Shown one piece after another: positions 1 through 64,000 of a stretch of 64,000 nucleotides of DNA. The position numbers were made by a program, and so were the translations under genes. Position 1 is the stretch's first letter, and each line of letters opens with the position of its first letter. This stretch comes from Bacteroidia bacterium (GTDB lineage Bacteria; Bacteroidota; Bacteroidia; B-17B0; Aurantibacillaceae), in contig JALHRL010000017.1 in the NCBI GenBank assembly GCA_022841465.1, forward strand, positions 1-64,000. Reading direction: 5' to 3'. The notes under the pieces were generated by a model. That model worked only from the letters and a program-made list of their open reading frames with translations, searched no databases and had not been told where the DNA came from.

Positions 1-16
1 GACGCTCTTCCGATCT
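1..16. other. Illumina TruSeq adapter remnant at contig end
   Basis: The first 16 bases (GACGCTCTTCCGATCT) are identical to the 3' end of the Illumina TruSeq universal adapter. They are synthetic and mark an untrimmed contig end. In the minus-strand reading frame they are translated as the last five codons before the edge, so those residues are not real. Confidence 0.95.
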
Positions 17-3000
17 TGTTGTGTAAATCGTTGATTAGTGGTTGTTATATAAGAAATATCTGTATTATTAATCGCCATTTGATAAGTGCTTAACAAAAAT
101 GGGTTTGCCGGAGGCCCATTTTGAACGTAGCTACTATACGGCTGAAAGGTGTAGTTAAAAGATGTAAGATTATTTACCTTAGTTGGATCATATTCACCGC
201 TTTCAACAACTCTACCCAAATTATCATATCTTATATAATTAAATTTTTTTCCATTAGCTCTTTGTTTATCGTTTTGGCTAAATAATAATTTATCTTCTTT
301 TAAATCATAAATAAAATCAGTTCTACCTTCATCTGCTGATTCAGTTGCAACTAAATGATCATATTCATTATAATAGAATTTTTTAGCAAATGTAGCGGCA
401 GGTGGGGGTGCTGTTGGCAATTGATTAGCCGAAACTTTAAACATTAAAGTTAAATTATTATTCAGATTAGATACAATTTGTGCTGTTAAGCTATCAACAA
501 ACATCGAAGTATCACATGGGCTTATATAATTTTTTGGAGCAAGATTAAACCCTTTTAATTTAACTTTTACACTATCTGTGTAAAAAGAAATTGCGGTAAC
601 ATCCTCTAATTCTTCTTCTGTTGAAAAAATAATTTTTGAGTCTCCATAGTCTATTACTTTAGCATTATCTCCGTCCAATATTAATTCGTACTCAAATGGA
701 ATTGGGTTGTTTGAATAACTGACAACAGAACCATTCTTAGTCATTGAATAATAAAACTTTCCCTTAATGCTCAATGATTTTGATATAAATTCTCTTGAAA
801 TTTCATTTTTTAGTTGATTAAGATTAGAAACATGGATTGAATCAGGGATTCCTGTTAATTGATATAAAATAGAATCTTTAGGGGATTGAGCAAAAATAGT
901 ATCGTTGTAACCATTGTTATAAAAGTAAACAGAATCATATGGCGCAATAGTATCATTGGATTCAAATTTAAAATCGGATGAATTGTAAAGTGTAACTAAA
1001 GTATCAAACATATTAAATTCAGGCTCAAAAGAGATAAGCATGCTCTTATATTCCGGAGGACTTACTCCCGGAGTTAATTCTTGAATAGTAAAATCACCCA
1101 CAGGTTGATTTTTATCGCACGAAATTGAGTTACCACTAACTACTTTTCCAACATAAATTGGCTGTTCACCACATGCAACATTATTAGGTGCTTGAGTTGC
1201 TTTTAACCTACCTTTTACATCGTAATAATTTACATTCCATTGAGTATAGCCTAAATAATACTTTACAAAAACATCCATATTTGCAGGTGGACTACTTGTA
1301 TTTAAATAATACGATATTTCTAAAAACAAATCGTCATTGGTATAATTACCAATAAAGGTTATTGACATGTTTCCATTACCATCAGTGTTAGCATTAAAAT
1401 CTGTACCAATGGTAAGCACTTTTTTAGTATTATATAGTTTAATAATCGGCATTATTAATTGAGTGTATGAAGCGCCCAGGGTATTATTAAACTTTAAGGT
1501 ACCAAGTTGTGTTTTTGGTAAATGAACAATAACAAATGAATTTGAAGGTATAGTTTGTTGAACAATACTTCCCGGACATTCTGAATCATCACCAGTAACG
1601 CACGTCGCTAGTACTTTTCCTCCGGGTGTAGTGTAAGTTATGTAATCATGTCCATCAGCATTATATTGAATAGTTTTATAAACATTAGTTACATTATTAG
1701 GCATTGTAGGTGCTGCCGGGTAAACCAATGGGTTAAAACTATCGTCGAGTTCATAGGTGCTATTAAAATAAATTTTTTCAAGTTCAGTACCAGAAGTTGC
1801 ATATACTATCATACTTTCATGCCTGCTTCCCATTTTATGATGAATGCCCACTCCTGAAGATTTAATAGGCCTATTTAATGGATCGTCACTAAAAACGGTA
1901 CGCATGTAAGGATACCTATCAGCTGCAACATTTGGTTCTAAGTTATTGTTATTACTATAATACCAACCCAAATTTCCTTTATAAGAATTATTTACTTCTT
2001 TAGGATTATTCCGTTCACCAGAAGAATTGTTAATTGTAGGAATTACATCATGATCATCAACAGAATAATGCGCATTAGAAGGATTAGCAAAAAATAATGA
2101 GCTATAACAAAAAACATTACCATACTTTGGAGCCGACATAGTTTGCCCTGTTTGTCTTCCATAAGAATCATAAATAACTTCAGAAACTAAAATATTTTTT
2201 ATAGAATTTACTTTCTGTTGAGTTTGAGTTGGTCTTCCGAAATTATCATAGTATTGAATTGCTTCATCCACTATTTTTCCATATTCTTTAAATGTTCTGG
2301 TCATGCGCCAATTTCTATTATTATCAGCACCACAAGTAGCATCAATATCTAAAAGTGGCCCTAACGTATTACCGGCTGGATTTGAGATAATACCACTTCC
2401 TTTAACAATAGCAGATTTAGATGTTAAAACTGTTGGGTATAAATAGTAATTTGAATTATTAAAAAAGCTAGTAAATTTAATGGAATCATTTCTAGCAAAA
2501 TATATTTTGCCATCAGAACCTCTGCCAATTCTCAATACATCTTTTGGAGAATAGGAAAACAAATTGTTTTCTTTACTTTTATTTAATAATAAAGAAACGA
2601 TACCATCTTTTGCCCTAACAAGAAAATAAGAGTTAAAATTTGTGCCGCCAAAATCTAAGGTATCATTTACATCGTACGGTAAATTATTATTAATTGCTAA
2701 TGATGTTAATTGCCTAATGTTAACAATATGAGGCTCTATTATTGAATCTGCATAAACCGGAATGGAATAACTTGTATCTATTTCACTACTTTCCAAACCA
2801 ATAAAACCAAAAAATAAATCGCCAGTACTAGATGTATTTCTTAATTCATACCAACCAATTGAATCTTTCTCAATAATATTTGATGCAATAGAAAGCCCAA
2901 TAGAATCACGTTGAATTGCCCAAGTTGAATCACTTGAAGCGCCCAAATTTTCGATAATGTTCCAATAAGGGGTTACTCCTATAGTAATTGCTTTTCTTAA

Positions 3001-6000
3001 TGTATCTGTTGTAACATTATCTATAATATTAACAGTGTAATTACCTGGACTTAAATCAGTTCTAAAATTTTGTTTAACACCATCATTCCAAAAAACGTCT
3101 AAAGCTCTATCATGAAACTCTGATCCAACAGAATAAACTCCATTGTTTAATACAGTGTAATCTGCATGTTCCTTTTCAAAAGAATAAATAAATGGGACAT
3201 TTCCGGAGGTACCAATATTAAATAAATAACTCCCAACTTGATACGTTTTAATTTCAAACTTTTTATTTGTTGTTGAACTTACTGAGAATACACTAACTCC
3301 GTTTTTCCTTAAATAGAATGTAGAGCCTTCTCTACTTAATTTTAAAACTTCACCCTCTGAAACTAAACCCAAATAATGCCAATTACCTTGATACAATGCG
3401 TAGAGATAATTACCTGTTGTTAAATGAAAACCAAAGTCAATATCAGTCCAAAGACCGGGTGATGTAACCGATACACTATCTAAAAACCCAACAACATATG
3501 GCGAAATAAATTTTGGTATAACCATTTCGCACCAACCATCTGTACTCGAATTTATATGATTGATTGTTCTTGCAGTTGGGGAACCATCAGGAACACCGGC
3601 TGTATCAATAAGAATACTATCATTTCTAGCTATAGTACCGTATAAATATGGCCAAAGAGTTTTATAACCTATATTATAAACATACTTTAAACTATCATTA
3701 TTATAATCTTTAATCTTTAGTGTGTAAGTGCCCGCAGCCAAATTGCTTCTGTTTTTGGTGCTTATATTCTCTGGACTCCACGTGTATTGATAAGGTGATT
3801 TACCACCCGAAACACGAAGTGAAATATTTCCACATGTGTCCTTTCCATCAGGCACTATGTGCTCCACAGAAGCAAACACCTTCATGGCTTGTGTGGATGT
3901 GGAGTCAGCAAAACTTAAGCCAACATTAATTAATTGGCTATTATTAATATGGCCTTTTACTTTCAAACTCTTATTTATTCCTGCTTGTGAATAAACAGTT
4001 GTTCCGTTCTTTTTTAAATAAAAAGTATTGGAAATTCGTTCTATTCTCAAAACATCACCAACTGCAGATGTGCCAATATAATTCCAGCTTCCATTCCATA
4101 CCCAAGTTGCAAAGTTTGTTGTAACATGAACACCAAAATCGATATCATAATGATCGCCTTGATTAGCCGCAATAACACTATCAAGAAAACCTAACACCCA
4201 TGGATTTTCTGAAACTGGATAAACTATCATCTCTGCCCAACCATCTGTATTAGGACGTAAAATATTTTTACTTACCGCGGTCTTGACATCATACCAAGAA
4301 ACACCATCAGGCATTAATGTATCATTTCTATTTATTGATCCATAAAAATATTCCCAATGTGATTTATAACCAATTTTTACTTTAGCTTCTAAACTATCTC
4401 CTTTGGCATCTTTAACAATAAGTGTGTATGAATCCTTAGCAAGATTTGCTCCGGGTACATAATTTGAATACCCTGGCTTAATTAAATATTGAATTGGCTT
4501 CTCTCCGCCATCAAACTGCAATTTTATATCGCCATTTGAATCAATATCATCAGGAATAATATGATTAACGATTGGAACTAATCTTCTTAATTTGTCAATT
4601 GCAGAAGTATCATTAAAACTAACACCCAGATTTGCAAGGTAATCTGATTGGGTACTCACTTTAACCTTAAGCTTTTTATGTGATAATGCCAATGAGTTAG
4701 AATGAACTGCACTATTGTTTTTGTAAAGTTTATAATTATTTCCTTCTCTTTCAACCCTCAAAACATCCCCGCTTTTTACAGTGCTAATTGCAGACCATGT
4801 TCCATTAGCTCGAACAGAAAGTGAATTTGTATTATTAATTCTAATACCGTAATCAATATCATTATAGTCGTTATATGAACTAACGGAAGTACTATCTGTA
4901 AAACCAATAGTTAAAGAATTAGTAGACTCAGTTGCTATATACTGAAACCAACCATTCGTATTTGCAGGTAAAGTATTTTTGGAAACACATGCCCTATTAC
5001 CACTAATAGTAGTCCCATCAGACATCAATGTATCATTTCTTTTAAACACTCCATAATATCTATACCAATCGGTTTTATATCCTAATTTATAATTATATAG
5101 CAAACTATCATTTGCTGCATCTTTTAATTTCAAAGTATAAGTATCAATTGCTAAATTACTAATATGGGGTGTATTTAAACTACCAGGCAACCATAAATAA
5201 GTATAAGGCAAAGTACCTCCTCTAATTGAAAGTTTTATATTGCCCTGATAACTATCATTTGAATAAATTGATTGATGTACAATTTCAGCATGTACACGCG
5301 ATAATTTCTCCAATGAACTTGTATCACTAAAACTTACACCAATGTTTCCTAATGGCTGAGTGCCAATTAATCCTTTAATTTTTAATTTTTTACTTGCTGT
5401 AGCTGCTGCTGTGCGGACTGAAGTATTATTTTTATATAGTGTAAAAGTACTACCTACTCTTTCAATTCGGATTATATCACCCTCAACTGCTGTACCTAAA
5501 TAATGCCAATTTCCGCCTGACCAAGCATAAAAAGCATTTCCGTATGTTAAATGAAAAGCAAAATCAAGATCATAATGATCACCTTGATTACTAACGACTG
5601 CACTATCCAAAAATCCAATCAAATATGGTGAAGAAAATGCCGGCAAAATAAACTGGCACCATCCATCTGTATTTGCAGGTAAAGTGTTTTTTGTTAATGC
5701 AGTTCTATTTGTAAAACCAGAAACACCATTAGATACTAAAGAATCATTATGAAATTTTGCCCCATAAAAATTAAACCAATTAGTTTTGTAACCCATTTTA
5801 TAAATACAAGTTCGTGTATTTGAAGCGTTGTCTTTAATAATTGCTGTATACGTTCCAATTACTGCATCAGTATAATCTTTTGTTGATAAGGCCCCAGGGT
5901 TCCATGTATAAGAATAAGGTGAGGTGCCACCTGTTACTGTTAAATTAATATTTCCCAATGTATCTAATCCATCCAGTTTAACATGATCAAGATAGGCTTT

Positions 6001-6078
6001 TGATACAATTTGAGAATTCATTTTGCCATTAATAGCAAAAAAAAGTGAAATAGATATTAAAAACTTTAACAGCTTCAT
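17..6078 (-). CDS. Giant secreted protein, SprB-like repeats plus YD/Rhs-like region (3' partial)
   Basis: The frame is open from ATG at 6078 to the contig edge, more than 2020 codons with no stop, so the C-terminus is missing. The N-terminus (MKLLKFLISISLFFAING) is a signal peptide. Residues about 30-985 contain four tandem modules of about 238 residues. Each opens with an SprB-repeat-like segment (GGTSPYSYTW, GGTLPYTYLW, GGEKPIQYLI, GGKSPYQYTW; near 5925, 5210, 4497 and 3797). Each then carries a beta-rich jelly-roll-like segment (GYKTxW, GDVLRxER, YKNN). A degenerate fifth copy follows. Residues about 1270-1310 and 1920-2026 carry YD/Rhs-like strings (YYDNFGRPTQT, IYDSYGRQTGQT, RYDNLGRVVE). 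It lies 27 bp after the 143 aa gene, probably in one operon. It probably continues into an Rhs core beyond the edge, which is inference. Confidence 0.85.
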
Positions 6079-6105
6079 TATACTAAAAATTAAATGATTG
6101 ATTAC

Positions 6106-6537
6106 TTACTTTATTGCTGAAAATAATGGAGAAAGATTTCCAGAGCTATCTTCAGTTTGAATTTCATAAATATATGGCTTTAAACTAATAGCGCTGCCAT
6201 TAGAAATGTATACAATATTAGATTCAACTCCGAAAATCAAAAAACCAGCTTCATTTGTTATATTAGATGAATTCAACGAATGATTTGTTTGATAAACAAC
6301 ACTATTATCTTCCTGACTTTTTATTTTAAGGTGTATTTTACTAACCGGAACATTGGCCTTAATTGTAATCGTTGCATTTGAAACCACTTGTAAGTTTGCC
6401 AAGCTTGCTGAAACTGAATTCTGAGCGACAGACTTGTAAGAAACATTAACATTATCTATTGTAGAATGGGTTTGTGAATTAGATTTAACACTTATACCTA
6501 GAAATGTTATAATCAAAAATTTAAACAGATTTTTCAT
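6106..6537 (-). CDS. Small secreted protein of unknown function in Rhs-like operon
   Basis: A 143-residue protein with an N-terminal signal peptide (MKNLFKFLIITFLGISVKS) and a Ser/Asn/Val-rich remainder predicted to be beta-rich. I recognise no family. It lies 11 bp downstream of the 1585 aa giant and 27 bp upstream of the next giant on the same strand, so the three are probably co-transcribed. A part in folding, anchoring or partnering the giants is possible but unproven. Confidence 0.75.
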   Translation of the reverse strand: MKNLFKFLIITFLGISVKSNSQTHSTIDNVNVSYKSVAQNSVSASLANLQVVSNATITIKANVPVSKIHLKIKSQEDNSVVYQTNHSLNSSNITNEAGFLIFGVESNIVYISNGSAISLKPYIYEIQTEDSSGNLSPLFSAIK

Positions 6538-6548
6538 AATTTTAGTTT

Positions 6549-9500
6549 TTATTGTCTTGAGTTATTATATAGATTTTCCATTATTTTTGTGTTTCCAAAG
6601 TTTTTTGTTTCCTGAAACTGATTAATTAAGCGCCCAGCTGCATCATAGTTGTAAAATGTTGCATAATTCTCTGTATTTAATGTTGCAATTAAATTACCAT
6701 TTCTAAAATCGTAAACATTACCAACAATTGGCTCATCTAGCGGATGAAACTTAAAATCATCAATATAAGACGCAGAAGTACTGCTAAAGGATATTAAAAT
6801 ATCACCATGTGCACCAACTGCATTAGCTGGCAAATCAAAATCAATACTTAATAATTTCCAATCACCAACAGTAATATTATCAGAACTACTAACGAGTTTA
6901 TTATAGGTTATTGGTGCAATTATACTATTACTTCCAGTTTTAAAATTTGACAATGAAACAATTAAACTCGCTCCAGGATTTGAATTCTTATGCACCCAAA
7001 GCTTTGCCGTATAACTTCTACTCTTTTCAAATCCTCTTGTGAAAAAAAGTGTTTGTGTATTCCCTTCAATTTTAGAAAAATAATAACCTGAATGAGGCTT
7101 TATAATTTGATTATTTGCCGCCATAGTAGAACTTCTGTTGTTGCCACCATAAACTTCACCTCCAAAATGAATGACGCCCGGTGCAACAGTAATAGTATCT
7201 TCAAAGCCAGAAAAAGTAAATGAATTATAGTTGCCACTTGACAATCCAGCTAGTGGTAATGAATGATTGTATCCATATTTTATGGATGACTTTCTTCCAT
7301 TAAGTCCTTCTGTTTCTATTGTTTTGTTTGCAATATTAAATAAACTTGTTTTCCCTTCAACTCTATAATTAGCTTGCGACCATGGATTAATTGTTTGATC
7401 ATTACTTACAATTCTGTTTTTTGTTTCATCTAAAACATGCCAATTTTTTGTTTCATTAACAATATGATAAATTTGATTTTGAGAATCAAATTTTAATACA
7501 CTAATTGTTTTCTTGTAGGAATTTATTTGTTCTCCTAAAATAAAACCATTTGCATTGCTTTGCATAGAGGTTCCATAGGCATACTTAGTAACACCACTTT
7601 TTTCTAAAACAGCCAACATGTTTTTATTGTTTTCGTTATCGCACTTAAAGCCTAAACCGGAATATAAACTATTTTCATTAGCATAAACCTTATTACTTAA
7701 TAGTACTCCTTCGTTTTTAGTTACAGTTTTTACAACACGTTGATTTAAAGTATTTGGATCATATTCAAAATAATTTGTTTTTTCAATTTCCGAACCTCCA
7801 CTATAATCTTTTGACACTGTTTTATTAAGCACAATGTTGTAATTTTCAGAAAACGACCCGAAATTGTACCTTTCTGCGTATACGCAACTAATAGTTACAT
7901 TTCCCTGGCTATAATGTGTTGCACCTGTCAAATAAGGTATTTCAACATCATCTCCCATCCAATCCCAAGGATTATATTCACGAATAAGATGGTCAGCTTT
8001 ATAATAAAATTGAGTTGAATTCAAAAGCACATTATCGTTGGTATAACTTTCAACTTTATTTATTTTTCCTAATGATTTACTTTCATTGTTCTTAAATTCT
8101 GTTTGGAAATTATATATATTCCTGTTTGGAAATGTAGCGAGAGAAGTATAATCAGAGCCGCCATTTGGGCTACAATAATTAGTTGGCGCATATGAGATTC
8201 CCCAAACTATTGTATTTGGTATTTTTGCTACATTAGCTATAAGAGGATTTTTAATTAGTGAATTATTATAATAAGTGATTTGCTTACCATTGTTGTTTGA
8301 GAATTTATCAATATTTTTACAAGTAACTTTTGTGTAACCTACTTTAGAATTACCTACGTACGGAAATTGATTGTTATAATTAAGCCAAATTTGCAAACCC
8401 GTTCTATGATTTGTTCCTCCAGACATTAAAGGTTTAGGAACAACAGGTGCGTAACCATCTTCATATTCATATTCCTTTATATAACTTTCATTATTTGATT
8501 CGTCAACTAATTCAATTTCCTTTACCCTAACACCACCACCAGGCATTTTTTGATAATTTGCCATGGCATAACCACTCATGTAATAAGGCGTATATAAATG
8601 ATTTTCGCCATAATTTGTACATAAATTACCATCGTTTGTATAAATCCCATTAAAGTTTCCTATATTAAGTTTATAAACGTAATATCCATAAGTAAACAGC
8701 ATCAAAGTTTCTTGATTGCTTGGGCATGGTGGGTTATTGCTGCTACAATCACACTTTCTTCTAAAAGGAATAACATTTAAATATCCTTTTCTAACATAAT
8801 TCGTGTGTCCACTACCAATAAAATTAGACAAATTAGAATTAGGAGGGCTAACATTATAATCAACAAACTCATAGGTAGTTGAACCAGAAATATAATTTGA
8901 AGAACGAATAGGAATAATAATGCTTGGTCTATTAATTTTGTATTTTTGAGCTACACCAATTCCAAACATACTATCCATTCCAGTCTTTACTTGATTATTG
9001 TTAAAATTATTGAATATACCAGGATGAGTTTGATCGGAATATCCCTCTCGCTCGTAATCATCCGTTTCATAGGTAACCTTAATTTTTGATCCTACTGGCG
9101 TTAATATTTCCTTTAAAGACCATGCATCCACATGTGCTGAAGATTCTGGCGTGGTATAATGACTACTTCCGAATGCAACATAGTCATTCTTATAATAACC
9201 CCAATAATCTGCTTTTAATGGATTATAATCCGGATTTTTATCAGAACTTTGTTTATCATAGCTAAAAACAAAAGAAGGAAATACTTTTTTTGCTTTATCA
9301 TTATAAATTACAATCTCATTTAAAGTTAATTTTCCAGACTGTTCATAATTAGAAGATGTTACCGAATTGCTCTGGAAATTAAAAAAATTAAAATGGCAAG
9401 TTGTACCATTGTTAATGCTGTTATAAAATGTAACAGCTGAACCTGCAATTGATGGATTTATTGATGTTGTAGTTGCAGTATTTTCAATATTATTATATAA

Positions 9501-11306
9501 TTTTCTACAAAGAGAATAATCCGTTTTAAATTCTGCACTAATAAGTGAATTGTTGTCAATAACCGTTTTGTTAGTTAGATATTTTGAATGATGCATCAAA
9601 CTGCTTTCGCAATTATTAAATGAACCTGCGTTAAAATTTGAATTGAGATTAGTTAAATTCCATGAATTACTACTATTTAATAGTACACCTGCATTTTCAT
9701 TTTTCATTAAAACTATTCTATCTAATTTCAATAACGGAACCTTTGTATTTGTTCCTAAGTTGTAGCTGTGCTCATCGTTTCTATAGTTTTTGATAAAAAA
9801 AGCTGTGTGACTAGCTGTTTGAATATAATCAAGATAATATACCTGAGATTTTGAGGAGGTTATATTATAATTTTTAGTAAAAATAGGATTTGGTGGAATC
9901 CCACCAAATACAAACTTATTAAATCCTAATTCCAGACCGCCAAAATCTTCAGAGTAGTTATAATATGAATTTGAATTAAAAAAATCATCTTGCCATTTTG
10001 AATATTTATATGCTACCCAATAACCAATATCACCTTGATCTACACATTTATTATTGTTAGAATCAAAATAATCAGGACCGGTTATTGCAGTTAATTTCCA
10101 TGAAGTGGCGTACTTTTCAGGTGTATACACTATTGTAGATTTTTTTATACTATTAGAAGCTGTCAATGAAATGAGATTGTCGTTAGTTTCAAAAGTTTTA
10201 GAAATCTTCTCTTTCGAATATACCGGTAATGAATAATGAAATGTTAAGCCATTGGGGTTAGTTACTTCGATACCACCAATTCCATTTAAATCATAGTCAG
10301 TTGAACTTCTTCTATTTGATGCAGAACCAGTGTATATCCTGTAATCTAGAAATCCTGTTTGAGTAGAATTATTAAATAGTTTTGCTTGATTATTGATTTC
10401 ATTGTTATAATAGTACTTAATAAAGTAACCTGATTTAACTCGATTATTCGGATCAGTCACACTATTATTAACAGTATAATCAGTTGAATTATCAAAATAA
10501 AATTGTGTTTTTTTCTTTGTATTGTTGTACGTTACATTACTAACACCTGAAAATGCTATTTTATTATAATACTCAATTCCTTCAAAAATAAAAGGCTTCA
10601 AATTTCCATAAATTCCAGGGCCACTAATTTGGTATTTATCATAACCTGGTGATTTATAATAAGCATTATTCACATTCATCATCTTATGAGGATACCATGA
10701 AGCAGATGAAGTCACTGGTTTATTGTAATTACTAGGGTCTTCGAACCCAACTGGTAAAGCAAAAAAATCAGAAACAACATACATGCCTGTATTATAATAA
10801 GAATTAGAGGTATAAGCTGAACTAGCTGTAAAACCGGTAACTTTCTCAAAGTTAAATGGTCCAAATGTAAAGTTGTTTCTTGTAAACTTTGCTAAATTCA
10901 AATTCTCGTTGATACTTATGGGTTGGCCAGAATAATCATCAGGTGCTCCTATAATTTGGCGAGATATTTCACCAGGATTGTAGTCCCAACCGAGGCCAAT
11001 CCACGAAGCTTTTTGATTCATTCTAATACCAGCAGAGTAATTAGCGCTAATTGGTACATTTTCTCCATTGGGTCCGGGTACTGAAAGTATAGGTACGGAA
11101 TATCTAAAATCTCCCGTATGTTGATCAACCATACCATCAGCAATTTCTGAAACAGGTAAATTACCAGTTGAATAATTAGTTTTAGAAGTATATTCAGAAG
11201 CAATCGTTGGATATAAAATCTCACAAGAAAAAACAAAAATCATTGTTAAGGCAAATACTTTCTGTTTTATGCTATTATTGTTTAGTTGTCTGCTATAAAC
11301 TTTCAT
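6549..11306 (-). CDS. Giant secreted SpvB/Rhs-like protein
   Basis: A 1585-residue protein with a long hydrophobic signal (residues about 16-36). Residues about 50-125 carry the signature of Bacteroidota SpvB/Rhs-type giants: VDQHTGDFRYSVPILSVPG, then ANYSAGI and ASWIGLGWDYNPGEISR. The middle is a long Asn/Tyr/Ser-rich beta region. The C-terminus ends in a YD-like repeat (YDFRNGNLIATL, FYNYDAAGRLINQF), the hallmark of Rhs shells. I see no typical variable toxin tail; the chain stops soon after the YD repeat, so the Rhs path may continue in the downstream giant. Likely first gene of the operon. Role inferred: cell-surface or secreted shell protein, possibly in contact-dependent antagonism or adhesion. 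Confidence 0.8.
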   Translation of the reverse strand: MKVYSRQLNNNSIKQKVFALTMIFVFSCEILYPTIASEYTSKTNYSTGNLPVSEIADGMVDQHTGDFRYSVPILSVPGPNGENVPISANYSAGIRMNQKASWIGLGWDYNPGEISRQIIGAPDDYSGQPISINENLNLAKFTRNNFTFGPFNFEKVTGFTASSAYTSNSYYNTGMYVVSDFFALPVGFEDPSNYNKPVTSSASWYPHKMMNVNNAYYKSPGYDKYQISGPGIYGNLKPFIFEGIEYYNKIAFSGVSNVTYNNTKKKTQFYFDNSTDYTVNNSVTDPNNRVKSGYFIKYYYNNEINNQAKLFNNSTQTGFLDYRIYTGSASNRRSSTDYDLNGIGGIEVTNPNGLTFHYSLPVYSKEKISKTFETNDNLISLTASNSIKKSTIVYTPEKYATSWKLTAITGPDYFDSNNNKCVDQGDIGYWVAYKYSKWQDDFFNSNSYYNYSEDFGGLELGFNKFVFGGIPPNPIFTKNYNITSSKSQVYYLDYIQTASHTAFFIKNYRNDEHSYNLGTNTKVPLLKLDRIVLMKNENAGVLLNSSNSWNLTNLNSNFNAGSFNNCESSLMHHSKYLTNKTVIDNNSLISAEFKTDYSLCRKLYNNIENTATTTSINPSIAGSAVTFYNSINNGTTCHFNFFNFQSNSVTSSNYEQSGKLTLNEIVIYNDKAKKVFPSFVFSYDKQSSDKNPDYNPLKADYWGYYKNDYVAFGSSHYTTPESSAHVDAWSLKEILTPVGSKIKVTYETDDYEREGYSDQTHPGIFNNFNNNQVKTGMDSMFGIGVAQKYKINRPSIIIPIRSSNYISGSTTYEFVDYNVSPPNSNLSNFIGSGHTNYVRKGYLNVIPFRRKCDCSSNNPPCPSNQETLMLFTYGYYVYKLNIGNFNGIYTNDGNLCTNYGENHLYTPYYMSGYAMANYQKMPGGGVRVKEIELVDESNNESYIKEYEYEDGYAPVVPKPLMSGGTNHRTGLQIWLNYNNQFPYVGNSKVGYTKVTCKNIDKFSNNNGKQITYYNNSLIKNPLIANVAKIPNTIVWGISYAPTNYCSPNGGSDYTSLATFPNRNIYNFQTEFKNNESKSLGKINKVESYTNDNVLLNSTQFYYKADHLIREYNPWDWMGDDVEIPYLTGATHYSQGNVTISCVYAERYNFGSFSENYNIVLNKTVSKDYSGGSEIEKTNYFEYDPNTLNQRVVKTVTKNEGVLLSNKVYANENSLYSGLGFKCDNENNKNMLAVLEKSGVTKYAYGTSMQSNANGFILGEQINSYKKTISVLKFDSQNQIYHIVNETKNWHVLDETKNRIVSNDQTINPWSQANYRVEGKTSLFNIANKTIETEGLNGRKSSIKYGYNHSLPLAGLSSGNYNSFTFSGFEDTITVAPGVIHFGGEVYGGNNRSSTMAANNQIIKPHSGYYFSKIEGNTQTLFFTRGFEKSRSYTAKLWVHKNSNPGASLIVSLSNFKTGSNSIIAPITYNKLVSSSDNITVGDWKLLSIDFDLPANAVGAHGDILISFSSTSASYIDDFKFHPLDEPIVGNVYDFRNGNLIATLNTENYATFYNYDAAGRLINQFQETKNFGNTKIMENLYNNSRQ

Positions 11307-11731
11307 CTTTAATTTGATTGTTTTTTTGACAAGTATATGCGTTAAAACGATTAATTTAAAGTGAAGACATTTTAATAGAAAAGAACTTAATAAAGTAACA
11401 TTCTAGCTATCAGCCTATTTTTACTAATATTAAGAAAATAAAACCCTGTAGGTACATAGGCAATACTATGAATATTATTAGTAGATAATTTATAAACTTA
11501 AAAAGTTAAATATTTCAATATAGAAAAGTAATATTCTAATAAAAAAGCTATGAATAATAATGCTGAATAAATCATTAGGAAGTAATAAATTAAATGTTCC
11601 AACAACATTAATAAATCCTATAGTTATTAATAATGTATTGTTATAAAACTGAAAAACCATGTGTTCACGTAGGTGCAACTAAGTTTTATATTAGTTACTT
11701 TAATAGTTAAATATTAAACTACAATTTAATT
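11307..11731. other. AT-rich divergent intergenic region
   Basis: These 425 bases separate the minus-strand Rhs-like operon from the plus-strand response regulator and must hold both promoters. I find no perfect TAnnTTTG element. The closest is a one-mismatch TATACTTG about 30 bp upstream of the giant gene on the minus strand. A hydrophobic 62-codon frame at 11490-11678 is not convincing as a gene. Confidence 0.5.
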
Positions 11732-12394
11732 GTGATGATAAAACAAAAAATTAAAATTGTAATTACCGAAGATCAACCGGTAATTAGAAAAGCTTTAAAA
11801 TGCTTTATAGAATTAGAAAAAGACATGCAAATAGTTTCAGAAGCTTGCAATGGAAAAGAATTGCTTGAATTTCTGAAATTAAATTCTCCCGATATCGTTT
11901 TATTAGACATGAAAATGCCCTTAATGAATGGTTGCGAAGCATTGGAAATAATTAGTAAACGTTTCCCAAACACAAAAGTTATAATGCTTAGTATGTATGA
12001 TGACTTCAATTTAATTATTGATTTTATGACCAAAGGCGCAAGAGGTTTTGTTTCTAAAAACAATTCGCCTGAGTTTTTAGTGCAAGCAATTAGAGATGTA
12101 TACAAAGACGGCCATTTCTTTGATAAAAAAGTATCAGAAGCAATGTTGAATGGCTTATTAAAAGAAAAATCTATTAATCCTTATTTTGATGAACAAGCTT
12201 TATCGGGAAGAGAAACAGAAGTAATGAAAGAAATTTGTAATGGTTTAACAAATAATTCCATCTCCAAAAAATTAAATATCTCGGCTAGTACTGTTGATTT
12301 TCATAAAAGAAATATTTACAGAAAAACAAAGTCAAAAAACACCATTGACTTAATGAAATATGCAATTAAACATCAAATGATTTTAATTAGCTAA
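11732..12394 (+). CDS. NarL/LuxR-family response regulator
   Basis: A 220-residue two-component regulator. The receiver domain (about 7-125) has the acidic pair E13/D14, phospho-acceptor D59 in IVLLDMKMP, the conserved hydroxyl S87 and K109. A LuxR-type helix-turn-helix follows (about 155-215; LSGRETEVMKEICNGLTNNSISKKLNIS, shown in parts). It is therefore a complete DNA-binding regulator, activated by phosphorylation from a HisKA_3-type kinase such as the one at 17480. The two lie on either side of the pseudopilin operon, which suggests but does not prove that they regulate it. The 3' end overlaps the convergent peptidase gene by 12 bp. Confidence 0.93.
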   Translation: MMIKQKIKIVITEDQPVIRKALKCFIELEKDMQIVSEACNGKELLEFLKLNSPDIVLLDMKMPLMNGCEALEIISKRFPNTKVIMLSMYDDFNLIIDFMTKGARGFVSKNNSPEFLVQAIRDVYKDGHFFDKKVSEAMLNGLLKEKSINPYFDEQALSGRETEVMKEICNGLTNNSISKKLNISASTVDFHKRNIYRKTKSKNTIDLMKYAIKHQMILIS

Positions 12395-12859
12395 ATAACC
12401 AAACACTTTTTCATACACCATATAAATAGCATACAAAACCGAAACCATTCCAGCCAAAGGAATGGTTTTTGTTTTTGAGTTAAACATAAATGAAATTAGC
12501 AGAGCCAAAACAAATGAAATAGAATAGAAATAAAGCATATGCAATGGAGATAAAGTAATACCTACCGCAATAAAAACCAAAACGTCTCCCCAGCCAATTT
12601 TACTATCCAAAATTTTCTCAAATCTTTTGTTTTTTAAAAACAAATACAAATGCAGAACTAAATAGCAAAACAATAAATAGCTAAAGCAAAAAACTGTGTT
12701 ATCTAACATACTTCCCCATGTAAAATTTAACAAGTAACTCAAGGCAGAAGAAATTCCAAAAAGTAATATTAAAAATAAGTGAATGGCTCTGCCTTTAAAA
12801 TCTTGATAGCAAATTACGATAGAGCTGACAAAAATTAATATTAATAAAATCCAATTCAA
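12383..12859 (-). CDS. A24-type prepilin peptidase-like protein
   Basis: A 158-residue protein, almost wholly hydrophobic with about five or six membrane segments. It has the two aspartates of the A24 leader peptidases: D20 in CYQDFKGRAI and D92 in the GxGD signature (GWGDVL). It lacks the N-terminal methylase domain of full PilD and so matches the short TadV/CpaA-like form. Its job is to cleave the leader of prepilins on the cytoplasmic side of the inner membrane. It is the last gene of the pseudopilin cluster, 3 bp from the GspG-like gene. Confidence 0.85.
   Translation of the reverse strand: MNWILLILIFVSSIVICYQDFKGRAIHLFLILLFGISSALSYLLNFTWGSMLDNTVFCFSYLLFCYLVLHLYLFLKNKRFEKILDSKIGWGDVLVFIAVGITLSPLHMLYFYSISFVLALLISFMFNSKTKTIPLAGMVSVLYAIYMVYEKVFGYLAN
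12442..12478 (+). terminator. Intrinsic terminator inside the convergent coding sequence
   Basis: A 10-bp perfect stem (AAACCATTCC / GGAATGGTTT, 12442-12451 and 12459-12468) with a 7-nt loop is followed on the plus strand by TTTTGTTTTT-like sequence. It lies about 50 bp past the response regulator stop. The whole structure is within the coding sequence of the oppositely oriented peptidase. Confidence 0.7.
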
Positions 12860-12862
12860 TGT

Positions 12863-13285
12863 TTAATCCTTTGTAATTTCTTTTATTTCTTCGTCTTGAT
12901 TTACTTGCCAAACATTCAACTGACCATCTTGATCAAAATCAGTAACCGAAATTGCCTTTGCTACAAACGATTTATTACTGGCCTCTACAATTTCTATCTT
13001 ATAATTGGCCTTACCATCTTGTGTTACTAACTTTGATTGTTCATAGCCTAAATCATCAAGATTAGTAGTGTATTTAGAATTAATATAAAAGAAATTCTTT
13101 TGAAGGTTTAGTAAATGCTTTAACTGCATTTGAGCTTCCAATGATTTTGTTCTTCCAATTAAAGGCATTAGTTTAGGAACGGCCATTGAAAGTAATATTC
13201 CAATTAAAGCTAATACCAACAATAATTCAATTAAGGTCATACCATTAACCTTATACTGAATTGCTTTTTTAAATTTCGTTTTCAT
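12863..13285 (-). CDS. Type II secretion-like major pseudopilin (GspG-like)
   Basis: A 140-residue protein with a class III prepilin leader: basic N-terminus, cleavage site G15/M16, the conserved glutamate at mature position 5 (E20) and a hydrophobic helix (MTLIELLLVLALIGILLS). The C-terminal domain ends with an aspartate-rich stretch (DFDQDGQLNVW) like the calcium-binding tail of GspG and related pilins. Expected role: main subunit of a periplasmic pseudopilus, processed by the adjacent A24 peptidase and assembled with the GspF-like platform encoded just upstream. Confidence 0.85.
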   Translation of the reverse strand: MKTKFKKAIQYKVNGMTLIELLLVLALIGILLSMAVPKLMPLIGRTKSLEAQMQLKHLLNLQKNFFYINSKYTTNLDDLGYEQSKLVTQDGKANYKIEIVEASNKSFVAKAISVTDFDQDGQLNVWQVNQDEEIKEITKD

Positions 13286-13303
13286 TTTGTGTTTATTAAT
13301 TAA

Positions 13304-14464
13304 TTAAAAACTTCCTGTACTCATTTCAAACATGGGTAAATACATTGCCACTAATATAAATCCTACAAATAATCCTAATATTATTATAAATAGGGGCTCT
13401 ATTAACTTACCCAAAACCGCTTGCTGATGCTCTATCTCTGCCGAATATTGTTTGTGCAATTTTTCAAAAATAACTTCCGGTGCATTCACTTCTTCACTCA
13501 ATTTTATTAAGGCTACTAATTTTGTTGGAAATATTGAATGTTGAGCCAAACTTTCATTCAGCAATTTTCCTTCATTTACTACTTCTCTTTTTACAACTTC
13601 TAATGCTTTCTCCATAGGGTAATACTCAATCATGTTTTTTACTAAATCTAGAGCATCATTTATCATAACCCTTGCCCCTACTAGCAATTTCATACTTTGA
13701 CAAAACCTTGCCAAATATATTTTCTGAATTAACTTATTTATAACAGGTATTCGCAAAAATAATTTGGAGGTGAACTTACGATACCACTCTTTTGTAGATT
13801 GTGTTTTATGTAAAATGAAAATAGATAATACAATAAACAATATAACAGAAAATATTGAACCACTTTTGTTACTTAATTTAATAAGGAATTTTGTGATTTC
13901 AGGAAGCTCTCCACCTGTTTGTGTAAAAACATCACTAAAAATAGGCACAACATAAGCCAGCATAAAATAAACTATTAAAATGGCCATACTAATTACAACA
14001 ACCGGATATGTAAGCACCCCAACAATTTGTCTTTTTAACTGAATGCTTGATTTATAAAAAGAACCTAATTCTATTAATACTTCCGGCAATTTACCCGACT
14101 CCTCCCCTATCTTTATACTTTGTGATTCGTACTTAGAAAAAATAGCTGAATGGGCTTCAATTGCTTGATAAATACTTTTCCCACCTATAATATCGTTTTT
14201 AATTTGTTGTAATAAAAGCTTGTGTTTTTTATTAATAATGTCTTCTTCTATAATCTCAAATGATTTTTTTATATCTACCCCTGTTGAAAGCAATAAACCG
14301 AGCTCAGAATAAAAGGCTTCCTTTTCTTTAGCTGCAAACTTCTTCTCTAAAAAAGATATTTCAGTATTTAAAACATCAGATAAGTTTTTTCTATCCGATG
14401 TTTTATCAAGATTTAAACTTTTAGTTGTTCCAACCGAATATTTCGCTAAATCAATTTGTGCCAT
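13304..14464 (-). CDS. GspF/PilC-family inner-membrane platform protein
   Basis: A 386-residue protein with two copies of the T2SF domain: residues about 48-170 (EAFYSELGLLLSTGVDIKK, GEESGKLPEVL) and about 245-370 (FCQSMKLLVGARVMINDAL). Three strong membrane segments lie near residues 155, 205 and 360. This is the usual size and layout for the assembly platform of type II secretion and type IV pili, where it links the ATPase to pilin insertion. No GspE/PilB ATPase is in this window, so it must be elsewhere. The start overlaps the preceding pseudopilin gene by 14 bp, indicating translational coupling. Confidence 0.9.
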   Translation of the reverse strand: MAQIDLAKYSVGTTKSLNLDKTSDRKNLSDVLNTEISFLEKKFAAKEKEAFYSELGLLLSTGVDIKKSFEIIEEDIINKKHKLLLQQIKNDIIGGKSIYQAIEAHSAIFSKYESQSIKIGEESGKLPEVLIELGSFYKSSIQLKRQIVGVLTYPVVVISMAILIVYFMLAYVVPIFSDVFTQTGGELPEITKFLIKLSNKSGSIFSVILFIVLSIFILHKTQSTKEWYRKFTSKLFLRIPVINKLIQKIYLARFCQSMKLLVGARVMINDALDLVKNMIEYYPMEKALEVVKREVVNEGKLLNESLAQHSIFPTKLVALIKLSEEVNAPEVIFEKLHKQYSAEIEHQQAVLGKLIEPLFIIILGLFVGFILVAMYLPMFEMSTGSF

Positions 14465-14966
14465 TTGAAATACTTTGTTCTAACTTCATTTTAACTGAAG
14501 AATCGTGTTGTTTACTTAAAACATAGATAAATTGCTGTTTATTGTATTCTAATTTAAAAGACAAGTGATTAACCAAAACATTATTCAAAATCGGCGAACT
14601 CATTACTTCATACGTTTTCTGTACATCTTTAATTTTAAAATGAAAGGTATCTGTTCTGTTATTTTTACTAAGCAATACAACTGATTCTTTCAACTCAAGT
14701 TGCGAAAGCAAACTATCTTGTCCAATAATAAAAGTATTTTCATTCTCTTCTTTGAATAAACTTGAATTTAAAGCCTCATAATCCATTCTAGTTTTAAAAT
14801 AAACAAATTCATTTAAAAATTTATTGTTCTCTTTATAGTTATAAAAAAGTTTCTGAATGTATGTTAGTGTTGAATAGGATAAGGTTAAACACACTGTTGT
14901 TAATGCCAGTGTTACCAACAATTCTGCAATGGTAAAGCCTTTTAATTTATTTAATTTATACCCCAT
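14451..14966 (-). CDS. Minor pseudopilin (GspJ-like position)
   Basis: A 171-residue protein with a clear prepilin leader: KLKG cleavage site (G10/F11), FTIAELLVTLAL, and glutamate at mature position 5 (E15). The remainder is a soluble beta-rich domain without further motifs. Size and order suggest a minor pseudopilin of the GspJ type, but the assignment to J rather than H is only positional. It overlaps the preceding gene by 1 bp and the following GspF gene by 14 bp. Confidence 0.8.
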   Translation of the reverse strand: MGYKLNKLKGFTIAELLVTLALTTVCLTLSYSTLTYIQKLFYNYKENNKFLNEFVYFKTRMDYEALNSSLFKEENENTFIIGQDSLLSQLELKESVVLLSKNNRTDTFHFKIKDVQKTYEVMSSPILNNVLVNHLSFKLEYNKQQFIYVLSKQHDSSVKMKLEQSISNGTN

Positions 14967-15340
14967 TATCCTCCAATGTAAACTAGCTGCTCTGCTTCCT
15001 GAATTTTCTTTTGTTCCGAATCAAAAACCAATATCCTAAGTACATAGCAATCTTTAAAATACTCGTGCGTTGAATAAACTCGCTTAACCGTAAACTCTTC
15101 TTCCTTTGCTGAAAAATCACTGATATTTTTTTCTAACAGTGCCAAACGAGTGTGTTTTTCTATTAACTCCCCTGCCTTCACTTTAAAAAACGGCAAACTG
15201 CTTTTCTGTATATTTAAATAAATTACAACAGCTAAAGCAGAACAAAAAGTTAATATGGCCATTGCTATTATAACTTCCATAATGGTACTACCCTTCACTT
15301 TTTTATTTCTGCTAATTCTTATCATGTCCTTTTGCAACAA
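14966..15340 (-). CDS. Minor pseudopilin (GspI-like)
   Basis: A 124-residue protein with a prepilin leader (KVKG cleavage at G17/S18; STIMEVIIAMAIL; glutamate E22 at mature position 5) and a short C-terminal domain. Its small size fits GspI-type minor pseudopilins that start pseudopilus assembly. It overlaps the upstream GspK-like gene by 19 bp and the downstream one by 1 bp. Family by motif is firm; the exact subtype is inferred. Confidence 0.8.
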   Translation of the reverse strand: MLQKDMIRISRNKKVKGSTIMEVIIAMAILTFCSALAVVIYLNIQKSSLPFFKVKAGELIEKHTRLALLEKNISDFSAKEEEFTVKRVYSTHEYFKDCYVLRILVFDSEQKKIQEAEQLVYIGG

Positions 15341-16596
15341 CTTAATTTCACGTTTTTATCAAACACCGGTGGAACAGAAATTAAAGCCGAGTACTTCGCT
15401 GGATTAATTTCGCAGGAAAGAATATGATTTTCATAAACTGCCGAAGGCGTTTTTAATAATAAAGAACCTGCATAAACGTTTGCATTCACCTCACCTTGTA
15501 AATGCAAATAGTCAGATGAATAAACAAACCCGTTCACCTTTGAACTGGCGTTTAATTTCACCATAACTTTCTTATCACTCATTTTACTTTCACTTAATGC
15601 TATAATACCTCCATTAAAAACGCAATCTTCACTTAATTCTACATATCCAATACCTTCTCTAACTTTTCCTTCGGGCTTTAGAACAAAAGAACTCGGGTAA
15701 TTAAATACGCAAGATTTAAAAGCCAAAATACTATCGGAAGCAATAACATGTAACGTACCATTAAATCCTTCTTTAAATTTGACATTGCTACCAATAATTA
15801 ATATGTCATTTAACTTACAAGTACTATCAATTTCTAAATTATCGGCAATAATTTTAATATTACCACTCCATTGTACCTTAGATAATTTTGAAACGCTATT
15901 TTGATAAACAATTGTCTTATTGGTAAATGGATTGAACAAAATATTTGGTAATACACCAACTATACTATCTGTAATTAAATCAATTCCTTTCATTTGATTT
16001 CCTATTCCTTCTTTGAATGCGGAACTAATTTGATTTATTTCTATAGGTGATTTTTTTATAAAAATTTGATTTCCTGATGAACCTGTGTAACTCTGTCCTT
16101 CAATAAATGCCGGCTTAATACCGGCTGATGGCAAATAACAGTTGGCTTTAAAATTAATAACACCTGCCATACCAATTGGCCTGCTTTTATCTGCAACAAC
16201 CAACCCGGTATCTTTACTCATATGGGTTCCATAAAATGCAGAAGTACTTAATGAATGATGTCTGTTTTTAGTATAAACTTTAATTTGCAAAAATGCTCCC
16301 CAGTAAGTTTTACTTATTTTAATGGAATCATCATTGTAGGTGTTCTTTATCCAACTATTTGAATTATTAAAATAGGCCGATTGAGCAATCGCCTCTCCAC
16401 TTTTTAAATTCATTAATAATTGATTTGATTGTGCGAATTCTGTAATAATACGTTGATTAAAACTGCCAAGCATTATAAACATGCTTAACATAACTGCAAT
16501 TACAATTGAAATAATAATAGCAATATACAGAGCCCCTCCCTTCAGTTTATACTGTAGAATTTTTAAACCGTTTTTTTTATTTATCCATTTTTTCAC
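15322..16596 (-). CDS. Large pseudopilin-like protein (GspK-like position)
   Basis: A 424-residue protein with a leader-like start (QYKLKG/GALYIAIIIS). The glutamate normally at mature position 5 is absent, as in GspK tip pseudopilins. The mature part is large, with many short beta strands and a repetitive middle (about 240-390) that looks like a right-handed beta-helix of the kind seen in bactofilin-like or polymer-forming proteins. The C-terminus has a CC pair. It probably caps the pseudopilus. It could instead be a lineage-specific surface protein that shares the secretion leader. Confidence 0.65.
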   Translation of the reverse strand: MKKWINKKNGLKILQYKLKGGALYIAIIISIVIAVMLSMFIMLGSFNQRIITEFAQSNQLLMNLKSGEAIAQSAYFNNSNSWIKNTYNDDSIKISKTYWGAFLQIKVYTKNRHHSLSTSAFYGTHMSKDTGLVVADKSRPIGMAGVINFKANCYLPSAGIKPAFIEGQSYTGSSGNQIFIKKSPIEINQISSAFKEGIGNQMKGIDLITDSIVGVLPNILFNPFTNKTIVYQNSVSKLSKVQWSGNIKIIADNLEIDSTCKLNDILIIGSNVKFKEGFNGTLHVIASDSILAFKSCVFNYPSSFVLKPEGKVREGIGYVELSEDCVFNGGIIALSESKMSDKKVMVKLNASSKVNGFVYSSDYLHLQGEVNANVYAGSLLLKTPSAVYENHILSCEINPAKYSALISVPPVFDKNVKLSCCKRT

Positions 16597-16598
16597 TT

Positions 16599-17276
16599 TT
16601 ACGTATGAACAACTTTATTCTTCTTTAACTCGGTTTTAGAATCTTTCTTTTTATTCTTAAGCTTTTTCTCTTTCTTAGGCTTTTCCTTTCGTTCAGGGTT
16701 TATTTCTTTTTGCTTTTTTTCTTTTACTTTTTTCGGTTTAGGGACCAGTTCCATACCATTCTTATATTTCTTTTTATCAATAACATTACCACTTGAATTA
16801 TAGGTAATAAAAGTTCCGTTCAGTTTATCATTTTTAAAATTACCTTTAGCCATTAACTGTCCCATATCATTATAAATACAGTATTTTCCGGTTTTAACCC
16901 CATTCTTCCAGGTAATTAACTCTCTTAAGCTTCCATCAGAATACCAAAACTTCCACTCTTTGTGTTTAACACCGTATTTAATTGTTCCCTGCTCTTTTAA
17001 TTGATTGTTTAAATAAAATGATTTGTAAAACCCGTGAATTAACTTTCCGTCATACCCACCCTTAGTTTCCATTATTTTTTGTGATGAATACCATAAGTAA
17101 GTCAATTCACTTTTAGCATCCATTTTTTTATTAGTAGAAAGCATTTGTGTTTTAATAGTACAGTCATCGTGATTTACCGTAATATTAAAACTCTTCATTT
17201 TTGAAGGCTCAATAGGCAATTGCGCATTTAAACATGCAATAAAATGAATAATTATATATATAAATAAATATCTCAT
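16599..17276 (-). CDS. MORN-variant repeat protein (YwqK-like), secreted
   Basis: A 225-residue protein with a signal peptide (residues 1-18). It carries several 22-24 residue repeats of the MORN-variant type (GFYKSFYLNNQLKEQG, KEWKFWYSDGSL, GKYCIYNDMGQLMAKG, GTFITYNSSGNV). The last 50 residues are extremely lysine- and glutamate-rich. It is the first gene of the minus-strand pseudopilin cluster, 2 bp upstream of the GspK-like gene. Such repeats are common in Bacteroidota secreted proteins, but their biochemical role is not established. The basic tail may bind polyanions, which is conjecture. Confidence 0.75.
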   Translation of the reverse strand: MRYLFIYIIIHFIACLNAQLPIEPSKMKSFNITVNHDDCTIKTQMLSTNKKMDAKSELTYLWYSSQKIMETKGGYDGKLIHGFYKSFYLNNQLKEQGTIKYGVKHKEWKFWYSDGSLRELITWKNGVKTGKYCIYNDMGQLMAKGNFKNDKLNGTFITYNSSGNVIDKKKYKNGMELVPKPKKVKEKKQKEINPERKEKPKKEKKLKNKKKDSKTELKKNKVVHT

Positions 17277-17479
17277 GAAGTGGAAGTAGTAAATTTATAA
17301 AGAATAAAAATTAAAAACACCTACGTAAACACATAGTATCTTACGCTAAAAAAAGCAGGTTACATGTTTTAACACTTAAATTTGATAGAGAAATTTTCTT
17401 AAATTAACGTGGTGAATTTTATTAATTAAGCTTATGTGTATTTTACAAAATTAAATAGTTTTTCTAGCTGCATTAACAA

Positions 17480-18556
17480 ATGGCATTAAAGAATAATATC
17501 CATCTTAACTCTAGAAATCAAAATACAATAAATGTGTTCTATTTATCCATCTTTCATTCTATTAACGATGCTATTTTAATTTTAAATAAAAAAGGTGAGA
17601 TAATTGATGCAAATAAAACAGCAACAAAATTACTTCGAAAAAGTTTTAGCGCACTTAAAAAAACTCCATTAACAAGTATATTTATTCGCGACAATTCTAA
17701 TAATTGCTTTAAATTATTACAAGCAATTAAATCTTCAAAAAACAACTTCCATTGCAAGAATTTTATAACTGTTAATAAGGTTATTTATTTTCCTGCCTCT
17801 ATAGAACTCACAAAATTTGTAAGTGAATTTGATTCAAAAAATTATTTCATAATGGAAATAAAAGATATTTCTAACCAAATAATTAATGAAGTAAAAGAAA
17901 GAAATCTTATCATTTCAGCACAAGAAGAAGAACGTTGCAGATTATCTGCCGACCTACATGATTCATTAGGTCAAGAAATAAATGCCGTTAAAACTTATGT
18001 TGCGGTAATGGGTAAAATGAACTCTAATGAACCACAGTTTAAAGAAGCGATTGATGAATGCACCACAATTTTGTTAAAAGCAACAAAACTAATTTCAGAA
18101 CTTTGTTTTAATTTAATGCCTAAATCTTTAGAAAAAGGGAATTTACTTTATGCCATAGAAGAGCTAGTTGTTAAATTAAGTAAAGTGTATAAGGTGAAAT
18201 ATAATTTCCCTAACTTTGACATTAAGTTAAGTAAAGAAAATCAAGTAAACCTTTTTAGAATAATTCAGGAGTTTATTAGTAATAGTATAAAACATTCTGA
18301 ATGCAATACTATCACAATTTATATTCAGGAAACAAGCAAAGGTTTGGTAATAAAATTAAAAGATGATGGAAAAGGATTCAATATTAAAACAATTAAAAAA
18401 GGAAATGGCATTTACAATATTCAATCAAGATTAATCTCCATTCAAACTGAGTACAAATTTATAAGTACAAAAAACAAAGGAACAGAGCTAGTAATTAAAT
18501 TTTCTGATCAAAAAAATAAAAATACTAATAGCAGACGATCACAAAGTAGTTCGTAA
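17480..18556 (+). CDS. PAS-containing HisKA_3-type sensor histidine kinase
   Basis: A 358-residue protein with no membrane segment, so cytosolic. Residues about 18-130 form a PAS-like domain (FHSINDAILILNKKGEIIDAN). The dimerisation/phospho-acceptor domain has H160 in EEERCRLSADLHDSLGQ, the NarX/DesK type. A GHKL ATPase domain follows, with N box IQEFISNSIKHS, G1 DDGKGF and G2 GNGIYNI. The class normally pairs with NarL-family regulators such as that at 11732. The 3' end overlaps the receiver gene that follows in another frame, which indicates coupling. Confidence 0.92.
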   Translation: MALKNNIHLNSRNQNTINVFYLSIFHSINDAILILNKKGEIIDANKTATKLLRKSFSALKKTPLTSIFIRDNSNNCFKLLQAIKSSKNNFHCKNFITVNKVIYFPASIELTKFVSEFDSKNYFIMEIKDISNQIINEVKERNLIISAQEEERCRLSADLHDSLGQEINAVKTYVAVMGKMNSNEPQFKEAIDECTTILLKATKLISELCFNLMPKSLEKGNLLYAIEELVVKLSKVYKVKYNFPNFDIKLSKENQVNLFRIIQEFISNSIKHSECNTITIYIQETSKGLVIKLKDDGKGFNIKTIKKGNGIYNIQSRLISIQTEYKFISTKNKGTELVIKFSDQKNKNTNSRRSQSSS

Positions 18557-18971
18557 AGCCCTAAGTGTTGCCTTAGAGTTCCAAAACTCTTTTATTGCAG
18601 AAATAGCAGAAGCTGAAAATGGAAAAAAAGCACTTGAACTTATTAAAAAAGAAACATTTGATATTGTTTTAATGGACATCAACATGCCTAAACTAAATGG
18701 CATTGAAACAACAAAATTCATTACAGATAATTATCCAAAAACAAAAGTTATTGCTTTTACCCTACATAACGAAAGTTATATTGCAAAAGAAATGTTAGAA
18801 GCGGGTGTTAAAGGTTACTTGTTAAAAAATACGGATATTACAGAAATAACAAAAGCAATTTTAACTGTAAATAATGGTGGTATTTACATCTGTAAAGAAG
18901 TTGAACCTATTATCCGAAACAATAAAACATTAAAAAAACTATTTAATAAAAATAAGCCACGTAAAAAATAA
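18504..18971 (+). CDS. Receiver-only response regulator, probable CTG start
   Basis: The frame encodes a receiver domain (155 aa) with acidic pair D11/D12, phospho-acceptor D58 in IVLMDINMP, T86 and K108. No ATG, GTG or TTG lies between the upstream in-frame stop at 18492 and the essential acidic pocket. CTG at 18504 gives the N-terminus MIKKIKILIADDH, typical of the family, so CTG initiation is preferred. The first ATG (18672) would delete half the domain. The protein ends in a basic tail (LFNKNKPRKK) where NarL regulators continue into a DNA-binding domain. It is therefore receiver-only, perhaps a phosphate sink or a truncated regulator. It overlaps the kinase gene by 53 bp. Confidence 0.75.
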   Translation: MIKKIKILIADDHKVVRKALSVALEFQNSFIAEIAEAENGKKALELIKKETFDIVLMDINMPKLNGIETTKFITDNYPKTKVIAFTLHNESYIAKEMLEAGVKGYLLKNTDITEITKAILTVNNGGIYICKEVEPIIRNNKTLKKLFNKNKPRKK

Positions 18972-19057
18972 GTTTGGCATTAAAATCTCTTCACCTTATC
19001 AATTTATTAAATATTTCTCGCTTTTTCACCAAGTCACTAAACCAGTCGTTTTTAACT

Positions 19058-19105
19058 AAAATATATTTTATATAATATATAATTATATTTTATAAAATAT
19101 ATTTT
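19058..19105. repeat. AT-rich inverted repeat upstream of Sir2 gene
   Basis: Two perfect 15-bp arms (AAAATATATTTTATA at 19058-19072 and its reverse complement at 19091-19105) are separated by 18 bp. The region also contains an 18-bp contiguous palindrome at 19084-19101. The arms match the halves of the palindrome downstream of the gene (20419-20448). It could be an operator or an element boundary. Confidence 0.7.
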
Positions 19106-19168
19106 CTAACACTAACTCAAGTTTAATTATAATACACTATTTTTAAAATATATTAAACTGAAGGCAGA

Positions 19169-19999
19169 ATGGATTATTTAATAAGTGAAAATATTGAAAA
19201 AACGGTAAGTTTAATTAAAAACGCGGAAGCAATTGCCATTTTTGCAGGTGCAGGTATGAGTGTTGATTCGGGTTTAGAACAATACAGGGGTGAAAACGGA
19301 CTTTGGACAAAATCTGTTACTATAAATAATAAAACTTATAAGTTTGAAGACCTTTTAACACATATTGCTTTTGAAGAAACACCATACGAAGCCTGGGGTT
19401 TTATTGGAAATTTAATTGAAAAATATAAAAACACTCAACCACATTCCGGTTATTATCAATTATTAGAGCTTTTAAAAAACAAAGAATATTTTGTTATTAC
19501 CTCTAATTGTGATGAATATTTTAAAAAAGCCGGTTTTTCTCATGAAAAAATTTACGAATGCCATGGTTCTATATTTAATATGCAATGTTTAAACATAAAA
19601 GAACGTGGAATTCATGAAACCAGTCCAATAAAATTAGATAAAAACTCGCATTTAGCATTAGACCCTTTACCAAAATGTCCAAAATGTGGTGAAAATTGTC
19701 GACCAAACATTTATATGTTTTACGATTGGTTTTGGGAATCGCAAAATTCAGTAAAACAACAAATAAATTATAATAACTGGCACAAAAACATATTAAAAAC
19801 AACCGATAAAATAGTGGCAATTGAAATTGGAGCCGGTAAAACTATAAATACTATACGTAAACTGTGTGAAAAATTTACCGAAAATAAGCACCCATTAGTT
19901 AGAATTAACCCGCATGACTGTGAAATTGTTTGTAAAAACCAAATTTCAATACCTGATACAGCAAAAAATGCAATTTCAGCTATTTCCGGTTTTATTTAA
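19169..19999 (+). CDS. Sir2-family NAD-dependent protein deacylase
   Basis: A 276-residue protein with the sirtuin signatures: NAD-binding GAGMS (27-31) with SG at 34-35, TSNCD (111-115, in place of the usual TQNxD), catalytic histidine H132 in ECHGS, and zinc-ligand candidates C140, C170, C173 and C177. The Rossmann GxG (221-223) and the RINP segment complete the fold. The chemistry is removal of acyl groups from lysine using NAD+, or NAD+ hydrolysis in defence sirtuins. No effector domain is fused. It stands alone at the edge of the accessory region between matching AT palindromes, so recent acquisition is plausible. Confidence 0.88.
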   Translation: MDYLISENIEKTVSLIKNAEAIAIFAGAGMSVDSGLEQYRGENGLWTKSVTINNKTYKFEDLLTHIAFEETPYEAWGFIGNLIEKYKNTQPHSGYYQLLELLKNKEYFVITSNCDEYFKKAGFSHEKIYECHGSIFNMQCLNIKERGIHETSPIKLDKNSHLALDPLPKCPKCGENCRPNIYMFYDWFWESQNSVKQQINYNNWHKNILKTTDKIVAIEIGAGKTINTIRKLCEKFTENKHPLVRINPHDCEIVCKNQISIPDTAKNAISAISGFI

Positions 20000-20023
20000 A
20001 ACAAAAATAAGCCCTTACAAATA

Positions 20024-20187
20024 CATTTACATTTTCATTTACACTGTTTTTACATATAAAAATTAAATTTTAATGCTTAAAAATACCTGTTTTTTATAAA
20101 AAACTCATTTACATTTTCATTTACACTGTTTTTACATATAAAAATTAAATTGTAATGCTTAAAAATACCTTTTTCATAAAAAACACA
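20024..20187. repeat. Tandem direct repeat, 82-bp unit, two copies
   Basis: The unit beginning CATTTACATTTTCATTTAC at 20024 recurs at 20106. The copies are nearly identical until the 3' end of the unit, differing at one T/G and a few bases in the T-rich tail. It looks like a recent duplication. No coding potential is seen. Confidence 0.85.
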
Positions 20188-20418
20188 TTCAATGTATTTC
20201 AAATTTTTTCATTATAATAAAGTCACAACTAACAACACCCTTTAAATGTTACTATAATTTTTACATGAATACGGTTTTTTCACCAGTAATTCATTATAAT
20301 TATTATCCACCATATATAAAAATTTACTGAATTATTAAATTTACACTGTGAAATACCAAAACAGGTATATTTTTTACGTATAAATAAATTATTACGAATA
20401 CCATTTTATCGATGCCCA

Positions 20419-20448
20419 AAAAAATATATTTTATAAAATATATTTTTT
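20419..20448. repeat. Perfect 30-bp AT palindrome
   Basis: The sequence is self-complementary over all 30 bases (six A, TATATTTTATAAAATATA, six T). Its core matches the split inverted repeat upstream of the Sir2 gene. Confidence 0.9.
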
Positions 20449-20861
20449 AAGGAATAATCACATTAACAGCCAGTTACAAAAACACATATTTTACTTTTTT
20501 ATTGAAAAATAAATAATTAATGGGGCTTTACACAGAATCATTGCTATTTAAAATAGCTATTTAAATAAACACTCCATGAAAAAGGTAAATTATTTATGTG
20601 AAATAATATTTATTAAAAAAAAGAATTTCTGAAACTTAAAACACTTGCTTTTTATGATTGCAAAAACCACTGCTTAAAAAATGGTTGTAAATTACATTAA
20701 AAACTATTTTTTTGGAACAAACCCATAAAACTGAAAATTTTAACAATTTGTTTTTTGTTCTTTTAAATACTGTTTAAAAACACCTTTTTAAATAATGTTG
20801 AATTACTTTATAAAATAATTATATTTATAATAAGAAGAAATAAACTAGCGGTTATACGTAA

Positions 20862-20868
20862 GTTAGGC
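20862..20868 (+). other. Integron-like core site (GTTAGGC) before DUF2971 gene
   Basis: GTTAGGC fits the integron core GTTRRRY and lies 8 bp before the ATG, as at the 5' end of gene cassettes. It mirrors GCCTAAC 8 bp after the stop codon. Confidence 0.45.
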
Positions 20869-20876
20869 CCCATTTT

Positions 20877-21686
20877 ATGGACGAATTCAAAATAGACGAA
20901 GAACATAAATTAGTCTTGACAAAAGACGTCTGGATTGTTCATAAAAATGGGGTTCCACAGACAACTATACCAGACAAATTATTCAAGTATTATTCCCTCT
21001 CTCAAAATAATCTGGACGCATTAAGAAACGGTTATTTTTTTCTTAGCAATCCAAAAGTTTTTAATGACCCTTTTGACTGTTGTTCAAATCTAATAATTGA
21101 AAAAAGAACACCTGCTATTAATGGTGCTTACACACCACTAATAAATGACATAAAGGACAAGGGAATCACTTGTTTTTCAAAGGACGGCATGAACCCTTTA
21201 ATGTGGGGACATTACAGTAATTCATACAAGGGCTTTGTCTTAAAATTTGACAGTAAATTAAATACGACCAGGACTCCTGAAATCAAAAACGATCTGTTGA
21301 CGGGTGTAATTTACAGTTCAGACCCAACTCCAACAACTATCAAGAATTCATTTTCCGAATATTATCAATTGGTAGTAAAATTAAAACATTGGGAATACGA
21401 AAATGAATGGCGTCTGATTATTGACAAAAATGATACAAGACTAGAAAAATTATATTTCGATAAGAATTCAGTTGAAGAAATAAATCTTGGATATCAAATT
21501 TTTCATAATATTCATAGTGACACAGATTTGCACAGACGCTATACTGAACTTATTAATATAGCTGAGCAAGAATATCCACATGCACTTTTATATATCGTCG
21601 GACCGCACGAGACCAAATTTCAGTTGACAAAGCGACGACTAATTCAAGCTCGGGACATCATGGACGCTGCAAGACTTTTTAAATAA
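20877..21686 (+). CDS. DUF2971-family protein
   Basis: A 269-residue cytosolic protein matching the DUF2971 pattern: LFKYYSLSQNNLDALRNGYF followed by FLSNPKVFNDPFD (about residues 38-65), then ITCFSKDGMNPLMWGHYS (about 103-120) and an ENEWRL segment (about 178). The family is widespread in accessory genomes and its activity is not established. The gene has a very short 5' leader and is bounded by GTTAGGC and GCCTAAC, so it resembles a single integron cassette. Nothing in the sequence points to a substrate. Confidence 0.8.
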   Translation: MDEFKIDEEHKLVLTKDVWIVHKNGVPQTTIPDKLFKYYSLSQNNLDALRNGYFFLSNPKVFNDPFDCCSNLIIEKRTPAINGAYTPLINDIKDKGITCFSKDGMNPLMWGHYSNSYKGFVLKFDSKLNTTRTPEIKNDLLTGVIYSSDPTPTTIKNSFSEYYQLVVKLKHWEYENEWRLIIDKNDTRLEKLYFDKNSVEEINLGYQIFHNIHSDTDLHRRYTELINIAEQEYPHALLYIVGPHETKFQLTKRRLIQARDIMDAARLFK

Positions 21687-21693
21687 AAACAAG

Positions 21694-21747
21694 GCCTAAC
21701 AGCGGTCTTGCCCCAAGGCGGAATAACTGCAAGGGCTTCGGTTAAAT
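21694..21747 (+). other. attC-like site after DUF2971 gene
   Basis: It begins with GCCTAAC (consensus RYYYAAC) and ends with GTTAAAT (consensus GTTRRRY), 54 bp in all. The interior can fold, for example CTTGCCCCAAG and CCCTTGC-type pairings. This matches the size and termini of a short integron attC. The R''/R' pairing is only partial, so the call is tentative. Confidence 0.4.
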
Positions 21748-22253
21748 TATAGCCTGCAAAACAGATCGTTTTTTAATTTGCCTCCGCTAAAAAACATTTG
21801 TTGGATTTGAACCTTGAATGTGCCGATTCTTCGTAGACATTTCATCTTAAACAAAAAGCTTTTCCCTTCGATGGGCGACTTCTCTCACAGGCGAAAACTC
21901 AGCAGCTCTTTCGGTTCGACAAGAATATTCAGGTAAAGATATTTTTAGCTATGCACTTTTTTGGCTGAAGCTAAATTCACAACTATTGTAAAACCTCCCT
22001 TTCGGCTGAATCAGCCGTTTTGGCCTTCCCAAGCTGCGGTCATTTGTAATTTTTTCGTCCCTCTAAAAATCCAAATCACCTCGCGCCCACGCACACAATA
22101 AGGTGTGGCGAAGCCACGATTTATGCGCATCTCACTATGGTCAGTCAGAAGCGCAAGCCTGCGGCAGCATGGCATTTATATAAGATACTAACAAATACAG
22201 AAGTCGCCCAAAAAATCATTATTTTTACTATCCCCCTTTATCCTAAATTAACA
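21748..22253. other. GC-richer non-coding stretch before GHKL-nuclease gene
   Basis: No gene is seen. The sequence is visibly richer in G and C than the flanking AT-rich DNA and contains small hairpins, such as GGTGTGGCGAAGCCAC near 22102 and GGCTGAATCAGCC near 22013. The open frame from 22137 to 22253 reads upstream of the likely start of the next gene and is probably not translated. Confidence 0.5.
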
Positions 22254-24299
22254 ATGGCAGCGAAGAAGAATAAAGTAACAATAAACAATAAGAGTGTTGA
22301 TTCTGCTGGTATTACCAAAGATTATAAGGAAGCTATTGCAGAATTGATATGGAACGGATATGACGCTAATGCTACCTCCATTAATATTGAGTTTGATGCC
22401 AATGAAATTGATACGGTTAATTATTTAAAAATCATTGATAACGGAGACGGGATTCAATATGATAACATTAATGAAACCTTTGGTTCATTTTTGGATTCTC
22501 ATAAGAAAAACTCGTTTCAACGATCTTCTTATGTAAGAGGTAAAGAAGGAAAAGGTAGATTCTCTTTCACAACATTTGCCGATAAGGCCGCTTGGCATAC
22601 CGTTTTTAAAAAAGAAGGAAAGTTACTTGAGTATACGATTACCATTAACAAATTCACCAAAGATCAATATAGTCTTGATGAGCAAAAAATATCCAAAAGC
22701 AAAAAATCAGGTACTGTATTAACCCTTTTCGACTTATTCAATGTAACCGCATATTCTTTTTCTTCTAAAAAGTTTGAAGAGTATTTAGCCAATGAGTTTG
22801 GATGGTTTCTTTTCTTAAATAAGGACAACGGTTACTCTCTTAAAATTAATGGTGAGGAGCTTGATTATGATTATGTAATAGCAGAGTCAGATTCAAAGAC
22901 AGTTGCAATTAATGACGCTATTCAAAATAAATTTGATTTCAAGATAACTTACATAAGATGGAAAGAAAAAATTGGTGATAGATATTATTACTATTTTTTA
23001 AATAAAGAAAAAAGAGAAAGTGCTAAAAAACTTACATCATTTAATAACAACGCAATTGAATTCCATCATAGCGTTTACGTTGAGTCTGATTATTTTAATG
23101 ACTTTATTATTAACGAAAATGATGTTGATGTTTCGCTAATTGGAAGAAATCAACATGATCCTATTTTCAAACAATTAATAGAAAATTTGAATGGGTTCCT
23201 TTTCGAAAAACAAAAACATTACATAAGAGGGAAAGGCGCAAACGAACTAATTAGAAAATATGAGTTTGCTGGTATTTTCTCAAATTTTAGAGACAATAAA
23301 TACGACCAGAAAAGAAAGAAAGACTTAGTTAAGGTTGTAAAGGAACTTTACTGTGTTCAACCAAAAATATTTAAAGGCCTAAAAAAAGAACAGGAGATAA
23401 CCTTCGTAGGTTTTTTAAATTTACTACTTGACACAGATGAACGCGAAAATATTCTGACTATCATGGAAGGAGTGGTCCAGTTAACAAAAACGGAACGAAA
23501 TGATCTGGTTAAAGTATTAAAGAAAACTTCCCTTTCAAAAATAGTCAGCACAATCAAATTAATTGAAAATCGATATACCGTAATTGAACTTCTCAAAACT
23601 CTCATATTCGATCTTGAAAAATTTACAAAAGAAAGAGACCACGTTCAAAAAGCTATTCAAGAAAACTATTGGATTTTTGGTGAACAATTTCATTTAGCGT
23701 CAGCAGATAAGAATTTCGAAAAGCTACTTTCAGAATATTTGTACATTTTAGACGGGCAAAAAAAATCACATAAAATCGACGAACAATATAGGTTAAAGCG
23801 CCCTGATATTTTCATGTGCAGAAAAAGAAGTATTCCTGATTTGCAAAATCACGATTCAGAAATAGATGAAAATATTATGGTTGAACTAAAAAGACCGAGT
23901 GTTGTTATTGGCATGGATCAGTTCAGACAAATTGAAGAATACATGCAGATAATCATTAAAGAGCCTAAATTTAATAGTCAAACGCGTAGCTGGAAATTCT
24001 TTATCATTGGCAAAGAAATGGATAGCTATATCCATGATCAATACGATTCGCACAAAAATAAAGGTAAATTATTTTTAGTACAGTCTGTCAGAAACTACGA
24101 GATCTATGCCATGACATGGGATGACGTTTTCAGGATTTTTGACATAAAGCACAAATATCTTCTTACCAAATTAGATTTTGACAAAGCTGCTTTAGAAGAA
24201 GAATTAAAAGCAAAAGGTATTAATTTAAACAATCCTACTAAAGTAACTGAAGAAATAATATTGGTTTCAAAAGCGAAAAAGAAGAATGAAAAGAAATAG
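22254..24299 (+). CDS. GHKL ATPase fused to C-terminal PD-(D/E)XK-like nuclease domain
   Basis: A 681-residue protein from the ATG at 22254; an in-frame ATG at 22137 would add 39 atypical residues. The N-terminal GHKL ATPase has N box ELIWNGYDANA (E30, N34), G1 DNGDGI (62-67) and G2 GKEGKGR (96-102), as in Hsp90/MORC/MutL proteins. The C-terminal part (about 490-640) has NYWIFGEQF, RPDIFM (D517) and VELKRPS (E543, K545), a D-x(25)-ExK pattern like Shedu/DUF4263 and NERD-type nucleases. ATP-gated DNA or RNA cleavage is the natural prediction. Its place in an integrase-associated island suggests anti-phage defence. Both activities are inferred. Confidence 0.8.
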   Translation: MAAKKNKVTINNKSVDSAGITKDYKEAIAELIWNGYDANATSINIEFDANEIDTVNYLKIIDNGDGIQYDNINETFGSFLDSHKKNSFQRSSYVRGKEGKGRFSFTTFADKAAWHTVFKKEGKLLEYTITINKFTKDQYSLDEQKISKSKKSGTVLTLFDLFNVTAYSFSSKKFEEYLANEFGWFLFLNKDNGYSLKINGEELDYDYVIAESDSKTVAINDAIQNKFDFKITYIRWKEKIGDRYYYYFLNKEKRESAKKLTSFNNNAIEFHHSVYVESDYFNDFIINENDVDVSLIGRNQHDPIFKQLIENLNGFLFEKQKHYIRGKGANELIRKYEFAGIFSNFRDNKYDQKRKKDLVKVVKELYCVQPKIFKGLKKEQEITFVGFLNLLLDTDERENILTIMEGVVQLTKTERNDLVKVLKKTSLSKIVSTIKLIENRYTVIELLKTLIFDLEKFTKERDHVQKAIQENYWIFGEQFHLASADKNFEKLLSEYLYILDGQKKSHKIDEQYRLKRPDIFMCRKRSIPDLQNHDSEIDENIMVELKRPSVVIGMDQFRQIEEYMQIIIKEPKFNSQTRSWKFFIIGKEMDSYIHDQYDSHKNKGKLFLVQSVRNYEIYAMTWDDVFRIFDIKHKYLLTKLDFDKAALEEELKAKGINLNNPTKVTEEIILVSKAKKKNEKK

Positions 24300-24457
24300 C
24301 TTGAACAATTTGGCCGTCGCCTTCAGCCCAGGCTTTCCCTACAATCTTTTGCAAGAGACAGGCAAAAAAATTTCCGTTCAATCCCTAACGGTGGGAACAT
24401 TTTAAAATCAAAATTTCATTTGTAAACAACGTCATTTGATTTTTTCTTAGAGATTGA

Positions 24458-25015
24458 CTAATGCTTATTAACTGTTTTAATCATTTCCCTCGTCTTTATT
24501 ATAAAATCGGAACACACTTTATTTATCTCATTTCTTATTGGCCCATCTAAAACAAGCTGACTTCCATCAATGTTGGTTGTCTTTTTATATAATTTTTTAT
24601 ATGCCTTATTTAATCCATTCACCTCAATACAAGTAATTTCAAATATCTCAATTGTTTTCGAAAACCGTTCTATATATATATTCAATTTATTAAGAAGATC
24701 TAAAATGGATTGGATATCCATTTCCCTTGATTGCATATTCTTTTCAATATGGTTAATTTCCTCTTCAATGTGCTTTAGATCATTTATAACATATTCCTTT
24801 TCAAATCTTTGTTCAGTTATTTTTTTTGAAACATATAAACCTAACCAAACAGTCACAGCTGTTGTAACAACTAAAGTAATAATGTCAAACGGGTCTAACT
24901 CTTTTGAAAATGAGGTAGTACTGAACCATGTCTGTGAGTATAAAAATCTAGCGAAAACATTTAAAAGAACAAATGAAACAACTAGACTAAAAACCAATGC
25001 TATTTTTTTACCCAT
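24458..25015 (-). CDS. Two-TM membrane protein with coiled coil
   Basis: A 185-residue protein with membrane segments at about 6-25 and 44-64 (DIITLVVTTAVTVWLGLYV). A long charged helical region (about 68-125) of coiled-coil type and a soluble tail follow. I recognise no named family. It is the last gene of a three-gene operon; its start lies 16 bp inside the STAS-like gene. In that context it could be the membrane-bound output or sensor of a partner-switching module. Confidence 0.75.
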   Translation of the reverse strand: MGKKIALVFSLVVSFVLLNVFARFLYSQTWFSTTSFSKELDPFDIITLVVTTAVTVWLGLYVSKKITEQRFEKEYVINDLKHIEEEINHIEKNMQSREMDIQSILDLLNKLNIYIERFSKTIEIFEITCIEVNGLNKAYKKLYKKTTNIDGSQLVLDGPIRNEINKVCSDFIIKTREMIKTVNKH

Positions 25016-25323
25016 ATGTCTTCCTCAATATATTTAACATCCCAAGCAAAAAATTCTGTATGAAAAACCAAAGTATTTTTGACATTGTCAACGCCAAATT
25101 GACGCGCCAATTCTCCAAATGATTGATCTAAAAAGGAACTACCATATCCTTTAGTCCCATCCAAATAAATATGAAGCTTTTCTTTTTCTTTAAAAGCCTC
25201 TTGATATTTTTGTTTTAAAATAGTCTCGTAAAAAAGCTCTCCCGAAGACGGTCCAACTTTAATCCATCTTCCTCCAAGTTTATCTCCAAAATCTTTGGCT
25301 ATATTAATTGTGAATTTTTCCAT
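25000..25323 (-). CDS. DUF4325 STAS-like domain protein
   Basis: A 107-residue cytosolic protein with the DUF4325 (STAS-like) core: IYLDGTKGYGSSFLDQSFGELARQFG (about 52-77, given here as a pattern), in which S62/S63 occupy the place where STAS anti-anti-sigma proteins are phosphorylated. It overlaps the upstream kinase-like gene by 25 bp and the downstream membrane protein gene by 16 bp. By analogy with SpoIIAA/SpoIIAB it could be the partner and substrate of the adjacent GHKL protein. The family's biochemical role is not established. Confidence 0.8.
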   Translation of the reverse strand: MEKFTINIAKDFGDKLGGRWIKVGPSSGELFYETILKQKYQEAFKEKEKLHIYLDGTKGYGSSFLDQSFGELARQFGVDNVKNTLVFHTEFFAWDVKYIEEDIWVKK

Positions 25324-26162
25324 TTTTGAAAGTTATTTTGGTCAATAGTCCAACTGTAATAGGTTCCTACAAAATTAGGGTTTTTATTGGCTATAAATAC
25401 CCCATTTTGAAAGTTTAAAGATACATTATTTGTGATTAGTGTTAAATTTGCAACTAAACCATTTTCGATCATCTCTCGTAGTTGAGGTAATCCCCGCCCT
25501 CGATAGCTCATTTTGGTCGAGGAACCTAGCTTTCCAAATAATGCATCTAATACAATCCGCTTGTCGCTAAAAAAATAATACTTGATTGGCAGTTTTGCCT
25601 TTTTATGTGAATTAATTATACCCATTCCCATATCAACAAAAGTATATTTCACAATTCTATTTTTTCTATCAATTTCATGTGTAAGCCACCAATTGATATT
25701 CTTATTTTCAATACCGTGTTCTACAGCATTACCGATTAATTCAGTTAAAAATACATTAAAAGGATAATAGTATTCCTTTATGCCAATTTTTTTTAAGTCT
25801 TTAACTATATCATCAACTAATCTTGGGCTCAGAAGTTTTTCTTTTTCCGCATCACTTATTTCAGGTATTTCAATGGCCTTGTTAATATGGAATATTTTGT
25901 CAGCAGATAACAAGGTTGTTTTGATTTTTTTTTCAGAGGGTAAGCGTCCTTTCCGAAATAATTTGTTCCTGTGCGTTATGATTGATTTTTCCATCTGGGC
26001 AAATAATACCATCAAATCCCCTTTTTCCAACTCTTGAATTTCTGAAAAATCGATTGCTATTTCCTTATTTTTTGTTTCAATAAGTTTGGAAAGAGTTAGA
26101 ATTGTATTTCTCATGCTTCCATCCTTCAACAAAAAAGATTTAGGCATTTTAATAGTTTTCAT
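25299..26162 (-). CDS. GHKL ATPase with N-terminal STAS-like domain (anti-sigma-type kinase)
   Basis: A 287-residue protein. Residues about 1-90 resemble a STAS fold (EIAIDFSEIQELEKGDLMVLF). Residues about 130-260 are a GHKL ATPase of the RsbW/SpoIIAB kind, with N box ELIGNAVEHG (E141, N145, H149), G1 VDMGMGI (176-182) and G2 GRGLPQL (222-228). No histidine-kinase dimerisation helix is present, so serine/threonine phosphorylation of a STAS partner is more likely than a phosphorelay. First gene of the tightly overlapping operon with DUF4325 and membrane genes, in a tRNA-Phe island. A role in signalling or defence is inferred. Confidence 0.8.
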   Translation of the reverse strand: MKTIKMPKSFLLKDGSMRNTILTLSKLIETKNKEIAIDFSEIQELEKGDLMVLFAQMEKSIITHRNKLFRKGRLPSEKKIKTTLLSADKIFHINKAIEIPEISDAEKEKLLSPRLVDDIVKDLKKIGIKEYYYPFNVFLTELIGNAVEHGIENKNINWWLTHEIDRKNRIVKYTFVDMGMGIINSHKKAKLPIKYYFFSDKRIVLDALFGKLGSSTKMSYRGRGLPQLREMIENGLVANLTLITNNVSLNFQNGVFIANKNPNFVGTYYSWTIDQNNFQKWKNSQLI

Positions 26163-26311
26163 TTTTCCTCTGTATCATGCTAACTCAATAAAATTACTAT
26201 TTTTTTATATGTTCAATCGTTGCGTCTAACGCTCTTCCTGCATCAGCTTTGGTAAGCTTGGCTCATGCTTAAATAATATTATTTAAAATAGCTTTCGTAG
26301 TTTCAATTACT

Positions 26312-26584
26312 TTAAACCTTATTTCTGTTTAGCAACTTTTCAATAGAATTTTTGCTATAAAATATTTTAGAGCCAACTTTAGAGTAAATTATTTTGCCCT
26401 TTTTACGAAGCGCCCAAAGACTGGTTTTTTTAAGTCCTAATAACTTTTGTGCATAGGCTTCAGGCACCCAGTCTTCTATTTTTAAGGGTAATTCGTTCTT
26501 TTGGCACAATACAGCAAAAAGCTCATCAATTTTATTGTTTAATTGGTCAAACTTTTCTTGGGGAATTAATAAAAACTGGCTCAT
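26312..26584 (-). CDS. HTH_17/excisionase-family DNA-binding protein
   Basis: A 90-residue protein whose C-terminal half is a MerR-like winged helix-turn-helix of the HTH_17 type (WVPEAYAQKLLGLKKTSLWALRKKGKI, then YSKVGSKIFYSKNSIEKLL). Such proteins in Bacteroidota integrative elements act as excisionases or regulators of excision. It is two genes from the integrase in the same orientation, which supports that role. Confidence 0.8.
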   Translation of the reverse strand: MSQFLLIPQEKFDQLNNKIDELFAVLCQKNELPLKIEDWVPEAYAQKLLGLKKTSLWALRKKGKIIYSKVGSKIFYSKNSIEKLLNRNKV

Positions 26585-26657
26585 ATTAAAACTTTTTTAC
26601 AAAGTAAGCCAATGGCATTTGTTTAAACTGCTGTATTTTCTGTTAAAATTTACAGTA

Positions 26658-27182
26658 CTATTTTAAAGGCGCAATTATTGTTCTAACCGATTGAAAAAGT
26701 TCATCAGAAGTAATTTTCAAATTCTCTTTAAACATACTATTTAAATCTCCGCTCATTTTATAGCCAAATAATAAGGCGAAAAAAGCTGTAACCACGCCGG
26801 CTTTATGGTGACTTGCATTATATTTTTTCAGTCTCAAATAACAATCCTTCACAAATTCCTTCTTTTTCATTTTTTCTACTGATATAAAATACTGCTCGTA
26901 ATAAAATAATATTTCATCTACATCAATGTTTCCGGAATTTTTAATATACAAGTCTACTTTTTCTTCTACTTTTTTATATTTATCATTTATTGGTTTCTCA
27001 AATGCTTTTTCAACCCATTCAAAACTATCAACCAAATTACTTAAAACTACTCTCCCCTTTCTGTGGCTTTTAATAACACTTCCTACATAATGTAATTTAT
27101 TTATTACTTCAGGAAAATCTTTTCTTTTTATTCTAAAATGAAAGTATTTAGAATCTTCTTTATGTAATGGATCTATTGGCAT
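26658..27182 (-). CDS. Conserved-type hypothetical protein of the integrative element
   Basis: A 174-residue, mostly helical, basic protein without signal peptide or recognisable motif; FYYEQYFISVEKMKKKEF and LLFGYKMSGDLNSMF are its most distinctive segments. It ends 73 bp before the HTH gene and starts 5 bp after the integrase stop, so it is probably co-transcribed with the integrase. I do not recognise the family. It may be an accessory protein of the element. Confidence 0.65.
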   Translation of the reverse strand: MPIDPLHKEDSKYFHFRIKRKDFPEVINKLHYVGSVIKSHRKGRVVLSNLVDSFEWVEKAFEKPINDKYKKVEEKVDLYIKNSGNIDVDEILFYYEQYFISVEKMKKKEFVKDCYLRLKKYNASHHKAGVVTAFFALLFGYKMSGDLNSMFKENLKITSDELFQSVRTIIAPLK

Positions 27183-27187
27183 AATTT

Positions 27188-28402
27188 CTATTTTAAAATT
27201 TTATCTAATTTATCAACGGCGTTAGACAACATGCTGTTTGTTATTTTGGCATAAACTTCTGTAGTTTTTATACTACTATGCCCTAATTGTTTACTAACTA
27301 CTTCTAAAGGAACACCATTTGAAAGAAATATAGTTGTGGCACTTGTATGGCGGGCAACGTGGTGTGTTAATGGCTTTTTTATTTCCGCCAAATCTGCAAT
27401 AGTTTTTAAATACGCGTTCACTTTTTGGTTACTTAGGCGTGGTAATACATAACCGGAAACCAATCTTTCAAATTCATACTTATCGTAAATTAATTTTGCT
27501 TTTTCTAGCATTGGTATTCGCTGTGGTTCTTTTGTTTTTTGTTGGGTAAAATTTATCCAATACTTTTTCCCGTCATATTCAACATTCTCATCCATTAAAT
27601 TATCAGCATCAGTAAATCGCATTCCGGTATACACCGAAAAAAGAAACTTATCTCTGGCTCTTTTTAAACTTTGATTTCCACCTAAATCATGCTCCTCTAT
27701 TCTATTTAACTCTGCTTTCGTTAAATAGGTTCTTGCCGATTCCTGGTTTTTAATTCTAAATTTTCTATATGGGTTATTAGTTATTAAACCATCTTCAATA
27801 GCCATACTAAAAAGTGCACGCAATTTTTTATGATACTTATTTACAGAAGCACGCGATAAAGTATTCACCTTGCTGTTTATTAATTTGGTTTCCATTAAAA
27901 AAATGTCAAATTTTCTTATTACACTTTCATTTACATCTGACAGAGATATATTTCTTAAATTGAAGTTAATTAAAAATTTCTTTAAATGCATGTAGGTAGT
28001 TCTATAATTCTGAATAGTAGAAAAGGCCGATTCTTTATTTGTTTCTATTCTCTCATTTAATGTTTTTTCAAAATATTCATGCAAGGTTAAAATTGTTACA
28101 TCCCGTCCTAAAAATTGATGTTTAATAGCAAATGCAGTTATAGGCTTTTTACAATGTTTTAATTCATAGTATATACTTTTAATTTCTGCCTCAATTTCAC
28201 CTAAACGAGAATTAATAAAATTATTACCATTTACCCTTTGGCTTTTTCCATCCCATTCTGTGGCCTGGTCAATATACTGGCGAGTTGAAATTTCTACCTT
28301 TTTTCTATTTACCATTACCCTCAAAAAAATGGCGTATTGTCCGTTTTTTAAAGAGCTAGAGCTATTTAAATAGTACTTTAATGATAGGGAATCAATTCTC
28401 AT
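27188..28402 (-). CDS. Tyrosine recombinase (site-specific integrase)
   Basis: A 404-residue protein laid out like Bacteroidota element integrases: N-terminal arm-binding domain (1-90), SAM-like core-binding domain (about 105-215) and catalytic domain. Catalytic residues are visible: R262 in TGMRFTD, K289, H348-x-x-R351 in HHVARHT, H375 in LGHSS and nucleophile Y384. It lies 246 bp from tRNA-Phe, the presumed attachment site, with repeated ACTGAAACA motifs between them that may be its binding sites. Complete, so possibly active. Confidence 0.93.
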   Translation of the reverse strand: MRIDSLSLKYYLNSSSSLKNGQYAIFLRVMVNRKKVEISTRQYIDQATEWDGKSQRVNGNNFINSRLGEIEAEIKSIYYELKHCKKPITAFAIKHQFLGRDVTILTLHEYFEKTLNERIETNKESAFSTIQNYRTTYMHLKKFLINFNLRNISLSDVNESVIRKFDIFLMETKLINSKVNTLSRASVNKYHKKLRALFSMAIEDGLITNNPYRKFRIKNQESARTYLTKAELNRIEEHDLGGNQSLKRARDKFLFSVYTGMRFTDADNLMDENVEYDGKKYWINFTQQKTKEPQRIPMLEKAKLIYDKYEFERLVSGYVLPRLSNQKVNAYLKTIADLAEIKKPLTHHVARHTSATTIFLSNGVPLEVVSKQLGHSSIKTTEVYAKITNSMLSNAVDKLDKILK

Positions 28403-28440
28403 GTGGTAAACCCTTGATATTCCTGGGCCGGGATTTTTTT

Positions 28441-28649
28441 ACTGAAACATTTATAATAATTTAAAAACACTGCAATTCGCTATTAGCCCTGTAAACATTA
28501 AAAAAAACAACTGAAACATTTTAATTTTAACTGAAACAAAACTGAAACAAATGTAGACTTTGGATGGGATATTTTAAATTCCTTTAAATGAAAAACCCCT
28601 GTAATACAGGGGTTTGAACATTTGTGAACAGCTTTAAAACTGTTTCAGT
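28441..28649. repeat. ACTGAAACA motif array next to integrase
   Basis: ACTGAAACA occurs in direct orientation at 28441, 28510, 28530 and 28541. It occurs inverted (TGTTTCAGT) at 28641-28649, abutting and including the last base of tRNA-Phe. These are the size and arrangement of integrase arm-type or excisionase binding sites at an attachment site. The spacing is irregular and no CRISPR gene is near. Confidence 0.6.
28591..28615 (-). terminator. Intrinsic terminator downstream of tRNA-Phe
   Basis: A 10-bp perfect stem (AAACCCCTGT 28593-28602 with ACAGGGGTTT 28606-28615, loop AAT) ends on the minus strand in a T run. It lies 34 bp after the 3' end of the tRNA gene. Confidence 0.75.
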
Positions 28650-28721
28650 GGTACCTCCAGGAATCGAACCAGGGACACAAGGATTTTCAGTCCTTTGCTC
28701 TACCGACTGAGCTAAGGTACC
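28649..28721 (-). tRNA. tRNA-Phe (GAA)
   Basis: A 73-nt cloverleaf. The acceptor stem GGTACCT/AGGTACC carries discriminator A. The D arm is GCTC...GAGC, the anticodon stem AAGGA/TCCTT with loop CTGAAAA gives anticodon GAA, and the T arm is CCTGG/CCAGG around TTCGATT. CCA is not fully encoded. The 3' end faces the integrase, as expected for an insertion target. Confidence 0.97.
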
Positions 28722-28741
28722 ATACTCAGAATTAAGAGGTG

Positions 28742-28772
28742 CAAAAATATATAAAAATTATTATATGCCAAA
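28742..28772 (-). promoter_or_regulatory. Bacteroidota promoter for tRNA-Phe
   Basis: On the minus strand TTTG (28772-28769), a 19-bp spacer and TATTTTTG (28749-28742) match the primary sigma consensus TTTG-N19-TAnnTTTG exactly. The -7 element is 20 bp before the tRNA. Confidence 0.85.
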
Positions 28773-28833
28773 ATTTTGTAAAAAAACTTAAAGGGCTTAT
28801 CCTCAGCCTTATTTCAATTATCTTTACCTTTTC

Positions 28834-29565
28834 ATGTCAACTATTTCAATAGATTTTGGTAATACACACATCAAATTAGCCTTATTTGATGGAAATAATT
28901 TATTAGAAGAAAAGCAAGTTGATTCAATAGACGAATTATTTCAATTAGAAGACTTTTTTCTGAGGGCAAAACAGGCCATAATTTGTTCTGTTACAACACA
29001 GCACGAGGCCTTTATATCCAAATATAAAAATAAATTAAACATTCTTTTTTTCGACAACCAACTGCCCATTCCCCTTGCAAATCTGTACAAAACACCCCAA
29101 TCATTAGGCACAGATAGGTTAGCCGCAGCCATTGGCGCATATAGCTTGTTCCCGGAGCAACATGTTTTAAATGTTGATTGTGGCACTTGCATTAAATTTA
29201 ATTTCGTAAACAGTAAAGGTGAATTCTTTGGCGGTGCAATTTCGCCCGGTTTACGCATGCGATTTAAAGCATTAAATCACTTTACCAGCAAACTTCCGCT
29301 AATACAATTTGACGAAAATTATAGCAAACTAATAGGGACAAATACTGAAGAATCTATTTTAAGTGGAGTTATTACAGGAGCAACTGCAGAAATAGATGGA
29401 ATTATTAATGAATATTTACTTCAGTTTAAAAATTTGGTAACCGTTATTTCAGGAGGAGATGCTAATTTCTTTGCAAAACGTTTAAAAAATAGCATCTTTA
29501 CGCACCCTAATTTGGTACTAATTGGCTTAAATTACACCTTAGTTTACAACATTGAAAAAAAATAA
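28834..29565 (+). CDS. coaX: Type III pantothenate kinase
   Basis: A 243-residue protein with the CoaX signatures of the ASKHA fold: phosphate-binding DFGNTHIK (D7), GTDRLAA (92-98, catalytic D94) and DCGTC (115-119), then GGAISPG and a late ESILSGV segment. It phosphorylates pantothenate, the first step of coenzyme A synthesis, in the cytoplasm. Length is normal for the family. The 3' end overlaps the following outer-membrane protein gene by 14 bp, so the two are coupled. Confidence 0.95.
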   Translation: MSTISIDFGNTHIKLALFDGNNLLEEKQVDSIDELFQLEDFFLRAKQAIICSVTTQHEAFISKYKNKLNILFFDNQLPIPLANLYKTPQSLGTDRLAAAIGAYSLFPEQHVLNVDCGTCIKFNFVNSKGEFFGGAISPGLRMRFKALNHFTSKLPLIQFDENYSKLIGTNTEESILSGVITGATAEIDGIINEYLLQFKNLVTVISGGDANFFAKRLKNSIFTHPNLVLIGLNYTLVYNIEKK

Positions 29566-31033
29566 CTTAATAATACTTTTCTTTACAGTAATTGCGCATT
29601 TTTTAAACGCTCAAATTAACACTTTTAGTCCTTATTCCCGTTTCGGTTTAGGCGAATTAAATCAAAATACGTTGGCACACAATCAGGGTATGGGCGGTGC
29701 ATTTGCTGCTTTAAAACCCGATTCTATTTTTCCGGTAATGATAAATACTGGAAATCCCGCATCGTATGCCTTAATTAAATTTGCAACGTTTGAAGTTGGT
29801 GGCTTCTATACAAACTCAAAATTTAGCACACAATCGGTTTCTGTAATGAAAAATAACGCCAATTTTAGTTACGCTGTTTTGGGTTTTCCAATTCGTAAAA
29901 AATCAGGTGCTGTTCTTGGAATTATGCCTTACAGTAATGTTGGATACAATTTAAACAACACAGTTGACGAAAAAAATATTGGTAATGTTTCCTACAATTA
30001 CAACGGTGAAGGCGGATTTAATAAAGCGTTTGTTGGATACGGAACCATGCCTTTTAGAGATAAATTAATTAATTTCAGAAAAAAAGAAACTGCGAAATTT
30101 AACAACCCTGAAAAGGTTTATTCAAGAAAAAGGTACGCTGTAAAAGAATTTACAAACGAATTACTTAGCGACTTTAGCATTGGCTTTAATGCAAATTATT
30201 TGTTTGGCTCAATAAAAAATTACGCAGATGTTCGTTACCCTAACTCAAATTTATATTACAATACCATTCGAGAAAGCACCATTCGCTTACACGATTTTAC
30301 AGGAAATTTTGGTATTCAAACCGGTTTTACAATTGATAGTGTAAAAGTAAAACGAAAAAAAGACACCTTAACCTCTAACCTTGGCAAACGTGTTGTTTTA
30401 AAAGAAAAAATAAAAATTGTGTTTGGCTATTACATGAACTTAAACAACACCTTAAAAGCTAATTATGATTTAATTTCTTACAATTATTTTCTTACCAATA
30501 CGTCAGGTATTTTACCACGAGACACCGTAATAAAAATTGTGGATGCCAATGGGAAAATAAAACTTCCACTTGAAAACGGTATAGGAATTGGGATTAAACG
30601 CGGCGAAAAATTAAACATTGTTTTAGATTACGCCATTACCAATTGGAATAATTTTAAACTCCTAAATTACAACGATTCTTTAAAAAACAGCACACGAATG
30701 GCTATTGGTTTTAATTATGTTCCTGAAAAATTTGCAACCGGAAAAGGAACTTTTTTTAGAAGAAGCCAATATCGCTTAGGTGCTTTTTACAATACAGGAT
30801 ATTTAAACTTAAACAACACCTTAATTACAACCTACGGTGTTTCTGCCGGAATTAGTTTACCGGTTGGTATAAGAACCGGCACCGGTTTAATAAACCTTGG
30901 TATACAATATGGAACCACAGGAACCAATTCAAATAATCTTATAAAAGAAAATTTTATAAAAGTGAATGTTGGCTTTACCTTTAATTCAACTTATTTCGAT
31001 GATCTTTGGTTCAGAAAGTTCAAATACGATTAA
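29552..31033 (+). CDS. Outer-membrane beta-barrel protein
   Basis: A 493-residue protein with a signal peptide (cleavage after FLNAQ, about 21) and alternating strands throughout. It starts with INTFSPYSRFGLGEL, a motif I know from a Bacteroidota outer-membrane family often found next to coaX. The last residues form a strand ending in an aromatic-rich segment. Function is unknown; the link with lptC downstream suggests an envelope role. Confidence 0.75.
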   Translation: MKKNNLIILFFTVIAHFLNAQINTFSPYSRFGLGELNQNTLAHNQGMGGAFAALKPDSIFPVMINTGNPASYALIKFATFEVGGFYTNSKFSTQSVSVMKNNANFSYAVLGFPIRKKSGAVLGIMPYSNVGYNLNNTVDEKNIGNVSYNYNGEGGFNKAFVGYGTMPFRDKLINFRKKETAKFNNPEKVYSRKRYAVKEFTNELLSDFSIGFNANYLFGSIKNYADVRYPNSNLYYNTIRESTIRLHDFTGNFGIQTGFTIDSVKVKRKKDTLTSNLGKRVVLKEKIKIVFGYYMNLNNTLKANYDLISYNYFLTNTSGILPRDTVIKIVDANGKIKLPLENGIGIGIKRGEKLNIVLDYAITNWNNFKLLNYNDSLKNSTRMAIGFNYVPEKFATGKGTFFRRSQYRLGAFYNTGYLNLNNTLITTYGVSAGISLPVGIRTGTGLINLGIQYGTTGTNSNNLIKENFIKVNVGFTFNSTYFDDLWFRKFKYD

Positions 31034-31591
31034 TTGAAAAAAATATTTTCATATTCCATCTTTGTTTTCTCCATTTTATATGGCTTTATTTCTTGCACTA
31101 ACGACTTAAAAGATGTTATGGCTATACCGGCCAATAAATTAAGTCCAACACAAACTGCCGATACTATTTCCTTTATTTATACAGATAGCTCTCAACTTAA
31201 AATTGTTTTAAAAGCAAACCGATTAATTCAATTCAGTAAAAATGTTACAGAGCCTTTTACCATTTTACCTAACGGAGTAAATGTTTCTTTTTTTGATGAA
31301 CAAGAAAAAATCACAAGCACACTAAAGGCAAACTACGCTATCAGGTACGATTTAACGAAACGAATGGAAGCACGTTACGCCGTTGAAGTCATTAATAAAA
31401 ATAACGAGAAACTGGAAACAGAAAAACTAATTTGGGATGAAGGAAAAAAAATTATTTATACAGATGCATTTGTAAAAATAACCACTGCTACACAAATTAT
31501 TACCGGAAAAGGATTAGAAAGTAACGAAGATTTTTCTAAATACAGCATAAAACAAGTACAAGCTACTATTCAACTTAACAACGAAATCTAA
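31034..31591 (+). CDS. lptC: LptC-like LPS-export lipoprotein
   Basis: A 185-residue protein starting at TTG directly after the preceding stop. The N-terminus is a lipoprotein signal (lipobox ending at C21, FISCTND). The rest is a beta-jelly-roll LptC/OstA-like domain (residues about 55-180), with ANYAIRYDLTKRMEA and ARYAVEVINKN-type strands and YTDAFVKI. In LPS export LptC bridges the inner-membrane ABC transporter and periplasmic LptA. Bacteroidota LptC proteins are often lipoproteins of this form. No ABC gene lies nearby. Confidence 0.8.
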   Translation: MKKIFSYSIFVFSILYGFISCTNDLKDVMAIPANKLSPTQTADTISFIYTDSSQLKIVLKANRLIQFSKNVTEPFTILPNGVNVSFFDEQEKITSTLKANYAIRYDLTKRMEARYAVEVINKNNEKLETEKLIWDEGKKIIYTDAFVKITTATQIITGKGLESNEDFSKYSIKQVQATIQLNNEI

Positions 31592-31592
31592 T

Positions 31593-31811
31593 ATGGAAAA
31601 TAATTTATTTAAAATAATGGAAAAACTTTGGTTAGCCGGTGCTATCCTTGGAGCAATTTGTTGTGTTTTCTTTTTAATTCAAAAAGACAATGATAGTGCT
31701 TTGTTTTTCTTTGGTTTTTTTATTTTATCATCCCTCATCTATTTACTTCGTAAAAGACAAGGTAAGCGACATCAAGAATACTTAGAACATAAAAAAAAGG
31801 CGGGAAAATAA
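31593..31811 (+). CDS. Small two-TM membrane protein
   Basis: A 72-residue protein with membrane segments at about 12-30 and 36-53 and a basic C-terminus (RKRQGKRHQEYLEHKKKAGK). It starts 1 bp after the lptC stop and is the last gene before a terminator, so it is co-transcribed. Unknown family. Confidence 0.65.
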   Translation: MENNLFKIMEKLWLAGAILGAICCVFFLIQKDNDSALFFFGFFILSSLIYLLRKRQGKRHQEYLEHKKKAGK

Positions 31812-31823
31812 TCCCGCCTTTTT
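31795..31823. terminator. Bidirectional intrinsic terminator
   Basis: The stem GGCGGGA/TCCCGCC is flanked by A and T runs on either side, between a plus-strand operon and a convergent minus-strand gene. It overlaps the end of the small membrane protein gene. Confidence 0.85.
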
Positions 31824-31842
31824 AATCATCATTCATCAATTG

Positions 31843-32550
31843 CTAATCTTTATTGCTTCCTGTAAATCTCAAAATCATATAAAGCAACGAAGCTATAGAA
31901 CCAAGAGCAGCAACAAAATAAGTATAAGCAGCCCATCTTAAAGCGTCCTTTGCATTTTCATGTTCAGAACCATAAGTAATACCTGCACTATTTAACCAAA
32001 CTAAAGCACGTTTACTTGCATCAACCTCTACAGGTAAGGTAACTATTGTAAACAAAGTAATAGCTGATTGTAACACAATAAAAACCAACATTAATGTATT
32101 TCCTAAATTGGGCATGCTGTAAAAAGCAAAAGCCAATGCAAACGAAAGCAAACCCATTAATGTTGATGCAATTTGTACTGCAGGAACCATTTTGCTCCTC
32201 ATGGTTAACCAGGTATAAGCCGTAGCGTGCTGAACCGCATGGCCGCATTCGTGAGCCGCAACTGCAACAGCGGCAACATGCCTGCCATGATATACATCTG
32301 TACTTAAGTTTACTGTTTTGTTTGCCGGATTATAATGGTCGGTTAACTGCCCTTCCACACTTACAACTTTTACATCATAAATACCGTTTTCTTTCAGCAT
32401 CTTCTCCGCTGCTTCTTTACCGCTTATTCCACTTGTTAAACGTTCTTGCGAATATTTCGCAAATTTTGATTTTAAAACCGAACTTATTAGTAATCCCAAT
32501 AACATAAAAATGCCGGTAATTACCATTAGTCCCATATCATACATAAACAT
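31843..32550 (-). CDS. Zinc metallopeptidase, YugP-like membrane protease
   Basis: A 235-residue protein with an N-terminal membrane segment (8-27), the zinc motif HECGH (100-104) in AVAAHECGHAVQH, and three further hydrophobic segments (about 125-180 and 210-230). This matches the YugP-type neutral zinc metallopeptidase family, whose active site lies at the membrane. Substrates are not established. Nearby ATGs (codons 3 and 6) are alternative starts. Confidence 0.88.
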   Translation of the reverse strand: MFMYDMGLMVITGIFMLLGLLISSVLKSKFAKYSQERLTSGISGKEAAEKMLKENGIYDVKVVSVEGQLTDHYNPANKTVNLSTDVYHGRHVAAVAVAAHECGHAVQHATAYTWLTMRSKMVPAVQIASTLMGLLSFALAFAFYSMPNLGNTLMLVFIVLQSAITLFTIVTLPVEVDASKRALVWLNSAGITYGSEHENAKDALRWAAYTYFVAALGSIASLLYMILRFTGSNKD

Positions 32551-32750
32551 AGCTTTTTGTTTTTTATGCTTTGGTAATCAATTTATATACCAAAACAAAT
32601 TCATGACAAAATTACATGAATAATTAGGTGTTTCAGCGTATTTATCTCTTAAATAAGCTTAAAAATTAACAAGCAAGGTTTAGTAAGTAATATCCTTTAG
32701 GCAAAATGGCGTTTATTAATAAGTTAGATTTAGTTTTTGATAATTATTTT

Positions 32751-33518
32751 ATGAGTGATAAACCACTAATATTAGTAACAAACGACGATGGTATTTTTTC
32801 GCCGGGCATTAAACACTTGGTTGAAATTGCAAAACAATTTGGCGAAGTGGTAGTGGTAGCGCCCGATAAGCCACAAAGCGGAATGGGGCACGCCATTACT
32901 ATTAACTCTACTTTGCGATTAGAAAAAACGAACTATCATAAAACCACAATTGAGTTAGCCTGTAATGGTACACCTGTTGATTGTGTTAAGATGGCCGTAA
33001 ATAATATTCTTAAAAAAAGACCTGATTTAGTTGTAAGCGGAATAAATCATGGAAGCAATAGCTCCATTAACGTTATTTACAGTGGAACCATGAGTGCCGC
33101 CATTGAAGGTGCTTTAGAAGGTTCACCTAGCATTGGTTTTAGTTTATGTGATTATGCATTGGAAGCCGATTTTGAATCTTCTACCCAGCATCTTAAAAAG
33201 ATAATTGAATTTGCCCTAAAAAACAAAATGCCCAAAGGAGTTTGCTACAATGTAAATATTCCAAAGCTACGCACCGAAGATATTAAAGGGATTAAATTTG
33301 TGAGACAAGCAAAAGCCAATTGGGTAGAACGCTTTGATGAGCGTAAAGACCCTTACGGTAGAAGCTATTTTTGGTTAACAGGCGAGTTTGTAAATTTTGA
33401 ACCGGAAGCAACCGATACAGATGAATATGCATTATCGCAAGGCTACATTTCAGTTGTTCCAACTCAAGTAGATTTAACGGCGCATCAACATTTAATGGAA
33501 GTAAAAAACAAACTGTAA
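32751..33518 (+). CDS. surE: 5'/3'-nucleotidase SurE
   Basis: A 255-residue protein from the ATG at 32751; the frame is open to an ATG at 32706, but the added residues are not family-like. Metal ligands are visible in TNDDG (10-14), with SGMGHAITI and SGINHGSN as the other conserved segments. SurE removes phosphate from nucleoside monophosphates and short polyphosphates in the cytoplasm. First gene of an apparent operon with a small membrane protein, lpxB and a SpoIID protein. Confidence 0.93.
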   Translation: MSDKPLILVTNDDGIFSPGIKHLVEIAKQFGEVVVVAPDKPQSGMGHAITINSTLRLEKTNYHKTTIELACNGTPVDCVKMAVNNILKKRPDLVVSGINHGSNSSINVIYSGTMSAAIEGALEGSPSIGFSLCDYALEADFESSTQHLKKIIEFALKNKMPKGVCYNVNIPKLRTEDIKGIKFVRQAKANWVERFDERKDPYGRSYFWLTGEFVNFEPEATDTDEYALSQGYISVVPTQVDLTAHQHLMEVKNKL

Positions 33519-33519
33519 T

Positions 33520-33822
33520 ATGGAGTGGTATAAAATAAATAAAACATGGATAGGTGTTGTAGCAGGGATTTTAATACCCTTAATGTGCTATTCACTTTAC
33601 TGGATTTTCTTTCAGCGCAATGTTCAAATAGATGAAAACGATATTCGGTATTTAATAAATAAAGAATTAAATGTTAATGTTTTTAAAATGTGTTGCGGTA
33701 CCGATTTAATTTTATTTTACTTAGGGTTAAATAAAAAACTAACTGCTTTTACAAAAGGTATAATTGCCAGTGTTGTCATTTACGCACTTGTAATTGCTTA
33801 TTTAACTTTTTTCAGCATTTGA
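33520..33822 (+). CDS. Small membrane protein between surE and lpxB
   Basis: A 100-residue protein with membrane segments at about 10-30 and 78-98 and a shorter hydrophobic stretch at about 60-70. It starts 1 bp after the surE stop and overlaps lpxB by 4 bp (TTGA). I recognise no family; similar small proteins sit at this place in other Bacteroidota, which is from memory. Confidence 0.65.
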   Translation: MEWYKINKTWIGVVAGILIPLMCYSLYWIFFQRNVQIDENDIRYLINKELNVNVFKMCCGTDLILFYLGLNKKLTAFTKGIIASVVIYALVIAYLTFFSI

Positions 33823-34940
33823 AATTATTCTTCATAGCCGGTGAGCCAAGTGGCGATTTACATGCATCAAACTGCATGAAGGAACTGCTAATGCTTAATC
33901 CAACCATTGATTTTAAGTTTACAGGTGGCTCACTTATGAAAACAGTTGCCCACAAAAACCCTGAAATATCTATTGAAAAAATGGCCTTTATGGGTTTTAC
34001 GGAAGTAATTGCAAATATACGAACCATACAAAATAATTTTAACACCGTAAAAAAAGCTATTTTAAATTACAAGCCTAATGCATTGGTATTGGTTGATTAT
34101 CCAGGATTTAATTTAAAAATGGCCAAGTGGGCTCATCAGCACAACATTACCGTATATTACTACATTTCACCAACAGTATGGGCTTGGAAAGAAAATCGCG
34201 TTAACATTATAAAAAAATACACAAAAAAATTATTTGTTATTCTTCCGTTTGAAGAAGCCTTTTATGCAAAACACAATCACAAAGTATATTTTGTTGGTCA
34301 TCCCCTACTCGATTCTATAGAAGAAAAAAAGAAAACGCTTCCAACAAAGCAAGAATTTTTACAACAAAATAATTTAGAAATTAAACCTATTATTGCCGTT
34401 TTACCCGGAAGCAGAAAACAAGAAATTGAGCGCATGATGCAAATTATGCTGAAGGTGAAAGATAGGTTTGCAAATTACCAATTTGTAATCGCAGCTTCTG
34501 ATAATTTATCTACTGAGTATTATAAAAGTTTACAGCAACAAAATGTATCGGTTGTTTTTAATCAAACTTACGCCTTAATGCATAATGCTGAAGCGGGTAT
34601 TATTAAATCAGGAACCTCAACTTTAGAAAGCGCCTTGTTTAAACTTCCACAAGTAGTTTGTTACAAAGCAGGTAAAGTATCTTTTGCCATTGCCAAACAA
34701 CTGGTTGATATAAAATATATATCATTAGTGAATTTAATTTTAGATAAGCCTGCCGTTAAAGAACTTGTTCAAAATGATTTAACTTCCGAAAATATTGCGC
34801 AAGAACTGGAAAAGATATTGCATAATAAACCATACCGAGAAGAAATAATAAAAAATTACGACGAATTATATACAAAACTCGGCGGTAAAGGTGCCTCTGC
34901 TCGCGTTGCCGATTTAATTTATAACGATTTGAAAAATTAA
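33819..34940 (+). CDS. lpxB: Lipid-A-disaccharide synthase
   Basis: A 373-residue protein starting at TTG that overlaps the previous stop. The N-terminal GEPSGD (8-13) is the LpxB hallmark, followed by MGFTEV, DYPGFNLKMA, YYISPTVWAWKENR and the C-terminal nucleotide-sugar site GTSTLESAL. It joins UDP-2,3-diacylglucosamine to lipid X to form the lipid A disaccharide at the inner membrane. Length is usual. Confidence 0.95.
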   Translation: MKLFFIAGEPSGDLHASNCMKELLMLNPTIDFKFTGGSLMKTVAHKNPEISIEKMAFMGFTEVIANIRTIQNNFNTVKKAILNYKPNALVLVDYPGFNLKMAKWAHQHNITVYYYISPTVWAWKENRVNIIKKYTKKLFVILPFEEAFYAKHNHKVYFVGHPLLDSIEEKKKTLPTKQEFLQQNNLEIKPIIAVLPGSRKQEIERMMQIMLKVKDRFANYQFVIAASDNLSTEYYKSLQQQNVSVVFNQTYALMHNAEAGIIKSGTSTLESALFKLPQVVCYKAGKVSFAIAKQLVDIKYISLVNLILDKPAVKELVQNDLTSENIAQELEKILHNKPYREEIIKNYDELYTKLGGKGASARVADLIYNDLKN

Positions 34941-34942
34941 AA

Positions 34943-36139
34943 ATGATTTTTGATAAAAATATTGTAAAAAGAATTCTAATAGTATTAGCCTTTATGTTAA
35001 TTATTAGTATCTCATTTTCGTTTTTTATTCCTACTGAAAATATTAATGTAAGAATTTATACGCATTTAAAAATAAACAGCTTAACATTAAATGTAAATTT
35101 TGGGCATTATAAAATTATTGCCGATGGCAGTTTAGTTGCAGAAGACATGGGAGATTCTGAATTTAAATTGGTTTACAAAGAAGATAGTATTTATCTATTT
35201 AAAGGAATGAAACACCTGGGTAATTATAAATACATTAAGTTTCATTCTGAAAACACCAGTGAATTAAAAATTAAATTACTTCATCCTGATAGAAAACCAC
35301 GTATCTATCAGCAAAGCCTTCTTTTTTCAACGCAAGATGGTTTTATTAAAATAATTAATGAAATTGAAGTGGATAAATACATTGCCGGCGTTACCGAAGC
35401 AGAATCCGGAAGCCGCTCTAATAGCGAATTTTACAAGGTACAAGCTATTCTCGCACGTACTTTTGCACTTTCACATATTAACAAACACGTATTGGAAGGT
35501 TTTAGTTTATGCGACCAAGTACACTGCCAGGTATACTATGGCAAACCTCGCGATAACGACAGAATTAGTGAAGCCGTTTTAGCTACTTCTAATTTGGTAG
35601 TAGTAGATGATAATTTAAATTTAATAGTGGCAGCCTTTCATAGTAATAGTGGCGGACAAACAGCAAACAGCGAAGATGTTTGGGGGGCCAAAACAAGTTA
35701 CTTACGCAGTATTAATGATAGCTTTAGTGTAAGAATGCCTAATGCCAATTGGCAACGCAAAATGTCGGCCGATGATTGGTTAACCTATTTAAAATTAAAA
35801 CACAATTACCCTACTGATGATGATAGTGCCCGACAAATTGCTTTAAACTTTAAACAAGAAAATAGAAAAGTTTACTTAGAAGCAAGTACCGTAAAAGTTC
35901 CGTTAAAATTTGTTCGTCAAGATTTACAATTAAAATCAACTTTTTTTAGTATTAAACAAATTGGTAACGATTCGGTTTTATTTATTGGGCGCGGTTATGG
36001 TCATGGTTTAGGTATGTGCCAAGAAGGTGCCATGAAAATGAGTAAACAAGGTTATAGCTACCAACAGATATTAAATTTTTATTACAAAAACATTAAAATT
36101 ATAGACATGAAAAAGCTAAGCTTTTTTAGAGATGAGTAA
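34943..36139 (+). CDS. SpoIID/LytB-domain protein
   Basis: A 398-residue protein with one N-terminal membrane anchor (about 10-28) and a periplasmic SpoIID domain: VDKYIAGVTEAESG (about 140), EFYKVQAILARTFAL, AFHSNSGGQT, EDVWG, and the terminal GHGLGMCQEGAMKMS with YKNIKI. SpoIID proteins are peptidoglycan lytic transglycosylases acting on denuded glycan. The glutamate in TEAESG corresponds to the catalytic region. Last gene of the surE-lpxB operon, 2 bp after lpxB. Confidence 0.9.
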   Translation: MIFDKNIVKRILIVLAFMLIISISFSFFIPTENINVRIYTHLKINSLTLNVNFGHYKIIADGSLVAEDMGDSEFKLVYKEDSIYLFKGMKHLGNYKYIKFHSENTSELKIKLLHPDRKPRIYQQSLLFSTQDGFIKIINEIEVDKYIAGVTEAESGSRSNSEFYKVQAILARTFALSHINKHVLEGFSLCDQVHCQVYYGKPRDNDRISEAVLATSNLVVVDDNLNLIVAAFHSNSGGQTANSEDVWGAKTSYLRSINDSFSVRMPNANWQRKMSADDWLTYLKLKHNYPTDDDSARQIALNFKQENRKVYLEASTVKVPLKFVRQDLQLKSTFFSIKQIGNDSVLFIGRGYGHGLGMCQEGAMKMSKQGYSYQQILNFYYKNIKIIDMKKLSFFRDE

Positions 36140-37066
36140 TTAAAAAAAGTAATACTGCACATTTAAATTTACCGCAGGATATGTTCTTACATAAGAGCGT
36201 TTATACAATCTAAAGGTTCCCGATACATCAATTCTTAAATTAGATTTTACAATAAATTGAATGGCAGGACGCCAATCTACATAATTGTTTTTTTCAAAAC
36301 CCGGTACATTATCAATTAAAATACTTTTATCATCTTTAAAAACTTTCAATGCTTCGTTGTATTTGCCCATAAATTCCGAATAAATGTTTACGTTGGTTTG
36401 GTTGTAGCTAGAATATTTAAAGGGAAACAACAAATATCCAAACGATAAACTGTAATTATAAGAATTTCCGTATTGCAATTTTATGTTTTTAGAAGCATCG
36501 GTATAAGCCGCAGGAACAATTGCTCCGCAGGTTAATGATATCGCTAATTTCTTTACCAAATACGTTGTAATTAAACCGCCACCTGCTCCTGAATTATCGC
36601 CCATTAAATTTGTTTCTGCTTCATCGTGTGCCTGATTAGCGTAAATACCTGTGCCGTACAATGCCATTCGTAAATGTTTATGATGTTCATCTAAATTTAA
36701 AAAACGATACCTGAAGCCCAAACTTAGCGATTCTAATTTATAAGGGTATTCGTTTCCCTTTGATATGCCATGTGTATGCTCTCCTATGTTTCCATCCGTT
36801 AAAATAAAATTATCCGGCAAGCCATTACCATGATGATTAGAAAAAGAAACCATGCCGTTTAGCATTAATTTACTGTTTACACCATACATCAGCAACATTC
36901 CCTGCCAATAACGCCTGGTTCCGGCTTCGTTATATGTTTCATTCATTATTCGTAATCCAAAAACTTTAGCAGGTACCAAACTTGCGGGCTCGGTATTAGG
37001 AAACAATTCTTGCGCCTTTATTAAGCCAACAAAAAAAGAAATAATTATAAAAACTATTATTCTCAA
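36140..37066 (-). CDS. Outer-membrane beta-barrel protein next to metal-binding protein
   Basis: A 308-residue protein with a signal peptide (to about 18) and a barrel-like pattern ending in NLNVQYYFF, a typical C-terminal outer-membrane strand. Histidines cluster in FSNHHGNG, EHTHG and DEHHKH, which may bind metal. It overlaps the upstream HMA-domain gene by 4 bp, so the two are coupled, perhaps in copper or other metal handling. The stop abuts the convergent SpoIID gene. Confidence 0.7.
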   Translation of the reverse strand: MRIIVFIIISFFVGLIKAQELFPNTEPASLVPAKVFGLRIMNETYNEAGTRRYWQGMLLMYGVNSKLMLNGMVSFSNHHGNGLPDNFILTDGNIGEHTHGISKGNEYPYKLESLSLGFRYRFLNLDEHHKHLRMALYGTGIYANQAHDEAETNLMGDNSGAGGGLITTYLVKKLAISLTCGAIVPAAYTDASKNIKLQYGNSYNYSLSFGYLLFPFKYSSYNQTNVNIYSEFMGKYNEALKVFKDDKSILIDNVPGFEKNNYVDWRPAIQFIVKSNLRIDVSGTFRLYKRSYVRTYPAVNLNVQYYFF

Positions 37067-37602
37067 AGTGAAACGTGATAAACCTGAACTCCTTTTTTTT
37101 CTGTTTTAAAACAGCTATTAGAACTCACTTCCCCTATGCATTTAAACGAAGTTTTCTTCTTTTGTTTAGAGAAATCTTTTTTAGACATAAATCCTTTATC
37201 CATTATTTTAAAGGAAACCTCACCATTTAAAACTTGTTCCTTTACATCAATAAAATGATACACACATTGTTCGTGCTCAAAAAAACTTCCGTTGCTTACT
37301 TTTTGCTGCGTAAAATTAAAACTCGCATTTAATTCTCCTACCGAAAAGCCCGCTCCTTCTATTTTGGCTTTCATTTTATTCAAATCAACTGTTTCACCTT
37401 TTTTAAATACAACATTAAAAGAAGTAGACTCTAAATCAACTTTTATAGAATCAATAAATATTAAGCTTGATAAGGCACTATGTACCGATTTAGAACACAT
37501 GGAACAGGTTAAGCCTATAACTTTAACTTTTGCAGAAACAAATTGCGCCCAACAGTTTAACTGCGTAAAAAAAAGCAAACAAAATACAACACGTTTAAGC
37601 AT
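37063..37602 (-). CDS. Secreted heavy-metal-associated (HMA) domain protein
   Basis: A 179-residue protein from the ATG at 37602, which gives a clean signal peptide (MLKRVVFCLLFFTQLNCWAQ); an in-frame ATG at 37632 adds ten residues. The mature part opens with an HMA domain with the metal-binding pair C33-x-x-C36 in GLTCSMCSKSV. The rest is basic with scattered cysteines and histidines and no named domain. A periplasmic soft-metal chaperone is likely. It is coupled to the following barrel gene. Confidence 0.75.
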   Translation of the reverse strand: MLKRVVFCLLFFTQLNCWAQFVSAKVKVIGLTCSMCSKSVHSALSSLIFIDSIKVDLESTSFNVVFKKGETVDLNKMKAKIEGAGFSVGELNASFNFTQQKVSNGSFFEHEQCVYHFIDVKEQVLNGEVSFKIMDKGFMSKKDFSKQKKKTSFKCIGEVSSNSCFKTEKKGVQVYHVSL

Positions 37603-37633
37603 ACCACAAGTTACGAATTGATTGTTAAACAAA

Positions 37634-37657
37634 AAAGCCCGAACTAGTTCGGGCTTT
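37634..37657 (-). terminator. Intrinsic terminator after TPR lipoprotein gene
   Basis: A perfect 24-bp palindrome (AAAGCCCGAACT/AGTTCGGGCTTT) lies 23 bp past the stop of the minus-strand gene 37681-39420, with an A/T run at the minus-strand 3' side. Confidence 0.85.
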
Positions 37658-37680
37658 AATGATATTAATCAGTACTATTA

Positions 37681-39420
37681 TTAGTTTACTAAAGCAGTAA
37701 ATCCTGCATCAGAACGCATTTTTAAGAATTCACAATCATCTTTAGCATAAGCTTTCCAAGCTGCATCTTTTTCAATTGCAGTTTTTAAATTGTTAATTGC
37801 CTCTGCTGAGTTGTTTTGACGAGCATAAGAAACAGCTTTTAAATAAAAACTATAAGCAGCATCTTTTTCATTACTATTGTCAATCATTTCTTTTACACCA
37901 CCAGGGTTACCTGATAAAAATACAGCTAACGCCTTATTATGACCTTTAAAATCACCAATGTTACTTACTGCATCAGCATATCTACCATCACGGATATCAA
38001 TAAGACCCATGTTGTATTTTGCTTCCGGTAATGAACTAGCTTTTTTGTATAAATCCATTGCTGCTGTACGATTTCCGTTTTTTGCTTCAATAATACCTAA
38101 GTTATTAGATACTTCAGGAGCACCATTCGCAACTTTTTCAGCACGTTTAAACGCTTCACCTGCTTCAGCAACTTTGTTAGCCATTAATAATGCACCACCT
38201 AAATTGTTTGAAGTTCTCCAATCTGAAGCAAAACGAGTTTCAGCATTTTTGTAGATGGCAATTTTAGAATTTACATCGTCAACTAAATTAGCACCGTATA
38301 ATAATTCTTCTAAAGAAAGACTATCTGGTGTTGTATTAATTAAAGCTAAAATTTGCTCGTCATTTCTTGAAATTTTATCAACTAAAACAGTAATCTCACT
38401 TCTACGTAATTTTGGTAATACATTGTTCGCTAATTCTTTGTAAGTAGCTGATAAATTTTTAATTTCTTTACGACGTTGTTCAGCATCTTGGTACATGGTT
38501 AACACACGTAAGATTAAATCTTTGTCTGTCATGGTTGATGCTTCCATTAAACTTTTGAAACCTTCCCAGTCTTCTTTTGTAGTACCAATTTGGTATTGCT
38601 CTTTTGTTTTACCGAAAGTATTTTCTTTGTTTTTGTTTTTGTTAAATTCAGACATTACGGCTGATGAACCAGACTTTGCACGATCTTTCGCTAAGTTTTC
38701 GTTTTTATCTGTTTCTCCATCCGGTGAAGCGTAAGCAGATACATTAATACCGTTAAACTTATACCAAACTGAATTGATGTTGGTTTGAACAAATGTATTA
38801 AACGCCTTCATTTCTTCCGACTTTAATTCACCCGGACGAACGTTTGATTGGTTGATTAAGTAATAAATATGTGTAGTTTGGTTTGCAGGGTACGATTTTT
38901 GGAAATTATCTTTCCCCATTACCGGTTTCTCATCGTCTCTAACCAATAATGATGTTGCTAAAGTTCCATCAGCAATTTTAATTGGATCAAATTTCTTTTC
39001 CTTCTTTTTAACCTGACCCACAGCTCTAATTTCTACCTCTGCATTACGCATTCCTTTTTCAAAAGCTATTTTCTCAGAAGTATAACTAAAGGTTCCACCT
39101 GTAGAGTAACCAATTTTTTGACCACTACCGGTAGCTTTTTCACCAACTAAAACAATTGGCTTCATTGCTTTTTCTCCACCCGCATATTTTACAACAGGAG
39201 TAATTGTTAAAGTAACTTTTTTAGCAAACAATTTAGGATTAAATTTTCCACTTGCTCCAAATTGCAAACTATCCCCAATCATCTCGATTGGATTAGGGGT
39301 TATTGTATACTGAATGTCCTTTTGCTTTTTTAACATCTTACCAAGTCCATCACAACTTGATAAAATAACGGCTACAGATAAACCTGCTCCAATCGTACGT
39401 AAAATTTTTGAATTCATCAT
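37681..39420 (-). CDS. TPR lipoprotein with OmpA-like segment
   Basis: A 579-residue protein with a lipoprotein signal (lipobox ending at C23, VILSSCDG). A beta-rich N-terminal part (about 30-170) is followed by an OmpA-like segment (YKFNGINVSAYASPDGETDKN and KDRAKSGS; about 220-255), then several TPR units in the C-terminal 200 residues (SNNLGIIEAKNGNRTAAMDLY, KYNMGLIDIRDGRYADAV). It is likely anchored in the outer membrane and may touch peptidoglycan. It has its own promoter and terminator. Related lipoproteins occur in type IX secretion or gliding contexts, but I cannot name this one. Confidence 0.75.
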   Translation of the reverse strand: MMNSKILRTIGAGLSVAVILSSCDGLGKMLKKQKDIQYTITPNPIEMIGDSLQFGASGKFNPKLFAKKVTLTITPVVKYAGGEKAMKPIVLVGEKATGSGQKIGYSTGGTFSYTSEKIAFEKGMRNAEVEIRAVGQVKKKEKKFDPIKIADGTLATSLLVRDDEKPVMGKDNFQKSYPANQTTHIYYLINQSNVRPGELKSEEMKAFNTFVQTNINSVWYKFNGINVSAYASPDGETDKNENLAKDRAKSGSSAVMSEFNKNKNKENTFGKTKEQYQIGTTKEDWEGFKSLMEASTMTDKDLILRVLTMYQDAEQRRKEIKNLSATYKELANNVLPKLRRSEITVLVDKISRNDEQILALINTTPDSLSLEELLYGANLVDDVNSKIAIYKNAETRFASDWRTSNNLGGALLMANKVAEAGEAFKRAEKVANGAPEVSNNLGIIEAKNGNRTAAMDLYKKASSLPEAKYNMGLIDIRDGRYADAVSNIGDFKGHNKALAVFLSGNPGGVKEMIDNSNEKDAAYSFYLKAVSYARQNNSAEAINNLKTAIEKDAAWKAYAKDDCEFLKMRSDAGFTALVN

Positions 39421-39442
39421 GTTAGTTTTTATATGAGTCGAA

Positions 39443-39473
39443 CAAAAGTAAAAAAATTAATTAATTAAACGAA
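39443..39473 (-). promoter_or_regulatory. Promoter of the TPR lipoprotein gene
   Basis: On the minus strand TTCG (39473-39470), a 19-bp spacer and TACTTTTG (39450-39443) fit TTTG-N19-TAnnTTTG with one mismatch in the -33 box, 22 bp before the ATG. Confidence 0.75.
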
Positions 39474-39494
39474 CTTTTTTTTAACAAAATAAAA

Positions 39495-39517
39495 AAATCC
39501 ACCCATAAGGTGGATTT
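39495..39517 (-). terminator. Intrinsic terminator of rpsT
   Basis: The stem AAATCCACC/GGTGGATTT with loop CATAA lies 22 bp past the rpsT stop; the minus-strand 3' side runs into T residues. Confidence 0.85.
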
Positions 39518-39538
39518 CACTGGTGTTTTAACACTTAA

Positions 39539-39796
39539 TTACTTCTTTAAAGAGGCTACTTTCTTTGTTAACTTTGACTTAATATTAGCCGCTTTGTTTT
39601 TATGAATTATGCTCTTTTTTGCCAATTTATCCAACATCGATGATACTTTTGGTAACAATTCAGATGCTTCTTTTTTATCGTTTGTTGAACGTAATTTCTT
39701 CACGAATGTACGTGTAGTCTTAGAGTAATAGCGATTACTAACACGCTTTGCGTTGTTCGATCTGATTCTCTTTATAGCTGACTTATGATTTGCCAT
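39539..39796 (-). CDS. rpsT: 30S ribosomal protein S20
   Basis: An 85-residue, strongly basic protein with the S20 start [21 protein letters not shown] and the later [17 protein letters not shown] segment that binds 16S rRNA. Length is normal. The gene is monocistronic, with a perfect Bacteroidota promoter upstream and a hairpin terminator downstream. Confidence 0.97.
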
Positions 39797-39833
39797 TGCC
39801 TATTTTCTTTTAATTTCTAATTTTTAAGGAGTG

Positions 39834-39863
39834 CAAATATACTAATTTTTTCAAATAAACAAA
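39834..39863 (-). promoter_or_regulatory. rpsT promoter
   Basis: On the minus strand TTTG (39863-39860), an 18-bp spacer and TATATTTG (39841-39834) match the primary sigma consensus of Bacteroidota, 37 bp before the ATG. Confidence 0.88.
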
Positions 39864-39924
39864 TGTTAAAAACAATTTTCCGTATCTTTATTAATATTGG
39901 GTTAATTTGTAGTTATTAGTGCTA

Positions 39925-41022
39925 ATGAAGCCTCTTAAAATACTTCTTTTAGGTCTTTTTTTGCTTGTTTCCGGCGTTTTTGGCCAAACAAACATTAATC
40001 CCTTGCCCGAAAAAAACCTTGTTCCAAACGGTAGCTTTGAAAATTACCGCAAAAAATCAAGCAATATTAAAGCCGCTATTCCCTGGATGCAAAAAGCATC
40101 TGTAGATTTTTATCAAAAACCTTTAGATAATGATACTACTGCTGATAAAGGTGCCCTTGATGGAAATTGCTATGCCGGCTTAAGGTATCAGAAAAAATAC
40201 AAAGAATTAATTCAGGTAAAATTATCTGAAATGCTGCATCGTGGCTATACTTACGAATTTACCATGTATGTTAAATTGGCTTTTTGGAGCAATGCCACCC
40301 TAAAATCGTTTGGTGTTTTATTTACAAAAGGAGGTTACACCGGACAGGGAAGTGTGGTAAAAGCAAATGTTGTAGATACAATTACTAAAAAAGGTGGTTT
40401 AAATAATAATTTTAGGTGGTTTAAGGTGAAGGGTTATTATAAAGCAGATGGAGGTGAGAAATTTATTACCATTGGAAATTTTGCCGCGGACATGAAAAAA
40501 GATATGTTACGCATGAATATATTAAAACCCGGTTTTAAAGAAGCTTATTATTTTGTAGATAATATTAGTTTAAAACGACATATTTTACCGGATGAAATTG
40601 TGGATGTAGAAATTGTTGGTCCTGCTAAAAAGAAGTTTGAAGAAGACAGTGTTTTAAAAGTTAATTCAGAAATAAAAGTAGGAGATAAAATTGCTTTAAA
40701 AAATATTTTCTTTGATAAAGGCCATTATTATTTGTTACCTGAATCGTATGCAGAACTAAACAAACTTGCACAATTTCTTTATCGAAACCCGCAACTAACC
40801 ATTCAAATAAACGGACATAGTGATAATACCGGGCTTAAATTAAAAAACCAAAAAATGAGCGAGTTGCGCGCACGCGAAGTTTTTGAATACCTTATTAAAA
40901 AAGGTGTACAAAACAAAATGCTATTTAAAGGATTCGGAAGTTCGCAGCCCATTGCACCTAACGAAACAGATGAAGGAAAAGCAAAAAACCGAAGAGTAGA
41001 ATTTGAAATTTTACAGAAGTAA
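39925..41022 (+). CDS. OmpA-family outer-membrane protein
   Basis: A 365-residue protein from the ATG at 39925; a GTG two codons earlier is possible. A signal peptide is followed by a beta-sandwich N-terminal domain (about 30-215; NLVPNGSFENYRK, reminiscent of carbohydrate-binding modules). The C-terminal OmpA domain (about 245-365) has NIFFDKGHYYLLPES, INGHSDNTG and KNRRVEFEI, which bind peptidoglycan. Role inferred: tethering of the outer membrane to the cell wall. Confidence 0.88.
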   Translation: MKPLKILLLGLFLLVSGVFGQTNINPLPEKNLVPNGSFENYRKKSSNIKAAIPWMQKASVDFYQKPLDNDTTADKGALDGNCYAGLRYQKKYKELIQVKLSEMLHRGYTYEFTMYVKLAFWSNATLKSFGVLFTKGGYTGQGSVVKANVVDTITKKGGLNNNFRWFKVKGYYKADGGEKFITIGNFAADMKKDMLRMNILKPGFKEAYYFVDNISLKRHILPDEIVDVEIVGPAKKKFEEDSVLKVNSEIKVGDKIALKNIFFDKGHYYLLPESYAELNKLAQFLYRNPQLTIQINGHSDNTGLKLKNQKMSELRAREVFEYLIKKGVQNKMLFKGFGSSQPIAPNETDEGKAKNRRVEFEILQK

Positions 41023-41052
41023 TTCTGAAAGTAAGAAGTTAAAACGACTTAT

Positions 41053-41077
41053 GACTAGAGACTAACGACTAGAGACT
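41053..41077. repeat. Short 14-bp-period repeat before wecB
   Basis: GACTAGAGACT occurs at 41053 and 41067, a 14-bp period. It lies 10 bp before the epimerase gene and resembles the 14-bp repeats after groEL. Confidence 0.6.
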
Positions 41078-41086
41078 ATTTAAAAA

Positions 41087-42232
41087 ATGAAAATTGTTAC
41101 CATTATAGGGGCTCGCCCACAAATTATAAAAGCTGCTGCATTGAGCAGGGCTATTTTAAATAATTATAAAAATAAAATTACCGAAGTAATTGTTCACACC
41201 GGGCAACATTACGACGAAAATATGAGTCAGGTTTTTTTTACAGAACTTGGTATACCTCAGCCCAATTATAATTTAAATGTAGGAAGCGGTTCGCACGGTA
41301 AACAAACCGCAATAATGATTAGCAGAATTGAAGAGATTTTAATAAACGAAAAACCAAATGCAATTGTTTTGTACGGCGATACCAATTCAACCTTAGCCGG
41401 CGCCATTGCAGCTTCTAAAATACATGTTCCAATTGTACACATTGAAGCGGGTTTGCGTTCCTTTAATAAAAGCATGCCCGAAGAAGTAAATCGTATTTTG
41501 TGTGATCATGTTAGTACTTTGTTGTTTTCACCAACCTCAACCGGATACAAGAATTTATGTAACGAAGGTTTTAAAGAAAATAATGCTGCACCCTACTCTT
41601 TCAATAATCCTAAAATTTATCACAGTGGCGATGTGATGTACGATAACAGCATGCACTTTAGTAAAGAGGCCGAGAATAAAACTTCTATTTTGCAAAAAAA
41701 CGAGCTTCAAAAAAATAATTTTATTCTTGCTACCATTCATCGCAACAACAATACAGATGAACCGGAAAGATTAAATGCGCTTTTTACCGCATTAAATAAA
41801 ATTAGCTTAAATAATAAAGTTGATGTTGTATTGCCATTACACCCGCGCACAGCCAAACTTTTAAAAACAAATTTAAGCACCGGCTTATTTGAAGAAATAA
41901 AAAACAATAAGCAGTTTAAAATAATTGAACCTGCTTCGTTTTTAGAAATGATTGCACTTGAAAAAAATTGCTTCATGGTTATGACAGATAGTGGTGGGGT
42001 TCAAAAAGAGGCCTTCTATTTTGAAAAACCCTGCATTATTTTACGCCCTGAAACCGAGTGGGTAGAACTGGTAGAATGCGGTGCAGCAATTGTAACCGAT
42101 GCCAACGAAAAAAGAATTTTAGATGCTTTTACAACGTTAACTAGTAATAAAAACATTCAATACCCTAAATTATACGGTACTGGCAAAGCTGCTGAATTTA
42201 TTGCCGGAGAAATAATAAAACACCTTTCCTAA
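41087..42232 (+). CDS. wecB: Non-hydrolysing UDP-GlcNAc 2-epimerase family protein
   Basis: A 381-residue protein with the family motifs IGARPQIIKAA (7-17), HTGQHYDENMS, GDTNSTLAGAIA, HIEAGLRS with the following PEEVNR, ATIHRNNN and SGGVQKEAF. It interconverts UDP-GlcNAc and UDP-ManNAc. The same fold includes WbpI, which acts on UDP-GlcNAc3NAcA, and sequence reading alone cannot decide between them. The polysaccharide cluster 18 kb away has HisH/HisF paralogues of the kind that accompany WbpI, so the latter is possible. A terminator follows. Confidence 0.88.
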   Translation: MKIVTIIGARPQIIKAAALSRAILNNYKNKITEVIVHTGQHYDENMSQVFFTELGIPQPNYNLNVGSGSHGKQTAIMISRIEEILINEKPNAIVLYGDTNSTLAGAIAASKIHVPIVHIEAGLRSFNKSMPEEVNRILCDHVSTLLFSPTSTGYKNLCNEGFKENNAAPYSFNNPKIYHSGDVMYDNSMHFSKEAENKTSILQKNELQKNNFILATIHRNNNTDEPERLNALFTALNKISLNNKVDVVLPLHPRTAKLLKTNLSTGLFEEIKNNKQFKIIEPASFLEMIALEKNCFMVMTDSGGVQKEAFYFEKPCIILRPETEWVELVECGAAIVTDANEKRILDAFTTLTSNKNIQYPKLYGTGKAAEFIAGEIIKHLS

Positions 42233-42237
42233 AACAA

Positions 42238-42263
42238 AAAACTCCGCTAGTAGGCGGAGTTTT
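42238..42263. terminator. Intrinsic terminator between convergent genes
   Basis: The stem AAAACTCCGC/GCGGAGTTTT (42238-42247, 42254-42263) with a 6-nt loop lies 5 bp past the epimerase stop. It can serve both directions. Confidence 0.88.
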
Positions 42264-42290
42264 AAATTTTAATTTCAAAATTACCCTTCA

Positions 42291-43208
42291 TTAAAACATA
42301 ATTCCAATATTTAAGCGAACTGCTCTTGCAAAATGCCCTTGATTAAAGTTTGCAAAACTCCAACCATTAGAATCGTATGTATTATCTGCTCCCTTCGTTA
42401 AATACTTTGAATCTTTACGAACTAAATTGGTAAACGATTGAAAATAATTTGCAGAAATAAACAACGAAGTAGATCCTGCAATTCTGTAATCAACACCAAA
42501 TCCTAAATTCATGCCAAATCGGAAAGGTAACAAAGTACCTTCTTTTGCTAAGTTAATATTCTTCTTTTCTAAATCTGCTTCCTTTAAAAATGCAGAGGTT
42601 ACAGATGTTCCTGTACTGGTGGTTTTTATTCCAGAAACATAAGTATCATTTCCTTTTAAACCTGCTCTTATTCCCATTTCTCCACCAAATAAAAACACAT
42701 AACGTAAACCACTATACTCTTGCGTCATCATTTTTAACAAAATTGGAATTGTAACATAGGTAGATTTGTATCTTCTATCATTCATTATTAATTGCGTGTT
42801 ACCATTAGCTAACTCGTACTCGTTACTCTTCAAGCCATCTTTTGCTTCCACCAAATTATGCTCTTTATCAACAACCATGTTTGCGCTAAAGTAATTATTA
42901 ACATCACTTACATATTTATACTTTATAAATCCACCATCAAACTCTCCACCTATACCAGTAGAAAAATGAATTAATTGCGAAAGTTTAAAATCTAACATTA
43001 AACCAAAACCAAAACCCATTACAGTTCCACCATTTTTGGCATTATCGTTATTACTACTTAGCCAGCACGCTTGCGGTGTAATTTTTAATCCAAAGCGAAA
43101 CTTCCTGTCAAATTCCTGTTGTTTATCAACAGTAGAAGGTGCATCCTGCGCAAAAGAACTTGTTTGAAACATAAATACTGTTCCCAAAATAAATAATATC
43201 TTTTTCAT
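42291..43208 (-). CDS. PorT-like outer-membrane beta-barrel protein
   Basis: A 305-residue protein with a signal peptide (MKKILFILGTVFMFQTSSFAQ) and alternating strands of the outer-membrane beta-barrel class: FRFGLKITPQACWL, GFGFGLMLDFKL, IPILLKMMTQ, FGVDYRIAGSTSLFISANYF. The terminal strand RLNIGIMF supports outer-membrane insertion. Family resemblance is to PorT/OmpW-type barrels. PorT itself is a type IX secretion component, but I cannot assign orthology. Its promoter overlaps the start of the divergent gldB gene. Confidence 0.75.
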   Translation of the reverse strand: MKKILFILGTVFMFQTSSFAQDAPSTVDKQQEFDRKFRFGLKITPQACWLSSNNDNAKNGGTVMGFGFGLMLDFKLSQLIHFSTGIGGEFDGGFIKYKYVSDVNNYFSANMVVDKEHNLVEAKDGLKSNEYELANGNTQLIMNDRRYKSTYVTIPILLKMMTQEYSGLRYVFLFGGEMGIRAGLKGNDTYVSGIKTTSTGTSVTSAFLKEADLEKKNINLAKEGTLLPFRFGMNLGFGVDYRIAGSTSLFISANYFQSFTNLVRKDSKYLTKGADNTYDSNGWSFANFNQGHFARAVRLNIGIMF

Positions 43209-43233
43209 GGTATTGATTTTACAATTAACTTTA

Positions 43234-43263
43234 CAAATATAAAAAATTATTCATGTTACCAAA
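43234..43263 (-). promoter_or_regulatory. Promoter of PorT-like gene, overlapping gldB start
   Basis: On the minus strand TTTG (43263-43260), an 18-bp spacer and TATATTTG (43241-43234) fit the Bacteroidota consensus perfectly. The -33 box lies inside codons 3-4 of gldB on the other strand. Confidence 0.85.
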
Positions 43264-44278
43264 CATTAACAAACTTCTTCTTTTTATCACAATTTCAGCT
43301 ATTGTTTGTTCGTGTAGCAATAACCGCTTTGAGGTTGACACCGATAAAGTTGAAATACCCGCTATTAGGGTTCAAAATTTAGCGATAGATGTAACATCCA
43401 TCACAGAAAAAAATATTACCGAAAAAACAGCTGAATTAAGAAACAAATACGGTAAATTTTATGAGAGATATGTAGTAAGCATTATTTGCGACGGAGGAAT
43501 TTCTGATAGCCTATACCCTTCTCAAATGCTGCAATTTTTAAATGATAAAGATATGGCGGCTACCTATAAATACATCGCTGAAAAATATCCTGAAAAAGAA
43601 CTTGCAGTAATTAACGATGAATTACTAAAAGGCATCAAACGTTTTCATTATTTCTTCCCAAAAAAACAAGTACCCAAATATTTAACTGCCTGCATGAGTG
43701 GCTTTAATTATGCCGTTGCGTTTACCGACAGTACCCTAGGTTACGGTTTAGATATGTACCTGGGTGAAAAAGCACCTTTTTACAGTATGTTAAATTGGCC
43801 GCAATACAAAACGCGCATCATGAATAAAGAGCATTTGCCATCTGATGTAATGCGTGGTTGGCTTTTAAACGAATTTGATAATACAAGCGCAAACAACACC
43901 TTGGTTTTTCATACTATTTTTTATGGCAAACTTTATTTCGCAACCAAACAATTAATGCCCAATGCGCACGACAGTATAATAATTGGTTATACCACCAAAC
44001 AAATGGAATATTGCAAAGCCTACGAAAAAAACTTATGGGGCTATATGGCAGATAAAAACAGATTATATGAAAACAATATGCGCACTATTCAGGAATTAAC
44101 CGGCGAAGGACCATTTACGGCAGCAATTAGTAAAGAGTGCCCGCCGGGTATTGCAAAATGGATTGGATGGCAAATTGTAAAAAATTACATGAATAAAAAC
44201 GAAGATGTAACCCTTGAACAATTGATGAATGAAAAAGACGCACAAAAAATTTTAAACAAAAGTAAATACAGACCTTAA
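43253..44278 (+). CDS. gldB: Gliding motility lipoprotein GldB
   Basis: A 341-residue lipoprotein (signal peptide with lipobox ending at C21, IVCSC). The body matches GldB: VDTDKVEIPAIRVQNL near the N-terminus, YPEKELAVINDEL, HYFFPKKQVPKYLTACMSGFN, LDMYLGEKAPFY and the GEGPFTAAISKECPPGIAKWIGW segment near the end. It is needed for gliding and type IX secretion in Flavobacterium. It is found in many non-gliding Bacteroidota as well. gldC follows, as in other genomes. Confidence 0.88.
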   Translation: MLPNINKLLLFITISAIVCSCSNNRFEVDTDKVEIPAIRVQNLAIDVTSITEKNITEKTAELRNKYGKFYERYVVSIICDGGISDSLYPSQMLQFLNDKDMAATYKYIAEKYPEKELAVINDELLKGIKRFHYFFPKKQVPKYLTACMSGFNYAVAFTDSTLGYGLDMYLGEKAPFYSMLNWPQYKTRIMNKEHLPSDVMRGWLLNEFDNTSANNTLVFHTIFYGKLYFATKQLMPNAHDSIIIGYTTKQMEYCKAYEKNLWGYMADKNRLYENNMRTIQELTGEGPFTAAISKECPPGIAKWIGWQIVKNYMNKNEDVTLEQLMNEKDAQKILNKSKYRP

Positions 44279-44427
44279 AGTAATTTTGAATGATGAATGA
44301 TGAGTTTTGAATTACTTTAATTAACTATAAAAAAGAAGAAACTATAATAAGAAATTAGAAAGAATAAATTTGCCACAAATTCCATTCTTTATTCTTTCAA
44401 TGAATAAAACTACGCTAAAAAAACATT

Positions 44428-44751
44428 ATGAAAACAAGCGAAATAAAATTTAAAGTAACAGTAGATGATAATCATTTACCCGTAGATATAAAGTGGGAAG
44501 CTGCGGATGCAGGTGAAAGCAGTCATGCTAAAAGCGCCATGATTGCCCTTTGGGATGCTAAAGAAAATAACACCTTACGAATTGATTTATGGACCAAAGA
44601 CATGAGTGTTGACGAAATGAAAAAGTTTTATCACCAAAATGTGATGACGCTTACCGATACTTACGTTCGTGCTACTAATGATGACGATACCGCAAAAAAA
44701 GTAAAAGAATTGTTTGCACAAATTGGCAAAGAATTAGGTGTTTTAAAATAA
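44428..44751 (+). CDS. gldC: Gliding motility protein GldC
   Basis: A 107-residue protein with the GldC pattern: KTSEIKFKVTVDDNHLPVDIKWEA (start), AMIALWDAKENNTLRIDLWTKDMSVDEMK and YVRATNDDDTAKKVKEL. It is a small soluble or periphery-associated protein linked genetically with gldB. The 3' end overlaps the convergent mnmA gene by 9 bp. Confidence 0.92.
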   Translation: MKTSEIKFKVTVDDNHLPVDIKWEAADAGESSHAKSAMIALWDAKENNTLRIDLWTKDMSVDEMKKFYHQNVMTLTDTYVRATNDDDTAKKVKELFAQIGKELGVLK

Positions 44752-45846
44752 TGGGTGCGATTTCCGTTCAATAAAACCACCACCAACTAAATCATCTCCT
44801 TCGTATATAACCGCGCTTTGGCCGGGTGCTACACCACTTACCGGCTCATGAAAAATTACGTCTAATTTATTTTCTATGTTATTAATAGTTGCCATGGTTC
44901 CTGCATCTTTATAACGTATTTTAGTTAAGCCAACAAAATCTGCAGACAATGTTTCGTACTTTATTAAATTATAATCGCGTACACGCAAATGATTTTCTAA
45001 CAAATCATCTTTATCGCCCAGTATTACCGTATTGGTTTCCGGAATAATTTCTTTCACAAAAACAGGTTCGCCCATGGCAATTTCTAAACCTTTACGCTGT
45101 CCAATGGTATAAAAAGGGTAACCGCGATGTTTGCCTACTTTTTTATCTTTATAAATATAATCGCCACCATCAACTTTTGCTTCCAAATCGGGCATACGGT
45201 GTTTTAAAAACGCGCGGTAATCGTTATCGGGTACAAAGCAAATATCATAGCTCTCGCTTTTATTGGCCAGGTCGTAAAAACCTGCATCCTTAGCCATTTG
45301 GCGTATTTCACTTTTTTTAAACCCGCCTAAAGGAAACATGGTGCGGTTTAAACATTCTTGGTCTAAACCCCACAGCACGTAAGTTTGATCTTTGGTTAAA
45401 TCAACTCCTTTATGAATTAAAGTACGGTTGTTTTCTTTTCTAAGGCGCGCATAATGTCCGGTTGCAATAAACTCACAATCCAGCATATCTGCACGTTTTA
45501 AAAGAGCGTCCCACTTTATGTGTGTATTGCACAACACGCAAGGGTTTGGTGTTCGTCCGGCTAAATATTCTTCCACAAAATTATTTATGATTTGTTCACC
45601 AAACTCTCCTCTAATATCTAAAATATAATGCGGAAATCCCATGTTAACCGCCATAGTGCGGGCATCGTTAATGCTATCTAAACTGCAACATCCGGTTTCG
45701 CGGGTGCTGGAGCCGGAACTTTCGTAATCCCAGGTTTTCATGGTAATGCCAATAACTTCATAACCTTGTTCATGAAGCATCATAGCGGTAACACTGCTGT
45801 CAATACCACCACTCATGGCCACTAAAACTTTACCGCGCTTACTCAT
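44743..45846 (-). CDS. mnmA: tRNA-specific 2-thiouridylase MnmA
   Basis: A 367-residue enzyme with the PP-loop SGGIDSS (12-18), catalytic cysteines C103 in NPCVLCN and C203 in SYDICFVPDN, GHYARL (130-135) and the GQRKGL segment. It thiolates U34 of the Lys, Glu and Gln tRNAs using ATP and persulfide sulfur. It has the insertion with GCCSLDSINDA (52-62) that I associate with Bacteroidota MnmA. Length is normal. Confidence 0.95.
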   Translation of the reverse strand: MSKRGKVLVAMSGGIDSSVTAMMLHEQGYEVIGITMKTWDYESSGSSTRETGCCSLDSINDARTMAVNMGFPHYILDIRGEFGEQIINNFVEEYLAGRTPNPCVLCNTHIKWDALLKRADMLDCEFIATGHYARLRKENNRTLIHKGVDLTKDQTYVLWGLDQECLNRTMFPLGGFKKSEIRQMAKDAGFYDLANKSESYDICFVPDNDYRAFLKHRMPDLEAKVDGGDYIYKDKKVGKHRGYPFYTIGQRKGLEIAMGEPVFVKEIIPETNTVILGDKDDLLENHLRVRDYNLIKYETLSADFVGLTKIRYKDAGTMATINNIENKLDVIFHEPVSGVAPGQSAVIYEGDDLVGGGFIERKSHPLF

Positions 45847-45876
45847 TTAATAAAAAACACTAGGCTTAATTACCTG

Positions 45877-45884
45877 CAAAGGTA
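45877..45884 (-). promoter_or_regulatory. Probable -7 element of mnmA
   Basis: TACCTTTG on the minus strand fits TAnnTTTG exactly, 31 bp before the mnmA ATG. No TTTG at the right distance is seen upstream, so only half the promoter is supported. Confidence 0.5.
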
Positions 45885-45921
45885 ACAAGAATAGTGTTTA
45901 AATGTTGGGGGAAATAAGAAA

Positions 45922-47745
45922 TTAATCTTTTATAACCTTAATTGATTTTGAACCCACACCATCATTTACATAAAGCAAGTATATCCCTTTTGCAAAAGTT
46001 TGCGTGTTAATGATGGAATCCTTATCAATTTCCTTTTGTAAAACCAGCTTTCCTGCCACATCAACAATTTTTATTTCAATTTTTTTGATGCAGGAAATTT
46101 TTAATTCATCTTTAAATGGATTCGGGTAAATTTTTATCCCATCTAATTCCATTTCCTTAGAATCTATTCCTGCGCAAACCATTACCGATTGGGTAATAGT
46201 TGCATTAGAAGAGCACACACCATCGCTTCCCGTAACGGTATATTGTGTGGTTATGGTTGGGTTAACTGCAATTACACTGCCCGTTCCTCCCGGATTCCAG
46301 GTATAGCTATTTGCACCGCTTGCGCTTAAAGTTGCTTGATTGCCCGCGCATATTAAACTAGAACTGGAAACAGGTGTGATTGTTGGAGAGGCAACAACAC
46401 TTACTGTTAAAGCAGCTGAACCTGAGCAAACTGCAGAATAAGCGCCAACCGTAAATACTATAACAGAACCAACTGTAAGATTTGAACTTCCTAACATAAC
46501 CGAATTTCCAATGCAGATAGCTAAATACGCTCCCGAAGGTCCAGAACAAGGTCCCCAAACAAAGGCTTGTGCTCCCGGAGAATTTGCAGTTAAAATTATA
46601 CTATATGGCACAGGTCCTTTACATACAACTGTAGAACTGGGTGTAACCGTTACGCTCAAAGGTGCAAGTGATGAAATTGAAACGGCTGTGCTAGATATAC
46701 AACTGTTGTTGGTCCACGTTGCTACAACAGAATAATTACCTGATGGAGCTGCAATAGTTGGCTGAATTACACTTCCGGTAAACGTTGTTCCTGTCCAAGT
46801 GTACGTATTTGCACCGCTTGCAGTGATGGTAGAATTAAATCCGGTGCACACTGCCGTGTAATTAGGTGTAACCGTTAAAGGTGGCACCGCATCAACCACA
46901 ACATTGGTAGTTGCTGTAATTGGGCACAATCCGCAATTAAGCATAACCGTATAATTTCCACTCATTATGGGCTGCGCATTGGCTATGGTGTTGTTTTGAT
47001 TATTGGTGGTAAAATTATTTGGCCCTACCCAGGTAAAAGAAGGGGTACATTGCGAAGTGTAATTTACATTTAAACTTAATGTGTTTCCTGCACATAAAGT
47101 TGAATTGCTGGTTGCTGTTGCAGTAATTACAGGTGATGTATTTCCAACACATACAATATAATCTTCCACTTCGCCATATGTATATTGTATACATGGATCA
47201 ATTGTACTTCCATTTATTAAACGCGCACAGCGAATACGCATTCTGTAAATTCCGTTTGGCTGAGCAGGAGGAATATTAACCGTTAAATTTGCCCAACCAC
47301 CGCCTGCTATAGTTCCGGGTGTTGAGGCAACCATTTCGCTTGGAGATTGAAATATGTTGTCTAAATTCCAATCAATAAAAACAGCAATGCCCTGCGCATA
47401 ATCGTTACCAATTTGAATGCTAAAGGTAACAGCCTGACCCGGTGAAACAGAAAGGTTGTGCTGACATTGATGAAAAATATAATTTCTTATTCCAATAGAA
47501 GGGAAATTTTGCGAATTACATCCTGTATTTAGATTATTAATATCGGTATTGGCACCTGTAGTAATTACACTATGAATAAAATCATTTACAAAGGCACCGG
47601 GCTGATTGGAAGGGCCGGGTTGATTACAAGGGCACATATTGTATAAAGGCATACAATAAGGAGTTGGCAATAAGCCGGGCTGAGCAAAAAGTTTTTGAAA
47701 ACTAAAACTGATGAGTACAACCAAAAGAACTTTAATTGTTTTCAT
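45922..47745 (-). CDS. Type IX-secreted protein with GEVED domain and Por sorting tail
   Basis: A 607-residue protein with an N-terminal signal peptide. A GEVED domain (about 105-200) shows FIDWNLDNIFQSPSE and YGEVEDYIVC. Three or more Ig/PKD-like beta domains follow (about 205-525; SGNYTVMLNCG, SGNYSVVATW, TQYTVTGSDGVC). The C-terminal type A sorting domain (about 535-607) has IKIYPNPFKDEL and GIYLLYVNDG...KSIKVIKD. The tail directs export by the type IX system and surface attachment. Likely an adhesin or matrix protein. No catalytic motif is seen. Confidence 0.9.
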   Translation of the reverse strand: MKTIKVLLVVLISFSFQKLFAQPGLLPTPYCMPLYNMCPCNQPGPSNQPGAFVNDFIHSVITTGANTDINNLNTGCNSQNFPSIGIRNYIFHQCQHNLSVSPGQAVTFSIQIGNDYAQGIAVFIDWNLDNIFQSPSEMVASTPGTIAGGGWANLTVNIPPAQPNGIYRMRIRCARLINGSTIDPCIQYTYGEVEDYIVCVGNTSPVITATATSNSTLCAGNTLSLNVNYTSQCTPSFTWVGPNNFTTNNQNNTIANAQPIMSGNYTVMLNCGLCPITATTNVVVDAVPPLTVTPNYTAVCTGFNSTITASGANTYTWTGTTFTGSVIQPTIAAPSGNYSVVATWTNNSCISSTAVSISSLAPLSVTVTPSSTVVCKGPVPYSIILTANSPGAQAFVWGPCSGPSGAYLAICIGNSVMLGSSNLTVGSVIVFTVGAYSAVCSGSAALTVSVVASPTITPVSSSSLICAGNQATLSASGANSYTWNPGGTGSVIAVNPTITTQYTVTGSDGVCSSNATITQSVMVCAGIDSKEMELDGIKIYPNPFKDELKISCIKKIEIKIVDVAGKLVLQKEIDKDSIINTQTFAKGIYLLYVNDGVGSKSIKVIKD

Positions 47746-47794
47746 TTAATTAAATTATAATTAAAGAAACAAAAAATAAAGGGGATTACAAAAT

Positions 47795-48577
47795 TTACTT
47801 AGCCTTATTTGGCGTTGCTTTGGTTTTATTATTTGGGGTAACACTACCGGTTGTGGTGCCGGCCGTTTTATTCTTTTTAAAATATTCTTCTGTTTCTTTT
47901 TTAGTTAATGGTTGGCAATTTTTCCAAACTTCTTTTTCTTTTATCTTTCCATCTTTTTCTTTCATTATCCAAACACCCTCTTTGCATCCGTTTTTGTATA
48001 TGCCGGTTGCTGCTGCTGTTCCGTTAGGAAAATAATAAGAAACCTTACCGTCTAATTTTCCATTTACATACTTACCTTCGCCTTTTACCAACTTTCCGTC
48101 GAAATATTGTTTAAAGGGACCCTCTAATAAATCGTTTTTGTAATTTTTTTCTTCTGCAATATTTCCATCGGGTAAATAAACTATGCTAGGGCCGTTTTTT
48201 TTACCATTGCTGTACTTATCTTTAGAAATAACTACTCCGGCTTCATCATAAAATTTCCAAACACTGTCTTTTAACTCACTTATGTATTTTCCTTCGGCCA
48301 TTAACTTTCCGGTTAGCTGGTGATACATTTTTACATAGGCTATTTTACCACCCTCTTTGTAATAAGTTACCGCACGGCGGGCAGTATCGCCAGGGTAATA
48401 ATGTTTAAAATAACCAATGGGCTTATCGTCTTTAAACTCCCCCTCGTAAATTACCTTTCCCGATTTTTCATCTACTTTTTTCCAAACACCTTGTTTCTTT
48501 CCGGCTGCATCGGTTTTGTTTTGTGCATTAGCAAAAGCTATACTTAAAATGGCTATTAGTTGAAAATACTTACGCAT
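47795..48577 (-). CDS. MORN-variant repeat protein (YwqK-like), secreted
   Basis: A 260-residue protein with a signal peptide (ends about FANAQ, 19) and about eight MORN-variant repeats: GVWKKVDEKSGKVIYEGEFK, GYFKHYYPGD, GKLMAEGKYI, GPSIVYLPDGNIAEEKNYKN, GPFKQYFDGK, GKVSYYFPNG. A low-complexity Lys/Thr/Asn tail follows (about 230-260). It is a second member of the family also found at 16599, differing in having a neutral tail. Function is unknown. Confidence 0.78.
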   Translation of the reverse strand: MRKYFQLIAILSIAFANAQNKTDAAGKKQGVWKKVDEKSGKVIYEGEFKDDKPIGYFKHYYPGDTARRAVTYYKEGGKIAYVKMYHQLTGKLMAEGKYISELKDSVWKFYDEAGVVISKDKYSNGKKNGPSIVYLPDGNIAEEKNYKNDLLEGPFKQYFDGKLVKGEGKYVNGKLDGKVSYYFPNGTAAATGIYKNGCKEGVWIMKEKDGKIKEKEVWKNCQPLTKKETEEYFKKNKTAGTTTGSVTPNNKTKATPNKAK

Positions 48578-48643
48578 AAATTGTATAAGGGTTAATTCGC
48601 ATTAAAGATACTTAAATTTAATAATGGTTTTTACTAAAGCTTG

Positions 48644-50542
48644 TTAAGATATAAGATACTTATTATTATCGTTATGAATAACACCATCGTCAATTAATTC
48701 ATTAAAAGCTTTTACCCAAGTATCGTTATTGTATTTTTCCATTTTTAATTTTAATTCTTCTAAACTTAATGTTTCGCTTTTTAAAATATCCATAATTTGT
48801 TTTTTAATAATATCAAAGTTTTTGGGTTTATTGGCTAAACACACATCGCAATATCCGCAACCTGCGTTATTAAATTCATTAAAATAAGTAAGCAACTGAA
48901 CTTGCCTGCACACCTTATTGTTGTTAGCATAAGCAATAACAGCTTGTATGCGCTTTAAATGATTTTCTTTTAATAATTGGTAATTGGCAGGATCAAACCA
49001 AATATCCTTTGCGTTAATTCTATTTTGAACAAAATGCAGTTTAGGCAAATCGCTTTGTGGAATGTACGATAAAACACGAAAGGTATTTAGCATTTCTAAT
49101 TGTTTCACTACCTCTTCCAAACTCAGCTTTGCTTTATACATTAAATCGCGTTCATTAATAAAAACATAATTTTCAAAAACACCTCCATAGGTTCTTAAAA
49201 TAACTTTTATTAATGGTTCGTACTTAGGGTTTTTAATTTGATAATCGTATAAATACTCTCTATCGTTCAGCATCATTATTTTAGAGGGTTCAAAACCGGC
49301 ATCAAACAAGGTTAAATAATTTTGCTTCTCTAAAAATTTAATACTGTTATAAACGATAATAGGATGTAAACCATAACTTTTACAAATCAAATCAATATCA
49401 AAATCAACACTGGTACCTTCGCCTGAACCCATGGCAATTTGGTAATAATTACCAATGGTTTGATAGGTTTGTTTTATTTGTTCTAATGAAGGGAATGCAT
49501 ACTCAAAATATTCCAGCAAACGTTCTTCATCTCTTTTAGTAAAAAACAACGTAGCATAAGCCGGCTTTCCATTTCTTCCGGCCCTGCCCGCTTCCTGAAA
49601 ATACGCTTCTAAACTTTCGGGCAAATCTAAATGAACCACAAAACGCACATCGGGTTTATCAATTCCCATTCCAAATGCGTTGGTAGCGCAAATAACTTGT
49701 ATTTTATTATTAATCCAATCGTTTTGTATTTCTTGTCGCGCATCGTAACTTAAACCGGCGTGGTAAGCACTACTGCTAATTTTATTTTCGTAAAGTAGCT
49801 TTGCAAGCTCTTCGGTTTTTCTTCTGTTTTGAACATACACAACACCCGAACCGCCCAAATTATGAATGAGCTTAAGCAAACGCGGAATTTTATTTTCTTC
49901 CAGTTGCACTACATATCTTAAATTGCTTCTTGCAAACGATTGTTTAAATACATTAGGAGAAGTAAATTGTAATTTGTCCTGAATATCTTTTACTACGGCA
50001 GCTGTTGCGCTTGCTGTTAATGCAACAATTCCAACTTTATTAAAATAACTTCGTACCTCCGCAATTTGTAAATAGCTGGGTCTAAAATCATATCCCCATT
50101 GCGAAATACAATGTGCTTCATCTACGGCTATTAAAGTAATAGGCAAATCGCCCAACTGCTTTCTAAATACTTCGTTTTGTAAACGCTCCGGCGAAACGTA
50201 CAAAAACTGCACATGCCCCATAGCCGCATTACTTAGGGCAATGTTTATTTGTTTTTTATTCATGGCCGCCGTTATAGCAACTGCAGAAATACCGCGTTTT
50301 TTAAGGTTAGTCACCTGGTCGTTCATTAAAGCCACCAATGGCGAAACAACCAAAACCGTTCCTCCCAAAGCTAAACCCGGAACTTGAAAGCAAATAGATT
50401 TGCCGCCTCCGGTAGGAAGAAGCGCCAAGGTATCTTTGCCCTGCAAAACAGACAATACTATGTCTTCTTGCATGGGCCGGAATTCTGAAAACGACCAATA
50501 CTTCTTTAAAATCTCACGAATATTTTCTTTTTGCGAATCGAT
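48644..50542 (-). CDS. recQ: ATP-dependent DNA helicase RecQ, non-ATG start
   Basis: RecQ helicase with Walker A TGGGKS, DEAH box in AVDEAHCISQWGYDFRPSYL, motif VI QEAGRAGR, and the zinc-binding cysteines CRQVQLL...CGYCDVC before a C-terminal winged-helix part. It unwinds DNA 3' to 5'. The first ATG (50473) falls inside the conserved Q motif (KKYWSFSEFRPMQED). The frame is open upstream to TGA at 50564-50566 with no ATG, GTG or TTG. ATC at 50540-50542 (or ATT at 50555-50557) would give a normal N-terminus (DSQKENIREILKKYW). So either the start is rare, or a base is wrong. No HRDC domain is apparent, giving a shorter protein than E. coli RecQ. Confidence 0.85.
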   Translation of the reverse strand: MDSQKENIREILKKYWSFSEFRPMQEDIVLSVLQGKDTLALLPTGGGKSICFQVPGLALGGTVLVVSPLVALMNDQVTNLKKRGISAVAITAAMNKKQINIALSNAAMGHVQFLYVSPERLQNEVFRKQLGDLPITLIAVDEAHCISQWGYDFRPSYLQIAEVRSYFNKVGIVALTASATAAVVKDIQDKLQFTSPNVFKQSFARSNLRYVVQLEENKIPRLLKLIHNLGGSGVVYVQNRRKTEELAKLLYENKISSSAYHAGLSYDARQEIQNDWINNKIQVICATNAFGMGIDKPDVRFVVHLDLPESLEAYFQEAGRAGRNGKPAYATLFFTKRDEERLLEYFEYAFPSLEQIKQTYQTIGNYYQIAMGSGEGTSVDFDIDLICKSYGLHPIIVYNSIKFLEKQNYLTLFDAGFEPSKIMMLNDREYLYDYQIKNPKYEPLIKVILRTYGGVFENYVFINERDLMYKAKLSLEEVVKQLEMLNTFRVLSYIPQSDLPKLHFVQNRINAKDIWFDPANYQLLKENHLKRIQAVIAYANNNKVCRQVQLLTYFNEFNNAGCGYCDVCLANKPKNFDIIKKQIMDILKSETLSLEELKLKMEKYNNDTWVKAFNELIDDGVIHNDNNKYLIS

Positions 50543-50764
50543 AGCGCTAAAGTAAATAAAATTTCAGGCCTTCTCTTCTGCTAAATGCAACCTTATTAAA
50601 GCAAATTCGTTGGCATCAATTGAATTGAAGATGAAGTCTTTACCTCACTTATTTTTCACTAAAATGTTAAAATAGGGTGTTTTTTAACATATACCAAGTA
50701 ATTGATTATCAACATATTATTTACGAATGTTTAAAACTTATACCTGATTAGTGTAAATTAACAG

Positions 50765-50794
50765 TTGTTTTTCTCGTAATAAATATAATCTTTG
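50765..50794 (+). promoter_or_regulatory. Probable promoter of M23 peptidase gene
   Basis: TTG (50765-50767), an 18-bp spacer and TAATCTTTG (50786-50794, one extra base against TAnnTTTG) lie 23 bp before the TTG start codon. Confidence 0.55.
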
Positions 50795-50817
50795 CAAAAT
50801 TCAAAAAAAGAGACAGG

Positions 50818-51786
50818 TTGAAATCTGCATACAAAATATTCATAATCATATTCTTACTTGGGTTTACCTCAAACTCTTTTGGTTATCATCCGGATGAAAA
50901 AAAACCGGGAGATGATAAGAAAGGAAAGGGGAAAGCAAAAGACGATACCACCTCTCATAAAATTGAAATTTCGGAAAATATAGATTGTGAAGAAGAAGGT
51001 ATGGAAACCGAATCCATTTCCTTTCCGAGTAACGATTTATATGCCAGTTGGGATACCACCATGGCACACCCTTATAACTTTAATGAAATATTTAAACTTG
51101 ATTCTGTAGAAATTGATTTTATTAACCCCGGCGAAAATTATTTTGTTATGCCTTTTAAAGGAAACAAAACAAGTGAGTTTGGTTGGAGAAAACGTCGCCC
51201 ACATTACGGTACCGATATTGATTTAGAAACCGGAGATACCGTTAGAGCTGCATTTGACGGAATGATTAGAATTGCAAAAGTTGCTTACGGTTACGGTAAC
51301 TGTATTATTATACGCCACAACAACGGTTTAGAAACAGTTTATGGACATCTTTCCAGAATGGATGTTGAAGTAGGCAAAATTGTGAAAGCCGGAGATGTTA
51401 TTGGTTTAGGTGGAAACACCGGGCGTTCAACCGGTTCTCATTTACATTGGGAAATTAGATATGCCGGACAGGCACTGGATGCAAATGATTTAGTAGATTT
51501 TAATACCGGTTGCTTAAAAGATAATTGTTTTGTTTTAAAGAAAACCGATGTTGCCAATAAATACGATTTACGTGCTTTAAAAAACCGCCACCGGAAAGAT
51601 GTTGGTTTAACAAAAGCAGAATTAGCATACGCTAAAAAAGTTGGAGGCAAAATTTACAAAGTAAAAAGTGGCGATACCTTATCTGCAATTGCAAAACGCC
51701 ACCACACTACCGTTTCTTCTCTTTGTAAGAAAAACAAAATCAGAGAAAATTCTATTCTAAGATTAGGTCAGCTTTTAAAAATCTAG
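50818..51786 (+). CDS. Secreted M23 metallopeptidase with LysM domain
   Basis: A 322-residue protein starting at TTG; this start gives a proper signal peptide (to about 22). A charged linker is followed by the M23 (LytM) domain, about 110-220, with all zinc ligands: H129 and D133 in HYGTDID, H177 in YGHLSR, and H208/H210 in GSHLHWE. The C-terminus is a LysM module (about 275-322; YKVKSGDTLSAIAKRHHTT). It cleaves peptide cross-links of peptidoglycan, or acts in wall remodelling, in the periplasm. Confidence 0.92.
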   Translation: MKSAYKIFIIIFLLGFTSNSFGYHPDEKKPGDDKKGKGKAKDDTTSHKIEISENIDCEEEGMETESISFPSNDLYASWDTTMAHPYNFNEIFKLDSVEIDFINPGENYFVMPFKGNKTSEFGWRKRRPHYGTDIDLETGDTVRAAFDGMIRIAKVAYGYGNCIIIRHNNGLETVYGHLSRMDVEVGKIVKAGDVIGLGGNTGRSTGSHLHWEIRYAGQALDANDLVDFNTGCLKDNCFVLKKTDVANKYDLRALKNRHRKDVGLTKAELAYAKKVGGKIYKVKSGDTLSAIAKRHHTTVSSLCKKNKIRENSILRLGQLLKI

Positions 51787-51819
51787 TTTTTATTTCTAAG
51801 CTTTAATTAATTATTCTTT

Positions 51820-51852
51820 AACCCTGACAGGGTTTTGAACCCTGTCAGGGTT
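51820..51852. terminator. Large hairpin after M23 gene (CCTGTCAGGG family)
   Basis: Two 15-base arms (AACCCTGACAGGGTT and AACCCTGTCAGGGTT) form a stem with a TTG loop, 34 bp after the stop codon. A related hairpin (GCTGACAGGGTT) occurs at 53984-54018, so this is also a dispersed repeat. Confidence 0.65.
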
Positions 51853-51862
51853 AAAGCCTGCA

Positions 51863-52092
51863 CGTCATTGCGAGGAGCGCCGATGTATCCGTGCGACGAA
51901 GCAATCTCAGAGTTAGCAGAACTTGAAATAAAGTATACGGCATGTGAGATTGCTTCGCTGCGCTCGCAATGACGGAATGCTCGTCATTGCGAGGAGCGCC
52001 GATGTATCCGTGCGACGAAGCAATCTCATGTATAGATAAGAAAGTGATAATTATTCTGCGTGTGAGATTGCTTCGCTGCGCTCGCAATGACG
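51863..52092. repeat. Two copies of REP-like GTCATTGCGAGG element
   Basis: Copies at 51863-51974 and 51982-52092 each begin CGTCATTGCGAGGAGCGC and end CGCTCGCAATGACG. GACGAAGCAATCTC and GAGATTGCTTCGC form an inner inverted pair around a variable centre. The outer 50 bases of the arms are nearly identical between copies while the centres differ. A third family (GTCATTCTGAGTGAAACGAAG) follows at 52102. These are widespread intergenic palindromes in Bacteroidota and other phyla. Confidence 0.92.
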
Positions 52093-52198
52093 GAACCGCA
52101 ATGTCATTCTGAGTGAAACGAAGAATCTGAGTCTTCAATTCTGTCAGGATTAAATAATTTGGAGGCTTAACTTATCGTGTTAGCTGAGCTTGCTGAAG

Positions 52199-53053
52199 CT
52201 AAAACCTTACCTCGCAACCGGGTAACAAAGCGCGTAATTTTTCTATTTCTTCTTGTGGTATTGGATTACCGCGTAAATCTAAAAGAGAAAGTTCATTTAA
52301 CTCTGTTATGGTTTCAGGGATTGAGGTGAGTTTATTGTTTCGCAATGAAATAAAACGCAACTTTTGCGATTGATAAATTTGCATGGGAATTTTTGATAGC
52401 GGATTATTTTCTATTATCAACACTTCTAAATTGGGTAGCTTCTCAAAACTACCGGGTAAATAATGGGTGTTGGTATTTGATAAATACAAAAAATTTAAAT
52501 TCGGAATTTTAAATAATTGCTTAGGTAAACTATCCATTATTACATTCTCTAAAAAAACTTCTTTTAAATTTTTCATGTAACGCAACGTTTTGGGTAAACC
52601 TAAAGTATCGTCGGTATTTCCAAACTTTAGTGTTTTTAATTTTTTCAGGTACACAATTTCCGAAGGGATACTGTCTATTTTGGTATTCTGCAATTCCAAA
52701 TAATCTAAGCTGGCAAACGAACCTAATTTAGGAGGAAAAGTACTTAATTCATTTGCGTAAGAAGAAAAATAAGCCAGGTAAATTAAATTATTAAATCCTT
52801 CAGGGTAAGTAGTAATACTGTTGCCCCTTAACTTTAAAGCCATTAAATCGGTACAAGTGCTTAGTTTGGCATAAACTTTGGGTTCAAGTTTTTGGTAACT
52901 TAAATCCATTTTATAAATTTTACTTTTTGATTTGATGGCTTCTTTTAAATCTTTCCAAACGATACAACCCATTGGACCGTATTTATCAAACTCGTTTTGT
53001 GCACCACTTACCAGTGTAAAAAAAATGAAATATGTAAGTACAATCTTTTTCAA
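52199..53053 (-). CDS. Secreted leucine-rich-repeat protein
   Basis: A 284-residue protein with a signal peptide (to about 18) and roughly nine leucine-rich repeats of the bacterial/plant-like type (LMALKLRGNSITTYPEGF, LEVLIIENNPLSKIP, LRFISLRNNKLTSIPE, LSLLDLRGNPIPQEE). A short capping segment with two cysteines sits at the N-terminus and one cysteine near the end. It should form a curved binding surface; the partner is unknown. It starts 5 bp after the SPOR gene stop, so they are co-transcribed. Confidence 0.85.
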   Translation of the reverse strand: MKKIVLTYFIFFTLVSGAQNEFDKYGPMGCIVWKDLKEAIKSKSKIYKMDLSYQKLEPKVYAKLSTCTDLMALKLRGNSITTYPEGFNNLIYLAYFSSYANELSTFPPKLGSFASLDYLELQNTKIDSIPSEIVYLKKLKTLKFGNTDDTLGLPKTLRYMKNLKEVFLENVIMDSLPKQLFKIPNLNFLYLSNTNTHYLPGSFEKLPNLEVLIIENNPLSKIPMQIYQSQKLRFISLRNNKLTSIPETITELNELSLLDLRGNPIPQEEIEKLRALLPGCEVRF

Positions 53054-53058
53054 AAAAA

Positions 53059-53934
53059 TTATTTTGCTTTTACGCCATTCATAAACAATACCACAAAACC
53101 ATTGTAACCAATACCTTTTAACTCTTCCATTCTCTTTACTGCTTCTTCTTTTGTTTTATAACTTCCGGTTACCACTTTGTACATTCCATTCTCTTCGTAG
53201 GCACTTACCTTTCCGGCCTTGGCGTACTTAGTTAAATCAGGCTTTGAAGCCATAGATGCAATTTGAACTTTGTATTCTTTATTATCTGTAGCTTCAATGG
53301 TTTTAGTTGGTGTTGTTTCCTGTATTTTATTTTCTACAACAGGTTCTGCAAATTTTACAGGAACTGTATTAGAGGAGTTACTTGGTTTTGTTTCGGTGGT
53401 AACTGTTTTTACCGGAGTAGTTTCTTTAGCCTCATTTAAATTTACGGTGCCACTTTTTGCAATGCTAATATTTTCTTTTTTTGGTTCGTTATCTGTTAAA
53501 GGTACTGTGCTTTTTGCATCTGTAAATTTCACATGAATGGGTGCATCGCTTATGTCTTTCTTTACATTGGCATCTACATAATAAAATTTATGTTCAAAAG
53601 TTGCTTCGCCGGTAACAAACCCCACGTACATGCGCATAGTAAAAGTAAATTCACTGGCTTTCGGGCATTCTACCCAAACAATTTTTGCACGTTTATTTAC
53701 AAAACTAAAATGCCCGTCTAAACTATTACCCTCGCTTATGGTAATGTTATCGGGAACTTCTAATTGATACTTAGAAAAACTGTTGATGTTGCCTTTGTTA
53801 ATGGTAATTTCAATAGTAAAAAAACTATTGGCAGGTAAAGTTTCGGGGATATTGGCATCAAGTGTGTTTTGTGCTAAACCATTAAAATTTATGAAAGCAC
53901 TTAAAAAAAAGAAAAGAAATAACCTCTTTGCCAT
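53059..53934 (-). CDS. Secreted SPOR-domain protein
   Basis: A 291-residue protein from the ATG at 53934, which begins a clean signal peptide (MAKRLFLFFFLSAFINFNGLAQ); an in-frame ATG at 53970 adds 12 residues. A beta-sandwich N-terminal part (about 25-150) and a Thr/Lys/Val-rich linker precede the C-terminal SPOR domain (about 218-285; YKVQIASMASKPDLTKY and YKVVTGSYKTKEEAVKRMEEL). SPOR binds denuded peptidoglycan glycans, often at the division site. Confidence 0.85.
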   Translation of the reverse strand: MAKRLFLFFFLSAFINFNGLAQNTLDANIPETLPANSFFTIEITINKGNINSFSKYQLEVPDNITISEGNSLDGHFSFVNKRAKIVWVECPKASEFTFTMRMYVGFVTGEATFEHKFYYVDANVKKDISDAPIHVKFTDAKSTVPLTDNEPKKENISIAKSGTVNLNEAKETTPVKTVTTETKPSNSSNTVPVKFAEPVVENKIQETTPTKTIEATDNKEYKVQIASMASKPDLTKYAKAGKVSAYEENGMYKVVTGSYKTKEEAVKRMEELKGIGYNGFVVLFMNGVKAK

Positions 53935-53983
53935 ACAAGGTAAATATACAATTTTTATGCCGCGATTCAAAAAGCAGTTTTCC

Positions 53984-54018
53984 TAACGCTGACAGGGTTC
54001 AAAACCCTGTCAGCGTTA
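53984..54018. repeat. Hairpin of the CCTGTCAGGG family
   Basis: TAACGCTGACAGGGTT (53984-53999) and AACCCTGTCAGCGTTA (54003-54018) form a 16-bp perfect stem with a 3-nt loop. It is related to 51820-51852. Confidence 0.85.
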
Positions 54019-54140
54019 TAGCTTGAAATAAAGAATCTATTCAAATCCAGATGCTTCCTGCGTAAGCATGACAAAACATGGTGTTATTCTTAGAGAAACT
54101 TTTTTGACTAAGAAAAAAATAAGCGTTTAATAATCTGACC

Positions 54141-54473
54141 CTTCTTTTCTCTTGATAGAAAAGAAGCAAAAGATCAAGGCTGCTTAAAATTTTTCTAAAA
54201 TTAATTGTTAATCAAGCCTGATGATTTGAATCGCTTTGCGAGAGGCACAAATCATCTGTCACACGTGCCAGCGCATTTGATTTTCCAATTAATTTTTACG
54301 AAAAATTTTAAAAGGCCTCTAGCATCATCATTTTATGAACCACTTGCTTGCCCTCCAAGTGCTGCGCCAGGGATGGAGCGGCCTGTTTGAGCTCCTTTAG
54401 GGCCGCCTCTTTTGCCCTAAAGAGCGAGTAGCGACAGCCCGCCTGCCTTTGCCTAGATTTGCGCATGGCAGGC
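54141..54473. repeat. Multi-hairpin intergenic element
   Basis: Five inverted pairs are visible: CTTCTTTTCT/AGAAAAGAAG (54141-54166); long AT arms TTAAAATTTTTC...AATTAATTG (54184-54207) with CAATTAATT...GAAAAATTTTAA (54286-54311); GATGATTTG/CAAATCATC nested inside (54220-54256); TTTAGGGC/GCCCTAAA (54396-54421); and GCCTGCC/GGCAGGC (54441-54473). There is no gene. It resembles dispersed structured repeats of Bacteroidota. It could be a small non-autonomous element or a non-coding RNA. Confidence 0.6.
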
Positions 54474-54702
54474 AGGGGCGCCCAAAAAATGAAAACAAAT
54501 TTTTAATTAAAAAAATTACAGAAACTTATAGAGGTTTATTTAAAAGAACCTCCGTAAAAATGCCACCTTGTCATTTTAATCTGTCAATTCCCTTTTAAAA
54601 CTACTGCTTTTATAGAAAATTTGTCTTAATATGAACAATAACACCAATTGGCATAAATTCTGCTACCTTCGTAGCGCAAAAAATTTTTAAAAAAATATAT
54701 TT

Positions 54703-54981
54703 ATGGCTAAAATAAACGTAAAACCTTTGGCAGACAGAGTGCTGGTAGAGCCGGCAGAGGCAGAAACCAAAACAGCAGGTGGAATTATTATTCCTGATAC
54801 CGCAAAAGAAAAACCTCAACGCGGTAAAGTAATTGCAGTTGGTAAAGGAAAACCTGAAGAACCTATGACGGTTAAAGTTGGCGATGTTGTTTTATACGGC
54901 AAATACGCAGGAACTGAAATTCAGGTTGACGGAAACGATTATTTAATTATGCGCGAAAGCGATATTTTCGCCATCATTTAA
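54703..54981 (+). CDS. groES: Co-chaperonin GroES
   Basis: A 92-residue protein with the GroES signature [16 protein letters not shown] at the start, the mobile loop ([19 protein letters not shown], about 22-40) and the YGKYAGTEI strand. It forms the heptameric lid of GroEL. Followed by groEL after 58 bp as usual. No CIRCE operator is seen upstream. Confidence 0.97.
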
Positions 54982-55021
54982 ATATCACGTCATTTAATCA
55001 TCTAATTAACTCATTATCTAA

Positions 55022-56674
<1,653 letters not shown>

Positions 56675-56678
56675 GATT

Positions 56679-56716
56679 TAGTCGCGAGATACTAGTCGCG
56701 AGAGGTTAGTCGCAAG
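56679..56716. repeat. Three 14-bp-period repeats after groEL
   Basis: TAGTCGCGAGA recurs at 56679 and 56693, with a third, slightly changed copy (TAGTCGCAAG) at 56707. The period is 14 bp, as in the repeat before wecB. No coding capacity. Confidence 0.7.
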
Positions 56717-56776
56717 GTTCAAATGGAAAGAAAATAAATGTGATTCAAGAAATAGTTTTTGATGAACAACAATAAA

Positions 56777-56808
56777 TAAAAAGGCTGCTAGAAATAGTGG
56801 CCTTTTTT
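56777..56808 (+). terminator. Intrinsic terminator of groES-groEL
   Basis: AAAAAGGC and GGCCTTTTTT pair around an inner CTA/TAG with a GAAA tetraloop, followed by T residues, about 100 bp past the groEL stop. Confidence 0.75.
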
Positions 56809-56860
56809 GATTTTAAAAAAAACGCAATCCCTAAGACGAAGCAAAGCTTGTCTTAATTTT

Positions 56861-57030
56861 CAACCCTAACCCTCCCGACTACTTTGTGTCGGGACAGGCC
56901 CTTCGCCAATTTCAAAATCCCGACATTTATCGTCGGGAGGGGGAATACATTTGGAATTAAAAATCATTTCGTAATCTATTTTCAACGTGATGCCTTCCCC
57001 CTTTTTTAAAGGGGGACTAAGGGGGATTAG
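56861..57030. repeat. Palindromic C5/G5 repeat, copy 1 (expanded)
   Basis: Begins CAACCCTAACCCTCCCGAC and ends GGGGGACTAAGGGGGATTAG. It contains an inner hairpin TCCCGACATTTATCGTCGGGA and a second hairpin CCCCCTTTTTTAAAGGGGG. Its last 130 bases (56901-57030) are identical to 57718-57847. Confidence 0.9.
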
Positions 57031-57044
57031 ATGGTTTATAATTT

Positions 57045-57153
57045 CAATCCCCCTAACCCCCTTTTCTAAGGGGGAATACATCCGTTTAATTTCGTAATTT
57101 TTTTAACCGCGATGCCCTCCCCCTTTTTGAAAAGGGGGATAAAGGGGGATTAG
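57045..57153. repeat. Palindromic C5/G5 repeat, copy 2
   Basis: Begins CAATCCCCCTAACCCCC and ends AAAGGGGGATTAG. The outer arms AATCCCCC/GGGGGATT enclose two hairpins (CCCCCTTTTCTAAGGGGG and CCCCCTTTTTGAAAAGGGGG). It ends 32 bp before the DUF559 gene. Confidence 0.9.
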
Positions 57154-57185
57154 AACAATACTAATTTTAATATTATTTTTAATCT

Positions 57186-57545
57186 ATGAAAAACAAAAAT
57201 CTCAAAGAATTTGCAAGAGAAAACAGAAATGATTCTACTTTTGGTGAAGTTATTCTTTGGACCAAAGTTCTTTCTAAAAAAAAGTTGGGTTATCAATTTA
57301 ATCGACAATTTATAATTGAAAATTTTATTGTTGATTTTGTGAGTAGGAAACTAAAATTAATTATAGAAGTTGACGGATACTCCCATCAATTCAAATATTC
57401 AAAAGATAAAAATAGAGATTTCGTTTTATCTAAACTTGGTTATACCGTTTTGCGTTTTCAGGAAGCTGAAATAAAGTATGACCTAGATAATGTTGTAAGA
57501 AATATTTCTGATTACATTGAAAATTTTGAAAAATCCAATTTGTAG
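57186..57545 (+). CDS. DUF559-family Vsr-like endonuclease
   Basis: A 119-residue protein of the DUF559 family, which shares the fold of very-short-patch (Vsr) and restriction endonucleases. Visible motifs are the N-terminal RENRNDSTFGEVILW, YQFNRQFIIENFIVDFVS (D about 57 of the catalytic core), KLIIEVDGYSHQ (E-x-D about 67-69) and GYTVLRFQEAEI. It probably cuts or nicks DNA. The gene is enclosed by four copies of a palindromic repeat, two on each side. This suggests that protein and repeats form one mobile or selfish unit. Confidence 0.85.
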   Translation: MKNKNLKEFARENRNDSTFGEVILWTKVLSKKKLGYQFNRQFIIENFIVDFVSRKLKLIIEVDGYSHQFKYSKDKNRDFVLSKLGYTVLRFQEAEIKYDLDNVVRNISDYIENFEKSNL

Positions 57546-57550
57546 TTTTA

Positions 57551-57668
57551 CAATCCCCCTAACCCCCTTCGCCAAGGGGGAATACATCTTCATCTCAAAA
57601 AAAATTCGTAAAGTTTTATCACCGTGATGCATTCCCCCTTTTTGAAAAGGGGGATAAAGGGGGATTAG
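57551..57668. repeat. Palindromic C5/G5 repeat, copy 3
   Basis: Starts 5 bp after the DUF559 stop (CAATCCCCCTAACCCCC) and ends GGGGGATTAG. It has hairpins CCCCCTTCGCCAAGGGGG and CCCCCTTTTTGAAAAGGGGG, with the same layout as copy 2. Confidence 0.9.
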
Positions 57669-57701
57669 AAAAATATAATTTATTGTATTTATTAATACTC
57701 C

Positions 57702-57847
57702 CAATCCCCCTAGCCCCCTTCGCCAATTTCAAAATCCCGACATTTATCGTCGGGAGGGGGAATACATTTGGAATTAAAAATCATTTCGTAATCTATTTTC
57801 AACGTGATGCCTTCCCCCTTTTTTAAAGGGGGACTAAGGGGGATTAG
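57702..57847. repeat. Palindromic C5/G5 repeat, copy 4 (expanded)
   Basis: Starts CAATCCCCCTAGCCCCC and ends GGGGGATTAG. It carries the same expansion as copy 1; 57718-57847 is a perfect 130-bp direct repeat of 56901-57030, so the DUF559 gene lies between direct repeats. Confidence 0.9.
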
Positions 57848-58188
57848 AACAAATTCAATTAATCCGCATAGCCCTCCCCTTTTTATAATTTCAGCCATTG
57901 AAATAAAAACAAAAACAACACATGTTACAACACCAAAACACCTTTATTTAAGCAATCATAAGCAACTATTTTTCAAATACTTAAATACCTAAAAAATTGT
58001 TAAAATTCGTTCAAAAAACGCTATATTTGGAGACTATGGGAATCCTAAGCCTTTTTCAGTGTGACTGAAGTGGCGAAGCTTTGTAATATTCATAACAATA
58101 AAAAGGAATCGATTTTATACCAACTAAATAACAAGAAAATACGGGCTGCAATTTTCATCTTCAAACACATTTCAGTAAATTTAAATTA
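57848..58188. other. Leader region of the MNT-HepT genes
   Basis: No gene is seen in these 341 bases. The likely promoter at 57997-58029 implies an untranslated leader of about 150 nt. The leader contains a short inverted pair, TTCAGTGTGACTGAA, near 58055. Confidence 0.5.
57997..58029 (+). promoter_or_regulatory. Probable promoter of MNT-HepT genes
   Basis: TTG (57997-57999), a 22-bp spacer and a perfect TATATTTG (58022-58029). The spacer is at the long end of the usual range. Confidence 0.5.
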
Positions 58189-58479
58189 GTGAACAAAGAG
58201 GTAATTATAGATACCATCCGCAACTTAAAACCTTTCTTAAAAGAAGAATTTGGTGTTGAAGAAATTGCATTGTTTGGATCGTATGCACGTGGAGAAGAAA
58301 AAAATTATAGCGACATTGATTTATTAGTTAAACTAAACAAAACTACCCTGCGTAACTATATTGGAGTAATTGATTATTTGCAAGAAAAACTAAATTCCAA
58401 AGTAGATTTAATATCTAAAAATAATCGATTATCTGACAAGTTTTTGCGTTTAATAAGCAAAGACATCATTTATGTATAA
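58189..58479 (+). CDS. MNT-type nucleotidyltransferase (antitoxin, MntA-like)
   Basis: A 96-residue protein starting at GTG. It has the minimal nucleotidyltransferase motif LFGSYARGEEKNYSDIDLLVKL (G-S-x(9-13)-D-x-D, written here as a pattern) at about 29-50 and a third acidic residue in KVDLIS. In type VII toxin-antitoxin systems the MNT protein AMPylates and silences the HepT RNase. It overlaps the HepT-like gene by 8 bp. Confidence 0.88.
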   Translation: MNKEVIIDTIRNLKPFLKEEFGVEEIALFGSYARGEEKNYSDIDLLVKLNKTTLRNYIGVIDYLQEKLNSKVDLISKNNRLSDKFLRLISKDIIYV

Positions 58480-58828
58480 CGAAATTATTCTTACAAAACT
58501 ATCTTATTGCCTTGAACATATAGAAGCAATAGAAGAATATACGAAGGGAATTTCTGATGCGGAAATTTTTGTCACAAAACAAAACGGATTGATTTACGAT
58601 GGTTCATTAATGAGATTACAAGCTCTAGGAGAATTATTAAAAAGCATTTCAACAAAGCACCCAAAAATAATTGAAGATTTGAATTATAAAGAAATTTATG
58701 ATGTAATAAAATTCAGAGATTATGCCTCACATCATTACGAGAGATTAGCGCATGATATTGTTTTCAGTATCATTCAAATTAATTTACCTGAACTAAAAAC
58801 ATGTGTGCTAAGGTTAATAAACATGTAA
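58472..58828 (+). CDS. HepT-like RNase toxin (DUF86)
   Basis: A 118-residue helical protein of the HEPN/HepT family. The active-site region is KFRDYASHHYERL (about 85-97), matching R-x(4-6)-H with the following tyrosine that is the AMPylation target in known HepT proteins. It should cleave RNA when not silenced by the MNT partner. The gene lies directly after the repeat-bounded DUF559 unit and before the structured repeats at the epimerase gene. Confidence 0.85.
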   Translation: MYNEIILTKLSYCLEHIEAIEEYTKGISDAEIFVTKQNGLIYDGSLMRLQALGELLKSISTKHPKIIEDLNYKEIYDVIKFRDYASHHYERLAHDIVFSIIQINLPELKTCVLRLINM

Positions 58829-58844
58829 TTTGTTTTAAAAATAA

Positions 58845-59119
58845 AATGATTACAGGAAAAAAAATACTCATCACAAGAAGCTTTTCAGCCTCATCCCCAG
58901 CCCTTCTCCAAAGGAGAAGGGAGCACTTTAGGAATATTTTTGATTGTTGATAGTTTAGAACTTTTTGAAACATCATCTTCATACTTATACTAACCTTTCT
59001 TTTGAAACCGCGTGCGCGGGCTGGGCGCTCCGTGTTAGGCGAGTGGCCTGTGTGGGGAATTGGAGCGCCTTGAATTTTTTGTTACTTTTTGTTTCAAGAC
59101 AAAAAGTAAGTTCTAAAAT
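58845..59119 (+). repeat. Unit A: epimerase 5'-end fragment plus structured element
   Basis: Starts ATGATTACAGGAAAAAAAA and continues TACTCATCACA, a diverged copy of the first ten codons of the gene at 59400, then non-coding sequence with CCTTCTCCAAAGGAGAAGGG. It carries stem-loop 59024-59069 (GGCGCTCC/GGAGCGCC) and terminal hairpin 59082-59109 (TTACTTTTTG/CAAAAAGTAA). The same order recurs in unit B. Confidence 0.8.
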
Positions 59120-59399
59120 ATGATCACTAATAAAAAAATATTAATAACAGCTACATTCGGCCTCACTCCCGACGACTTCGTGTCGGGATTAAAAACCCAA
59201 CCTTCTCCAAAGGAGAGGGGGTATGTTGCGAACTTAACGTTTTTGAAACACCAACTTAATACTAGCACAAATGAAAATATCGGAGACGCGTGCGTAGGCC
59301 TGCCCGTTCGTGCTAGGGGTGTGGCTCGTGCGTGGAATTGAACGGGCTTGTCTTTTTGCTTACTTTTTTGACTAAGAAAAAAGTAAGGAGAAAATAAAA
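59120..59399 (+). repeat. Unit B: second epimerase 5'-end fragment plus structured element
   Basis: Starts ATGATCACTAATAAAAAAAT and repeats the layout of unit A: CCTTCTCCAAAGGAGAGGGG, stem-loop 59302-59347 (GCCCGTTC/GAACGGGC around a 30-nt loop) and terminal hairpin near 59360-59386. The true gene starts at 59400. The 73-codon frame it contains (59120-59341) is a truncated pseudo-start, not a gene. Confidence 0.8.
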
Positions 59400-60377
59400 A
59401 TGATCACGAATAAAAAAATACTTATCACAGGTGGTGCAGGTTTCATTGGCAGCAACCTATGCGATTATTTCATTGAAAAAAACAATCACATCACCTGTTT
59501 AGATAATTTCGCTACAGGCAAACGCGAAAACATCGCCCATTTAAAAAACAATAAAAACTTTAAACTCATTGAAGGCGATATCCGCGATTTGGAAACCTGC
59601 AAAAAAGCGTGTGAAGGCATCGACTATATTTTACACCAAGCAGCACTCGGCTCGGTACCTCGCAGTATTAACGACCCCATTACCACCAACGAAGTGAATG
59701 TAAGCGGTTTTTTAAACATGTTGGTTGCAGCACGCGATGCGAATGTAAAACGTTTTGTGTACGCCGCCAGCAGCAGCACCTATGGCGATAGCGAAACACT
59801 TCCTAAAGTAGAAGAAATAATTGGCAAGCCCCTCTCCCCCTACGCTGTTACAAAATACGTGAACGAATTATACGCGCATGTGTTTGGTTTAAATTACGGA
59901 CTGGAATGTATAGGCCTCCGTTACTTTAATGTGTACGGCCGCCGGCAAGACCCTAACGGTGCTTACGCTGCAGCCATACCAAAATTTTGCATGCAATTAA
60001 TGGCGCACGAAAGCCCGGTAATTAATGGCGATGGCACTCACAGCCGCGACTTTACCTATATTGACAATGTGTTGCACATGAACGAATGTGCTTTAAGCAG
60101 CACAAACCCCAAAGCTATTGGTGAGGTGTTTAATACGGCGGTGGGAGAACGTTCTGATTTGAATCAATTGCTAGAGTTACTGAAAACCTATTTGAGTAAC
60201 TATGATGCGGCTATTAAAAACATAAAATTAACCCATGGCCCTATTCGTAAAGGAGATATACCCCACTCTTTGGCGAGTATAGAAAAAGCAAAAGAAGTCT
60301 TAGGCTACAAACCTTCTCACAATTTGGAAAAGGGATTGAAAGAAGCGGTGGAATGGTACTGGGAGAATTTGAAATAA
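59400..60377 (+). CDS. UDP-GlcNAc/GalNAc 4-epimerase-like SDR enzyme
   Basis: A 325-residue extended SDR protein with NAD-binding GGAGFIGSN (11-19), HQAALGSVPRSI (79-90), a feature of WbpP/TviC-type UDP-HexNAc 4-epimerases, and the catalytic S125, Y148 and K152 (SPYAVTKY). RYFNVYGRRQDP follows. It likely interconverts UDP-GlcNAc and UDP-GalNAc (or the uronic acids) for surface polysaccharide. First gene of the terminal plus-strand cluster; the stop is directly followed by hisH. Confidence 0.88.
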   Translation: MITNKKILITGGAGFIGSNLCDYFIEKNNHITCLDNFATGKRENIAHLKNNKNFKLIEGDIRDLETCKKACEGIDYILHQAALGSVPRSINDPITTNEVNVSGFLNMLVAARDANVKRFVYAASSSTYGDSETLPKVEEIIGKPLSPYAVTKYVNELYAHVFGLNYGLECIGLRYFNVYGRRQDPNGAYAAAIPKFCMQLMAHESPVINGDGTHSRDFTYIDNVLHMNECALSSTNPKAIGEVFNTAVGERSDLNQLLELLKTYLSNYDAAIKNIKLTHGPIRKGDIPHSLASIEKAKEVLGYKPSHNLEKGLKEAVEWYWENLK

Positions 60378-60983
60378 ATGATTGCAATAATTGATTACGG
60401 ATTAGGTAACCTTCGTTCAGTTGAAAAAATAATTCAACGAGCCGGACATACACCTGTAATCAGCTCAAACCCTGATGTGCTTCAAAATGCTGATAAACTT
60501 ATTTTGCCGGGCGTTGGACATTTTAGTAAAGGAGTAAATAATTTAAAAGAAAAAAAACTTTGGGATACATTGCAGGAAGAAGTAATACAAAAACAAAAAC
60601 CAATATTAGGTATTTGCCTGGGAATGCAACTCATGACAAACTTTAGTGAAGAAGGTAATGTAAGTGGCTTGGCATGGATAGATGCAGAAACAAAACATTT
60701 TCCGGCATCAGATAAACTTAAAATACCACACATGGGATGGAATACCTTAATTACTAAAAAAAACTCTCCTTTGGCGCAAGAAATAAACGAAACAAATGAA
60801 TTTTATTTTGTACACTCTTACTATGTTGCTTGCAATAAAAAAGAAGATATACTATTTGAAACAAATTACTTACTTAACTTCACTTCCGGATTTCAAAAAA
60901 ACAATATTTACGGTGTGCAATTTCATCCGGAAAAAAGCCATAAAGCCGGCTTAACTTTAATTAAAAACTTTTTAGCACTTTAA
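60378..60983 (+). CDS. hisH: HisH-type glutamine amidotransferase (polysaccharide paralogue)
   Basis: A 201-residue class I glutaminase with PGVGHF (44-49), nucleophile C80 in GICLGMQ, and H183/E185 in QFHPEKS, so catalytically complete. HisH releases ammonia for HisF in histidine synthesis. Here it sits in a sugar cluster beside an atypical HisF. Such HisH2/HisF2 pairs feed ammonia to a WbpG/PseA-type sugar amidotransferase. No other his gene is near. Confidence 0.85.
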   Translation: MIAIIDYGLGNLRSVEKIIQRAGHTPVISSNPDVLQNADKLILPGVGHFSKGVNNLKEKKLWDTLQEEVIQKQKPILGICLGMQLMTNFSEEGNVSGLAWIDAETKHFPASDKLKIPHMGWNTLITKKNSPLAQEINETNEFYFVHSYYVACNKKEDILFETNYLLNFTSGFQKNNIYGVQFHPEKSHKAGLTLIKNFLAL

Positions 60984-61741
60984 TGTTCAGGCCGCGCATT
61001 ATACCCGTATTATTATTAAAAAACAAAGGCTTGGTTAAAACCGTTCAGTTTAAAAAAACCACATATATAGGCGACCCTATTAATGCGGTAAAAATTTTTA
61101 ATGATAAAGAAGCCGACGAATTAATTTTTTTAGACATACATGCATCTAAAGAAAACAGATGCATTGATGTTCACCTTGTAAAAGATATTGCAGATGAAGC
61201 CTATATGCCTTTTGCGGTGGGTGGTGGTATAAAAGATATTAAATCGGCTATTGCATTGCTTCAGGCAGGTGCCGAAAAAACAATTATTAATTCTGCTTTT
61301 GCAAGCAATCCTAAATTTGTAAATGAATTAGCAAATGAAATAGGAAACCAAAGCGTGGTTGTTTGTTGCGATGTTAAAAAAAACTGGTTAGGCCAATGGT
61401 ATGCATACACCCACTCCGGAACAAAAAACACAAAACTAAGCCCAAGCGATTTTGCAAAACTAGCCGAAGAAAATGGTGCTGGCGAATTTATGTTGCAGTT
61501 TATTGATAACGATGGAATGATGCAAGGCTATAATTTAGAATTGATACATAATATAAGCTCGGCAATTAAAATTCCACTAATTGCTTGTGGAGGAGCAGGA
61601 ACAATTGACCACATGCAAAGTGCGCTAAAAAAGGGTGCCAATGCTGTTGCCGCCGGTAGTATGTTTGTGTACCATGGGCCGCATAAAGCAGTGTTGATTA
61701 ATTATCCGGAAAACAAACATTTTTTAAATATTGAAAAATAA
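60983..61741 (+). CDS. HisF-like protein, atypical active site (polysaccharide paralogue)
   Basis: A 252-residue TIM barrel of the HisA/HisF family: RIIPVLLLKN, FLDIHAS, VGGGIKD, CDVKK, ACGGAG and AAGSMF. In true HisF the first strand reads RIIPCLD and its aspartate is a catalytic acid; here that place is leucine (RIIPVLLL). The second catalytic aspartate (CDVKK) is kept. Loss of one general acid argues against imidazole-glycerol-phosphate synthesis. It supports a role as the ammonia channel partner for a sugar amidotransferase. The start overlaps the hisH stop by 1 bp. Confidence 0.85.
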   Translation: MFRPRIIPVLLLKNKGLVKTVQFKKTTYIGDPINAVKIFNDKEADELIFLDIHASKENRCIDVHLVKDIADEAYMPFAVGGGIKDIKSAIALLQAGAEKTIINSAFASNPKFVNELANEIGNQSVVVCCDVKKNWLGQWYAYTHSGTKNTKLSPSDFAKLAEENGAGEFMLQFIDNDGMMQGYNLELIHNISSAIKIPLIACGGAGTIDHMQSALKKGANAVAAGSMFVYHGPHKAVLINYPENKHFLNIEK

Positions 61742-61836
61742 AAATAATTTTTCATATTATATTGGCTATTAACTGAGTAATTAAAAAATTAAAAATAAAA
61801 TTTTATTAAAAAACTTTATTTTCTTAATGCAAAAAT

Positions 61837-63102
61837 TTGAATCTAAGTACAAAATATTTAAAATCTAATTTTCTTAAAAACGTATTGATTCTGATTACTG
61901 GGGCATCAATTTCTCAGGTTTTACCTCTAATTGCCGCACCTTTTTTATCTAGATTATATAGCCCAGAATTTTTTGGTGAATGTGGTGTTTTATTATCTGT
62001 ATCAGGTATTTTTGCAATAATTGCAACGTTTCAATATGAATCTGCAATTATGCTTCCCAAAAAAGATAAGGATACTATAAACTTATTAACCCTATGTATT
62101 TTAATTACAATATTAGTTAGCGCTTTATCATTTATCATCTGTTACACCTTTTCTAAGGAAATTGGAAATATTTTAAATTCGTACTCATTCGAGAAATGGA
62201 TTGGATACGTACCATTAATTGTATTTTTAACTGGAACTTTTAATGCACTTAATGTATGGGCTATTAAAACAAAAAATTACAAAGGCATTGCGTTAAGGCA
62301 AATCATGCAAAGTACTTCACAAGTTTCTATTAAAATTATATTAGGCAACCTTAAATTAGTCAATTCTGGTTTGGTACTTGGAACTATTTCAGGCCAAATT
62401 TCATCTACAAGTGTTCTTTTGTTTCAAACAATCAAAAAGCACAGAGCATTATTAAAAGAAATTAGTTGGGCTCGAATTAAAAAAAACATGTTTGTTTATA
62501 GAAGTTTTCCTAAATATACAATGTGGCAAGGTTTTTTCGATTTAATGAATGAATCTGGTTTTATCTTCATATTAAGTTCATTTCATGGCATGGGAACTGT
62601 TGGTTGGTACTCTTTTACTATAGCTCTTCTTCAAAAGCCGTCTCAAGTTATAGGCTCTTCCGTTGGTCAAGTATTTTATCAAAATGCTAGCACAAAAATT
62701 GCAAATAACGAATCAATATTTAACCAAACAAGAAAACTGATGATTAATCTAATTTTGATAGGCTTAATAATTTATTTACCCTTTCTCATCTTTGGTAAAA
62801 CAATTTTCAGTTTCTTATTCGGAAATAAATGGATAGAAGCAGGATTAATTGCTCAAATAATTAGTCCATGGTTATTTTCAAGATTTGTTGCCTCAACTAT
62901 GTCTAATCTTGCATATATTAAAAACAAACAAAAAGCTTTTTTCCAATTTACCCTTATAATAAATTTACTAATCCCTTTGTCTACATACGCTCTATCAATC
63001 TTTGGTTTAAGTCTCAACAATACATTAATTATTATTTCAATATTAATGGTAATAATATACATTTACATGATAAACTGGTTACTAAATTTAACAAAAGACT
63101 AA
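61837..63102 (+). CDS. O-antigen/polysaccharide flippase (Wzx/MATE-like)
   Basis: A 421-residue integral membrane protein with about 12 hydrophobic segments and the start found in Wzx-type flippases (FLKNVLILITGASISQVLPLIAAPFLSRLYSPEFFG, spanning about 13-48). The next landmark is IFGKTIFSFLFGNKW. The start codon is TTG; a nearby ATG (61826) is in another frame and closes quickly. It would move lipid-linked oligosaccharide across the inner membrane. It ends 1 bp before the methyltransferase gene. Confidence 0.88.
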   Translation: MNLSTKYLKSNFLKNVLILITGASISQVLPLIAAPFLSRLYSPEFFGECGVLLSVSGIFAIIATFQYESAIMLPKKDKDTINLLTLCILITILVSALSFIICYTFSKEIGNILNSYSFEKWIGYVPLIVFLTGTFNALNVWAIKTKNYKGIALRQIMQSTSQVSIKIILGNLKLVNSGLVLGTISGQISSTSVLLFQTIKKHRALLKEISWARIKKNMFVYRSFPKYTMWQGFFDLMNESGFIFILSSFHGMGTVGWYSFTIALLQKPSQVIGSSVGQVFYQNASTKIANNESIFNQTRKLMINLILIGLIIYLPFLIFGKTIFSFLFGNKWIEAGLIAQIISPWLFSRFVASTMSNLAYIKNKQKAFFQFTLIINLLIPLSTYALSIFGLSLNNTLIIISILMVIIYIYMINWLLNLTKD

Positions 63103-63103
63103 T

Positions 63104-63859
63104 ATGAATATTAAGCAAACAATTAAAAACATCTTACAATTTTCTCCGACGAAAAATCTTGAAATAGATAAAATAAAAATTATAAGAGAATCAAAAAAAG
63201 AAGAATTAAAGGATTTTTCATTCGTTGAAAATATGCTTTGTGAATTAGGTTTAAACGATGAAGAACTTTTTAATTTTCCAGAAAAATTAATTAAGTATAC
63301 TGGTAAAGGATTACAAAGTTGGCAATATCCTTCTCAATTCGGCAAATATTTAATTAAACTTACAGACTATAAAATAAACTCTTATATAGAAATAGGCGCG
63401 AAACATGGTGGAACATTTATTATAACAACAGAATATCTCAACAAATTCAATTTAATAAACAAGGCTATTGCTATAGATCTTTTTTCAATTAAAGGAGTTA
63501 ATGAATATAAAAAAAGTAATTCTTTTTGTAAATCTTATGCAATAAATAGCAGATCTCTTAAATTCAAGAATTTAATTGAAAGGCATGGTCCGTTTGATCT
63601 TGCATTAATTGATGGTGATCACAGTTATGAAGGTTGTAAATCAGATTTCTTAACAATGAAAAATCATTGCAAAATTTTAGCATTCCATGATATTGTTGGT
63701 ATGGGTGTACCAGGTGTCGTTAAATTGTGGAATGAATTGAAAGATAAATATTCTGATGAATACGATTTTTTTGAATTTATAGATCAATATTCAGAAGTGA
63801 AAGACAAAACAAATAAGACTTGGCTAGGTTTAGGCTTAGCTGTTAAAAAAACGAATTAA
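63104..63859 (+). CDS. Class I SAM-dependent methyltransferase (Methyltransf_24-like)
   Basis: A 251-residue protein. The SAM-binding motif I is [12 protein letters not shown] (about 92-103), motif II includes AIDLFS, and the acidic [15 protein letters not shown] (about 163-177) and AFHDIVG (about 190) are typical of Methyltransf_24/CmcI-like enzymes. A divalent metal may bind at the D/H residues. Its acceptor is probably a sugar of the polysaccharide made by this cluster, judged from context. Confidence 0.82.
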
Positions 63860-64000
63860 TGGATATAATTATTGGGGCAGGAATTTCAGGTTTAAGCTAT
63901 GCTAATTTCTGTGAGCATCAAAACTATCTTATCTTAGAAAGGGAAAGTGAACCTGGAGGGTATTGTAAAACCGTAATAAAGGATGGATTTATTTGGGATT
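63859..64000 (+). CDS. FAD-dependent oxidoreductase/mutase, 5' part only
   Basis: The start ATG shares one base with the previous stop (TAATG). The 47 visible residues begin with a dinucleotide-binding fold ([18 protein letters not shown], GxGxxG) and continue [14 protein letters not shown]. This is the N-terminus of the amine-oxidase/UDP-galactopyranose mutase-like flavoprotein class. The gene runs off the window, so the exact family cannot be decided. Confidence 0.8.

Follow-up and report, generated by a model that had tools for sequence, protein, structure and literature searches.

Repeated heads of an epimerase gene beside a family of hairpin repeats in Bacteroidota: possible scars of successive allele replacement

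The window analysed here is a stretch of 64,000 nucleotides, positions 1 to 64,000 of contig C17 in a 3.77-Mb draft genome of 125 contigs (G000 in what follows). It contains an intact gene for an NAD-dependent epimerase, and upstream of this gene its first codons occur two more times. Each of the two extra gene starts is followed, in the same order, by a hairpin repeat called R (CCTTCTCCAAAGGAGA), a weakly conserved stretch, and an element called E, which runs from a 5' motif through an 8-bp stem (P1) around a 30-nt loop to a tail hairpin. The features of the locus are as follows.

58846–58875, forward strand: A1, a ten-codon epimerase head (MITGKKILIT), read as the remnant of an older allele
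58886–58926, no strand assigned: R repeat after A1, with a palindromic core at 58902–58921 (CCTTCTCCAAAGGAGAAGGG)
59002–59075, forward strand: core of E1, comprising the 5' motif, the P1 stem and the 30-nt loop
59024–59031 and 59062–59069: P1 stem of E1, GGCGCTCC pairing with GGAGCGCC
59069–59109, forward strand: tail of E1, with CTTGAA, a T-rich stretch and the hairpin TTACTTTTTGT / ACAAAAAGTAA around the loop TTCAAG
59120–59149, forward strand: A2, a ten-codon epimerase head (MITNKKILIT), read as the remnant of a second older allele
59159–59221, no strand assigned: R repeat that follows A2 and encloses another small palindrome, with its core at 59201–59220
59280–59353, forward strand: core of E2, with its 30-nt loop
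59302–59309 and 59340–59347: P1 stem of E2, GCCCGTTC pairing with GAACGGGC
59347–59386, forward strand: tail of E2, with CTTGTC, a T-rich stretch and the hairpin TTACTTTTTT / AAAAAAGTAA around the loop GACTAAG
59400–60377, forward strand: A3, the intact NAD-dependent epimerase gene, 325 aa (PF01370, E 1.7e-56)

Directly upstream of A1 lie a DUF559 gene (57186–57545) and a nucleotidyltransferase/HepT-like pair (58189–58828).

A preliminary description of this DNA had placed the threefold gene start at 58845, 59120 and 59400; the second and third positions hold, and the first was one base early. A1 differs from the start of the current gene at 6 of 30 nt, with one residue changed, and A2 at 4 of 30 nt, with all ten residues identical. 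The three starts are regularly spaced (274 and 280 nt), the two intervening units can be aligned with a mean column identity of 77%, and the repetition was recovered as a repeat family, D1, with 64% and 79% identity over 39 nt. On length alone the repeat is nonetheless weak, because its scores of 46 and 41 in a flank-to-flank test, against a control median of 25, stay within the highest control values (the controls hold one very high value, 894, probably from overlapping or repeat-sharing pairs of loci). Between A2 and A3, pS is 0.51 and pN 0.04, and the synonymous bias in the window by itself is not significant (P 0.10 for A1 and 0.11 for A2). The distances among the window heads, 4–8 of 30 nt, fall within the range between the orthologues of other species (also 4–8 of 30). 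As evidence for scars of allele replacement, the ten-codon copies of the window are suggestive only.

The stem-loops reported after the first two gene starts proved exact in their stems, in the 30-nt loop and in the 23 of 30 loop positions that are identical, and the stems, which differ at 4–5 of their 8 pairs, are indeed fully paired in both copies. The inner "terminal hairpins" of E1 and E2 align poorly with each other. That compensatory change maintains the fold was borne out by an alignment of 11 copies of E, the number from which a covariance model was built. In P1, taken with one added pair, standard pairs fill 99.0% of the cells, as compared with 72.1% in shuffled alignments; 6 of the 9 pairs have changed on both sides, and there are 24 double-change cells as against 7.1 in the shuffles. 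Not one of 500 shuffles matched the paired share, the number of double-change cells or the covariation score, and the covariation was lost when the partner was slid by 1–3 columns; two coarser measures are attained more easily by shuffling, the double-change pair count in 7 of 500 and the count of further pair types in 98 of 500. Exchange of whole stem-loops between copies would mimic covariation. The P1 fold is thus conserved, and a DNA hairpin accounts for it equally well as a structured RNA.

The covariance model located E at eight places in its own genome: the two in the window, one at C17:80414, four on contig C33 and a weak one on C26. A similarity search recovered the same places except for the second window copy and the weak match on C26. 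Most of the G000 copies sit in polysaccharide loci, and at a wecB-like locus two of the three copies are near-identical and lie about 200 nt apart. At an E-value of 0.01, 5 of the 40 genomes of the genus have matches to the model, strong ones in four (G000, G008, G033 and G036). The five further sites in its own genome, the copies in relatives and the covariation of P1 together argue that E is not a chance structure. A search of window positions 58300–59700 against Rfam 15 gave no family at the gathering threshold, the sole match being a chance one to mir-4679 (20.6 bits against a threshold of 88, E 0.71), and a search over 16 tail-bearing loci gave nothing at E 0.1. The loop sequence GTTAGGC resembles the core motif of an integron attC site, but this identification was rejected, the loop varying to GCTAGGG or GATAGGA in other copies. 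Two tandem arrangements were observed in passing. On contig C24 of G033 (L099:5070-6066), 290-nt units with well-kept spacers form an array of 3.4 copies, in which the P1 stems differ among the units and each is self-complementary; and at the end of contig C17 (L041:18080-18580), tandem copies with CGTCATTGCGAGGAGC and its inverted form reach the contig end.

Beyond the genus, E belongs to a wider family with a common architecture, in which a variable P1 stem is followed by a tail of the form CTTGAN, T-rich stretch, b, NTCAAG, b', where the loop NTCAAG is the complement of CTTGAN. Likeness to the core and tail of the window copies, mostly through the tail, was found in 23 of 60 genomes including its own, and of the 247 genomes examined in the class 13, its own again among them, have tails that fit the strict pattern. 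A pattern scan of named genomes yielded at least 119 stretches; among the 80 matches listed with titles, 79 are Bacteroidota by name and one is a Candidatus Competibacteraceae MAG. Of 169 tails, 139 match a stricter pattern, and in 135 of these the variable base of CTTGAN is complementary to that of the loop (T-A in 85, C-G in 30 and A-T in 20). A stem of at least seven exact pairs ending at or next to CTTGA is present in 55 of 108 elements from named genomes, versus 8 of 108 shuffled ones. A pseudoknot in which the six CTTGAN/NTCAAG pairs form together with the full tail hairpin was dismissed by reasoning, since the two pairings look sterically impossible at the same time, and they are therefore treated as alternative pairings or as a signal in the DNA. 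That the tail might act like the guide pairing of IS200/IS605 elements is only a thought. The titles and abstract openings returned by a literature search contained no description of this repeat family or of such head remnants; excerpts of a survey of palindromic repeats name Bacteroidetes once (PMC3733652).

The evidence that the family is mobile comes from G231, where the element lies within a gene-less unit of 284–325 nt that has terminal inverted repeats and the ends TAGG...CCTA. Both ends were recognised in 6 of 10 copies, and all six are flanked by exact 8-bp target duplications, for which the control value was 1 in 2000. The family is thus mobile in G231, with a short duplication, and its unit there resembles the MITEs, one of which is recorded for Porphyromonas gingivalis (PMC4596501). 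In the genus of the window, unlike MITEs, the copies show no clean ends (the left flanks of 14 copies align only near the core, and inspection by eye recognised no terminal repeats), and they have a conserved internal core of P1, CTTGAN and tail; we therefore do not class E of the window among the MITEs. The family also resembles REP/RAYT systems in consisting of intergenic hairpin repeats, and its own genome has two Y1_Tnp genes. It differs from them in that the one of these two Y1 genes that was inspected, close to the wecB-like locus, has an unrelated repeat of its own on its flanks, and mobilisation as a REP was rejected for this gene. This Y1/RAYT-like transposase gene (L042:4200-4970) is flanked by CCGCTCCCGCGCGAATCCTTTCGCGTGG, with two copies before it and an inverted one after it.

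The strict core of E defines 11 sites in the genus, when tandem copies are counted once and the weak matches on C26 and in G009 are excluded. Direct repeats of host sequence flank five of these sites, while the other six are without them. The five are the window, the wecB-like locus (PF02350), a VanZ-like 3' end (PF04892, E 1.5e-7), the array on C24 of G033, where the flanking repeat is non-coding, and G036. The expectation that further copies of E would carry a piece of the adjacent gene was thus confirmed, since 5 of 11 sites are flanked by repeats of neighbouring sequence, and gene pieces stand beside the wecB-like gene, as a VanZ-like fragment, and in G036, G019 and G021. Third codon positions hold 17 of the 24 differences between remnant and gene in G036, 15 of 25 in G021 and 13 of 20 in the VanZ-like pair, with pS of 0.56–0.75 and pN of 0.08–0.13. 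Because the differences are mainly synonymous, most of the gene pieces are not fresh duplicates. The exception is the wecB-like piece, with four differences in 54 nt, one synonymous and three non-synonymous; this near-identical copy fits a recent duplication equally well. No intact relative of the VanZ-like gene was found in the genus by DNA comparison, which gave only matches of 22–28 nt outside G000, and the G036 remnant does not discriminate between sources (79% identical to G000 and 77% to its own gene). In a broader comparison, covering the 157 of 169 elements with long enough flanks and with controls that reach 64, the high scores outside the genus came mostly from non-coding repeats. 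An R-type hairpin repeat (CCCCTCTCCTTGGGAGAGGGG) was also seen on the minus strand at L042:9070-9125; it is apparently translated, since it keeps to the reading frame of the wecB-like gene, close to the beginning of that gene.

The clearest head remnants occur in G019 and G021, where a head of about 42 codons is followed by a tail-bearing element and then by the intact gene. The G021 head is, as protein, 93–95% identical to the intact genes of G006, G007, G034 and G026 and 76% identical to its own gene; in DNA, the G019 and G021 heads are 82–90% identical to the genes of those four species and 70–71% identical to their own. A tree in which the remnant is the sister of its own gene's head was rejected for both (AU p 0.006 for G019 and 0.021 for G021). 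In G019 and G021, then, the remnant comes from another allele than the adjacent intact gene, as expected of a scar of allele replacement. Compared with the genes of those other species (G019 versus G034 excluded), the intact genes of G019 and G021 show 63–69% identity over their first 120 nt and 64–89% in later 120-nt stretches, so that, judged by sequence likeness, each appears to combine a native-looking body with a foreign-looking head. Tree tests of such a hybrid gene point the same way and miss the 0.05 level: placing the gene heads with those species was not rejected (p 0.062), and the same held for a grouping of the gene body with G061 (p 0.104). Support for the head tree is weak (37/76). 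G019 and G026 have the same neighbours on both sides, except that in G019 there is also a DUF1016 gene, and 57 nt of the epimerase 3' end are present a second time. The heads of G019 and G021 end at nt 125–127 of the gene, at or next to the conserved codons for LDNFS, and by reading that of G036 stops no more than one codon away from these. With 89% identity in the flank, G019 and G021 are near relatives, and the two may share a single ancestral event.

E is linked with the process that forms the remnants. The tail begins 53–56 nt before the start codon in all four genes of the 325–326-aa type (G000, where the distance to the window start codon is 53 nt, G008, G015 and G036), and no tail was found within 1.2 kb of any of 16 genes of a related type or of three further epimerases; G019 has a tail at −62. 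These counts come from a survey of tail positions with 25 rows from 27 loci, and the 4-of-4 versus 0-of-16 placement indicates that E or its tail travels with the head of the 325–326-aa type. In G061 the order is tail, 11 codons, an R-type repeat, a DUF1016 gene and the intact gene, so that an R repeat directly follows a cut head there as well. E is neither needed nor sufficient, since G212 repeats a head without E (L363:1288-1505: a repeated upstream stretch, a 21-codon head that by reading differs from the gene at eight synonymous and two other codons, a small hairpin and the intact gene), and G008 and G015 have E or its tail and no remnant. The remnant scan used a threshold of 60, below which the window's own heads fall with a score of 49, and one hit, L379, at 1069 nt upstream, was not counted because it looks like a neighbouring paralogue.

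DUF1016 (YhcG-like PDDEXK) genes were also seen between long direct repeats of host genes: about 385 nt in G028 (L333), where the doubled gene encodes a 23S rRNA-intervening-sequence protein, about 400 nt in G036 (L335) and 57 nt in G019 (L336). In G036 and G019 the remnant and the element precede the gene, and the DUF1016 gene follows it, with a second copy of the 3' end of the epimerase gene beyond. A survey of 23 DUF1016 loci left 20 that were scored (two had no ORF and one no second flank; at L347 a neighbouring gene was scored instead), with one very high control value (428) that probably comes from overlapping or repeat-sharing pairs. Long flanking host repeats were found at only 3 of the 20 loci, and PF06250 has no match in G000, G008 and G021; homing by DUF1016 was therefore rejected as an explanation and is kept as a side observation.

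The structure of E is real and well paired, and its repeat family is of a mobile type. For the threefold gene start, the reading that we favour, by a modest measure of confidence, is a fossil record of one gene's head, left by successive allele replacements beside E. A1 and A2 would be the heads of earlier alleles, and position 59400 the start of the current one. In each round, DNA carrying E and a new gene head would have joined the resident gene near its start, leaving the old head upstream while the reading of the gene stayed open. E, as a hairpin repeat of mobile type, would ride in front of the new head and, since it travels ahead of that head, would mark the junction. The right side of the exchange may be explained by homologous recombination inside the gene. 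The left side could be an illegitimate join, or else E or R may first have inserted into the gene, which a later recombination through a shared repeat then rescued. The likeliest course, we infer, is that incoming DNA recombines within the gene on one side and is joined illegitimately or through a repeat on the other, and the short copies of the window may have the same history as the remnants of the relatives. A bolder extension, which we regard as improbable, makes the family repeat a portable cap that travels with the head, directs the left junction through its conserved hairpins, and re-heads surface-polysaccharide genes repeatedly, leaving a series of fossils whose relative ages could be read; the common LDNFS end of the G019, G021 and G036 remnants would fit such a preferred site.

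The regular 274/280-nt spacing and the alignable units of the window could also have come from tandem duplication of gene head plus E, with the hairpins as sites of slippage or unequal crossing-over, followed by unselected decay. A true 290-nt array of 3.4 copies does exist in G033, and at the wecB-like locus two of three E copies, as well as gene and head, are nearly identical. Neutral decay, however, should not favour synonymous sites, the remnants in G019 and G021 do not group as sisters with the heads of the genes they precede, and the window stems differ at 4–5 of 8 pairs while both remain paired; we consider tandem duplication an unlikely source of the gene starts. The preliminary description had offered two further possibilities, a structured RNA and a hairpin-mobile element that duplicates its target, and each has stood in part. 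E could act as a 5' leader whose structure regulates the epimerase gene, with the upstream starts as translated leader ORFs or their relics, and the covarying P1 stem, the near-constant position of the tail (−53 to −56 in four of four genes of one type, −62 in G019) and the presence of most G000 copies within polysaccharide loci are all consistent with it. The conserved fold stands, yet the genes on either side of 57 elements have no favoured orientation (the downstream gene is on the same strand in 27, on the opposite strand in 29 and absent in one), which argues against a general role as leader RNA; with no Rfam family and a MITE-like unit in G231 as well, a leader seems improbable, even more so than tandem duplication.

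Mobility, for its part, was supported in G231, and a hairpin transposon with an unusually long target duplication of 30–150 nt could be imagined from the direct host repeats at 5 of the 11 strict-core sites. Where the boundaries are clean, however, the duplication is 8 bp; 6 of the 11 sites have no repeats, and where repeats occur, their lengths differ and they are diverged alleles. The G019 and G021 pieces resemble intact genes from other species more closely than they resemble the gene beside them, so that the claim that the element duplicates its target is not supported, and a target-duplicating transposon is very improbable. Scars of allele replacement explain the gene-head fossils better than target duplication does.

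Precedents exist for the kind of event proposed here. Bartley and others describe, in the meningococcal capsule island, a truncated galE2 with kinship to the resident allele, and suggest that it arose when DNA entered the resident galE by illegitimate recombination (PMC5349592). As with galE1 and galE2, the surface-polysaccharide locus here pairs an intact epimerase gene with what is left of a different, truncated allele; in the meningococcal case, however, a 24-kb island entered, and the 3' part of the truncated gene survives, its first 402 nt being lost (PMC5349592). In the present loci it would be a single gene head that is exchanged, sometimes repeatedly, with the 5' end surviving and hairpin repeats at the junction. 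A second precedent is homology-facilitated illegitimate recombination, known from experiments with linear DNA (PMC3240628). A homologous joint on one side and an illegitimate one on the other would yield the order remnant, new head, resident body, and the shift of identity between head and body in G019 and G021 would fit this, short of the 0.05 level in the tree tests; the present case is deduced from end states, behind which there may be one event or several. The parts are of known kinds, and their combination and recurrence are unusual.

The hairpin family is widespread in Bacteroidota. Its stem can be altered throughout and still pair, its tail consists of two interleaved inverted repeats, and it has no Rfam match. 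If the reading as allele-replacement scars is right, old heads beside intact genes would record how alleles have succeeded one another in surface-polysaccharide loci, and the end of each exchange could be located by comparing the head of a gene with its body.
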